Positions 1 to 38,465 of a stretch of 38,465 nt of DNA are shown here, in pieces (positions within the stretch are counted from its first letter, which is position 1; every line of letters starts with the position of its first letter). The stretch is from assembly GCF_003003775.1 (NCBI RefSeq), contig NZ_PVWJ01000043.1, forward strand, positions 1-38,465, written 5' to 3'. A program made the position numbers and the translations under genes. This stretch comes from Merismopedia glauca CCAP 1448/3. GTDB taxonomy: Bacteria; Cyanobacteriota; Cyanobacteriia; Cyanobacteriales; CCAP-1448. The notes beneath the pieces are model-generated. The model was given only the letters and a program-made list of their open reading frames with translations, searched no databases and had not been told where the DNA came from.

Positions 1-19
1 AGATGTGTATAAGAGACAG
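1..19 (+). other. Nextera/Tn5 mosaic-end adapter sequence
   Basis: The first 19 bases read AGATGTGTATAAGAGACAG, which is exactly the Tn5 transposase mosaic end used in Nextera library adapters. It is almost certainly a sequencing artefact left at a contig end, so genomic sequence starts at about base 20. Confidence 0.95.
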
Positions 20-20
20 C

Positions 21-82
21 TGTTCCTCTGCTCCTCCGCTCCTCCGCTCCTCTGCTCCTCTGCTCCCATGCCCAATGCCCAA
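21..82. repeat. octamer and heptamer tandem repeats
   Basis: Six consecutive octamers of the form YGYTCCTC (TGTTCCTC, TGCTCCTC, CGCTCCTC and variants) fill 21-68. Two copies of the heptamer TGCCCAA follow at 69-82. Such short tandem repeats are typical of cyanobacterial intergenic DNA. A repeat at a contig end may also be why the assembly stopped here. Confidence 0.75.
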
Positions 83-88
83 TCCCTG

Positions 89-1318
89 CTATATCTTTAA
101 AACTTCTACTTCTTCTCCTTGACTAATTGAGGTTTTTCCTACAGGTAACATAGCTAAACCCGTAGTTTGAGCCAGATTGATTAAGTTACCAGAATTCTGA
201 CTACCACCAGCTAGGCTAAATTCGTAATTACCTGCAACTAAATCTAGTTTTCCCCAGAGGTATGTTTCGCGCTTACCATCTGAACGTAAATTGTGTTGCG
301 ATCGCGCTTTGATAAATTCTGGTTTCCAGTTATCTTTGATACCAGATAGTTTCTTTAAGGCTGGTGCTACAAAGCGCCAACAGCTAACTAGGGCGGATAC
401 TGGATTTCCAGGTAATCCAAAATAGATAGGTTGGTGTGGTAGTTGGGGAAAAGTAGCTACGGTGAGGGGTTTTCCTGGTTTAACCGCTACAGATCTGATG
501 TGAATCTCTGCTCCCAAGGCTTCTAAGACTTTTTCTACATAGTCGTGTTCGCCAACCGAAACCCCACCACTAGAAAGGACAATATCTGCCTTGGCTATAG
601 CCTGAGCTACCATGTTTTTTGTGGCTTTCTCTTCATCTTTGACAATCCCTAAATACGTGGGTATCGCTCCAGCTTGCGCTGCAAATACCATCAACGCATA
701 ATGATTAGAATCAACAATTTGTCCTGGTTGTAAAGATTGTCCGATGGAGACTAATTCATCGCCTGTGGAAAAAACAACTACTCGCGGACGACGAAACACA
801 GTTAATTGTTGACACTGCGCTGCCGCTAAAATGGCTATTTCTGGAGCTTTAATTAATGTTCCTGATTCTAGTAATGTGTTTCCGGCTTGATAAAAGCTAG
901 CCCGATGTCTGACAAATTCTCCCAAAACTGACGGAGAATTTAAAATAGCTACTCGATCTTCATCTTGCAGTTGGGCTTGTTCTTGCATCACAATCGTATC
1001 AGCACCTAAAGGTAAGCAAGCCCCAGTAAAAATTCGGGCGGCTTCTCCAGGGTGTATCACCAGTTGTGGCTGAGAACCGGCTGCAATTGTCTCTACAACT
1101 TTGAGGATGGCTGGTTGCTCTGGAGTACAAGTTTCCACATCGGTAAACCTGACAGCATATCCATCCATTGCGGAGTTATCCCAATGAGGAAAATCTAGCT
1201 GACTGGCTAAAGGCTGAGCCAGAATTCGCCCAGCCGACAATGATATATCAACTATTTCAGTATCGATGGACGATACTAAATTCATAATTAGGTTTTCTGC
1301 TAGTTGAGCTAATAGCAC
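89..1318 (-). CDS. moeA: molybdopterin molybdenumtransferase MoeA
   Basis: MoeA inserts molybdate into adenylylated molybdopterin in the last step of molybdenum cofactor synthesis, in the cytoplasm. The 409-residue product has the usual MoeA length. It shows the N-terminal SAMDGYAVR motif (residues 49-57), STGDEL (184-189), SSGGVSVGEHD (249-259) of the MPT-binding domain, and GLPGNPVS (301-308), followed by the C-terminal beta-barrel domain. The start used is a GTG. An internal ATG lies at residue 12, but residues before it resemble the usual family N-terminus, so the longer form is preferred. No Shine-Dalgarno is obvious. It is transcribed away from the WD40 gene, and no other Mo-cofactor gene is in the window. 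Confidence 0.93.
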   Translation of the reverse strand: MLLAQLAENLIMNLVSSIDTEIVDISLSAGRILAQPLASQLDFPHWDNSAMDGYAVRFTDVETCTPEQPAILKVVETIAAGSQPQLVIHPGEAARIFTGACLPLGADTIVMQEQAQLQDEDRVAILNSPSVLGEFVRHRASFYQAGNTLLESGTLIKAPEIAILAAAQCQQLTVFRRPRVVVFSTGDELVSIGQSLQPGQIVDSNHYALMVFAAQAGAIPTYLGIVKDEEKATKNMVAQAIAKADIVLSSGGVSVGEHDYVEKVLEALGAEIHIRSVAVKPGKPLTVATFPQLPHQPIYFGLPGNPVSALVSCWRFVAPALKKLSGIKDNWKPEFIKARSQHNLRSDGKRETYLWGKLDLVAGNYEFSLAGGSQNSGNLINLAQTTGLAMLPVGKTSISQGEEVEVLKI

Positions 1319-1432
1319 AGAGTTTCGGTAATTTTGGTGTTGTTAAGTAAGCTAAGACGCATCTAAATTGGTTAATCCCGATCTCCACGTCCCCCTATCC
1401 CTGCGTCAAACAAAACCATTAAATGTCAAAAG

Positions 1433-1579
1433 GGTGTTGCTGAATCAAGATATGAACTAGTGCATCAAGTCAGAAGTCAGAATAGTGAGAGATCGGGGCG
1501 AAAGAAAACCCAATCAACAATCAACAATCAACAATCAACAATCAACAATCAACAATTCATACTTCAAATCAGCAATGCC
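1433..1579 (+). mobile_element. MITE family A, copy 1 (147 bp)
   Basis: Imperfect 24-base terminal inverted repeats lie at 1433-1456 and 1556-1579 (left end GGTGTTGCTGAATCAAG). The element is flanked by near-identical 8-base duplications, GTCAAAAG at 1425-1432 and CTCAAAAG at 1580-1587. Inside are the shared segment GGGGCGAAAGAAAACCC and six tandem copies of AATCAAC (1512-1553). There is no coding capacity. It occupies most of the 315-base gap between moeA and the WD40 gene and ends 54 bases before the WD40 start, so it may contribute to that gene's leader. Copy 2 is at 6523-6626 and a remnant at 33367-33430. Confidence 0.85.
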
Positions 1580-1633
1580 CTCAAAAGTATACCCTTGTGA
1601 GGTTCCCTATCCCCACTCCCCAATCCTCAACCT

Positions 1634-4600
1634 ATGACTATCGACGAAGCACTAAACATTATTGATAGCGCTCTACAGCCAAAACATCTAAACGACACTC
1701 AAGAGTTGGTATTTCGCCAAAGTTGGGTAGGTAAAAGTTATGCCGAGATGGCAGTGACTTGTGGTTACAACGAAGATTATCTCAAAGATATTGGCTCAAA
1801 GTTGTGGAAGTTACTCTCTCAAGCATTGCAGCAAGAAGTTAGAAAAAGCAATTTGCAAGTTGTGCTACGGCGTTGGCTTCAAAGTCAAAATGAGGCGATC
1901 GCTACAGCTATCAGCATAGAATCAACTGATGCACCTGTCGAGATCGCTTTGCCAACTCCTCTCCAAGATTGTCAGGTAGATTGGGGTGAGGCGATGGAAG
2001 TTTATACATTTTTCGGTCGCACTAGGGAATTAGAGCAATTAGAAGAATGGATAATTAACCAACATTGCCGTTTGATCGCTGTTTTGGGGATGGGTGGGAT
2101 CGGAAAAAGCGCCCTAGTCATCAAGTTAGCCGAACAGTTGAGCGCTAGCCAAGAGTTTAAGTTTGTAATTTGGCGATCGCTCAGGAATGCACCCCGAATT
2201 GAGGCACTGCTAGCCGATCTAATTCAAGTCTTATCTGGGCAAACTGAAACAGAAGTCAGCTTACCCAAAGATTTGGGGGGAAGATTGACAAGATTGCTGC
2301 ATTATTTGAGACAATCTCGCTGTTTGTTGATTCTGGATAACGGGGAAACGATTTTGCAAGCAGGAACGCGAGTCGGTCACTATCGGGAAGGTTATGAAGG
2401 TTACGGGGAATTGTGGCGACAGGTGGGGGAATTACGCCATCAAAGTTGCCTTTTGCTCACTAGTAGGGAAAAACCCCAAGAAATTGCCCTATTAGAAGGA
2501 GATACCCTACCCGTTAAATCCTGGCTGCTATCTGGCTTAAATCTAGTAGATGGACAAGCGCTGATTCAAGAAACAGGTGCGATCGCTCAATCTCCATCTG
2601 ATTGGGAAATTGTAGTCCAGCATTTCGCGGGAAATCCCTTGGCGCTGAAAATAGTCGCCGCAGCCATTGAAGATTTGTTTGGAGGCAGTTTATCGGAATT
2701 TATCGCCTATACTCAACAGCACCAAAGTAGCTTAATTTTTGATGACATTCGCCACCTGTTAGACAGACAATTCAATCGTCTTTCTGACTTAGAACAAGAG
2801 GTAATGTATTGGCTAGCAATTAACCGAGAATTTGTCTCCCTTTACGAACTAAAAACCGATTTAGTCTCATCTACCGCCCAAAGACACCTCTCTGAAACTT
2901 TGTCTTTTTTGGCGCGGCGTTCTCTACTGGAAACTCAAATGATGAGTTTTACCCAACAGCCAGTGGTGATGGAATATGTCACCGAAAAACTGATTGAATC
3001 CATAACTCAAGAAATTATCACTGGTGAGATTGATTTACTGATGAGTCATGCTCTGATCAAAGCAAATGCCAAAGATTACCTGCGAGATAGTCAAATTCGA
3101 GTGATTATTGAGCCAATTTTAGCTAGCTTAGATAGCAGCCATCCGAATCAGGTAGAAACCCTTTTAAATCGGCTAATAAAAGGCTTACATGAGCAATATT
3201 CTCATATCCCTGGATATGGGACGGGAAATGTCATCAATCTGTTGCGCCATCTGGGTCAGGATTTTACTGGCTACGATTTCTCTAATTTGGCGATCTGGCA
3301 AGCCAATTTGCAAAATTTGCGGTTACACCATGTCAACTTGGAAAATGCCGATTTAAGTAAATCTGTATTTTCGGAAACCTTGGGCGGAATTTTTAAAATC
3401 GCTTTTAGTCATGATGGGAAGCTACTAGCTTTGGGCGATTCTGATGGTGAAATTCGCCTGTGGCGGGTCAGAGATCGCCAATTGGTAGCTAGTTGGCGCG
3501 GTCATGAAGGGGTGATGTCGGGAATGGCGTTTAGTCCCGATGACCAGATGTTGGTCACTGCATCCCGTAATACGATCAAGCTGTGGGTAATTGGAGATGA
3601 AGCGAGTGCCCCTCGCCAGCCTTTAGGTCAATCTCTGAGAACTTGGTCAGAGCATTCTGGGTGGATTCGCTACGTTGATTTTAGTCCCGATGGTCATCTA
3701 ATTGCCAGTGCTGGAAATGAAGATCGAACTCTGCGGATCTGGGAGGTAGAAACTGGGGAATGTCGTCATATATTGGTCAATCCTGGGGGTTCTGTCTTAA
3801 CTTGTACTTTCCACCCCACAGAGGCGATCGTGGCTACAGGTAACGGAGATTGTACTACCAAGCTTTGGGATGCTGGGACGGGAGAATGTTTGCAGACCTT
3901 GGTCGGACAGTCAAATCAAATTTGGTCGATCGCTTTTAGTCCTGATGGTAAGATCCTGGCGACTGGGGATGCTGGTGGCACGATTAAATTATGGCGGGTA
4001 GAGACAGGAGAATGCTATGCCACCGCGACAGGTCATATAGGCATCATCTACAACCTTGATATTAGTCCTAATGGTGAAACTATCGCTAGTGCTGGTTCTG
4101 ATTCTACCGCCAGGGTGTGGAGTTTGGATACTGGGCAGTGTTTGCGGGCTTTGTTGGGTCATACTAATAGCGTATTTACCCTGGGTTTCAACCCCCTGAA
4201 CCAAACCCTAGTCACAGGTAGCTTCGATCGCACCGTCAAGTTTTGGGATTACCAAACTGGTCAATGTCTGAATACCTGGCGAGGATATAGCAATGGAGTC
4301 TGTGCGATCGCGATTCTCCCCAATTCCACCTTGGCTAGCGGTTATCACGATGGTCTGATTCGGTTGTGGAATCTAAAAACTGGCACCTGTATCCAAACTT
4401 TAGCTGGTCATGAAGATTTTGTCTGGACGGTAGCGGCTAGTCCTGATGGTCAATTCCTGGCAACTAGCGGCGAAGATCGACTAATCAAAATTTGGGATCT
4501 AGCTACAGGAGAATGCTGTAAAGTTTTGCGGGGTCATCTGAGTACAGTCACGGCTTTGGCTTTTAGTTCCCAATTTGTTGCTGCGGTTGCAAGACAGGAA

Positions 4601-5296
4601 GCTGAAGGAATCTTAGTTAGTGCCAGCTACGATGGCACCGTAAAGGTTTGGGATTTAGCCACTGGTAGCTGTTTACGCACTTTACAAGGACACCTAAGTT
4701 GGATTTGGGATGTTGCCTTTCATCCCGATGGGCAAATTTTCGCCAGCGCGAGTTTCGATCATACAATCCTTCTATGGAACCACCAGCAAGATGAATCTTT
4801 GCAAGTGCTGACAGACCATACCCATTGGGTTTGGAGTGTTGCTTTTAGTCCTGATGGTCACAATTTGGCTACAGGTAGCGGCGATCACACGATTAAAATT
4901 TGGGAAGTAGCCACTGGAGAGTGTCTGCAAAGCTTACCAGGACATACCAGTTGGGTATTAACTGTTGCTTTTAGTCCCGATCATCGATACCTGGCTAGTG
5001 GTAGTGCTGATAATACTGTGAAAATTTGGGATTTAGCGACCGGAAATTGTCTTCATACCTTAGAAGGACACGTTAATTGGGTCTGGTCAGTTGTGTTTGA
5101 TGAAGACAGTGAAACCGTTATCAGTGGCTGTCAAGATGAAACTATTCAGGTTTGGGATGTCAAAACTGGGGAACGTCTGAGAGTTTTAAAAGGCGATCGC
5201 CTCTACGAACAAATGAATATTACAGGAGTCACAGGATTAAATCAATCTCAGCACCACGCTTTACAAGTTTTAGGGGCTATTTCACCTTATAAATAA
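1634..5296 (+). CDS. NB-ARC (STAND) ATPase with 14 WD40 repeats
   Basis: This is a 1220-residue signal-transduction ATPase. An N-terminal helical segment (about 1-85) resembles the HTH-like domain found at the start of many cyanobacterial NB-ARC proteins. The NB-ARC module follows, with Walker A GMGGIGKS (152-159), Walker B LLILDN (231-236), a sensor-like LLLTSRE (about 273-279) and GNPLAL (333-338, in place of the GLPLA motif). A short pentapeptide-like stretch (about 545-575, FTGYDFSNL, LENADLSKS) precedes the WD40 array. I count 14 WD units, each ending in a [IV][KR][IVLF]W-type motif, enough for two seven-bladed propellers. Such proteins are usually inactive until a ligand releases the ATPase. 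The ligand is unknown; regulation, cell-death or phage-sensing roles are all possible. The repeat units are also similar at DNA level. Confidence 0.9.
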   Translation: MTIDEALNIIDSALQPKHLNDTQELVFRQSWVGKSYAEMAVTCGYNEDYLKDIGSKLWKLLSQALQQEVRKSNLQVVLRRWLQSQNEAIATAISIESTDAPVEIALPTPLQDCQVDWGEAMEVYTFFGRTRELEQLEEWIINQHCRLIAVLGMGGIGKSALVIKLAEQLSASQEFKFVIWRSLRNAPRIEALLADLIQVLSGQTETEVSLPKDLGGRLTRLLHYLRQSRCLLILDNGETILQAGTRVGHYREGYEGYGELWRQVGELRHQSCLLLTSREKPQEIALLEGDTLPVKSWLLSGLNLVDGQALIQETGAIAQSPSDWEIVVQHFAGNPLALKIVAAAIEDLFGGSLSEFIAYTQQHQSSLIFDDIRHLLDRQFNRLSDLEQEVMYWLAINREFVSLYELKTDLVSSTAQRHLSETLSFLARRSLLETQMMSFTQQPVVMEYVTEKLIESITQEIITGEIDLLMSHALIKANAKDYLRDSQIRVIIEPILASLDSSHPNQVETLLNRLIKGLHEQYSHIPGYGTGNVINLLRHLGQDFTGYDFSNLAIWQANLQNLRLHHVNLENADLSKSVFSETLGGIFKIAFSHDGKLLALGDSDGEIRLWRVRDRQLVASWRGHEGVMSGMAFSPDDQMLVTASRNTIKLWVIGDEASAPRQPLGQSLRTWSEHSGWIRYVDFSPDGHLIASAGNEDRTLRIWEVETGECRHILVNPGGSVLTCTFHPTEAIVATGNGDCTTKLWDAGTGECLQTLVGQSNQIWSIAFSPDGKILATGDAGGTIKLWRVETGECYATATGHIGIIYNLDISPNGETIASAGSDSTARVWSLDTGQCLRALLGHTNSVFTLGFNPLNQTLVTGSFDRTVKFWDYQTGQCLNTWRGYSNGVCAIAILPNSTLASGYHDGLIRLWNLKTGTCIQTLAGHEDFVWTVAASPDGQFLATSGEDRLIKIWDLATGECCKVLRGHLSTVTALAFSSQFVAAVARQEAEGILVSASYDGTVKVWDLATGSCLRTLQGHLSWIWDVAFHPDGQIFASASFDHTILLWNHQQDESLQVLTDHTHWVWSVAFSPDGHNLATGSGDHTIKIWEVATGECLQSLPGHTSWVLTVAFSPDHRYLASGSADNTVKIWDLATGNCLHTLEGHVNWVWSVVFDEDSETVISGCQDETIQVWDVKTGERLRVLKGDRLYEQMNITGVTGLNQSQHHALQVLGAISPYK

Positions 5297-5358
5297 GTTA
5301 AAATGCAGTTCTTCCTCATCAATCGGTTGAGTTACAGCAGTTTTAACTTCTGACTTCT

Positions 5359-5387
5359 GTACAGACGTAGCACTGCTACGTCTGTAC
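5359..5387. repeat. palindromic repeat, 13-bp stem
   Basis: GTACAGACGTAGC at 5359-5371 pairs with its exact reverse complement at 5375-5387 around the loop ACT. A related hairpin with the same AGACGTAGCACT core lies at 19066-19109, so this is a dispersed palindromic element. It stands 62 bases after the WD40 gene and could act as a transcription terminator, but no T-run follows. Confidence 0.7.
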
Positions 5388-5499
5388 GACTGACTTCTGA
5401 CTTTTGCTATAACTTCTCATCGGGGCGATCGCTCCAAAGATGTCAACTAGCTGTTAGTCTAGTTAACTTAGATATAGATTACTCAGAGTCATAAATTCT

Positions 5500-5802
5500 A
5501 TGAACGCCTTATGGCTGAGATTTTTTAAATCTGCTTATCGCCGAGAACCAATTTCTGGATTCATCGCTATTGTTGGTCTGGTAGATTTGGCAATTGGGGG
5601 AATTGACCAAAATCTATCATTATCCGTCTTTGGAGTTTCAGTTTTCGGAATTGCTCTGGCGCTACGTTGGTGGCAAATTCAAAATGTACCAGAACAGTCA
5701 CAATCAGAACGCCCCCAATATATTTTGCCCGATCGCTCTTCTCAATCACCCTTACCTATGCTCAAACCAAGTCAACGCCCTTCAAGGAACGATCGATCTT
5801 AG
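5500..5802 (+). CDS. small predicted membrane protein of unknown function
   Basis: This 100-residue product is not recognised. Residues about 19-37 and 41-58 are hydrophobic and likely form one hairpin of two membrane segments (GFIAIVGLVDLAIGGI and VFGVSVFGIALAL). They are followed by a WWQ membrane-interface motif and a Ser/Pro/Gln-rich soluble tail. An overlapping frame is open over much the same span, but this frame has a plausible membrane-protein composition, starts with ATG and is the better choice. It stands alone between the WD40 gene and hemJ with gaps of 203 and 99 bases. Confidence 0.6.
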   Translation: MNALWLRFFKSAYRREPISGFIAIVGLVDLAIGGIDQNLSLSVFGVSVFGIALALRWWQIQNVPEQSQSERPQYILPDRSSQSPLPMLKPSQRPSRNDRS

Positions 5803-5901
5803 AGTAACTAACTGATTGTCTTGTTGAATTTTGTAGCTAGCAAAGGCGCAAAGGCTCAAAGGAGAAGTAACCTAGTTTAGAGAGAAATTCGAGCGGTAGT
5901 C

Positions 5902-6471
5902 ATGGCTTATTATTGGTTTAAAGCTTTTCATATCATTGGTGTAGTGGTTTGGTTTGCAGGGTTGTTTTATCTGGTACGTTTGTTTATTTATCATGTTGAG
6001 GCGAACGAACAACCAGAACCCGCCCGCAGCATTTTAAAAAATCAGTACGAAATCATGGAAAAACGGCTGCTGAATATCATTACTACTCCTGGAATGATAG
6101 TTACAGTAGTGATGGCGGTTGGTTTATTGGTAACTAATCAAGAGTTACTCCATGAAGGTTGGTTACACACTAAACTACTCTTTGTGGCGGTTTTACTTTT
6201 TTATCACCACTATTGTGTGAAGGTGATGAAGCAGTTACAGAGAAACGAATGTGGTTGGAGTAGCAAACAACTGAGGGCGTTAAATGAAGCGCCAACTTTG
6301 CTATTAGTTGTGATTGTAATGTTAGCTGTCTTTAAAAATAGTTTACCTACAGATTTAACTGCTTGGGTAATTTTTGGATTAGTCATCTTGATGGCAGCAA
6401 CAATTCAACTTTACGCCAGAAAGCGCCGCCTCGACCAAGAAAAATTGATGACGGAAGCAACTCAAGAGTAA
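5902..6471 (+). CDS. hemJ: protoporphyrinogen IX oxidase HemJ
   Basis: HemJ oxidises protoporphyrinogen IX to protoporphyrin IX in the membrane, at the point before heme and chlorophyll synthesis part. Cyanobacteria commonly use this form in place of HemG or HemY. The 189-residue product has the family N-terminus with a conserved His in FHIIGVVVWFAG (residues 9-20), the segment EIMEKRLLNIITTPGM (about 50-65), and hydrophobic stretches near 8-30, 60-77, 88-106, 130-147 and 150-170. The HYCVK region (about 104-108) matches the family pattern. The family is usually about 190 residues, so it is full length. It appears monocistronic. Confidence 0.88.
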   Translation: MAYYWFKAFHIIGVVVWFAGLFYLVRLFIYHVEANEQPEPARSILKNQYEIMEKRLLNIITTPGMIVTVVMAVGLLVTNQELLHEGWLHTKLLFVAVLLFYHHYCVKVMKQLQRNECGWSSKQLRALNEAPTLLLVVIVMLAVFKNSLPTDLTAWVIFGLVILMAATIQLYARKRRLDQEKLMTEATQE

Positions 6472-6522
6472 GCTTTGCAAGTTGCTGAGCGGGACCGAGA
6501 CTAAAAACTACTAGAAATTGTC

Positions 6523-6626
6523 GGCATTGCTGATTTGAAGTGTGAATTGTTGATTGTTGATTGTTGATTGGGTTTTCTTTCGCCCCTACTTCTGACTTCA
6601 TGTTCATACCTTGATTCAGCAACGCC
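6523..6626 (-). mobile_element. MITE family A, copy 2 (104 bp) with exact 8-bp target duplication
   Basis: This is the same element as 1433-1579, inverted. Ends of 24 bases lie at 6523-6546 (GGCATTGCTGATTTGAAG...) and 6603-6626 (...CTTGATTCAGCAACGCC), 19 of 24 complementary. AAATTGTC is duplicated exactly at 6515-6522 and 6627-6634, which is clear evidence of transposition with an 8-base stagger. Only three heptamer copies (GTTGATT, 6549-6569) are present against six in copy 1. It occupies part of the 284-base gap after hemJ. No other feature is evident there beyond a HIP1 site near 6680. Confidence 0.92.
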
Positions 6627-6755
6627 AAATTGTCTAATGTCTAAGTCCCGTTAAGTCTATTAACACATCATAGGTAGTGCGATCGCCAATAAATATATAA
6701 TTAACTTTGCTTAAGTAGCTATGAGAATTATTGCCTAAATCAGAATTTAATTAAA

Positions 6756-7946
6756 ATGGCCGAAAACCAATTAGCAAGAAATTTTGAAGCGCAAGTTAAT
6801 AAATTTAAACAGCATATATATATACAATTAAACAAACCTCTAATTAGAGGAATTATCTTCGCCTTAGTTATTCGCTATGTCTGCCTACCTAATAAGTCTT
6901 CAGATTATAAATCTTTTTTAGAACCTTGGTATAACTTCATTGTAGAACATGGTGGATTTCTATCTCTTAAATATGATTTTTATGACTATACACCACCCTA
7001 CATATATTGGCTAATCATTGCCTCATCATTACTAGCTTGGCTGCCCAAAGTTATCTCAATTAAGCTAATCTCCATTATTTTCGATTTTGTCTGTGCCTAT
7101 TTTACTTACAAATTAGTCCGCTTGAAATATCCAGTTGGCAATATGCCAACCAAGGCTTTTTTGATAGTTCTATTTACTCCCACTGTTATATATAACAGTT
7201 CTTTATGGAGTCAATGTGATGGCATCTATACAGCTTTTTTGATTGCCTGTATTTATTATTTATCTATGCAACGAAACTCTTTAGCCTTTATCTGTTTTGG
7301 GTTAGGAGTATCTTTAAAATTACAAGCTATGTTTCTGTTGCCTTTATTATTAATAATATGGATTAAGAAAAAAGTTTCTTGGCAGCAGTTTTTATGGATT
7401 CCATTAACTTATCTAGTCTGTATTTTTCCAGCTTTTCTAGCAGGAAGACCATTATTCGATTTATTATTAATCTACTTTAACCAAAGTCAAAAGTATAAAG
7501 AATTAGCCAAGGGTGTACCAAATCTCTATCAATGGATTCCCAATCGCTATTATAGTGATGTCGTGCCGATAGGATTAATCTTTACTACTTTTGCCATACT
7601 GCTTTTAACTTATATTATATACCAAACTAAAACTAAGCTAGCTCCAGATCGTCTCCTTCATATATCGTTAATTTCGGTTTTATTAGTGCCCTATCTTCTT
7701 CCTAAAATGCATCAACGATATTTTTATCCGGCGGATATTGTTTCTATTATTTTTGGGTTTTACTTTCCGCAGTATTATTGGATACCTATTATGGTACAAA
7801 TATGCTCATTACTTAGTTATTTGGGAACGCCAATCTTGATTAAAATATGCTCTCTAGCATTAGGATTTACATTGTGTTTTGTTATTCAAAAACTTCAGTC
7901 AACCCTCAATCAATCTCAGGATATTCAGATTCATGAATTTAGTTAA
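6756..7946 (+). CDS. GT-C-type glycosyltransferase-like membrane protein, paralogue 1
   Basis: This 396-residue protein has roughly nine to ten hydrophobic segments. It resembles the Gpi18-like mannosyltransferase group: an early loop with an acidic residue after the first span (SSDYKSF, residues 48-54), then PWYNFIVEHGG (56-66), YTPPYIYWL, and SSLWSQCDGIYTAFL. In GT-C enzymes such an early-loop Asp is often catalytic and the donor is a lipid-linked sugar. The substrate is unknown. It is followed, with a 14-base overlap, by a paralogue sharing nearly all its motifs, so the pair is an ancient tandem duplication likely translated together. The region is A+T rich and lacks HIP1 sites. No sugar-pathway genes lie alongside to suggest the acceptor. 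Confidence 0.7.
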   Translation: MAENQLARNFEAQVNKFKQHIYIQLNKPLIRGIIFALVIRYVCLPNKSSDYKSFLEPWYNFIVEHGGFLSLKYDFYDYTPPYIYWLIIASSLLAWLPKVISIKLISIIFDFVCAYFTYKLVRLKYPVGNMPTKAFLIVLFTPTVIYNSSLWSQCDGIYTAFLIACIYYLSMQRNSLAFICFGLGVSLKLQAMFLLPLLLIIWIKKKVSWQQFLWIPLTYLVCIFPAFLAGRPLFDLLLIYFNQSQKYKELAKGVPNLYQWIPNRYYSDVVPIGLIFTTFAILLLTYIIYQTKTKLAPDRLLHISLISVLLVPYLLPKMHQRYFYPADIVSIIFGFYFPQYYWIPIMVQICSLLSYLGTPILIKICSLALGFTLCFVIQKLQSTLNQSQDIQIHEFS

Positions 7947-9108
7947 TTTTGAGCGTTTATCTAACTATCTACAACGCCAAGTTTCTAGGTATTTAAGTGT
8001 GGGGATTATTCTGGCGGTAATTATCAGATTTTTGTGCCTACCTAATCGCTCGTCTGATATGAAAGGGGCTTTAATAGGTTGGTACAATTTTATTGTGGAG
8101 CATGGTGGATTTAGCGCTTTTAAAGAGGGTTTTTCTGACTACACTCCCCTATATGTTTATTGGATCTTTATTGCTTCATGGCTGTTAGCTTGGTTGCCTA
8201 AAATTATGTCAATCAAGTTACTCTCAATTACTTTTGATTTTATCTGTGCTTTTTTTGTTTATAAATTAGTCCGTCTGAAGTATTCAGTTGGAAATATGCC
8301 GACTAAAGCTTTTTTAATAGTTCTATTCACTCCTACAGTTATCTACAATAGTTCTTTATGGGGACAATGCGATGGCATCTATACAACCTTTCTAGTTGCC
8401 TGTCTCTATTATCTGTTAGTTAACAAAAACTCGTTAGCCTTAATTTGCTTTGGTATAGCCGTATCTTTGAAGCTCCAAGCAATGTTCATTTTACCCGTAT
8501 TACTAGTAGCATGGTGGAAAAAAATAGTTAGTTGGAAACAGTTTCTCTGGATTCCCATTGTGTATGTAATCACTATTATTCCCGCTTGGTTAGCTGGAAG
8601 ACCATTTTTAGATTTACTATTAATTTATTTCGGTCAAAGTCAGAAGTTTAAAGAATTAACTAAAAATGCACCGAATCTTTATCAATGGATTCCTAATGAA
8701 TTTTATAATATTGTCGTGCCGATAGGTTTGAGTCTGACTGTATTTTCGATTCTAATTTTAACTTACACTGTGGTGCAAAGTTCGGTGAAGATCGATAGTA
8801 GCCGTCTAGTACATTTGGCATTAGCTTCAACTCTATTAATGCCCTATCTTCTCCCTAAAATGCACGAAAGATACTTCTATCCAGCAGATATATTTTCGAT
8901 GGTTTTTGCGTTTTATTTACCCCAATATTACTGGGTAGCGATCGCAGTTCAATTTTCTTCGTTAATGAGCTACTTAGGCACTAAAATGCTAATCAAACTT
9001 TCGGCAATTATTTTAGGTGTTACCCTATGTTTTGTGCTGTTAAAATTAAAGTCAAAATTAGATCGATCTCCCAATACTGATAGTGTCAATTTAGTGCAAA
9101 TTCAATAG
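7933..9108 (+). CDS. GT-C-type glycosyltransferase-like membrane protein, paralogue 2
   Basis: This 391-residue paralogue of the preceding gene aligns along its whole length. Shared elements include SSDMKGA in the first loop, GWYNFIVEHGG, the NMPTKAFLIVLFTPTVIY block, NSSLWGQCDGIYTTFL, AGRPFLDLLLIYF and LLPKMHERYFYPADI. The frame is open back to 7879, but the ATG at 7933 is preferred because its product then aligns with the start of paralogue 1; it overlaps the upstream stop by 14 bases. Synonymous positions differ widely between the two genes, so the duplication is old and both copies are under selection. The pair could act as a heterodimer or on different substrates; the function is inferred from fold-level resemblance only. 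Confidence 0.7.
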   Translation: MNLVNFERLSNYLQRQVSRYLSVGIILAVIIRFLCLPNRSSDMKGALIGWYNFIVEHGGFSAFKEGFSDYTPLYVYWIFIASWLLAWLPKIMSIKLLSITFDFICAFFVYKLVRLKYSVGNMPTKAFLIVLFTPTVIYNSSLWGQCDGIYTTFLVACLYYLLVNKNSLALICFGIAVSLKLQAMFILPVLLVAWWKKIVSWKQFLWIPIVYVITIIPAWLAGRPFLDLLLIYFGQSQKFKELTKNAPNLYQWIPNEFYNIVVPIGLSLTVFSILILTYTVVQSSVKIDSSRLVHLALASTLLMPYLLPKMHERYFYPADIFSMVFAFYLPQYYWVAIAVQFSSLMSYLGTKMLIKLSAIILGVTLCFVLLKLKSKLDRSPNTDSVNLVQIQ

Positions 9109-9111
9109 CAA

Positions 9112-9139
9112 AACCGAGAGAGCGATCGCTTTCTCGGTT
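9112..9139. terminator. 28-bp near-perfect palindrome centred on HIP1, between convergent genes
   Basis: The left half AACCGAGAGAGCGA and the right half TCGCTTTCTCGGTT are reverse complements with one mismatch. The centre is the octamer GCGATCGC. It lies three bases past the stop of the membrane-protein gene and 32 bases from the stop of the convergent small secreted-protein gene. It is placed as a bidirectional terminator but lacks a long T-run. Confidence 0.5.
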
Positions 9140-9171
9140 AATACTTCGTCTCAAGTAAATTTGCTTTCAAG

Positions 9172-9444
9172 TTAGTGACGGACGCGGACACAGACTTTTC
9201 TAGATTCATAATGAGCAGGGATATAATAAGCTTTTACATAATGTCCATGTTCATAATGGGCGGGAATATGCTTGGCTGCTACAAAGACTTTTTTATATTT
9301 ACAAACTGTTCGATAAGCATATTGCTGAGAGTAATTACTAGCATGATGCTCTTGATGGTAATCTGAAGCTTTAGCAGGAGATAAACTTAAACCTAAAGAA
9401 GTTGTAGCGACGGTAATTCCTAACAATAGTTGTGCGAGTTTCAT
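9172..9444 (-). CDS. small secreted His/Tyr-rich protein of unknown function
   Basis: This 90-residue product is not recognised. The start is set at the ATG at 9444, where a signal peptide begins (MKLAQLLLGITVATTSLGLS, cleavage likely after the AKA near residue 26). A longer frame to 9495 adds a polar stretch that would spoil the signal. The mature part of about 64 residues is rich in His, Tyr and Lys and carries two copies of IPAHYE about 14 residues apart, with a Cys on either side (TVCKYKK and RKVCVRV) that could form a disulfide. Periplasmic metal binding is conceivable from composition but not shown. It converges with the upstream membrane-protein gene. Confidence 0.65.
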   Translation of the reverse strand: MKLAQLLLGITVATTSLGLSLSPAKASDYHQEHHASNYSQQYAYRTVCKYKKVFVAAKHIPAHYEHGHYVKAYYIPAHYESRKVCVRVRH

Positions 9445-9550
9445 TGGATGATTTGCTGAGTTGTTTTCTTTGTATATTGAGTAATACGAATGCAATTCAG
9501 TACATTCCGCAAACTTGAGAAAATTTAGATCTAGATTCTAGGTGAAAATA

Positions 9551-10510
9551 ATGAAAGCCCTTTGGTTACAAGATAAACAGCTAGAACTGCGTACCGAAAT
9601 TCCCATCCCAGAACCACCAACAGGTGAAGCGCGGGTACGGGTACTGCAAGCAGGAATTTGCAATACAGACCTAGAGTTGCTGCGGGGTTATTACCCGTAT
9701 GGAGGTATACTAGGACATGAGTTCGTCGGCGTAGTCGATTCCGGGTCGGAAAGCTTAGTCGGTCAAAGAGTAGTCGGAGAAATCAACGCTGCTTGCGGAA
9801 AGTGCCATTTTTGCCAAACCGGACAACCAACTCACTGCGAAAATCGGACGGTTTTAGGCATTGTCAATCGAAACGGTGCTTTTGCTGAATATCTGACTTT
9901 ACCAATTGAAAACTTACATCTGGTTCCAGATTCAGTCTCAACCGATGCAGCGACATTTACTGAACCCCTAGCAGCAGCTTTAGAAATTCAACAGCAAGTA
10001 TCTATTTCACCCAATCAATCTGTATTAGTGATTGGGGATGGAAAATTAGGTCAATTAGTCGCCCAAACTCTATTTTTAACTGGTTGTGATTTGTTAGTAG
10101 TAGGTCGTCACCCAGAAAAGTTACAATATCTAGCTGCGAGGGGAATTAAAACAGGTTTGGTGGATGCAGTTCGTCCCCGCCAATTCGATATTTGTGTAGA
10201 ATGTACGGGAAATCCAGAAGGGTTTGCTCTAGCCCGTCAAGCATTGCGTCCTAGAGGTATTTTAGTTCTCAAAAGCACCTACGCGGGTCATCTCACCATC
10301 GATGCTTCTTCTTTAGTAGTAGATGAGATTACTCTGATTGGTTCTCGTTGCGGACCATTTTTACCCGCTTTGGAGTTACTCGCTACCAACCAAGTGGATG
10401 TGAAGCCATTGATACATAGTCGCTTTCCTCTAGATGATGCTTTAAAAGCTTTTGAAAGCGCCCAAACCAAAGGAACTCTCAAAGTATTGTTGGAAATGTC
10501 TAGTTTATAG
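9551..10510 (+). CDS. zinc-dependent alcohol dehydrogenase family protein
   Basis: This is a medium-chain dehydrogenase/reductase of 319 residues. It has the catalytic-zinc ligands in GICNTD (Cys 37, by homology) and GHEF, and the structural-zinc cluster of four Cys in CGKCHFCQTGQPTHC. A Rossmann domain starts at VLVIGDGKLGQL. Such enzymes oxidise alcohols or polyols with NAD(P); the sequence is closest in style to threonine/sorbitol-dehydrogenase-like members, but the substrate cannot be read. A GTG at 9542 is in frame, but AGGTG at 9540-9544 is a Shine-Dalgarno for the ATG at 9551, which is chosen. It is slightly shorter than typical (about 340). The following ureF starts 81 bases later, so co-transcription is possible. 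Confidence 0.85.
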   Translation: MKALWLQDKQLELRTEIPIPEPPTGEARVRVLQAGICNTDLELLRGYYPYGGILGHEFVGVVDSGSESLVGQRVVGEINAACGKCHFCQTGQPTHCENRTVLGIVNRNGAFAEYLTLPIENLHLVPDSVSTDAATFTEPLAAALEIQQQVSISPNQSVLVIGDGKLGQLVAQTLFLTGCDLLVVGRHPEKLQYLAARGIKTGLVDAVRPRQFDICVECTGNPEGFALARQALRPRGILVLKSTYAGHLTIDASSLVVDEITLIGSRCGPFLPALELLATNQVDVKPLIHSRFPLDDALKAFESAQTKGTLKVLLEMSSL

Positions 10511-10591
10511 CTATCAACCGAAAGCGGGAGCAATTTATCCTGTTCCCCAACTTTGGGATAACTTATTTTTTATCACTCAAACTATTATCTA

Positions 10592-11275
10592 GTGACCGAA
10601 TTAACCTCAATTAAATTACTTCACCTCTTGCAAATTAGCAATTCAGCTTTACCTATAGGTGCTTATAGTTATTCAGAAGGGTTAGAAACATTAATTGAAC
10701 TTCAAATAATTAAAGATGCAAACGATTTAAAATCTTGGCTGATTCAAGAGTTAAAATATGGAGCAATTAGAACAGAAACAGCAGTGATGACTAGGGCTTT
10801 TCAAGCTACTCAAAGGTTAGATTTATGTACTTTTAAATCCTGGAATAATTGGTTTTCAGCCGCTAGAGAAACTGAAGAAATGCGTCAGCAAAGTTGGCAA
10901 ATGGGCTATTCTTTATTAAGGTTAATTGAACAAATAGAACCAGCCACATCTCATCTAGTCCAAGCTTGCGGAAATCCCTGTAACTATGCAGTCGCGTTTG
11001 GAACAATTACCGCATACTGGGAAATAGATCTTACTGCTGCTACCCTAGCCTACTTACAAAGTTGGGCGTTAAATCTCATCAATGCGGCGGTTAAATTAAT
11101 CCCTTTAGGACAAACTACAGGACAAAAGTTATTACTAGATCTAAACTGTATTATAACCACAGCAACTGAAGAAATATTAGACTTACAAGACGACGATCTA
11201 TGTAGTTGTGGATGGGGTTTATCGTTAGCTAGTATGAATCACGAAATCCTCTATACTCGTTTATTTCGTAGTTGA
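10592..11275 (+). CDS. ureF: urease accessory protein UreF
   Basis: UreF forms the UreD-UreF-UreG complex that loads nickel and CO2 onto urease, and is thought to gate the GTPase of UreG. The 227-residue product has the conserved N-terminal segment with ALPIGAYSYSEGLE (about 18-31), the RETEEMRQQSWQMGYSLLRL helix (about 90-109), and C-terminal helices ending in the usual MNHEILYTRLFRS. It starts with GTG. ureG follows after 161 bases that include a hairpin and a heptamer repeat. Urease structural genes and ureD/ureE are not in this window, so they must lie elsewhere, as is common in cyanobacteria. Confidence 0.92.
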   Translation: MTELTSIKLLHLLQISNSALPIGAYSYSEGLETLIELQIIKDANDLKSWLIQELKYGAIRTETAVMTRAFQATQRLDLCTFKSWNNWFSAARETEEMRQQSWQMGYSLLRLIEQIEPATSHLVQACGNPCNYAVAFGTITAYWEIDLTAATLAYLQSWALNLINAAVKLIPLGQTTGQKLLLDLNCIITTATEEILDLQDDDLCSCGWGLSLASMNHEILYTRLFRS

Positions 11276-11307
11276 TAAAATGGAGATGCAGTATGTTTAA
11301 ATTAAGA

Positions 11308-11328
11308 GGACAGCCGAGACGGCTATCC
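11308..11328. repeat. short hairpin in the ureF-ureG spacer
   Basis: GGACAGCCG (11308-11316) and CGGCTATCC (11320-11328) can form a nine-pair stem with one G-T pair and an AGA loop. It could weaken or separate transcription of ureG from ureF, but it has no T-run. Confidence 0.45.
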
Positions 11329-11370
11329 CACAATTATATATGTCATAAGCTACTGTGCATTTAAATTTCC

Positions 11371-11405
11371 CTTCTTGCTTCTTGCTTCTTGCTTCTTGCT
11401 TCTTC
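11371..11405. repeat. heptamer tandem repeat (CTTCTTG)
   Basis: Four perfect copies of CTTCTTG fill 11371-11398, followed by a partial fifth to 11405. The tract lies 31 bases before the ureG start codon. It is a short tandem repeat of the seven-base class seen elsewhere in this window. Confidence 0.8.
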
Positions 11406-11436
11406 TCAACAAGTAAATTAAATACAAAGGCAGCAT

Positions 11437-12036
11437 ATGAGTGCATATAGAATTGGTGTAGCAGGGCCTGTAGGTTCAGGAAAAACTGCTTTAGTAGATG
11501 CTTTGTGTAAAGCTTTGCGGGACAAGTATAGAATTGCGGTGGTGACCAATGATATCTATACTCAAGAAGATGCCCAGTTTTTGGTACGTTCTCAAGCCTT
11601 AGCGCGCGATCGCATCATTGGTGTCGAAACTGGTGGGTGTCCCCATACGGCTATTCGCGAAGATGCTTCAATTAACTTAGCGGCGATCGCTCAATTAGAA
11701 GTACAATTTACTAACTTAGAACTGATATTTGTGGAAAGTGGTGGCGATAATTTGGCTTCTACTTTCAGCCCTGAATTAGCCGACTTAACTATCTATGTAA
11801 TAGATGTTGCCGCAGGTGATAAAATTCCCCGTAAGGGTGGTCCTGGAATTACTAAATCTGACTTACTAGTAATTAATAAAATCGATTTAGCGCCCTATGT
11901 CGGTGCAGATTTAACTGTTATGGAACGGGATGCGAAAAAGATGCGTCCAACAAAACCTTTTATATTTACTAATTTGAAAGATGGAACTGGGTTATCATTT
12001 ATTGTAGATTTTATTGGCGATCGCGCTGTGATTTAA
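11437..12036 (+). CDS. ureG: urease accessory GTPase UreG
   Basis: UreG is the SIMIBI-class GTPase that carries nickel to apo-urease in the cytoplasm. The 199-residue product has the P-loop GPVGSGKT (10-17), the metal-binding CPH motif (68-70) in [15 protein letters not shown], the ESGGDNLAS segment (about 103-111), and the NKID guanine-specificity motif (about 147-150). It is full length for the family. An AAAGG Shine-Dalgarno precedes the ATG. It follows ureF on the same strand. Confidence 0.96.
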
Positions 12037-12195
12037 CTTCAATGAATCAATGTCTTAGACTCTTATCCGTAAAATTACATAGATTTTATTCGGTCAAATA
12101 ATTAATATTTGTGAATATGTTTTCCACAATTTACACAAATACATTACTTTCTAAATGTACATTATTATGGCAGTAATTTTAAAATTACATCAGTT

Positions 12196-12786
12196 ATGAA
12201 TTACCCGCTAACACTAACCTTTAAGCTTTGGGCACTAGCACCACAGATCTTTGTTAGAGATACTCAACAAAATGTCGTATTTTATGTAAAACAAAAGCTA
12301 TTTAAACTAAAAGAGAAGATTACTGTCTTTGGAGATGAGGCTCAACAAACACCCAAGTTTTACATTCAAGCAGATAGAATCATCGATTTTTCCGCCCGTT
12401 ACAATTTTAGCGATGTCAATGGCAATCAGTTAGGTTCAGTCAAACGTAAAGGCTGGAAATCTTTGTGGAAAGCTCATTATGACATTTTTGCTCCCAACAG
12501 CGACCAACCAATCATGGTAATTCATGAAGAAAACCCGTGGGTGAAAGTTTTCGATACTTTATTTGCTGAAATTCCGATTATCGGTCTGTTTACAGGTTAT
12601 GTATTTAACCCTAAATATTTAGTAAGTCGTACTGACGGTAGAATCGTCATGCATCTCCAAAAAGAACCAGCATTTCTATCCCGAATTTTCACGATTAAAA
12701 AAGTAGATTCTTTGAGCGAAGCTGAGGAAAAAACTGCCCTTTTGAGTTTACTAATGATGATTTTACTCGAAAAACAAAGAGGGTAA
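12196..12786 (+). CDS. LURP-one-related / tubby-like family protein
   Basis: This 196-residue protein resembles the LURP-one-related (scramblase/tubby-like) beta-barrel family. Its beta-rich pattern opens with LTFKLWALAPQIFVRD, then VVFYVKQKLFKLKEKITVF, which recalls the family core strand 'vr.K...lke...vy.d'. A stretch near 131-148 (FAEIPIIGLFTGYVF) is hydrophobic. The function of bacterial members is largely unknown. It stands alone after ureG (159-base gap) and has no evident partner. Confidence 0.6.
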   Translation: MNYPLTLTFKLWALAPQIFVRDTQQNVVFYVKQKLFKLKEKITVFGDEAQQTPKFYIQADRIIDFSARYNFSDVNGNQLGSVKRKGWKSLWKAHYDIFAPNSDQPIMVIHEENPWVKVFDTLFAEIPIIGLFTGYVFNPKYLVSRTDGRIVMHLQKEPAFLSRIFTIKKVDSLSEAEEKTALLSLLMMILLEKQRG

Positions 12787-12790
12787 GTGA

Positions 12791-12811
12791 AGTCAGAAGT
12801 CAGAAGTCAGA
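12791..12811. repeat. heptamer tandem repeat (AGTCAGA)
   Basis: Three perfect copies of AGTCAGA begin five bases after the stop of the LURP-one-like gene. The same heptamer occurs singly near 1475 and, inverted, near 5350 and 6590. Confidence 0.75.
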
Positions 12812-12816
12812 AGTAG

Positions 12817-12923
12817 GGGCGGGTTTTGCCAGCCAATTCAGCCGAAGCTATCGATATCAAATCAAACCCGCCCTCTTGGGATCGATTTTAATTTGACAGA
12901 TTGATATTAAACAAAACCCGCCC
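12817..12923. repeat. inverted-repeat-bounded intergenic element, possibly decayed
   Basis: GGGCGGGTTTTG at 12817-12828 is the exact reverse complement of CAAAACCCGCCC at 12912-12923. A third copy of the arm, CAAACCCGCCC, lies inside at 12863-12873, preceded in each case by a similar GATAT-AAA segment. It may be a small decayed mobile element. It occupies part of the 357-base gap before der, in which no gene is evident. Confidence 0.4.
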
Positions 12924-13004
12924 AAGTTCGGCTACGGTCACTTCTCGCCAACACAGTTTAATTACGCCGTTCTACTTAATGTCGCTTACGGACAGACACC
13001 GTAG

Positions 13005-13033
13005 GTAGGGTAGGCATTGCCTACCCTACTTTT
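13005..13033. terminator. strong hairpin followed by TTTT
   Basis: GTAGGGTAGGC (13005-13015) pairs perfectly with GCCTACCCTAC (13019-13029) around ATT, and TTTT follows. It lies between the convergent LURP-one-like gene and der, some 220 bases past the former. It may be a terminator or one more dispersed palindrome. Confidence 0.5.
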
Positions 13034-13143
13034 CCAGATAGTGTAAAAATTAGCAATCTGCGTAATTTTTAAAGGATTCAAAAGTAATCTGGAGTCTAAT
13101 TGTGTTTGCCATTATTAACCCTGAATAATGGATAAAAGTAGCC

Positions 13144-14505
13144 TTAGACGCGAGTTGCCCGATTAGGACCAGCATTTTCTGCCTCTCTTACCTTCTTACT
13201 GCGCCATAAGATTCTAATTGGAGTTCCTGAAAAATCAAGTTGCTGACGGAATTGACTTTCCATGTAGCGACGATAGTTTTCGTTAAAACGTTGAGAATCG
13301 TTGACGAATAAAACTATAGTTGGGGGTTGAGAACGAACTTGAGTGCCATAATAAATCTTACCTTGCCTTCCTTGGCGGCTAGTGGGGGGAGAATGCCATT
13401 TGATAGCATCTTCTATCACTTCGTTGATTACAGCAGTGCTAACGCGGCGTTGGTGCTGTTCGGCGGCGGTTTCTACTAAGTCAAAAACTTTGGGAACTCT
13501 TTGTCCATTGATGGCGCTAGTAAAAATCATTTCCGCCCAATCTACAAAATAAAGCCGATCTTTGAGGATTTTTTGGTGATCGTAGATGGTATAAGAGTCT
13601 TTTTCTACCGCATCCCATTTATTAACCACAACTACGCAAGCGCGTCCTTCTTCAGCGATTCTTCCAGCCAGCTTTTGATCTTGTTCCGTGACTCCATCTA
13701 ACACATCAATCACGAATAACACGACATCAGCGCGACGAATAGCTTTAAAAGCGCGGTTGATGCCAAAAAATTCGGGGCCGAATTCGACGTTTTTCTTCTT
13801 TCTAATCCCGGCTGTATCGATCAGGCGGAAGGTTTTACCGTTTCTTTCGACTAAGGTATCTATAGCATCGCGGGTAGTTCCAGAAATCGGGCTAACTATG
13901 GCTCTCGTTTCCCCGACTAAAGCATTGAGTAAGCTAGATTTACCCACATTTGGTCGTCCAACGATCGCTACTTTGATCTCATCAGTTTCTGGTAAGGTAT
14001 CTACAGTCGGGATATGAGTAATCAACTCATCTAGTAACTCTCCCGTACCGCTACCGTGGATGGCAGACATGGGAAAAGGTTCGCCCAAACCCAATTCCCA
14101 AAACTCCGAAGCTTGCATTAAACCCTGTTGCTCAGATTCACACTTATTAACCGCTAAGATGACGGGTACGGATTGTTCGCGCAACCATTCAGCGATGGTT
14201 TGATCTCCGCCAGTTAATCCCGCTTGTCCATCGACTACGAAAATTGCAGCGCACGCCTCAGATAATGCTAGCATCACCTGTTCGCGAATCAGGGGTAAAA
14301 ATTCTGTATCGTCATCAAATACCAAACCACCAGTATCGACGACCGAAAAATCTCGATCTTGCCAGAAAGCCGAGCGATAAGTGCGATCGCGCGTTACTCC
14401 TGGCTCATCATACACAATAGCATCTTGTTCGCCTGCCAAGCGATTAACCAGCATTGATTTACCCACGTTCGGGCGTCCAACAATAGCAACAATGGGCAAA
14501 GTCAT
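13144..14505 (-). CDS. der: ribosome-assembly GTPase Der (EngA)
   Basis: Der is a double GTPase needed for maturation of the 50S ribosomal subunit. The 453-residue product has two G domains, each with a GRPNVGKS P-loop (10-17 and about 181-188), DTGG/DTAG switch II motifs and NKCE/NKWD specificity motifs, followed by the C-terminal KH-like domain ([17 protein letters not shown] onward). The ATG at 14505 is chosen because GGAAGGA lies just upstream. A GTG at 14541 in the same frame would add 12 residues without family support. It is monocistronic. Confidence 0.96.
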
Positions 14506-14700
14506 AACCGTTTCCTTCCGAATCTCACTAGCTCGCTTCACAGGTACAAGCCAAATTCTATTTTAACTACTTCTAGACGGTCTTTACTCAATAAATAATC
14601 AATACTTGATATTTGGTCATATTTTCTTATGTGTAATTAAGTTATTTAATGCGAGATAATAACCATTTAAACCATAAAGACGACGAAAACATTCGTAGAA

Positions 14701-15108
14701 ATGCTGCAAAAAATTTACTTCGATTCTCAAGAACACACAGAAATTATTGATATTACCTCTCAAGTTAAATCGGCTGTCGAATCTACAGAAATTCAAGAGG
14801 GGATTTGCACTATCTATGTACCCCACACCAGCGCCGCTATTTGTATTCAAGAAAATGCTGATTATCGAGTACATATAGATTTACTCAATGCTTTAGAAAG
14901 ATTAGTCCCGCAAGACTTTCCTTACTTGCACCAAACTGAGCGCAAAAATGCATATGCTCATATAAAATCTGCTTTAATTGGTGCTTCTGAAACTGTTATT
15001 ATTGAGCAAGGAAAAGTTTTATTAGGTACTTATCAATCAATTTATTTCTTTGAGTTTGATGGTCCCCGACAACAGCGTCAAGTGTGGTTAAAAATCCAGA
15101 GTTGTTAG
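14701..15108 (+). CDS. YjbQ/UPF0047 family protein (secondary thiamine-phosphate synthase-like)
   Basis: This 135-residue protein belongs to the compact YjbQ (UPF0047) family, some members of which show weak thiamine-phosphate synthase activity; the true role is unsettled. The conserved features are PHTSAAICIQENAD (about 41-54), the HIDLLNALERLVP segment, the His-containing ERKNAYAHIKSALIGAS stretch (about 81-97), and the C-terminal QGKVLLGTYQSIYFFEFDGP (102-121). It is full length. It is divergent from der across about 195 bases, and no thiamine gene is close. Confidence 0.85.
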   Translation: MLQKIYFDSQEHTEIIDITSQVKSAVESTEIQEGICTIYVPHTSAAICIQENADYRVHIDLLNALERLVPQDFPYLHQTERKNAYAHIKSALIGASETVIIEQGKVLLGTYQSIYFFEFDGPRQQRQVWLKIQSC

Positions 15109-15405
15109 TTAGATAAAGTGAGAAATTGGGCACTCTAGAGAAAAGCGATCGCTGCTAATCTAATGTATAAGGAAAGGTGGAAAGATGACCATTATTCTGG
15201 GCTTTCCCTAACGGCTCTTGACTTTGGAAAGTGAGAAAATTGCAGATTACAAGATTTGTGACGAATCCACCTAGATTGGTTTGGTGGCGATCGCTGTTAA
15301 TGTATGAAGTGCGATCGCTTCGACTCGCTTTTCTCTCAATTCCACACTCTCTTTTATGATTTCGGTAAATTGAGCTATAGAGTGATTTAGTGAATTTTTT
15401 CTGCT
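15109..15405. other. intergenic region rich in HIP1 octamers
   Basis: This 297-base space between the convergent yjbQ-like and gabD genes holds three GCGATCGC octamers (near 15147, 15287 and 15310). I see no ORF of note and no strong terminator. Confidence 0.6.
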
Positions 15406-16773
15406 TTAACTAATCGAAACGGTCTTAATATTGACAAATTCAAGAATTCCAGGCAGTCCTAATTCTCTACCATAACCAGAACGTTTGATGCCACCAAAGG
15501 GCAAAGATGGATTAGATTGGACAAAGCTATTGATAAAGACAACTCCTGATTCAATTTCTTCAATCAGGCGCTTCTGTTCATCAAGATTAGTCGTCCAAGC
15601 ACTCGCACCCAATCCAAACGCGGTATCGTTGGCTTTGGCGATCGCTTCATCGATATCCTTCACGGTAAATAATAAAGCAACTGGTCCAAAAAACTCTTCC
15701 TGGTCGGCGGGAGTGCCAACAGGAATCTCCGTTAAAATGGTGGGTGGATAGTAATTTCCTGGGCGATCTGATAAAGGTTTACCCCCGATTAAGAGTTTAG
15801 CCCCACCTTGAATACTAGCTTGAACTTGACGATCTAGCTCTTCTAAGATTTTAGGGGTAGCTAAAGGACCTAAATCTGTATCAGGTGACATAGGATCGCC
15901 GATTTTGAGAGCGCGGTATTTGTCTAGGAGGCGATTGGTGAACTCAGAGGCGATCGCTTCTTGTACAATAAATCTTTTAGCAGCAATACAAGATTGACCG
16001 TTATTGAGCATTCTACCAATGACTGCTGTTTGCACGGCGGCATCCAAATTGGCACTTTCTAGCACGATAAACGGATCGCTACCACCTAGTTCTAAAAGGG
16101 TTTTTTTCAGGTTTTTTCCCGCAGCAGCAGCTAAACTCGCACCTGCGGCTTCACTTCCAGTTAAAGAAGCAGCTTTTACCCGTGGATCTGCCATCAGCTT
16201 CTCAATTTTACTGGCTTCCAGGAGTAAGGTTTGAAATGCACCCACAGGAAAACCAGCTTGCAGAAATATCTCTTCAATCGCTAAAGCTGACTGGGGAACA
16301 TTAGAAGCGTGCTTGAGTAAACAGACGTTACCTGCCATTAAAGCGGGTACAGCGAATCTAAATACTTGCCAAAACGGAAAATTCCAGGGCATTACTCCTA
16401 AAATAACTCCCAATGGCTGATATTTAACGTAATGTTGACCTTTTTCTAATTTAATTTCTTGGTCTTGCAGAAATTCTTCGGCATTATCTGCGTAGTAGCG
16501 ACAAACAGTGGCGCATTTCTGTGCTTCGAGAATCGCCATTTTCAGGGGTTTACCCATTTCTGTCGTCATCATCTCGCCAAATTGGGGAGACTGATTCTCG
16601 ACGATATCTGCAACTTTGTGCATCCATTCAGCGCGTTGAGAGAAGGGAATGCGTTTATAGTTTTGGTAAGCTTGTTCGGCTTGAGTTAACTTAGCTTCAA
16701 GTTCTGTATCTGCGATCGGGGTAAAGGTTTTGAGGGTTTCCCCAGTGGCTGGATTAACTGTTGCGATCGCCAT
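15406..16773 (-). CDS. gabD: succinate-semialdehyde dehydrogenase (NAD(P)+)
   Basis: This enzyme oxidises succinate semialdehyde to succinate. In many cyanobacteria it works with 2-oxoglutarate decarboxylase or the GABA shunt to close the TCA cycle. The 455-residue product is a full-length aldehyde dehydrogenase: MPWNFPFWQ (128-136, with the oxyanion Asn 131), LTGSEAAG (cofactor fold, about 204-211), the general-base Glu 228 in LELGGSDPF, and the catalytic Cys 262 in NNGQSC. The short N-terminus and sequence match the SSADH group seen in cyanobacteria. The substrate is inferred from family resemblance. It is monocistronic. Confidence 0.87.
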   Translation of the reverse strand: MAIATVNPATGETLKTFTPIADTELEAKLTQAEQAYQNYKRIPFSQRAEWMHKVADIVENQSPQFGEMMTTEMGKPLKMAILEAQKCATVCRYYADNAEEFLQDQEIKLEKGQHYVKYQPLGVILGVMPWNFPFWQVFRFAVPALMAGNVCLLKHASNVPQSALAIEEIFLQAGFPVGAFQTLLLEASKIEKLMADPRVKAASLTGSEAAGASLAAAAGKNLKKTLLELGGSDPFIVLESANLDAAVQTAVIGRMLNNGQSCIAAKRFIVQEAIASEFTNRLLDKYRALKIGDPMSPDTDLGPLATPKILEELDRQVQASIQGGAKLLIGGKPLSDRPGNYYPPTILTEIPVGTPADQEEFFGPVALLFTVKDIDEAIAKANDTAFGLGASAWTTNLDEQKRLIEEIESGVVFINSFVQSNPSLPFGGIKRSGYGRELGLPGILEFVNIKTVSIS

Positions 16774-16983
16774 GATTTCCTCTAAAATTCCTTTGGAAGA
16801 CTGAACCTTGAATGGGGAAGTAATCTTTCTACCTCCAATTATTTCTTCAAGGATCTACTCAGATCTTAGCAAGACTCCTCCAAATATCTAGCCAAGCACA
16901 ATCGTCTCTACAAAAACTAATGATGGGGGAACGCAGTTGTTCACCCCACAATATCTCTATTGATTTGATTCATGACCAATTAA

Positions 16984-17115
16984 TTAGCTAGCATGACCGT
17001 AACTAAGGTTTGGCTCGATTACTAATTCAGGATGTTCCTGATTGAGTTTTCTGAAGGTAATTTGAGGCATAGAAACAAGTGCTGTCCAACTATCCAGATT
17101 ATCCAAAACATCCAT
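16984..17115 (-). CDS. possible small protein (43 aa), unrecognised
   Basis: An ATG at 17115 opens a 43-codon frame ending with TAA at 16984-16986. The product begins MDVLDNLDSW and ends in PNLSYGHAS. The frame is open for another 17 codons upstream but without a further ATG. The balanced composition (acidic and aromatic residues, PQITFRKLNQEHPEL stretch) looks like a real peptide rather than chance. No clear Shine-Dalgarno is visible. It is the only coding candidate in the 485-base gap between gabD and the GlsB-like gene; the rest of that gap shows nothing definite. Confidence 0.35.
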   Translation of the reverse strand: MDVLDNLDSWTALVSMPQITFRKLNQEHPELVIEPNLSYGHAS

Positions 17116-17258
17116 ATCGGACTGACAACTACTGTCAGCGATACACAAACGTATCAGTTTAAACTTTTAGTAATTCCAAAGAAGTCTTAGCAAAATAAAT
17201 CAGAGACGCAGATACATCGCGTCTCTATAACGAAGATTAGATACCAAGAGGCAGGTAA

Positions 17259-17537
17259 TTAAACAGAACTGCTTCTGGTAATTAAACCCCACAGAAAAAT
17301 CGCGATCATGGCTCCAACTACAGCTACAGCGATACTTGGGATGCTCAAAGCTGCTGATGCTGCTATATTTAACCCGCCTCCACCCAAGAAGCTAAATAAA
17401 GTTCCTCCGATAAAAGCACCAACAATACCCAGAACCATCGTAGCTAGAATCCCCCCGCCTTGAGTACCAGGATAGATAGCTTTACCAATAGCCCCAGCTA
17501 TAATTCCTAAAATTGCCCAAGCGATTAAATTCCACAT
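17259..17537 (-). CDS. GlsB/YeaQ/YmgE family stress-response membrane protein
   Basis: This 92-residue protein is nearly all membrane: three hydrophobic, glycine-rich spans (about 4-24, 31-52 and 60-86). The signature GIIAGAIGKAIYPGTQGGG (residues 11-29) is typical of the transglycosylase-associated GlsB/YeaQ/YmgE family. The family is stress induced in several bacteria, but its biochemical role is unclear. A GAGGAAATA Shine-Dalgarno sits before the ATG. It is probably monocistronic. Confidence 0.85.
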   Translation of the reverse strand: MWNLIAWAILGIIAGAIGKAIYPGTQGGGILATMVLGIVGAFIGGTLFSFLGGGGLNIAASAALSIPSIAVAVVGAMIAIFLWGLITRSSSV

Positions 17538-17662
17538 GGCTATTTCCTCAACTTCTTACTTACATCAATCAATGTATCAATTAGCTAGTGTGAGTCTCTC
17601 TACCATCAGAAATAATAATGATACGTCGCAAGGATGATAGATCTAATTGTAACAATAATATC

Positions 17663-18982
17663 TTAGGTACTAAACCCCTTTCGCACTTGATTTTTATTCT
17701 TAATCTTTTGTTTATTATTTACTTCTAGAACTGCCTCTTGAAATAAATTATGCAAGTGTAAAGGTACGCTAGCAATTTCTGGTAACTGAGGATTAATTTG
17801 TTTGCCAAATTCTTCTAAAACATCGGGCAAATTGGATTTTAAGAGGAAGTTTGGGCGGTTTAATTCTTGACGCAAACTATTTTCTAATTCTGATGGATAT
17901 TTTTCAGCTAAACGCTGCCAAATATAGGCATTATATTCTGGTTTGCGTAGAGCTTCAGTGAGTAAATTGGACAAAGTGGCAGTATTATCAGAGCTTGGAT
18001 TGGCTAATAAAGACTGTAGTTGAGTATAAGTAGTTAAAAAGACTTGACCCCAACGAGGATGAGAGATTACAGTCACCTCTGATGCTTTTTTAATCTCAGG
18101 TGGTAACTGAATTTGAGGGGTCATCATTTTAGACGCTGCGGGGTTATTGAGTAACTTATTGACCGTTTTAGCATCTGTTCCCATTCCGGCTGCGGTTTCG
18201 GCAATTTCTTCAGCAGAAATTCCAGCTTCTTGAGCTAGTTCGCTTAAAGATTTTGAACTATCAATTCCGGCTGAAGCTAAGCGATTCTCGTTAATTAGAG
18301 CTTGGAATTCTGTCAGTTTTTTTTCTAATTGATAACCTGGTAAAACAATCTCATCTGTCCCAAAAAAGTCCATAAATTGTTGATGATACCACTCTACAGA
18401 TGACCAAGCAGCTTCCAATAGTTCTGGTGCATCTGCATATAGATAATCTGGATAATTTTGTTTGAAATTGCCGATCGCTACCGCTAATTTCGGTTTTCCT
18501 AACTTACCTAAAATAGTACATGAACTGGAAAATATCCAATCACTATCGGTTACTGGAGAAATAGCCGCAACTACAATTTCTCCAACTTTAATGCGACTCA
18601 ATTGCTGTTTTTCTGAGGCATTTTTTAGCTTCACAGTGTAGGGTTTTTCAGTCATCCAATTTTGCAATTGAAAGCCATCTTCTGCTGTTTCAGTGACAAC
18701 AAAGATGCCGATAATACTATTTTGCCAATTGCTGACGAGTTGGCGATCGCCCTGACTTAAATCTAGCTCACTCTCTAGAAATAACTCGATCGGAGTTTTG
18801 CCATTCACCCGACCTCGAAGTAAAAATAATAACAGAACCATCTGGGTATTAACCCCAGGAGATTGAGCTAAACGCTTCGCACTGAAAGTTTCTAGAGATA
18901 CAGCTAAGTCTCCTTCTGCTTCCAGCACAAAGTCTTCTAAAGCTTGCTTAAGTTGTTCCGATCTAGTTAAAATATCTTCCAC
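17663..18982 (-). CDS. conserved protein of unknown function
   Basis: This 439-residue soluble protein is not recognised and carries no motif I can name. It starts with GTG and has no signal peptide or membrane segments. An acidic helical N-terminus (about 1-60) is followed by a beta-rich part (about 85-175, including FVVTETAEDGFQL and VGEIVVAAISPV), a helical middle rich in Ala/Glu (about 235-285, AQEAGISAEEIAETAAGMG), and a helical C-terminal third ending in a very basic tail (NNKQKIKNKNQVRKG). Length, codon use and a single long frame make it a real gene. It stands alone between the GlsB-like and P450 genes. Confidence 0.7.
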   Translation of the reverse strand: MEDILTRSEQLKQALEDFVLEAEGDLAVSLETFSAKRLAQSPGVNTQMVLLLFLLRGRVNGKTPIELFLESELDLSQGDRQLVSNWQNSIIGIFVVTETAEDGFQLQNWMTEKPYTVKLKNASEKQQLSRIKVGEIVVAAISPVTDSDWIFSSSCTILGKLGKPKLAVAIGNFKQNYPDYLYADAPELLEAAWSSVEWYHQQFMDFFGTDEIVLPGYQLEKKLTEFQALINENRLASAGIDSSKSLSELAQEAGISAEEIAETAAGMGTDAKTVNKLLNNPAASKMMTPQIQLPPEIKKASEVTVISHPRWGQVFLTTYTQLQSLLANPSSDNTATLSNLLTEALRKPEYNAYIWQRLAEKYPSELENSLRQELNRPNFLLKSNLPDVLEEFGKQINPQLPEIASVPLHLHNLFQEAVLEVNNKQKIKNKNQVRKGFST

Positions 18983-19065
18983 AAATTAATACTTATTGAG
19001 GGTTTAATTGCCCCGCTACGGCGGAATGTTCTGGATGTGGGGTTTAAATCCCCGTTTCACCTTCT

Positions 19066-19109
19066 GTAGAGACGTAGCACTTCGACTTCGCTCAGTGCTA
19101 CGTCTCTAC
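19066..19109. repeat. palindromic repeat, 16-bp stem
   Basis: GTAGAGACGTAGCACT (19066-19081) pairs exactly with its reverse complement at 19094-19109 around a 12-base loop, TCGACTTCGCTC. It shares the AGACGTAGCACT core with the palindrome at 5359-5387. It ends 13 bases after the stop of the P450 gene (read on the minus strand) and may serve as its terminator. Confidence 0.7.
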
Positions 19110-19121
19110 GAATAAATTCGT

Positions 19122-20486
19122 TTAATCTAATCTTTTATATAGTTGAACTTGAATTCCTTGCTCTGGTCTTAGAGTAATCGAAGGTTGAGGAATAATAGGA
19201 TGGTCTTCTACCAAACTTAAGCTATATTTTTGAGCAATAGTAGCCAACAGTAACACTGCTTCCATCATCGCAAAACCTTTACCAATGCAGATGCGAGGAC
19301 CATCGCCAAACGGGATGTAAACTCCACGAGGGAGACGCTTTTCTAGATCGTTATCCCATCTTTCTGGGATAAAATCATCTGGGCGATCGAAGTATTTGGG
19401 ATGACGATGCATTACCCATTGACTGATTGTGACCACACATCCCGCCGGAATGCAATAGTTATCTAAAGTATAGTCCGTTACTGCCTCGCGACCGAAAATA
19501 GATACAGGGGGATAGAGTCGTAAAGACTCTTTGATAATTTGTTCGGTGTAGCGTAATTGAGGCAAATCTGCCACACTTGGGGAACGACCGTTAAGGACAC
19601 GGTGGATTTCTGCGATTAACTTGCGATCGCATTCGGGATTTTGCGCCAATAGCATCCACGTCCAAGATAAAGCATTAGCCGTTGTTTCGTGACCTGCTAG
19701 CATCAAAGTCGCTACTTCATCCCGCAATTGCTTATCGCTCATTGAGCTACCATCATCTTCATCTTTGGCTTGCATCAACATAGAGAGTAAATCTGTCCCT
19801 TCACCTTGATTTTGGCGCTTCTGGGCGATTAATTTGTAGATACTCTCATCCATTTTGGCGATCGCATTACGGTAACGAATATTTTCTGGTCTAGGAAACC
19901 ACTCCCACACCAAAAAGTTTTGTTTGCGCTTGCTCTCAAACCAGTTCATCGTCACATCTAGAGCATGAGCGACATCTTTGGCTTCACCTTCAGATACATC
20001 TTGGTCAAAGATGCATTTCATGACAATATTTAAAGTCAGACGCATCATATCGGCATGAATATCCAGTTTTGAGCCAGATTTCCAGCCAGAGATCATCTGT
20101 TCTGTATAATCCACCATGATTTTGCCGTAACCTGCAATCCGTTTTTGCTGAAATACAGGTTGAGCTAAGCGACGTTGACGAAACCAAGATTCTCCTTCAT
20201 TCGTGAGTAAACCTTCTCCTAATAAGGTTTTCAGCACCCGAAATCCCCGACTTTTAATAAAAGCTTCCCGATCTTTGAGGACTTGCTCAATATAGTCTGG
20301 ATTCACCAGTAAGCAAGTTGCAGTCAATCCCAGGCGTAAAGGGATGATTTCTCCATAATTATGAGCGCAGTGAGTCAAAAATCCTAAAGGATCGCGACCT
20401 AAATCTAATAAATGACCAGCAATGGTATTTCCTTCTGGAGCCTCTAATTCAAAAATATCTATAGGTTCACTAGTTTCTGTTGACAT
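19122..20486 (-). CDS. cytochrome P450 (possibly CYP110-like)
   Basis: This 454-residue P450 monooxygenase has the I-helix AGHETT motif, the K-helix ESLR (ExxR), the PERW motif and the heme-binding loop FGDGPRICIG, with Cys 400 as the heme ligand. The sequence resembles the cyanobacterial CYP110 group and the fatty-acid-oxidising families, so a fatty acid, alkane or terpenoid substrate is possible; the subfamily is a guess. There is no membrane anchor. The ATG at 20486 is chosen over a frame start at 20528 because a perfect AAGGAGG (20493-20499 on the plus strand as CCTCCTT) lies six bases before it. Electron-transfer partners are not encoded nearby. Confidence 0.93.
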   Translation of the reverse strand: MSTETSEPIDIFELEAPEGNTIAGHLLDLGRDPLGFLTHCAHNYGEIIPLRLGLTATCLLVNPDYIEQVLKDREAFIKSRGFRVLKTLLGEGLLTNEGESWFRQRRLAQPVFQQKRIAGYGKIMVDYTEQMISGWKSGSKLDIHADMMRLTLNIVMKCIFDQDVSEGEAKDVAHALDVTMNWFESKRKQNFLVWEWFPRPENIRYRNAIAKMDESIYKLIAQKRQNQGEGTDLLSMLMQAKDEDDGSSMSDKQLRDEVATLMLAGHETTANALSWTWMLLAQNPECDRKLIAEIHRVLNGRSPSVADLPQLRYTEQIIKESLRLYPPVSIFGREAVTDYTLDNYCIPAGCVVTISQWVMHRHPKYFDRPDDFIPERWDNDLEKRLPRGVYIPFGDGPRICIGKGFAMMEAVLLLATIAQKYSLSLVEDHPIIPQPSITLRPEQGIQVQLYKRLD

Positions 20487-20492
20487 AGATTT

Positions 20493-20499
20493 CCTCCTT
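20493..20499 (-). promoter_or_regulatory. strong Shine-Dalgarno of the P450 gene
   Basis: Read on the minus strand the bases are AAGGAGG, a full anti-16S match six bases from the ATG. This is unusually strong for this window and fixes the P450 start at 20486. Confidence 0.85.
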
Positions 20500-20669
20500 A
20501 TGTGTCCTAGCGCCCTAGGTAGTTGCATATTATCTTGGTGATTCGTCTTCGTAAATCCGCCTTCGGAGGTAAATTAAAGCGAATAAATCAATTATTTAGA
20601 CCCAAAGAACAAGCGATGGCGCTCTAGCACATCGTAAGCGATCGCTCTGCCGTAAAATCATCTAATAGC

Positions 20670-22724
20670 TCATTTACTCAAGTTAAACATCAAAAAAGCC
20701 CATTTATCCGCAGCTTCTTCAATCATCTTCGTAGTAGGCTTACCCGCACCGTGTCCCGCTTTGGTTTCAATCCTAATCAGAACGGGTACTTCTCCTTGAT
20801 GAGCCGCTTGCAGTGCTGCTGCAAACTTGAAACTATGAGCAGGGACCACGCGATCGTCCCTTTCTGCGGTAGTAATTAAAGTGGCTGGATATGCAGTTCC
20901 CGATTTAAGATTGTGTAAGGGTGAATAAGCGTATAAAACCGGAAATTCATCTGGATTATCTGGGGAGCCATATTCAGCCGTCCACGCCCAACCGATTGTA
21001 AACTTGTGAAAGCGCAACATATCCATTACCCCAACTGCTGGTAAAGCTGCTGCGAATAAATCGGGACGTTGAGTCATGCAAGCACCAACCAAAAGTCCGC
21101 CATTGCTACCACCAGAAATAGCTAATTTCTTGGTAGAAGTGTAACCGTTAGCTATTAGCCATTCTGCTGCACTAATAAAGTCATCAAATACGTTTTGTTT
21201 CTGAGATTTGATTCCCGCTTGATGCCATTCTTCTCCATATTCTCCCCCTCCTCTCAGGTTAGGAACTGCATACACTCCTCCCATTTCCATCCAAACCAGC
21301 AAACTGACTGAAAAACTGGGGGTTAAAGAAACATTGAAACCGCCATAACCATAAAGTAAAGTAGGGTTATTCCCCTCTAAAACTAAACCCCGTTTGTGAG
21401 TAATAAACATTGGGATTTGGGTTCCGTCTTTACTAGGATAAAAAACCTGCTTAATTTCGTAATCTTCAGGTTTGAAATCTACTTTTGGTTGGCGAAATAA
21501 AGTACTTTCCGAAGTAACTAAGTTATAGCTATAGATAGTATTTGGAGTTGTAAAACTAGTAAAACTGTAAAAAGTTTCTGTATCATGTCTCTTGCCTTTA
21601 AAGCCACCCACAGAACCAATTCCAGGTAATTCTATCTCTTTAATAAATTGCCCTGTAAGATAAAAGATTTTGACTTTACTATGAGCATCTTTAAGGTAGC
21701 TAGTCACGAATTGATGATGTAGAACGTTGACACCATCTAGAGTTTCTTCAGCTTCCGGGATAAGATCTACAAACTGGCGATCGCCCGCAATATCTATCGC
21801 TACTATTTTTCCTTTAGGTGCGTCTAAATCTGTTGTTAACCAGAATAAACTTCCCTGATTATCAATGAAACTATAACTAGCTTCAAACTCGTTAATCAAT
21901 TCGATTACTTGTCCGTTTGAATCAAATAAATCTTGGTAAAAAACTAGATTTTTAGATTCGGTTCCCCGCCAAACACTAATTATTAAATAACGACCATCAT
22001 CGGTAACACTTGCATTAAATCCCCATTCTTTTTCATCTGGGCGATGGTAGATTAATTTATCTTCAGATTGGCAAGTTCCTAATTTGTGATAGTAAAGCTT
22101 CTGGTAGTAGTTAGTATCGGCAAACTCGCTTCCCGTAGCAGGTTCATCATAACGACTGTAGTAAAAACCTGAACTATCTGGAGTCCAAGCAGCACCAGAA
22201 AACTTAATCCAATCTAATTTATCTGGTAAATCTTGTTTAGTTTCAATATCTTTAATTTGCCACTTTTGCCAGTCAGATCCGGCTGTAGATAAACCATAAG
22301 CCAGGTACTTACCATTGTCGCTAATCGATATGCCAGAAAGAGCAACAGTCCCATCTTTAGAAAGTTGATTTGCATCTAATAAAACTTCTGGCTCGCTATC
22401 TAATGAAACGAGAGTATAAAAAACACTTTGGTTTTGTAAACCATCGTTTTTAAAGTAGAAATATCTGTCACCTTCTTTCCAAGGAACGCTATATTTTTCG
22501 TAGTCCCATAATTGAGTTAATCTGTTTTGAATAGTTTTTCTAGCAGGAATTTGTTCTAGATATTTGAAAGTAATTTCGTTTTCAGCCTCTACCCATTTTT
22601 TAGTAGTTTCGGCATCTGCATCTTCCAAGGCTCGATATGGATCTGCTACTAAAGTTCCATGATAGTTATCAACTGTATCGCTGGGGGTAATAGTAGGATA
22701 ATTTATTTTTTGATTGGGGTTCAT
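20670..22724 (-). CDS. prolyl oligopeptidase (S9A serine peptidase)
   Basis: This 684-residue enzyme cleaves short peptides after proline. An N-terminal seven-bladed propeller (about 75-425) caps a C-terminal alpha/beta hydrolase. The catalytic triad is Ser 540 in SGGSNGGLL, Asp 623 in RDDRVVP and His 658 in KAGHGAGKP. The family signature NLRGGGEYGEEWHQAG is present near 490-505. No signal peptide is seen, so it is probably cytoplasmic. It is full length for the family. It is divergent from the desaturase gene, with a MITE-like element in the shared 292-base upstream region. Confidence 0.95.
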   Translation of the reverse strand: MNPNQKINYPTITPSDTVDNYHGTLVADPYRALEDADAETTKKWVEAENEITFKYLEQIPARKTIQNRLTQLWDYEKYSVPWKEGDRYFYFKNDGLQNQSVFYTLVSLDSEPEVLLDANQLSKDGTVALSGISISDNGKYLAYGLSTAGSDWQKWQIKDIETKQDLPDKLDWIKFSGAAWTPDSSGFYYSRYDEPATGSEFADTNYYQKLYYHKLGTCQSEDKLIYHRPDEKEWGFNASVTDDGRYLIISVWRGTESKNLVFYQDLFDSNGQVIELINEFEASYSFIDNQGSLFWLTTDLDAPKGKIVAIDIAGDRQFVDLIPEAEETLDGVNVLHHQFVTSYLKDAHSKVKIFYLTGQFIKEIELPGIGSVGGFKGKRHDTETFYSFTSFTTPNTIYSYNLVTSESTLFRQPKVDFKPEDYEIKQVFYPSKDGTQIPMFITHKRGLVLEGNNPTLLYGYGGFNVSLTPSFSVSLLVWMEMGGVYAVPNLRGGGEYGEEWHQAGIKSQKQNVFDDFISAAEWLIANGYTSTKKLAISGGSNGGLLVGACMTQRPDLFAAALPAVGVMDMLRFHKFTIGWAWTAEYGSPDNPDEFPVLYAYSPLHNLKSGTAYPATLITTAERDDRVVPAHSFKFAAALQAAHQGEVPVLIRIETKAGHGAGKPTTKMIEEAADKWAFLMFNLSK

Positions 22725-22800
22725 ATGTGGGAATATTGGGGGATGAGTGTTGAGCGATCGCTATTTATAAGTAGTTAAGCAGTAGTATTAGAAAATCAAT

Positions 22801-22910
22801 AGACCTCTTGCATAAATACTAGAATTTTTAGTTGAGTCAAGGAAGAAGGAAGAAGGAAGAAGTAGGAAGTAGGAAGGGATGGATTCCTCAAATACTTTTG
22901 CAATAGATCT
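22801..22910. mobile_element. MITE-like element, family B (110 bp)
   Basis: The outer 20 bases at 22801-22820 (AGACCTCTTGCATAAATACT) and the reverse complement of 22891-22910 match at 15 of 20 positions. AAT flanks both sides and may be a 3-base target duplication. Inside is a heptamer tract: three GGAAGAA (22841-22861) and two GTAGGAA (22862-22875). It lies between the divergent prolyl oligopeptidase and desaturase genes and could influence both promoters. A solo copy of its 15-base end is at 28191-28205. Confidence 0.5.
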
Positions 22911-23016
22911 AATTTTTACCCGATCTAATTGAAACCACCTATTATACTCCATCACCATATGCTGCAAAGATCCAGTATCAAGTTGCCAACCCCAGCTATC
23001 TAAAATTATCGAAACT

Positions 23017-23973
23017 ATGCTTTTGAAAAGACAGAATTATTTGCCAGTGCTATGGATTCAGCAGGGAATTAAGCTAGGGAATAGTTTTCACTATCGTCAG
23101 AAACAAAACCTGATTCACAACAGTTTGAATCTAGTAGTATTCCTAATAATTATAAGCTTTGTGGGGCTACTTCTTTGGCTGGGGACGATGATTTCCCCCT
23201 GGTTTTATCTCCCCTTGGCTGCTGTTGGATTTGGATGGTCGTACTTTATGCTGTTTATTTTAGTGGTGCATGAAGCGTCCCATAATATGTTTATTGTGGT
23301 CAAAAATCTCCAGCAAGCTAAAGCTTGGAACCGTTTTTTTGGCTGCATGGTGTGTATTCCTTTTGGGATTAACTACATTAAACATTGGGAAATTGGGCAT
23401 CAAATTCATCATATTCATCCCGTTGAGCCTCAAGATCCGCAAAATTGCCCCGAAACTATTTATACAGGCAAAAAGTTATTTAAATATCTAGCAAAAGTCC
23501 TCTTGATTCCTGGTTACGCCATTTTACGTATAGATTATGCCTGTTCCGCAGAGCAAGAGTATGGTAGTAATTGGTGGTTAACGATTAGTTCGGGGTTTAT
23601 TTGGATATTGTCACTAAGTTTAGAGACAATTTATTTAAATTGGCAAGTTGCAGTAGCAGCTTTTTTAGGTATCCAAGTCCTAGTAGTATTTAATACCTTA
23701 AAAATAACTATCGAACATGGTGGTGAAATTGGTCGAAGAGATAATTTCTGTTTGCGCTCTTGTAGTTCCTTTTTCCTGTTAAGAAGATTATTAATGCCCT
23801 TTAATATTTCGCTGCATTTCGAGCATCATCTTAATTATTGCGTTCCTTGGTACGATTTGATGAATTATCATCTTCAACTGAAAACAATCGTACCTGTTGA
23901 ATTTCAGGCAGATATTTTCAAATTTAACGGACAAGTATGGCAGCAAATTAATTCTAGGTCATGTAATGAGTAA
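23017..23973 (+). CDS. fatty acid desaturase-type membrane di-iron enzyme
   Basis: This 318-residue membrane enzyme has the three histidine boxes of fatty acid desaturases/hydroxylases: HEASH (85-89), HQIHH (128-132) and HFEHH (267-271), plus His 234 in the EHGG stretch. Two pairs of hydrophobic segments (about 38-82 and 188-232) fit the family's four-helix fold. It starts a four-gene operon and overlaps the next gene by eight bases, which implies translational coupling. The partners (SDR, CdsA-like, PssA-like) suggest that it acts on a phospholipid or its acyl/alkyl chain. Plasmanyl-lipid desaturation is an attractive but unproven option, since the sequence does not match the known TMEM189/CarF plasmalogen desaturase. 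Confidence 0.82.
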   Translation: MLLKRQNYLPVLWIQQGIKLGNSFHYRQKQNLIHNSLNLVVFLIIISFVGLLLWLGTMISPWFYLPLAAVGFGWSYFMLFILVVHEASHNMFIVVKNLQQAKAWNRFFGCMVCIPFGINYIKHWEIGHQIHHIHPVEPQDPQNCPETIYTGKKLFKYLAKVLLIPGYAILRIDYACSAEQEYGSNWWLTISSGFIWILSLSLETIYLNWQVAVAAFLGIQVLVVFNTLKITIEHGGEIGRRDNFCLRSCSSFFLLRRLLMPFNISLHFEHHLNYCVPWYDLMNYHLQLKTIVPVEFQADIFKFNGQVWQQINSRSCNE

Positions 23974-24778
23974 ATTTAGCGAGCGAGTCGTCTTAATTAC
24001 AGGAGCATCTGCGGGGATTGGTGCTGCTTTAGCGCAGGAATTTGCGTCGGAAGGAGCGAATTTAGTGTTATTCGCCAGACGAATCGAGAAATTAAAAGAG
24101 ATCGCTCATAGTATCGATCCTACTGGTGCAAGGGTACTTTATCTTACCTGTGATGTCACTAAAGATGGAGAGCTAGAAAAAGCTGTAGAATTAGCTCGTG
24201 CTAAGTTTGGCAAGATTGACATTGCGATCGCCAATGCTGGTTGGTCTGTGAAAGGTAAGCTGGAAGAGCTAAGTTTAGCTGATTATCGCCGTCAATGGGA
24301 AACCAATGTATTTGGGGTACTCCGTACTGTTTACGCCACATTAGAGGATCTTAAGCAAACTCAAGGCAGATTGGTGATTATTAGTAGCGTTAAAAGTTAT
24401 ATTGCTTTGGCTGGAGATTCTCCCTACAGCATGAGTAAATTTGCCCTGAAAGCCTTGTGTCAGTCTTTATCTAGAGAATTAACCCCCTACGGAATTTCTG
24501 TCACTCACGTCTGTCCTGCTTACGTCGGGACTGAAATTCGACGGATAGATAATCAAGGGAATTTTCAGCCAGATTGGTCAGATCCAATTTCTCCTCGATT
24601 AATTAAAAGCACCGAACAAACCGCAAAGGAGATTGTTAAAGCAGTTTATCGACGACAAACAGAACAGGTACTGACTGTTTACGGCAAATTTATAGTTTTA
24701 GCTCAACGTCATTTACCCTGGCTGCTGTCGTGGTTAATTTCGAGGTGGCAAATTAAGGTAGTGGCTAAATCGAATTGA
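23966..24778 (+). CDS. short-chain dehydrogenase/reductase, possible acyl/alkyl-DHAP reductase
   Basis: This 270-residue classical SDR has the cofactor motif TGASAGIG (12-19), NAG (90-92), the catalytic Ser 140/141 and Tyr 154-xxx-Lys 158. Basic residues after the second strand (ARRIEK, 37-42) favour NADPH. The C-terminal 25 residues (RHLPWLLSWLISRWQ) are hydrophobic and could anchor it to the membrane. The ATG at 23966 is chosen: it overlaps the desaturase stop by eight bases, whereas the longer frame to 23897 would run deep into that gene. By context it may reduce alkyl- or acyl-dihydroxyacetone phosphate, the job done in animals by an SDR (DHRS7B/PexRAP). That substrate is inference. Confidence 0.85.
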   Translation: MSKFSERVVLITGASAGIGAALAQEFASEGANLVLFARRIEKLKEIAHSIDPTGARVLYLTCDVTKDGELEKAVELARAKFGKIDIAIANAGWSVKGKLEELSLADYRRQWETNVFGVLRTVYATLEDLKQTQGRLVIISSVKSYIALAGDSPYSMSKFALKALCQSLSRELTPYGISVTHVCPAYVGTEIRRIDNQGNFQPDWSDPISPRLIKSTEQTAKEIVKAVYRRQTEQVLTVYGKFIVLAQRHLPWLLSWLISRWQIKVVAKSN

Positions 24779-24787
24779 GACTAATTT

Positions 24788-25693
24788 ATGGCGATCAATC
24801 CTCTATTATGGCGTATTATGCCAATTTTTGCCAGTGCAGTAGCATTGTCAGTTTTTTTATCATCGATTATTAGTATTCTATATCGCGATCGCCCTGAAAA
24901 GGTAATTAATACTTGGCTGAAGCTAGGAATATTATTAGGTTTAATTTTACTTTTAATCGGTACGGGGAGTTTAGGAAAGTGGGGATTTTTGCCGATTGCT
25001 TTATTTTTGGCTTACTGGGGATGGCGAGAATTATTAGGGTGTATTGAGGTTAAATACGGAGAGATTTTACATTCGACTCTCATCATTTTCCTTGGTACTT
25101 TTGGGATTTTAGGAGGACTGGAGGGTAATAGTTTAACTGCTTTTTTGGGAATTGCGATCGCTGCTTGGTTAGCGGTTACTTTACCAATGCTAATTCAGCG
25201 TCAACCCACATCTATGCACGGTGTTTTAGGGACTTCTTTTGGCATGATATTTATTACTATGCCCTTGGCTTTATTGCTAAATTTACTGACTAATAATTAT
25301 AGTCAATTTAGTTTCCTGATTTTGTTAGTGATGACTAATGATGGTTTCTCTCAAGGCTTTGGTTTGCTAGGGGGAAAAAAGCCTTTAATTCCTAGTATTA
25401 GTCCTGGTAAAACTTGGGTGGGAAGTGGAGGCGGTTTGCTAGCTTGTTTGATCGTTGGTTATCTGTTACGATTTCTGGTTCCAGAATGGCAATTGTGGCA
25501 AGCTATCTTAGTCGCTGGAATAATTTCTTTGATGTCTTTGTGCGGCGACTTAATTGCTTCTTCTCTCAAGCGAGAAGCGGGAATCAAAGACTTTGGTAAT
25601 GTTCTGGCTGTGACTGGTGGAATTCTCGATAAGTTTGATAGTTTGCTGTTTGCAACTCCTGTCTTTTATATTATCGCTCATTATCTTAAATAA
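24788..25693 (+). CDS. CdsA-like phosphatidate cytidylyltransferase paralogue
   Basis: This 301-residue protein with about eight membrane segments resembles CDP-diacylglycerol synthase. It has SPGKTW (205-210, SPKKTWEG in CdsA), GDLIASSLKR (253-262), Lys-Asp at 267-268, and GGILDKFD (277-284). The last is the CdsA signature, with the usual PGHGG and DR relaxed to AVTGG and DK; the metal-binding Asp 281 and Asp 284 remain. It would activate phosphatidate, or its alkyl analogue, with CTP. It begins nine bases after the SDR stop and is followed by a CDP-alcohol phosphatidyltransferase, the enzyme that uses its product. The divergent signature suggests a special-purpose paralogue rather than the housekeeping CdsA. 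Confidence 0.85.
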   Translation: MAINPLLWRIMPIFASAVALSVFLSSIISILYRDRPEKVINTWLKLGILLGLILLLIGTGSLGKWGFLPIALFLAYWGWRELLGCIEVKYGEILHSTLIIFLGTFGILGGLEGNSLTAFLGIAIAAWLAVTLPMLIQRQPTSMHGVLGTSFGMIFITMPLALLLNLLTNNYSQFSFLILLVMTNDGFSQGFGLLGGKKPLIPSISPGKTWVGSGGGLLACLIVGYLLRFLVPEWQLWQAILVAGIISLMSLCGDLIASSLKREAGIKDFGNVLAVTGGILDKFDSLLFATPVFYIIAHYLK

Positions 25694-25713
25694 TTAATCA
25701 TCTGAAAACAAGT

Positions 25714-26364
25714 ATGTTCAGTCCAATTTTAAAACAATTAGATTTAGCCAACTCATTTACTTTGACGGGATTAATTCTGAGTTTTTTCAGCGTAATCTTG
25801 GCAGTAAATGGCAAGTTTAATTTAGCAATTATTTGTTTAATTTATGCAGGAATTGTCGATTTACTGGACGGTTTGGTAGCTAGTAAAATCGAACGAACTC
25901 CTTTACAATCTGGGGCTGGCAAACAGTTAGATAGTGTAGTAGATCTCTGTTCTTTTGGCTTTGCACCTGCCCTGTTCGCTTACTGTTTTGGATTGAGAGA
26001 TTGGCTATCAATTACTATCCTGATTCTTTATTTAGGAGCTAATGCTTTACGGTTGGTATATTTTAATAATCAGGGTTTAGAAACTCAAGGAAAACAAGAA
26101 TACTTTACTGGATTGCCCGTTACTTACGCTGCTTTATTTATTCCTATTGCGTTTACGGCTCATTTTGTGTTACCGCTAACACAGATTAAGTTAGTTTTGG
26201 ATGGAGTTTATTTATTACTAGCGATCGCTATGGTAGCAGATTTTAAAATGCCCAAACTGCGAGGTATTTGGTATGTTATTTTTGGTGTAGGTGCGATCGC
26301 TCTCACGGTAATTTATACCTGGGCAATTTTTATTGTAGCTACATTTGCCTCTACTGCCAGATGA
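25714..26364 (+). CDS. CDP-alcohol phosphatidyltransferase, PssA-like (phosphatidylserine synthase)
   Basis: This 216-residue membrane enzyme has about six membrane segments and the CDP-alcohol phosphatidyltransferase motif: Asp 49, Asp 52-Gly 53, Ala 56, Gly 69, Asp 73 and Asp 77. The usual Arg after Ala 56 is Ser, with SKxxR following, as in some phosphatidylserine synthases. The following DSVVDLCSFGFAPA (73-86) is characteristic of PssA rather than PgsA. It would swap CMP for serine on CDP-diacylglycerol. It is the last gene of the plus-strand operon (20-base gap). Phosphatidylserine decarboxylase is encoded 3.6 kb away, which supports the serine assignment. Cyanobacteria generally do not make phosphatidylserine, so the gene is notable here. 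Confidence 0.82.
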   Translation: MFSPILKQLDLANSFTLTGLILSFFSVILAVNGKFNLAIICLIYAGIVDLLDGLVASKIERTPLQSGAGKQLDSVVDLCSFGFAPALFAYCFGLRDWLSITILILYLGANALRLVYFNNQGLETQGKQEYFTGLPVTYAALFIPIAFTAHFVLPLTQIKLVLDGVYLLLAIAMVADFKMPKLRGIWYVIFGVGAIALTVIYTWAIFIVATFASTAR

Positions 26365-26512
26365 GTCAAAAATTCTTCAATTTATTTTCATATGTCATTC
26401 TAAGTAAGCCAAATACATCAAAGGGGATAAAATGACCTCAAACCTATATTAGATAAGCCTTCTAGCCCTTTATTTAACCATTTTTTGTCTGAGTACCGTT
26501 AACAAGGTTAAG

Positions 26513-28039
26513 ATGAACGTTTATCAAAAATTCTTCAAGCTTATTCTGGCAGGCAATACAAACGTGCCTGCAATGATAAATGCTATTGTTAGAGCCACTT
26601 TGCAAGCTCGAAATGATACGCAAGATAGTACCTTAACCTTCCGTCAAGTACATATTTTTCATACTGAGCAGTCATTACAAGCTCTTACAGCTTCAGCAGC
26701 TTGGGAAGAAGCTCTAAAACATTATGAAATTTCTTCAACTAGGTTGGTACATCATGTAGCGAAAATAGAAGATTCTAATGTTGATAGATTTAGAGATCTT
26801 GTAGAGCAGTTACGAATGATCGTTAACCCACTTGATAATGCACAAAACTATATCGATCTAACAAGTGGTATTTCATCTCTCAAGTCTATTCTTGCTGTCT
26901 TTGCTTATGTACTTGACATAGAAAATATTTATTCTTTAGAAATAGACTTCTCTGATGATCCAGCCACCAGAAAAAAACAAGCTGGTCTTTTTTACCATGA
27001 GTTAGTGCAAGAAGCTATAAGCATAGAATATCGCAAGTTCCCACCTATAAGGGAGTTTGATACTTTTGGAAAATTGAACTACACAGAGGTTTTACGTCAT
27101 CGGTCAATTATTGATGAGCTTGTAGGTAGTTTGACAAGCTTATTACCTACCGGACTTGATCTTGAACATTTACGAGAGTCACTATTATCTGGAGTGAATT
27201 CTCGTTTAATCGGTGAAGTTACTCAAGAATCTTATAGTTATCGCCACTCCATTTTTGCCTCTTCTGCGGGCGTTGAAGAGGTTGCAAATATTATCCTGAC
27301 CATCGTGAAAAATGCTGATTTGGAGAATAAAACACTTGGTCAGAAGTTGGATGAAGTGAGGGATGTTTTTTCTAAAAATCCCAAGTACTTTGTTAACACT
27401 GAAACATTGGAGTACCTTACTAAATTAATTACTTCAGTCAGGAATGATATTGCCCATCCTTCCTCAAGAAATGGTTATTCAAAAGAATTAACAGCTATTC
27501 AGTCTCGATTGTCCTCCCAGTTGGCATTTGCGTTTCTGCAATTTACGACAAAAACGCTGAGTTCTTTTCTAGATCAAAATGGTCAACTTGTAAACATTCA
27601 AATTCTCGAAGCTCCAATTGAGGAAGAGCAGACATTTTTTTACTTTGGCTTCGACGGTGATTCTACTGGTGACTACCTAGATACGGCATTTAGTCAGTCG
27701 AGTGAGGATGAAGTAAGACAGCGAAGCCAAATAGTACATGGTGCGATTAGTGAATTAAAGAAGTTGATCTGCAAAGAGACAAGGGATCATAACAGCGTAG
27801 TTTTTGCTGAAGGTGACAACATTCTCTTTAAAGCACGTTATCAAGTAAGTCTGCTTAATGAGCTTCAAAGAATTTATAAGGATAAAACTGGGTTAACTGG
27901 CACTATAGGGTACGGTAAAACGTTACCTGAAGTTGCCTTGGCAATGCGTCTTTCTAAAGCAAAAGGTGGAGATAGTGTTATGGGCATAGCTTTGAAAGAT
28001 CCTGGAGAAGCAGGTAGTTCAGGTTCAACCGCAGGCTAA
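26513..28039 (+). CDS. CARF-like / HEPN / mCpol fusion (stand-alone cyclic-nucleotide defence-type protein)
   Basis: This 508-residue protein reads as three modules. Residues about 1-190 look like a CARF/SAVED-type Rossmann sensor, with the strand VHIFHT (46-51) and the motif IDLTSGISSLKS (114-125), which recalls the ligand-loop 'D-T-G' of CARF domains. Residues about 195-355 are helical and contain Arg 310-NDIA-His 315, an Rx4H motif of HEPN RNases. Residues about 374-495 match the minimal CRISPR polymerase: FYFGFDGDSTGDYLD (376-390; Asp 381, Asp 383), EGDNILF (433-439; Asp 435) and TGTIGYGKT...AK (462-484), the palm fold shared with Cas10 and GGDEF cyclases. It has an AAGG Shine-Dalgarno at 26504-26507, no HIP1 site, and no partner gene. 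The domain calls rest on motif recognition; the CARF part is the least certain. Confidence 0.75.
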   Translation: MNVYQKFFKLILAGNTNVPAMINAIVRATLQARNDTQDSTLTFRQVHIFHTEQSLQALTASAAWEEALKHYEISSTRLVHHVAKIEDSNVDRFRDLVEQLRMIVNPLDNAQNYIDLTSGISSLKSILAVFAYVLDIENIYSLEIDFSDDPATRKKQAGLFYHELVQEAISIEYRKFPPIREFDTFGKLNYTEVLRHRSIIDELVGSLTSLLPTGLDLEHLRESLLSGVNSRLIGEVTQESYSYRHSIFASSAGVEEVANIILTIVKNADLENKTLGQKLDEVRDVFSKNPKYFVNTETLEYLTKLITSVRNDIAHPSSRNGYSKELTAIQSRLSSQLAFAFLQFTTKTLSSFLDQNGQLVNIQILEAPIEEEQTFFYFGFDGDSTGDYLDTAFSQSSEDEVRQRSQIVHGAISELKKLICKETRDHNSVVFAEGDNILFKARYQVSLLNELQRIYKDKTGLTGTIGYGKTLPEVALAMRLSKAKGGDSVMGIALKDPGEAGSSGSTAG

Positions 28040-28080
28040 CACTTCAAGGCAGCGGATGGTCGAAAGCCGTTGATGTTGAG
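28034..28080 (+). other. possible attC-like hairpin at the 3' end of the mCpol gene
   Basis: Immediately at and after the stop codon the bases GGCTAAC, then TTCAAGGCAGCGG, a short loop, CCGTTGATGTTGAG and GTTGAGT show the spaced, imperfect inverted layout of integron attC sites. The outer box matches RYYYAAC at six of seven positions, and GTTGAGT fits GTTRRRY. Pairing is weak and no second site or integrase is present. Confidence 0.25.
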
Positions 28081-28190
28081 TTCAAAAAGGTTTGAGCGAA
28101 TTTTCAATTAATAACTGAACTGGAAATTCCTAGTGCTGAAACGTAGTCGTGATAACAACTAACGACTATCAAAATAATTGACCTTTTGAG

Positions 28191-28205
28191 TTATGCAAGA
28201 GGTCT
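28191..28205 (-). repeat. solo copy of the MITE family B end
   Basis: TTATGCAAGAGGTCT is the exact reverse complement of the first 15 bases of the element at 22801. No matching opposite end is seen on either side of the mCpol gene. It lies in the 196-base gap between that gene and the convergent alkyl-DHAP synthase gene, which otherwise shows only the attC-like hairpin. Confidence 0.6.
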
Positions 28206-28235
28206 AATGACGAGAAAAAAGATATTTATATGGAT

Positions 28236-29999
28236 TTAGATATCGCTTTCAGCTAAAATATTATTCCGAACGCCGAAAATATTCTGAGGATCGCTAGCTT
28301 TCTTGATCTGACGCAACAATTCAATACTAGCAGGAGATAGAGTATCCTTCATAAAATCCTGACGAATTTTACCTACTCCATGATGATGGGAAATAGAACC
28401 ACCATTGGCAATAATAGTTTGTCGTAAAGAATGCTCGATTTGACCGCAAATTACTTCTGGGTGTTCGACTCCTTTGATATAAACCGCAAACATAAAATAG
28501 ATACAAACTCCAGTGTGATAAGACTGGCTGATGCGATAAGAAAGATAGGGTTTTCCAGGTAAATTATATTGACGATGTAGTTCTTGAAGTTGCTGCGCTA
28601 CAGCATTACATACCTGCTGAATTTCGCTCCAAGGTACAGAGGTTTCAAATGTTTCGCCAGTAATATAATAAGAGGATAGAAAATCTCGTAAATAGGCGAT
28701 CGCATAAGTCAGCATATACCCTCGTTGCCCGTTAGTCGCCCCTGTAGCTAACCCTTGAAATTTTTTAGCTAAAGCATAGATATTAGTTTGTTGATAAGCA
28801 ACCTCTTCAGCAGCACCTTCCATGACAATAGTTGCAGCTACCATTTGTTGAGGATCGAAACCCCGCAGTTTCAGGACGTAGAATTTTTTGAGCTTGTCAA
28901 GATAAGCTAGAATGCTACTAGATTTGGGTTTTAAGGCTTGACCGAAACGAAACTGATTGTTATCTACCAAGCGGATACTGGCAGGGATAAAGCCACTGTG
29001 CGCCACTTCATAGAGAAATTTCACCCCTAGATCGAAGTTGGGGAAAATTAACGAACCGTACTTAGTCACCTGGGGGAGAGGATGAATCTTTATTACAGCC
29101 TGGATAATCAGTCCCAAATTACCTTCATTGCCAAATAAGAGATTTTGTAACTGCATTCCCATCGAAGCGCGAGGGGTTGGTGCAATTTGTTCGATTACGC
29201 CTGTTGGTGTCAGCAGGGTAATATTTTCTACTATTTGCTCGATATTACCGTAGCGGTTTTTCTTCATTCCACTAGCATTGGTGGCAATCCAACCTCCCAA
29301 AGTGGATAATTCTAAACTATCGGGTTCGTGTCCGCAGACAAAACCGTGTTGGCGTAATTCTGCTTCTAATTGTTTACCTGTAATTCCTGCTTGAAAGCAA
29401 GCGCGGAGATTTTCGCGATCGATCCACTCTAGTCGATTCATCCGCTTCATATCTACAGATACGATCGCGCGAGTTTCTGTTAATGGTAGTTTTAAAGCAC
29501 AGCTAACACTAGTTCCGCCACCAAAGGGTACGAGACAAACATCATACTTGATAGCTAGTTCAATTAATTTCTGAGCATCGGCAGTAGATTCACAGTAAAA
29601 TACCATATCTACCAAGCGTTCTAATTGAGAATATAGAACTTTGTGAACTTCTTCAAAAGTAGTTTGTCCGTGACTGTGAAGCAGACGTTCTGAGTCTTCA
29701 AAGCTATATTGATGGGCGGGAAATAAATCGGCGATCGCTTGAGTAAAATCAGCATTGCAATTGGGCGGTGTAATATAAGCTTGTTTTACTTCTTCTAAGA
29801 CATCTTTTAGCTCGATTTTGATGTCTAATAATTCTTCTATATAAGGGATTAGATAGGGCATTTTATACCCCGATAAAGCATAGCGATCGCCTGTCATAAT
29901 TACCGAGCGATCTTCATTAATTTTTAAAGAAGTATCCGCATAACCCCATTTATGTCCCCACAGAGCATTGTTAGAAGAGCGATCGCTTTTGTTTGTCAT
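28236..29999 (-). CDS. alkyldihydroxyacetonephosphate synthase (AGPS-like)
   Basis: This 587-residue FAD enzyme matches animal alkyl-DHAP synthase along its length. That enzyme swaps the acyl chain of acyl-DHAP for a fatty alcohol and so creates the ether bond of ether lipids. Visible matches are WGYADTS (18-24), LSGYKMP (42-48), the FAD motif PFGGGTSVS (158-166), GHEPDSLELSTLGGW (223-237), ASGMKKNRYGNIE (242-254), the catalytic Tyr 494 in SQSYHTG, and the His triple 538-540 in SHHHGVGK. There is no peroxisomal or signal sequence. The ATG at 29999 is chosen over a TTG at 30020 because it sits four bases after the stop of the decarboxylase gene. Generic FAD oxidases (GlcD/LDH type) lack this N-terminal WGY segment and the His triple. 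Confidence 0.92.
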   Translation of the reverse strand: MTNKSDRSSNNALWGHKWGYADTSLKINEDRSVIMTGDRYALSGYKMPYLIPYIEELLDIKIELKDVLEEVKQAYITPPNCNADFTQAIADLFPAHQYSFEDSERLLHSHGQTTFEEVHKVLYSQLERLVDMVFYCESTADAQKLIELAIKYDVCLVPFGGGTSVSCALKLPLTETRAIVSVDMKRMNRLEWIDRENLRACFQAGITGKQLEAELRQHGFVCGHEPDSLELSTLGGWIATNASGMKKNRYGNIEQIVENITLLTPTGVIEQIAPTPRASMGMQLQNLLFGNEGNLGLIIQAVIKIHPLPQVTKYGSLIFPNFDLGVKFLYEVAHSGFIPASIRLVDNNQFRFGQALKPKSSSILAYLDKLKKFYVLKLRGFDPQQMVAATIVMEGAAEEVAYQQTNIYALAKKFQGLATGATNGQRGYMLTYAIAYLRDFLSSYYITGETFETSVPWSEIQQVCNAVAQQLQELHRQYNLPGKPYLSYRISQSYHTGVCIYFMFAVYIKGVEHPEVICGQIEHSLRQTIIANGGSISHHHGVGKIRQDFMKDTLSPASIELLRQIKKASDPQNIFGVRNNILAESDI

Positions 30000-30003
30000 T
30001 AAT

Positions 30004-30912
30004 TTAGTTCTCAATCTCAATTTTTTTTCCGAGTCTACTACCTGCTAAGACTGCAACTTCAATCCCTTGAATTGAATCTTGTAATAAATCGGAATCGAAT
30101 AAAATCTTGCCTGGTTCAAAAAGCAGAATTATCGTCGAGCCTCCATATTGGAAATAGCCTTTTTCTTGACCTCTATTTACTCTTCCTGGTTTGTATGTTT
30201 GAATAATACTACTAACCGTCAATGCTCCAATTTCAATATAGGCAATACTGCCAAAGTTATCGGAATTGAATTGAGTAATAGCTCTTTGATTGCGACAGTA
30301 AATATCTGGTACTTTATTCAAAGCAATGGGATTGACAGAATGATATTCTCCTTTGATGTATTTTGCCGATTCGGCTATTCCGCTATCGGGAAAATGAAAG
30401 CGATGATAATCGTAGGGAGCAAGACGTAAAATGATGACATTTCCCCCAATATAAATATCTGAATTAATTGATGAGCCTAACAGTGAATCTAGAGAAAAAA
30501 ATTGATTTTTGACAGGTATTTTGCTAGTATATTTTAATTTTGAACAAACTAATATCTTGCCATCGCCAGGAGCGCAAAATGTATTGTCATCGGCAATAAA
30601 AGGTCTAACAGATGGCTTGAGTTGACGACAGAAAAAGGCGTTAAAACTGGAATATTCTGGGAGTGGTAATATGAGTTCTGTTGGATCTATTTCGTATTTA
30701 GCCACAAACCGATAAATCTGATGGCGACTATAAGATGAATCTTGATATTTGCCATAAATTACATTAAATATTTTCCGATTCAGAAAAACGTGCCAAACTA
30801 GATAACCAAGATAAGTTTCATATAACCACCGCAAGATATTTTCCTGAAAAATCTGTTCGGTAATTAACTCTCCTGAAAGGCGATCGCGATATAGTATTTT
30901 CCTAAAGCTCAT
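30004..30912 (-). CDS. psd: phosphatidylserine decarboxylase
   Basis: This enzyme decarboxylates phosphatidylserine to phosphatidylethanolamine, using a pyruvoyl group made by self-cleavage. The 302-residue proenzyme has Asp 117 in APGDGKI, the His pair 170/173 in PYDYHRFHFP, and the cleavage motif GGST (257-260, cut between Gly 258 and Ser 259) in YGGSTIILLFEPGKI. These make up the Asp-His-Ser triad. FNAFFCRQLKPSVRP (90-104) is a further family hallmark. It starts the minus-strand operon and is four bases from the alkyl-DHAP synthase gene. It is divergent from hisS across 128 bases. Cyanobacteria do not usually contain phosphatidylethanolamine, so an active copy is unexpected. Confidence 0.95.
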   Translation of the reverse strand: MSFRKILYRDRLSGELITEQIFQENILRWLYETYLGYLVWHVFLNRKIFNVIYGKYQDSSYSRHQIYRFVAKYEIDPTELILPLPEYSSFNAFFCRQLKPSVRPFIADDNTFCAPGDGKILVCSKLKYTSKIPVKNQFFSLDSLLGSSINSDIYIGGNVIILRLAPYDYHRFHFPDSGIAESAKYIKGEYHSVNPIALNKVPDIYCRNQRAITQFNSDNFGSIAYIEIGALTVSSIIQTYKPGRVNRGQEKGYFQYGGSTIILLFEPGKILFDSDLLQDSIQGIEVAVLAGSRLGKKIEIEN

Positions 30913-31040
30913 AAATTTTACTCAATTTTATCCCCATCAATTCCTCTGTTAGCTGGTGAGCTATAATCTTTACTCTGGCATTCATTCAAAGCGGTAGTAG
31001 CTGGGAATGCCTTTGAGGTGCTAGCAATCAAGAAATAGTA

Positions 31041-32414
31041 ATGGCGAGTAAAACAGAAAATATTAACTATAAGTTACCTAGCGGTTTTGATATTGAGTTA
31101 CTTCCTGGCGAAAAACGCTTGGAACAGCACCTAATCGATACTATTCGCCGCGTGTTTGAAAGCTATGGATTCACACCCATTGAAACTCCGGCTGTAGAAC
31201 GTCTGGAAGTTCTGCAAGCGAAGGGGAATCAGGGAGACAATATTATTTATAGCATTACCCCTTTAATCAGCGAAGATCGAACCGAAGAATCGAGCAGCGA
31301 TAGCAGAGGGCTAAAATTTGACCAAACAGTGCCTTTAGCAGCTTATATCGCTCGTCACCTCAACGATTTGACATTTCCCTTTGCACGCTACCAAATGGAT
31401 ATGGTTTTTCGGGGAGAAAGGGCAAAAAAAGGGCGCTATCGTCAATTTAGGCAGTGCGATATCGATGTAGTCGGTAGGGGTAGTTTAAGCTTACTATACG
31501 ATGCTCAAATGCCTGCTATTATTGCCGAGATTTTCTCAGCAGTTAATATAGGTAAATTCTTAATTAGAATTAGCAATCGTAAAGTATTAAAAGGGATGTT
31601 TCGATCGCTTGGCGTACAACCAGAGCAAATTAAGTCTTGCGTTAAAATCGTCGATACCCTGGATAAAGTAGGCGTAGAGAAGGTCAAAAAAGCTCTAGCA
31701 GAAACAGGAATTTCTTTAGACAAAAGCGATCGCATTATCGAGTTTTTGCAGATAAATGGCTCGGTAGATGAAGTATTAGGCAAATTAACTGCTCAAGGTG
31801 CGAATTTAGATAATGCTGAAGAGTTTAGTCAAGGAATCGCAGAATTACAGCAGGTGATAGAGGGGGTGCGATCGCTCGGCGTTTCCTCAGATTGCTATTG
31901 TATCGATTTATCTATCGCCCGTGGACTAGATTACTACACGGGGACGGTTTACGAAACAACTTTACTCGGCTACGAGTCTTTAGGTAGCATCTGTTCTGGT
32001 GGTAGATACGAAGAATTAGTGGGTACGTTTGCTGGAGAAACCATGCCTGGTGTCGGAATTTCCATCGGTTTAACCCGCTTGATGCGTCAACTTCTAGATG
32101 CAGGAATTTTGAAACCTCTATCTAGCACTCCCGCAAAAGTCATGGTACTCAATCTGCAAAACCACTTGATGAGTACTTACTTGCAAGTTTCTCAACTACT
32201 ACGTGCTTCGGGAATCAACGTTGTCACCGAGTTTAGTCAGCAAGCCATCGGCAAACAGTTCAAAAGAGCCGATCGCCTAGGCATCCCTTTATGTATAGTA
32301 ATTGGAGATGATGAGTATCAGGCTCAAACTTGTCGAATCAAGGTTTTAGCTAGTGGCGAACAAATAGATGTGCCCCTAGATAATTTAGTCGAACAGATCC
32401 AAAAGCTAATTTGA
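31041..32414 (+). CDS. hisS: histidyl-tRNA synthetase
   Basis: This is the 457-residue class II aminoacyl-tRNA synthetase that charges tRNA-His. Motif 2 FRGERAKKGRYRQFRQ (about 122-137), the histidine-specific RGLDYYTGTVYE (about 292-303) and motif 3 GVGISIGLTRLMR (about 338-350) are all present, followed by the C-terminal anticodon-binding domain. The N-terminus (LPSGFDIELLPGEKR) and an insertion of about 15 residues after SITPLISED are typical of cyanobacterial HisRS. It is a core gene and gives a chromosomal anchor beside the lipid locus. Confidence 0.97.
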   Translation: MASKTENINYKLPSGFDIELLPGEKRLEQHLIDTIRRVFESYGFTPIETPAVERLEVLQAKGNQGDNIIYSITPLISEDRTEESSSDSRGLKFDQTVPLAAYIARHLNDLTFPFARYQMDMVFRGERAKKGRYRQFRQCDIDVVGRGSLSLLYDAQMPAIIAEIFSAVNIGKFLIRISNRKVLKGMFRSLGVQPEQIKSCVKIVDTLDKVGVEKVKKALAETGISLDKSDRIIEFLQINGSVDEVLGKLTAQGANLDNAEEFSQGIAELQQVIEGVRSLGVSSDCYCIDLSIARGLDYYTGTVYETTLLGYESLGSICSGGRYEELVGTFAGETMPGVGISIGLTRLMRQLLDAGILKPLSSTPAKVMVLNLQNHLMSTYLQVSQLLRASGINVVTEFSQQAIGKQFKRADRLGIPLCIVIGDDEYQAQTCRIKVLASGEQIDVPLDNLVEQIQKLI

Positions 32415-32426
32415 AGTCAGGAGTTT

Positions 32427-32447
32427 TTACTCTTTACTCTTTACTCG
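32427..32447. repeat. heptamer tandem repeat (TTACTCT)
   Basis: TTACTCT, TTACTCT and TTACTCG are consecutive, 12 bases after the hisS stop and just before the convergent regulator gene. The unit is close to the reverse complement of the GAGTAAC unit at 36827-36854. Confidence 0.7.
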
Positions 32448-32462
32448 TCTCCCCAATCCCCA

Positions 32463-33248
32463 TTAAATCGAGTTAACCCTAGTCCTTTCCCTACCATTCC
32501 AATAATAGGGTCTTTCCTGCTGCACTTGAGGAGTGCGATCGCCACGCTGCACGCCAGCGCCATCGCTCAAAAGTTCCCAATTGAGCCTATAACCCACATT
32601 TCGCACTGTTTGAATCAAATTAGGCTGGCGGGGGTCGGTTTCAACCTTCTTCCTTAATGAGAGAATATGAGTATCAATTGTACGAGGATTATCTATAGCT
32701 TCTGGCCAAGCTCTGCGTAGTAGATCGGCTCTACTTAAAGGCGTTCCCCCAGCTTGAGCTAAAACATAGACTAAGCTGAATTCCTGGGGGGTTAAATCGA
32801 CTAATTGTCGTCGCCAATGGACGCGGCGTTGGATTAAATCTATTTTTAAATCCCCATACTCCAAAACTGCCGGAGCCGCTACGGTTCGACACCGACGGAG
32901 CAAAGCTTCAACTCTAGCAAGAAACTCTTGCATTCCAAAAGGTTTCGTCAGGTAGTCATCAGCACCAGCTTTGAGTCCCCTCACGATGTCAGCTTCACTT
33001 GTCCTAGCGGAAAGGATGAAGACTAAAGTTTGCTGATGTTGCAGCCACTTAGTCAACTCAATCCCATCTCCATCAGCCAAATCGGAATCGACAATTGCCA
33101 AAGTTGGTTGACGAGCATAAAACTTTTCCCTGGCTTCCGCAATATTTGCAGCTTGATCTACGCTGTAACCTACTTGTTGTAAATGCCAAGCTAGTAGATT
33201 TCGCAAATTATGGTTGCCTTCGATAATCAGAATCGGCAGAGGTATCAC
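32463..33248 (-). CDS. OmpR/PhoB-type response regulator with degenerate acidic pocket
   Basis: This 261-residue DNA-binding regulator has a receiver domain (about 4-118) with the phospho-acceptor Asp 54 (AIVDSDLADG), Ser 80 and Lys 102 (LTKPF), then a winged-helix domain (about 128-228) with TPQEFSLVYVLAQ, TIDTHILSLRKKV and VRNVGYRL. The usual acidic pair at the end of the first strand is Glu 10-Gly 11 instead of Glu/Asp-Asp. Loss of that Asp weakens magnesium binding, so phosphorylation may be reduced or absent. The tail of about 30 residues is polar and basic. No histidine kinase is encoded alongside. It starts with GTG. The target genes are unknown. Confidence 0.88.
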   Translation of the reverse strand: MIPLPILIIEGNHNLRNLLAWHLQQVGYSVDQAANIAEAREKFYARQPTLAIVDSDLADGDGIELTKWLQHQQTLVFILSARTSEADIVRGLKAGADDYLTKPFGMQEFLARVEALLRRCRTVAAPAVLEYGDLKIDLIQRRVHWRRQLVDLTPQEFSLVYVLAQAGGTPLSRADLLRRAWPEAIDNPRTIDTHILSLRKKVETDPRQPNLIQTVRNVGYRLNWELLSDGAGVQRGDRTPQVQQERPYYWNGRERTRVNSI

Positions 33249-33366
33249 AAAAATAACTTAACTTTTGCTGCTATTAAACCACAGGCTAGCAAACAAATCT
33301 CTAAACTTTTGTAGCTAGTGCTACTTCGATTGACCCACTTTGAGGGATTTTGCTAGTTGAGAAATA

Positions 33367-33430
33367 AGGGTGAAAGAAAACCCAATCAACAATCAACAAT
33401 CAACAATTCATACTTCAAATCAGCAATGCC
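33367..33430 (+). mobile_element. MITE family A, truncated remnant
   Basis: Bases 33367-33430 match the right half of the element at 1433-1579: the GGGTGAAAGAAAACCC segment, three AATCAAC heptamers (33384-33404), and the right terminal repeat ending CAGCAATGCC. The left terminal repeat is missing or too worn to recognise (a weak likeness begins at 33345), and no target duplication is seen. It lies in the 458-base gap between the regulator and sigma factor genes, which otherwise shows no gene. Confidence 0.8.
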
Positions 33431-33706
33431 AATCCCGCTACATATCAATCTCCGCGTCTGGAGTGTCTGGAGTGTCAACCATCTGTAGCACCTTTTCTCA
33501 CTATCCCCAGATCCAATTTAAATCCACGACAGCTTAATTACGTAAATATGCTGATGTTATATAGGTACTAAACCTTAGACTTTCCGTAAAAAGACGATAG
33601 CGCTGCTCTCTCTACCCGTAGACAATGTGAATATGGTTACAGCTTATATATGTAGCTCTACTGAATTAATCTTTATAATTCTCGCTTTGTACTGCGGAGT
33701 CACTTG

Positions 33707-34504
33707 ATGAAGACTACATCTTATCACAATCAGTCTAAATCTATTAGAATTCTCAATGCTTATCATAAGCAACCTTCAATTGCTCTACGGAATCAATTAG
33801 TCTTATTGAATAGTGGTCTGGTTAGGCAAATTGCTTATCGACTTAGCTATCAGTGTAACGAACCTTATGAAGATTTGGAGCAAATTGGATATATAGGATT
33901 AATTAGAGCTATTGAAAGATTCGATCCGCAACAAGGTTGTGCTTTCAGTTCCTTTGCTGTTCCCTATATTCGCGGAGAAATCTTACACTTTTTAAGAGAT
34001 AAAGGTAGTGTAGTCAGAATTCCTAGACGTTGGCAAGAATTACAAAAGAAAGGTCAAAAAATTCGTTCTGAATTATTTTTAACTCTTGGTCGTTATCCTA
34101 AAGATGAAGAGATAGCTGAAGCTTTAGAAATATCTACCGAAGAATGGTTTGAAAGCAAAGCTGCTACTCAAAACCGTTTACCTTTGAGTCTAGATGCTAA
34201 AATCTCACAGGTAGTAGATTCAGGTGTTAGTTTAGGCGATACTATACCTGATGTTCACACTCAAGGTCTGCAAGATTTAGCCGAAGATTGGCAACAGTTA
34301 GAAGCAGCTATGACACAATTAGAAGATAAAACTAAAGCTGCGATCGAATTTGTCTTTTTGAAAGAGTTACCTCGTAAAGAAGCTGCTAAGTTAATTGGTA
34401 TTAGTCCGATGACAGTTACTCGCCGCTTACAAACAGGAATTGATAAGCTTAGCCATCTATTGCAGAAACAAACAACTTGCAATTCTGTTAAAGCCGCCAG
34501 TTAG
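33707..34504 (+). CDS. RNA polymerase sigma factor, SigF-like (group 3)
   Basis: This 265-residue sigma-70 family factor has region 2 (YEDLEQIGYIGLIRAIERFDP and AFSSFAVPYIRGEILHFLRD, about 55-98), region 3 (about 105-160) and region 4 (KELPRKEAAKLIGISPMTVTRRLQ, about 222-245). The organisation matches the SigB/SigF/SigG group. In Synechocystis, SigF directs motility and surface-structure genes. The ATG at 33707 is chosen over an adjoining in-frame TTG; CGGAG lies about eight bases upstream. No anti-sigma factor gene is adjacent. It could be one of several group 3 factors, so a letter is not assigned. Confidence 0.9.
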   Translation: MKTTSYHNQSKSIRILNAYHKQPSIALRNQLVLLNSGLVRQIAYRLSYQCNEPYEDLEQIGYIGLIRAIERFDPQQGCAFSSFAVPYIRGEILHFLRDKGSVVRIPRRWQELQKKGQKIRSELFLTLGRYPKDEEIAEALEISTEEWFESKAATQNRLPLSLDAKISQVVDSGVSLGDTIPDVHTQGLQDLAEDWQQLEAAMTQLEDKTKAAIEFVFLKELPRKEAAKLIGISPMTVTRRLQTGIDKLSHLLQKQTTCNSVKAAS

Positions 34505-34753
34505 TTTTCTCAAAAATTATCCTAGTTATCTATGCCACAAAATCAACTTTGACTAGCTCAAACAAAAACATAAAAATAGCTATATATTCTGGTCAGTAAA
34601 CTATATTATTTGACTATAGCGATATCTTTTGGACATCAATATATTTATTTTGCCACGTTTATTTTTTCAGGTAGAGATAGGATCGAGTTGAAGGGAATCT
34701 AAAAATAGCCCTTTTTGACTAACTTATAAACGTGACTCAACTATTTTCCAATA

Positions 34754-35527
34754 ATGCAAATAGCAACCTGGAATGTCAACTCGATTCGCAGTCGGATAAC
34801 TCATGTCACTCAATGGCTACAAGATCATCCGGTAGATGTGCTGTGTTTGCAAGAAACTAAAGTCATCGATCCAGATTTTCCTCTACAGCCTTTAGCAGCA
34901 TTAGGTTATCACATTTATATTAGCGGACAAAAAGCTTATAACGGTGTTGCGATCCTTAGTCGCAAACCTTTAGAATCTTGCACTACAGGTTTTGCAGCCA
35001 TCTTGGGAAAAACCGATTTAGACGCACAAAAACGAGTTATTACGGGTATAGTTGATGGGGTGCGAATTGTTAATTTGTATGTTCCTAATGGTTCGACTGT
35101 AGGGAGCGACAAATATTACTATAAGTTAGAGTGGCTGCAAACTTTAAAAGAATATCTAGCCACGATTTTACCTACACCAATGGTAATTTGTGGCGATTTT
35201 AATATTGCCTTAGAAGATCGAGATATTTATAAACAACCAGACAACCATGACAACTTAATTATGGCATCGCCCAAAGAACGTCAAGCACTCCAAGAGATTA
35301 TACAATTGGGTTTAGCTGATGCTTTTCGCAAGTTTACTCCTGATGGCGGACACTTTAGTTGGTGGGATTATCGCACAGGGGCATTTCACCGGAATCGGGG
35401 CTGGCGCATCGACCATCATTATCTTACGGCAGAACTATATCAACAGGCGACTAGCTGTATCATCGATACTACCCCCAGAAAACTCGAAAAACCCAGCGAT
35501 CATGCACCAGTAATCCTAACCTTATAG
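34754..35527 (+). CDS. xth: exodeoxyribonuclease III (AP endonuclease)
   Basis: This 257-residue Mg-dependent nuclease belongs to the ExoIII/APE1 family. It cuts DNA at abasic sites and removes 3' blocks during base excision repair. The motifs are in order: WNVNSIRSR (6-14), LQETKV (32-37, with the metal-binding Glu 34), YVPNGS (about 111-116), GDFNIAL (about 151-157), WRIDHHYLT (about 222-230) and SDHAPV (about 247-252), the last with the catalytic His. It is full length, probably monocistronic, in a 249-base spacing from the sigma factor gene where I see nothing definite. Confidence 0.95.
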   Translation: MQIATWNVNSIRSRITHVTQWLQDHPVDVLCLQETKVIDPDFPLQPLAALGYHIYISGQKAYNGVAILSRKPLESCTTGFAAILGKTDLDAQKRVITGIVDGVRIVNLYVPNGSTVGSDKYYYKLEWLQTLKEYLATILPTPMVICGDFNIALEDRDIYKQPDNHDNLIMASPKERQALQEIIQLGLADAFRKFTPDGGHFSWWDYRTGAFHRNRGWRIDHHYLTAELYQQATSCIIDTTPRKLEKPSDHAPVILTL

Positions 35528-35554
35528 CAGTTTTCGCGTTGATGAAGTACTCAT

Positions 35555-35575
35555 GGGCGGGCAAGATGCCCACCC
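35555..35575. repeat. G+C-rich palindromic repeat upstream of the aminotransferase gene
   Basis: GGGCGGGCA (35555-35563) and TGCCCACCC (35567-35575) form a nine-pair stem with one mismatch around AGA. This type of GGGCGGGCA-AGATGCCCACCCC hairpin looks like a dispersed cyanobacterial palindrome. An in-frame reading runs through it, which argues against starting the aminotransferase before 35659. Confidence 0.55.
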
Positions 35576-35658
35576 CACAAGAGTTTCAAACAAGTAATGT
35601 GTACTTTAGCGATCGCCCACCGCCCACCATTCGTCTTAACCTTCTGAAGCATAGAATC

Positions 35659-36792
35659 ATGAGAACCATCTCTAAAGCCCAAGCACCCACCCTATCTCCT
35701 CTCAACATTCCCCACCGCCTGCTACTTGGGCCAGGGCCATCCAACGCCCATCCAGAGGTGATTGGGGCAATGAATCGATCGCCTATCGGACATTTAGATC
35801 CAGCATTTTTAGAGTTGATGGATGAAATTCAGTCTTTGCTACGCTATACATGGCAAACTGAAAACCCCATGACTATTGCTGTCAGTGGAACGGGAAGTGC
35901 GGCGATGGAAGCAACTATTGCTAATGGAGTTGTACCAGGGGATGTGGTGTTAGTTGGGGTGAGTGGTTATTTTGGCGATCGCTTAGTCGATATGGTGGGT
36001 AGATACGGCGCAGACGTGAAAAAGATGACTAAACCTTGGGGACAGGTCTTTTCTCTGGAAGAATTGCGCCAAGCAATGACTACCCATCGCCCGCAGGTTT
36101 TAGCTTTGGTACACGCTGAAACCTCCACAGGTGCGCGTCAACCAATGGAAGGCGTAGGGGAACTGTGTCGAGAATACGACTGCTTGTTAATTTTAGACAC
36201 CGTAACTAGTTTGGGAGGAGTCCCCATCTATTTAGATGAATGGGGTGTAGATTTAGCCTATAGTTGCAGTCAAAAAGGCTTAGGTTGTCCCCCTGGCGCA
36301 TCTCCGTTTACAATGAGTCCGCGCGCCCAAGAAAAGCTACAGCGCCGCCCAGGTAAGGTAGCCAATTGGTATCTAGATATGTCTTTATTAGGCAAATATT
36401 GGGGTAAAGAGCGGGTTTATCACCATACTGCCCCGACTAATATGTATTATGCTTTGCGGGAAGCTTTGCGTTTATTAGCTACTGAAGGCTTGGAAAACTC
36501 CTGGGAACGCCACCAAAATACGGTTGAGTATCTGTGGCAAGGTTTAGAGAGTATGGGATTGAAGATGCACGTAGAGAAAGAATTTCGTCTCCCGACTCTA
36601 ACTACTGTTTGTATTCCTGAAGGTGTGGATGGAAAAGCCTTATCCATGAAGTTACTCCAAGAACACAATCTAGAGATTGGTAATGGATTGGGGGAATTAG
36701 CGGGTAAGGTGTGGCGGGTTGGTTTAATGGGTTATAACAGTCGTAAGGAAAATGTCGATAGTCTATTGGCAGCTTTGAAGCAGGTTTTGTAA
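35659..36792 (+). CDS. class V aminotransferase (serine/alanine-glyoxylate aminotransferase type)
   Basis: This 377-residue PLP enzyme is of the alanine-/serine-glyoxylate aminotransferase group, which in cyanobacteria handles glyoxylate from photorespiration. Features are LLLGPGPSNAHPEV (21-34), SGTGSAAMEA (76-85), HAETSTGAR (152-160), ILDTVTSLGG (178-187) and Lys 206 in SCSQKGLGCPPG, which binds PLP. The frame is open back to 35539, but that extension runs through a palindromic repeat and has no family match, so the ATG at 35659 is used. The exact amino donor cannot be read from the sequence. Confidence 0.93.
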   Translation: MRTISKAQAPTLSPLNIPHRLLLGPGPSNAHPEVIGAMNRSPIGHLDPAFLELMDEIQSLLRYTWQTENPMTIAVSGTGSAAMEATIANGVVPGDVVLVGVSGYFGDRLVDMVGRYGADVKKMTKPWGQVFSLEELRQAMTTHRPQVLALVHAETSTGARQPMEGVGELCREYDCLLILDTVTSLGGVPIYLDEWGVDLAYSCSQKGLGCPPGASPFTMSPRAQEKLQRRPGKVANWYLDMSLLGKYWGKERVYHHTAPTNMYYALREALRLLATEGLENSWERHQNTVEYLWQGLESMGLKMHVEKEFRLPTLTTVCIPEGVDGKALSMKLLQEHNLEIGNGLGELAGKVWRVGLMGYNSRKENVDSLLAALKQVL

Positions 36793-36826
36793 CCGTGAAG
36801 TTAGGTGTACTGTCACAATCGATAAT

Positions 36827-36854
36827 GAGTAACGAGTAACGAGTAACGAGTAAC
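36827..36854. repeat. heptamer tandem repeat (GAGTAAC)
   Basis: Four perfect copies of GAGTAAC run without a gap, 35 bases after the aminotransferase stop. It is another of the seven-base tandem repeats scattered in this window. Confidence 0.85.
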
Positions 36855-37077
36855 GACTGAAGTAGATAGACCACCTCATGTAAATATACAAATAATTTTG
36901 CCTACCGACCTACCCGAACTTCTGTTTCCCAAGAAATCTCAGCCAGATATCGAGTCATTTCCTTGCGGCTTGGGAAAGCAGTTACAATTAACTATCAAAC
37001 AAGTTTGTGGCTCATTACCTATTACCAAACATGAGATTAAATTAGAATTAAAAGTTAGTAAAAACCCTTCTTTAATC

Positions 37078-37740
37078 ATGTCAAATAAAAGTATTGGACT
37101 GGACAGCAAATTATATAACTACTTACTATCTGTCTCTTTACGAGAACCAGAAATTCTACAACAATTGCGTCAAGAAACAGCCAATCATCCCTATGCGAAT
37201 ATGCAAATTGCTCCCGAACAAGGACAATTTATGGCTCTATTAGTACAATTATTGGGTGCTAAAAAGACGATAGAAGTGGGTACATTTACAGGTTACAGCG
37301 CTTTAGCAGTAGCTTTGGCGTTGCCCCCAAACGGTCAAGTAATTGCTTGTGATGTGAGTGCGGAATTTACCGCGATCGCTCGTCGATATTGGCAATTAGC
37401 AGGTGTAGATGGTAAAATTGACTTAAGATTAGCCCCAGCTTTGGAAACTTTAGATGAATTATTAGCTAACGAGCTAGCAGGAAGCTTTGATTTTGCCTTC
37501 ATTGATGCTGATAAGGAAAATTATCAGGCTTACTACGAACGCTGCTTAAAATTAGTTAGGGTGGGTGGATTAATCGCCGTTGATAATGTCCTTTGGGATG
37601 GTCAAGTCGCAGATAATAACATTCAAGATTCTAGCACCATAAGTATTAGAGATTTTAACTATCAACTACATAACGATCGAAGAGTTACTATTAGTTTAAT
37701 CCCTATCGCTGATGGTTTAACTTTAGCACTCAAACACTGA
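37078..37740 (+). CDS. SAM-dependent O-methyltransferase (CCoAOMT-like)
   Basis: This 220-residue class I methyltransferase matches the caffeoyl-CoA/catechol O-methyltransferase-like family. It has motif I VGTFTGYSALAVALALP (about 67-83) for SAM, the acidic ACDVS after the next strand, and the metal-binding FIDADKENY (about 141-149) and AVDNVLWDG stretches. The frame is open back to a TTG at 36898, adding 60 residues. They have no family counterpart, so the ATG at 37078, which gives the usual 220 residues, is preferred. The substrate is unknown; small catechol-like molecules are typical. The upstream 60 codons stay unexplained. Confidence 0.9.
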   Translation: MSNKSIGLDSKLYNYLLSVSLREPEILQQLRQETANHPYANMQIAPEQGQFMALLVQLLGAKKTIEVGTFTGYSALAVALALPPNGQVIACDVSAEFTAIARRYWQLAGVDGKIDLRLAPALETLDELLANELAGSFDFAFIDADKENYQAYYERCLKLVRVGGLIAVDNVLWDGQVADNNIQDSSTISIRDFNYQLHNDRRVTISLIPIADGLTLALKH

Positions 37741-37865
37741 TATTGCTAAGCACTCAAACTGAAGTAGTGCTAATAAATAAAGAATTGTTGCTGTAATTGG
37801 GCAAACCTGATGTAGATATCAATATACTCTTTTTTAAGACTGTGGAAACAGTGGAGAGAAATAGG

Positions 37866-38216
37866 ATGAAATATACCTTTGATATTTTGGGCGTATCTCC
37901 GGTTCTGCTTTTCTTTCAGCAGCAACAAGAACTAATCCAAAAATCTCCAGCTACTGGAGTAGAATACTTGGCAACTCCTAAATGTACTTTAGATGGTTTT
38001 ATTCACTCTGTAGAAGCAGTAACTAGCGATCGCGGCTGGGATTTAAATGAAGTTGTGGCGGTAATTATCAACTTTTGGATGCAACATTCAGAAACTATCT
38101 ACTATTGGAAATCTCGCCTAGAAGATGCGGGAACAGAGAATTTATTGATAGCTAGAGTTGCTAATCTCAACGGTTTGCAACAAGAATTAGGATTCATTTT
38201 AAAAAAGAACTTATAG
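37866..38216 (+). CDS. conserved small protein of unknown function
   Basis: This 116-residue soluble protein is not recognised. It starts MKYTFDILGVSPVLLFFQQQQEL and continues with ATPKCTLDGFIHSVEAVTSDRGWDLNEVVAVIINFWMQHS, which suggests an alpha/beta fold with a single Cys. The ATG at 37866 has a GGAGAG Shine-Dalgarno; the TTG at 37797 would add 23 residues of weaker character. It lies 17 bases upstream of the cupin gene, so the two are probably one operon. Confidence 0.7.
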   Translation: MKYTFDILGVSPVLLFFQQQQELIQKSPATGVEYLATPKCTLDGFIHSVEAVTSDRGWDLNEVVAVIINFWMQHSETIYYWKSRLEDAGTENLLIARVANLNGLQQELGFILKKNL

Positions 38217-38233
38217 CTGCCAACAAAACTCCT

Positions 38234-38465
38234 ATGGAAATTCAAATTGAACGCCATCCCACATCAGATAAACTCGAAAAATTGGGTGTTTTTAATTGGT
38301 CTATTTGGACTAAAGAAGTTTCAGAATTTCCTTGGAGTTACGATCAAACTGAAACTTGTTATTTTTTAGCTGGAGAAGTTACAGTAACGCCGAAAAATGG
38401 CATCCCGATTAAAATGGCTAAAGGTGATTTAGTTACTTTTCCCTTGGGTTTATTTTGTACTTGGA
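38234..38465 (+). CDS. cupin-domain protein, truncated by the window end
   Basis: The frame is open from the ATG at 38234 to the last base (77 codons). The visible part, MEIQIERHPTSDKLEKLG and then WSYDQTETCYFLAGEVTVTP, KGDLVTFPLGLFCTW, matches the small single-domain DUF861/EutQ-type cupins. These are beta-barrel proteins of about 90 residues, so only the last residues are missing. The usual metal-binding His is replaced by Thr/Glu (ETCYFLAGEVTV), as in this cupin subgroup. The function is unknown. It is preceded closely by the small gene at 37866. Confidence 0.85.
   Translation, partial: MEIQIERHPTSDKLEKLGVFNWSIWTKEVSEFPWSYDQTETCYFLAGEVTVTPKNGIPIKMAKGDLVTFPLGLFCTW

Follow-up and report, generated by a model that had tools for sequence, protein, structure and literature searches.

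Panoptes (OptSE) couples an mCpol cyclase to an S-2TM-beta effector, which is a separate membrane protein, and the system is linked to CBASS. Mutation of D6 or D57 abolished the activity of OptS. The characterised mCpols are constitutively active and their effector is restrained (PMC12657218, PMC12657230). Less often, mCpol genes are operon-coupled or fused to HEPN RNases, and positive versus negative control by the nucleotide was left open for these cases; for CARF and HEPN effectors in general, the Panoptes authors likewise did not decide between inhibition and activation by mCpol products (PMC12657218, 2025). The CARF-HEPN proteins of type III CRISPR systems, among them Csm6 and Csx1, are turned on by their ligand (PMC12669027). 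Another arrangement, CARF_m9--CARF_TM of PADLOC, also couples mCpol to a CARF effector, in this case a 2TM membrane protein that is usually encoded by a separate gene. Closest to the locus described here is the PADLOC-DB (2023) family CARF_HEPN_mCpol (PDLC01967), for which PADLOC gives no function. Makarova (2020) and Burroughs (2015) reportedly discuss mCpol and CARF architectures. A literature search for an experimental test of any CARF_HEPN_mCpol member found none.

The window, the whole stretch of 38,465 nucleotides of Merismopedia glauca CCAP 1448/3 that was analysed, encodes one protein of this kind (Table 1). The reading frame contained no internal stop, and the opposite strand was full of stops. 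The protein matched the CARF_HEPN_mCpol model with an E value of 5.8e-210 over residues 8-494 of 508 and profile positions 2-470 of 471, and it shares with that family the same three domains in identical order, without any difference in architecture. Because PADLOC-DB contains this full-length model, the three-domain architecture had already been catalogued; it is not new, and the candidate anti-phage protein was likewise on record. The novelty of the three-domain module was overstated in the original prediction, since PDLC01967 is already catalogued and the Panoptes paper mentions mCpol-HEPN fusions. Its claim that CARF, HEPN and mCpol are fused in one chain was backed by profiles, fold comparison and conservation, and the motif positions on which it relied (IDLTSGISSLKS at 114-125, R310-NDIA-H315, FGFDGD with D381 and D383, EGD with D435, and TGTIGYGKT) were all confirmed. 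The present analysis adds that the fused mCpol domains form a clade apart from OptS, that the gene is solitary, patchily distributed and often broken, that it tracks neither CBASS nor Cas10, and that split and inverted relatives exist.

Table 1. Position of the fusion gene, its domains and its predicted functional residues in the window.
Feature	Position	Strand	Remarks
CARF-HEPN-mCpol protein gene	26513..28039	+	508 aa, ATG start, stop codon included
CARF domain, residues 5-184	26525..27064	+	fold matches; weak PADLOC Csx1/Csm6 and CARF1 matches
CARF motif IDLTSGISSLKS, residues 114-125	26852..26887	+	D115, G119 and S121 invariant
Helical region with HEPN fold, residues 185-354, HEPN core about 210-354	27065..27574	+	separate domain model
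Predicted HEPN RNase motif R310-N-D-I-A-H315	27440..27457	+	at helix end; R, N and H invariant
mCpol cyclase (palm) domain, residues 374-495	27632..27997	+	Pfam PF18182 and fold match to OptS
mCpol metal-site motif D381-G-D383	27653..27661	+	D381 aligns with KpOptS D6; both invariant
S405	27725..27727	+	aligns with KpOptS S30 (nucleobase choice); invariant
D435	27815..27817	+	aligns with KpOptS D57, second catalytic aspartate; invariant

The C-terminal domain was recognised directly by sequence profiles. Pfam PF18182 (mCpol) matched residues 377-491 with an E value of 1.6e-28 and 99.8 bits, against a curated cut-off of 26.4, and NCBIfam agreed. The mCpol part of the full-length model aligned with Klebsiella OptS (9pd0_C) over 116 aa with a Z score of 15.6 and an rmsd of 2.1. 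In 10 fusion proteins with 25-82% identity to the window protein, D381, D383, S405 and D435 of the mCpol domain and R310, N311 and H315 of the HEPN domain were invariant. Both sites were also retained in the divergent member L058, and the catalytic residues D381 and D435, together with R310 and H315, were constant across two deep branches. The base contact N34 of KpOptS is replaced by H409 in the window protein, and because this position is variable in the CARF-HEPN-mCpol family, the enzyme may make a product other than 2',3'-c-di-AMP. On the basis of motif and modelled fold, the mCpol domain is predicted to synthesise a cyclic nucleotide.

The HEPN region folded alone with a pTM of 0.73. The best match of this model was AF0298 (2hsb), with a Z score of 11.7 and an rmsd of 3.0 over 123 aa, and further matches were TM0613, the sacsin HEPN domain, AbiA, HepT and Csm6 (6tug_E), with Z scores of 11.0, 10.8, 10.2, 10.0 and 8.8, respectively; Z scores of 9-11.7 call for caution, as helical bundles easily score high, but the leading matches were nearly all HEPN proteins. 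The RNase motif of HEPN proteins is Rx4-6H, with a polar residue after the arginine and a position at the end of a helix (PMC3710099). In the window protein an asparagine follows R310, and both R310 and H315 were located at a helix end in the model. The pattern RNxxxH is expected in about 3% of shuffles of the window protein. Because the motif alone would arise this often by chance, the HEPN call rests on its invariance down to 25% identity, on the motif of the split CARF-HEPN proteins described below, and on the fold. The sequence and the model together point to a putative RNase.

The CARF part of the full-length model matched Cad1-CARF, CARF ring nucleases and Csm6 with Z scores of 11-13. 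A Rossmann-like CARF fold was present, with the matches 9c69_A (Z 12.6 over 145 aa) and 7pq3 (Z 12.5), and the modelled domain is predicted to bind a cyclic oligonucleotide. A search of PDB sequences with the window protein returned no CARF or HEPN match, so the assignment of these two domains rests on fold and PADLOC. The full-length AlphaFold model of the window protein was moderate to weak (pLDDT 67, pTM 0.41), and we therefore used only its two better domains, together with the separate HEPN model. In these models the palm, CARF and HEPN helical folds that had been anticipated were all recovered, and neither the model of the full-length protein nor that of the middle domain showed a leftover domain able to serve as a dedicated infection sensor. 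Pairwise dN/dS between intact fusions was about 0.05-0.28 in CARF, HEPN and mCpol alike, with dS often near saturation; purifying selection acts on all three domains. A match to a 'Circular tendon repeat protein' consisted of eight weak pieces and was discarded as a repeat artefact.

The fusion is most likely a solitary, self-contained defence protein that unites cyclase, sensor and RNase, and we assign a probability of about 80% to the reading that the three work as one nucleotide-controlled abortive-infection module. In the scheme that we infer for its enzymatic activity, ligand identity, dimerisation and role in defence, the C-terminal mCpol palm, with a composite site between two chains, would convert NTPs into a cyclic (oligo)nucleotide. 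This product would be bound by the N-terminal CARF domain of the same homodimer, and the central HEPN pair would act as the RNase by which the infected cell is stopped. With cyclase, sensor and RNase in one gene, it would be about the simplest system for settling inhibition versus activation.

The absence of a 2TM effector next door, as stated in the original prediction, was borne out: the neighbours are lipid-metabolism genes, and the relatives have no conserved partner. The survey of genomes that it had proposed, for the same architecture and its neighbours, found the fusion in relatives and the gene solitary, with no conserved partner gene across the 15 loci examined. The GTDB species set contained 15 relatives. 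The cyanobacterial ones were found in Okeania, Microcoleus, Lyngbya, Kamptonema, Coleofasciculus and others, and beyond the cyanobacteria there were one MAG each of Eremiobacterota and Nitrospirae, and a fragment from Chloroflexota that lies at the edge of its contig. A full-length match was present in 4/386 genomes of the cyanobacterial phylum, in which no CARF-HEPN part without mCpol was found at the threshold used, and the fusion was present in 15/391 genomes of the order, 9 of them with an intact and 6 with a broken copy.

If the protein served the control of cellular stress or growth instead of phage defence, or were a single-chain mobile element of the toxin-antitoxin type, this would agree with a window gene that lies among lipid-metabolism genes and not in a defence island, and with the frequency of broken copies. 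We regard this as unlikely, since the patchy presence in phylum and order and the frequent decay fit a defence gene, as does the L007 copy, which adjoins DndC/DndD-like and ZorAB-like genes, and related mCpol systems defend against phage. Carriage by mobile elements was rejected, as tblastn gave no match in 72,556 plasmids, in 50,697 phages or in IMG/VR; a blastn match in a Scytonema plasmid was distant, covered 57 bases and was disregarded. The lipid genes flank the fusion gene at 23017-26364 and 28236-30912 of the window and encode a fatty acid desaturase, an SDR, CdsA-like and PssA-like enzymes, an FAD oxidase and a phosphatidylserine decarboxylase. Cyanobacteria are generally described as lacking phosphatidylethanolamine, and for this reason the cluster may deserve a look.

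The original prediction had also described the gene as having no CRISPR array and no cas genes next door. This was correct locally, as the window contains no CRISPR-like array and no cas gene adjoins the fusion gene, but the genome has two type III CRISPR loci. One is a III-B locus with Cas1, Cas10, Cmr3, Cmr4 and a 25-repeat array, and the other, also of type III, has an array of 10 repeats; they were found at L086:328-13692 and L087:7134-11447, on contigs 73 and 5. Because of these two loci, another source of cyclic oligoadenylates may exist in the cell. The protein could then mainly serve type III CRISPR, as an additional effector or as an amplifier: its CARF domain would sense the cyclic oligoadenylates that Cas10 produces at another place in the genome, and its mCpol domain would be accessory. 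Besides the host loci with their arrays, a Cas10-family gene in 11/15 carriers of the fusion speaks for this explanation. However, the rate equals the background of the order (259/376 of the other genomes, Fisher p 1.0), in a count of Cas10-palm genes that also detects Cas10d of type I-D and is not specific to type III. Furthermore, Microcoleus vaginatus HSN003 has an intact copy, and its single-contig chromosome, the sequence that was searched, gave no Cas10 or SMODS match; inspection by eye of the ORFs around the copies examined revealed no recognisable cas gene. An effector of this type is thus improbable, and an obligate type III effector was rejected owing to the lack of Cas10 enrichment and the intact copy without Cas10. 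The window protein resembles Csm6/Csx1 in having CARF followed by HEPN with Rx4H and in folds that align to Csm6, whereas it differs in having its own cyclase domain, in not lying at a CRISPR locus and in its independence of the presence of Cas10.

SMODS enzymes were not enriched either (1/15 carriers against 40/376 other genomes of the order, p 1.0), and the host genome had no SMODS match. As the Microcoleus chromosome with an intact copy shows neither Cas10 nor SMODS, the ligand would be self-made or come from some other source. That neither is required favours self-sufficiency of the fusion protein, which is plausible. A CBASS guard, judged by co-occurrence, was rejected because SMODS was not enriched in carriers.

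Effector type, neighbourhood and mCpol clade all spoke against membership in Panoptes, which was rejected. The mCpol domains are homologous, and the catalytic aspartates and the fold are common to both; in contrast to the separate membrane effector of Panoptes, that of the window protein is fused and is a soluble CARF-HEPN, and the fusion carriers show no CBASS association. In a maximum-likelihood tree of mCpol domains, all of the CARF-HEPN-mCpol fusions formed one clade (99/99), and KpOptS grouped with S-2TM-beta-linked mCpols (100/96). The fusion therefore appears to have a single origin and not to be a rearranged OptS.

The broken copies had lesions in different domains. In L004 (Okeania) and L005 (Lyngbya) the CARF-HEPN frame was open and mCpol was broken, and L014 retained the C-terminal part alone. 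When the lesions were compared, mCpol was the first part to be hit in L004 and L005 and CARF/HEPN the first in L013 and L070, with no asymmetry that would speak for either sign of control. In the Okeania copies L004, L011 and L015 the fusion gene was interrupted at one common mCpol site, after GTIGY, and L002 was intact; the common interruption is a shared insertion decaying within one genus. In Coleofasciculus (L013:8001-9103) the stretch matching residues 180-312 was lost, which comprises most of HEPN including R310, and CARF and mCpol were open.

An inhibitory sign, with the RNase in a restrained state, is slightly favoured over activation because the known mCpols work constitutively, the protein shows no separate domain for sensing, and its gene is solitary. 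The cyclase would then be constitutively active, its product would hold the HEPN RNase off, and phage sponges or phosphodiesterases would deplete the product and release the RNase. We give close to an even chance to one nucleotide-controlled abortive-infection module with this sign, a tripwire like that of Panoptes. The more specific proposal, that one polypeptide is its own toxin and small-molecule antitoxin, with mCpol constantly making a nucleotide that silences the HEPN RNase within the same dimer until destruction or sequestration of the nucleotide by a phage factor triggers RNA cleavage, is tentative, at somewhat below even odds. If the product inhibits, a CARF-HEPN RNase would be held off and not activated by its ligand, and the fusion would realise the Panoptes principle in a single gene, with a soluble RNase.

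Several observations weigh against an inhibitory sign. Characterised CARF-HEPN RNases of type III systems (Csm6/Csx1) are activated by their ligand (PMC12669027). The carriers, unlike Panoptes, are not enriched in SMODS or CBASS, and the fused mCpols form a clade of their own, apart from OptS, with H409 in place of N34 in the window protein. Furthermore, with the product as the brake, the open CARF-HEPN of L004 and L005, whose mCpol is broken, would be expected to be toxic, although an assembly error, lack of expression or misfolding could explain these two copies. The ligand-activated type III proteins, L004 and L005, and the lack of tracking with CBASS all agree with the opposite sign, by which infection or another cue would switch the cyclase on and the product would activate the CARF-HEPN RNase of the same dimer, as in type III signalling without a crRNA. 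If the product activates, the fusion would amount to type III signalling in miniature, without CRISPR. However, neither a separate infection-sensing domain nor a partner gene is visible, and the characterised mCpols are active without a trigger; with a constitutively active mCpol, the RNase would therefore be permanently active. We consider activation possible and give it almost as much weight as the inhibitory sign.

Related modules were also encoded by separate genes. A separate CARF-HEPN gene with RNxxxH was located beside mCpol at L077:6092-7628 (+) and L082:6126-7531 (-), both in the same order, and because these are adjoining genes, the mCpol and CARF-HEPN modules travel together in trans too, which speaks for their working as one module. 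CARF-2TM genes were located beside mCpol in L068, L075, L076, L081, L083 and L084, also of the same order, and in L085, of a different order of the same class. These pairs, which correspond to CARF_m9--CARF_TM, differ from the window fusion in their membrane effector. Single-chain mCpol-CARF-2TM proteins with an N-terminal cyclase were found at L065:8078-9535 (-) and L066:8199-9476 (-). The OptS-like mCpols L078:6114-6485 and L080:1870-2250 each lay within about 2 kb of a SMODS match on the same contig, and these loci are Panoptes beside CBASS in cyanobacteria.
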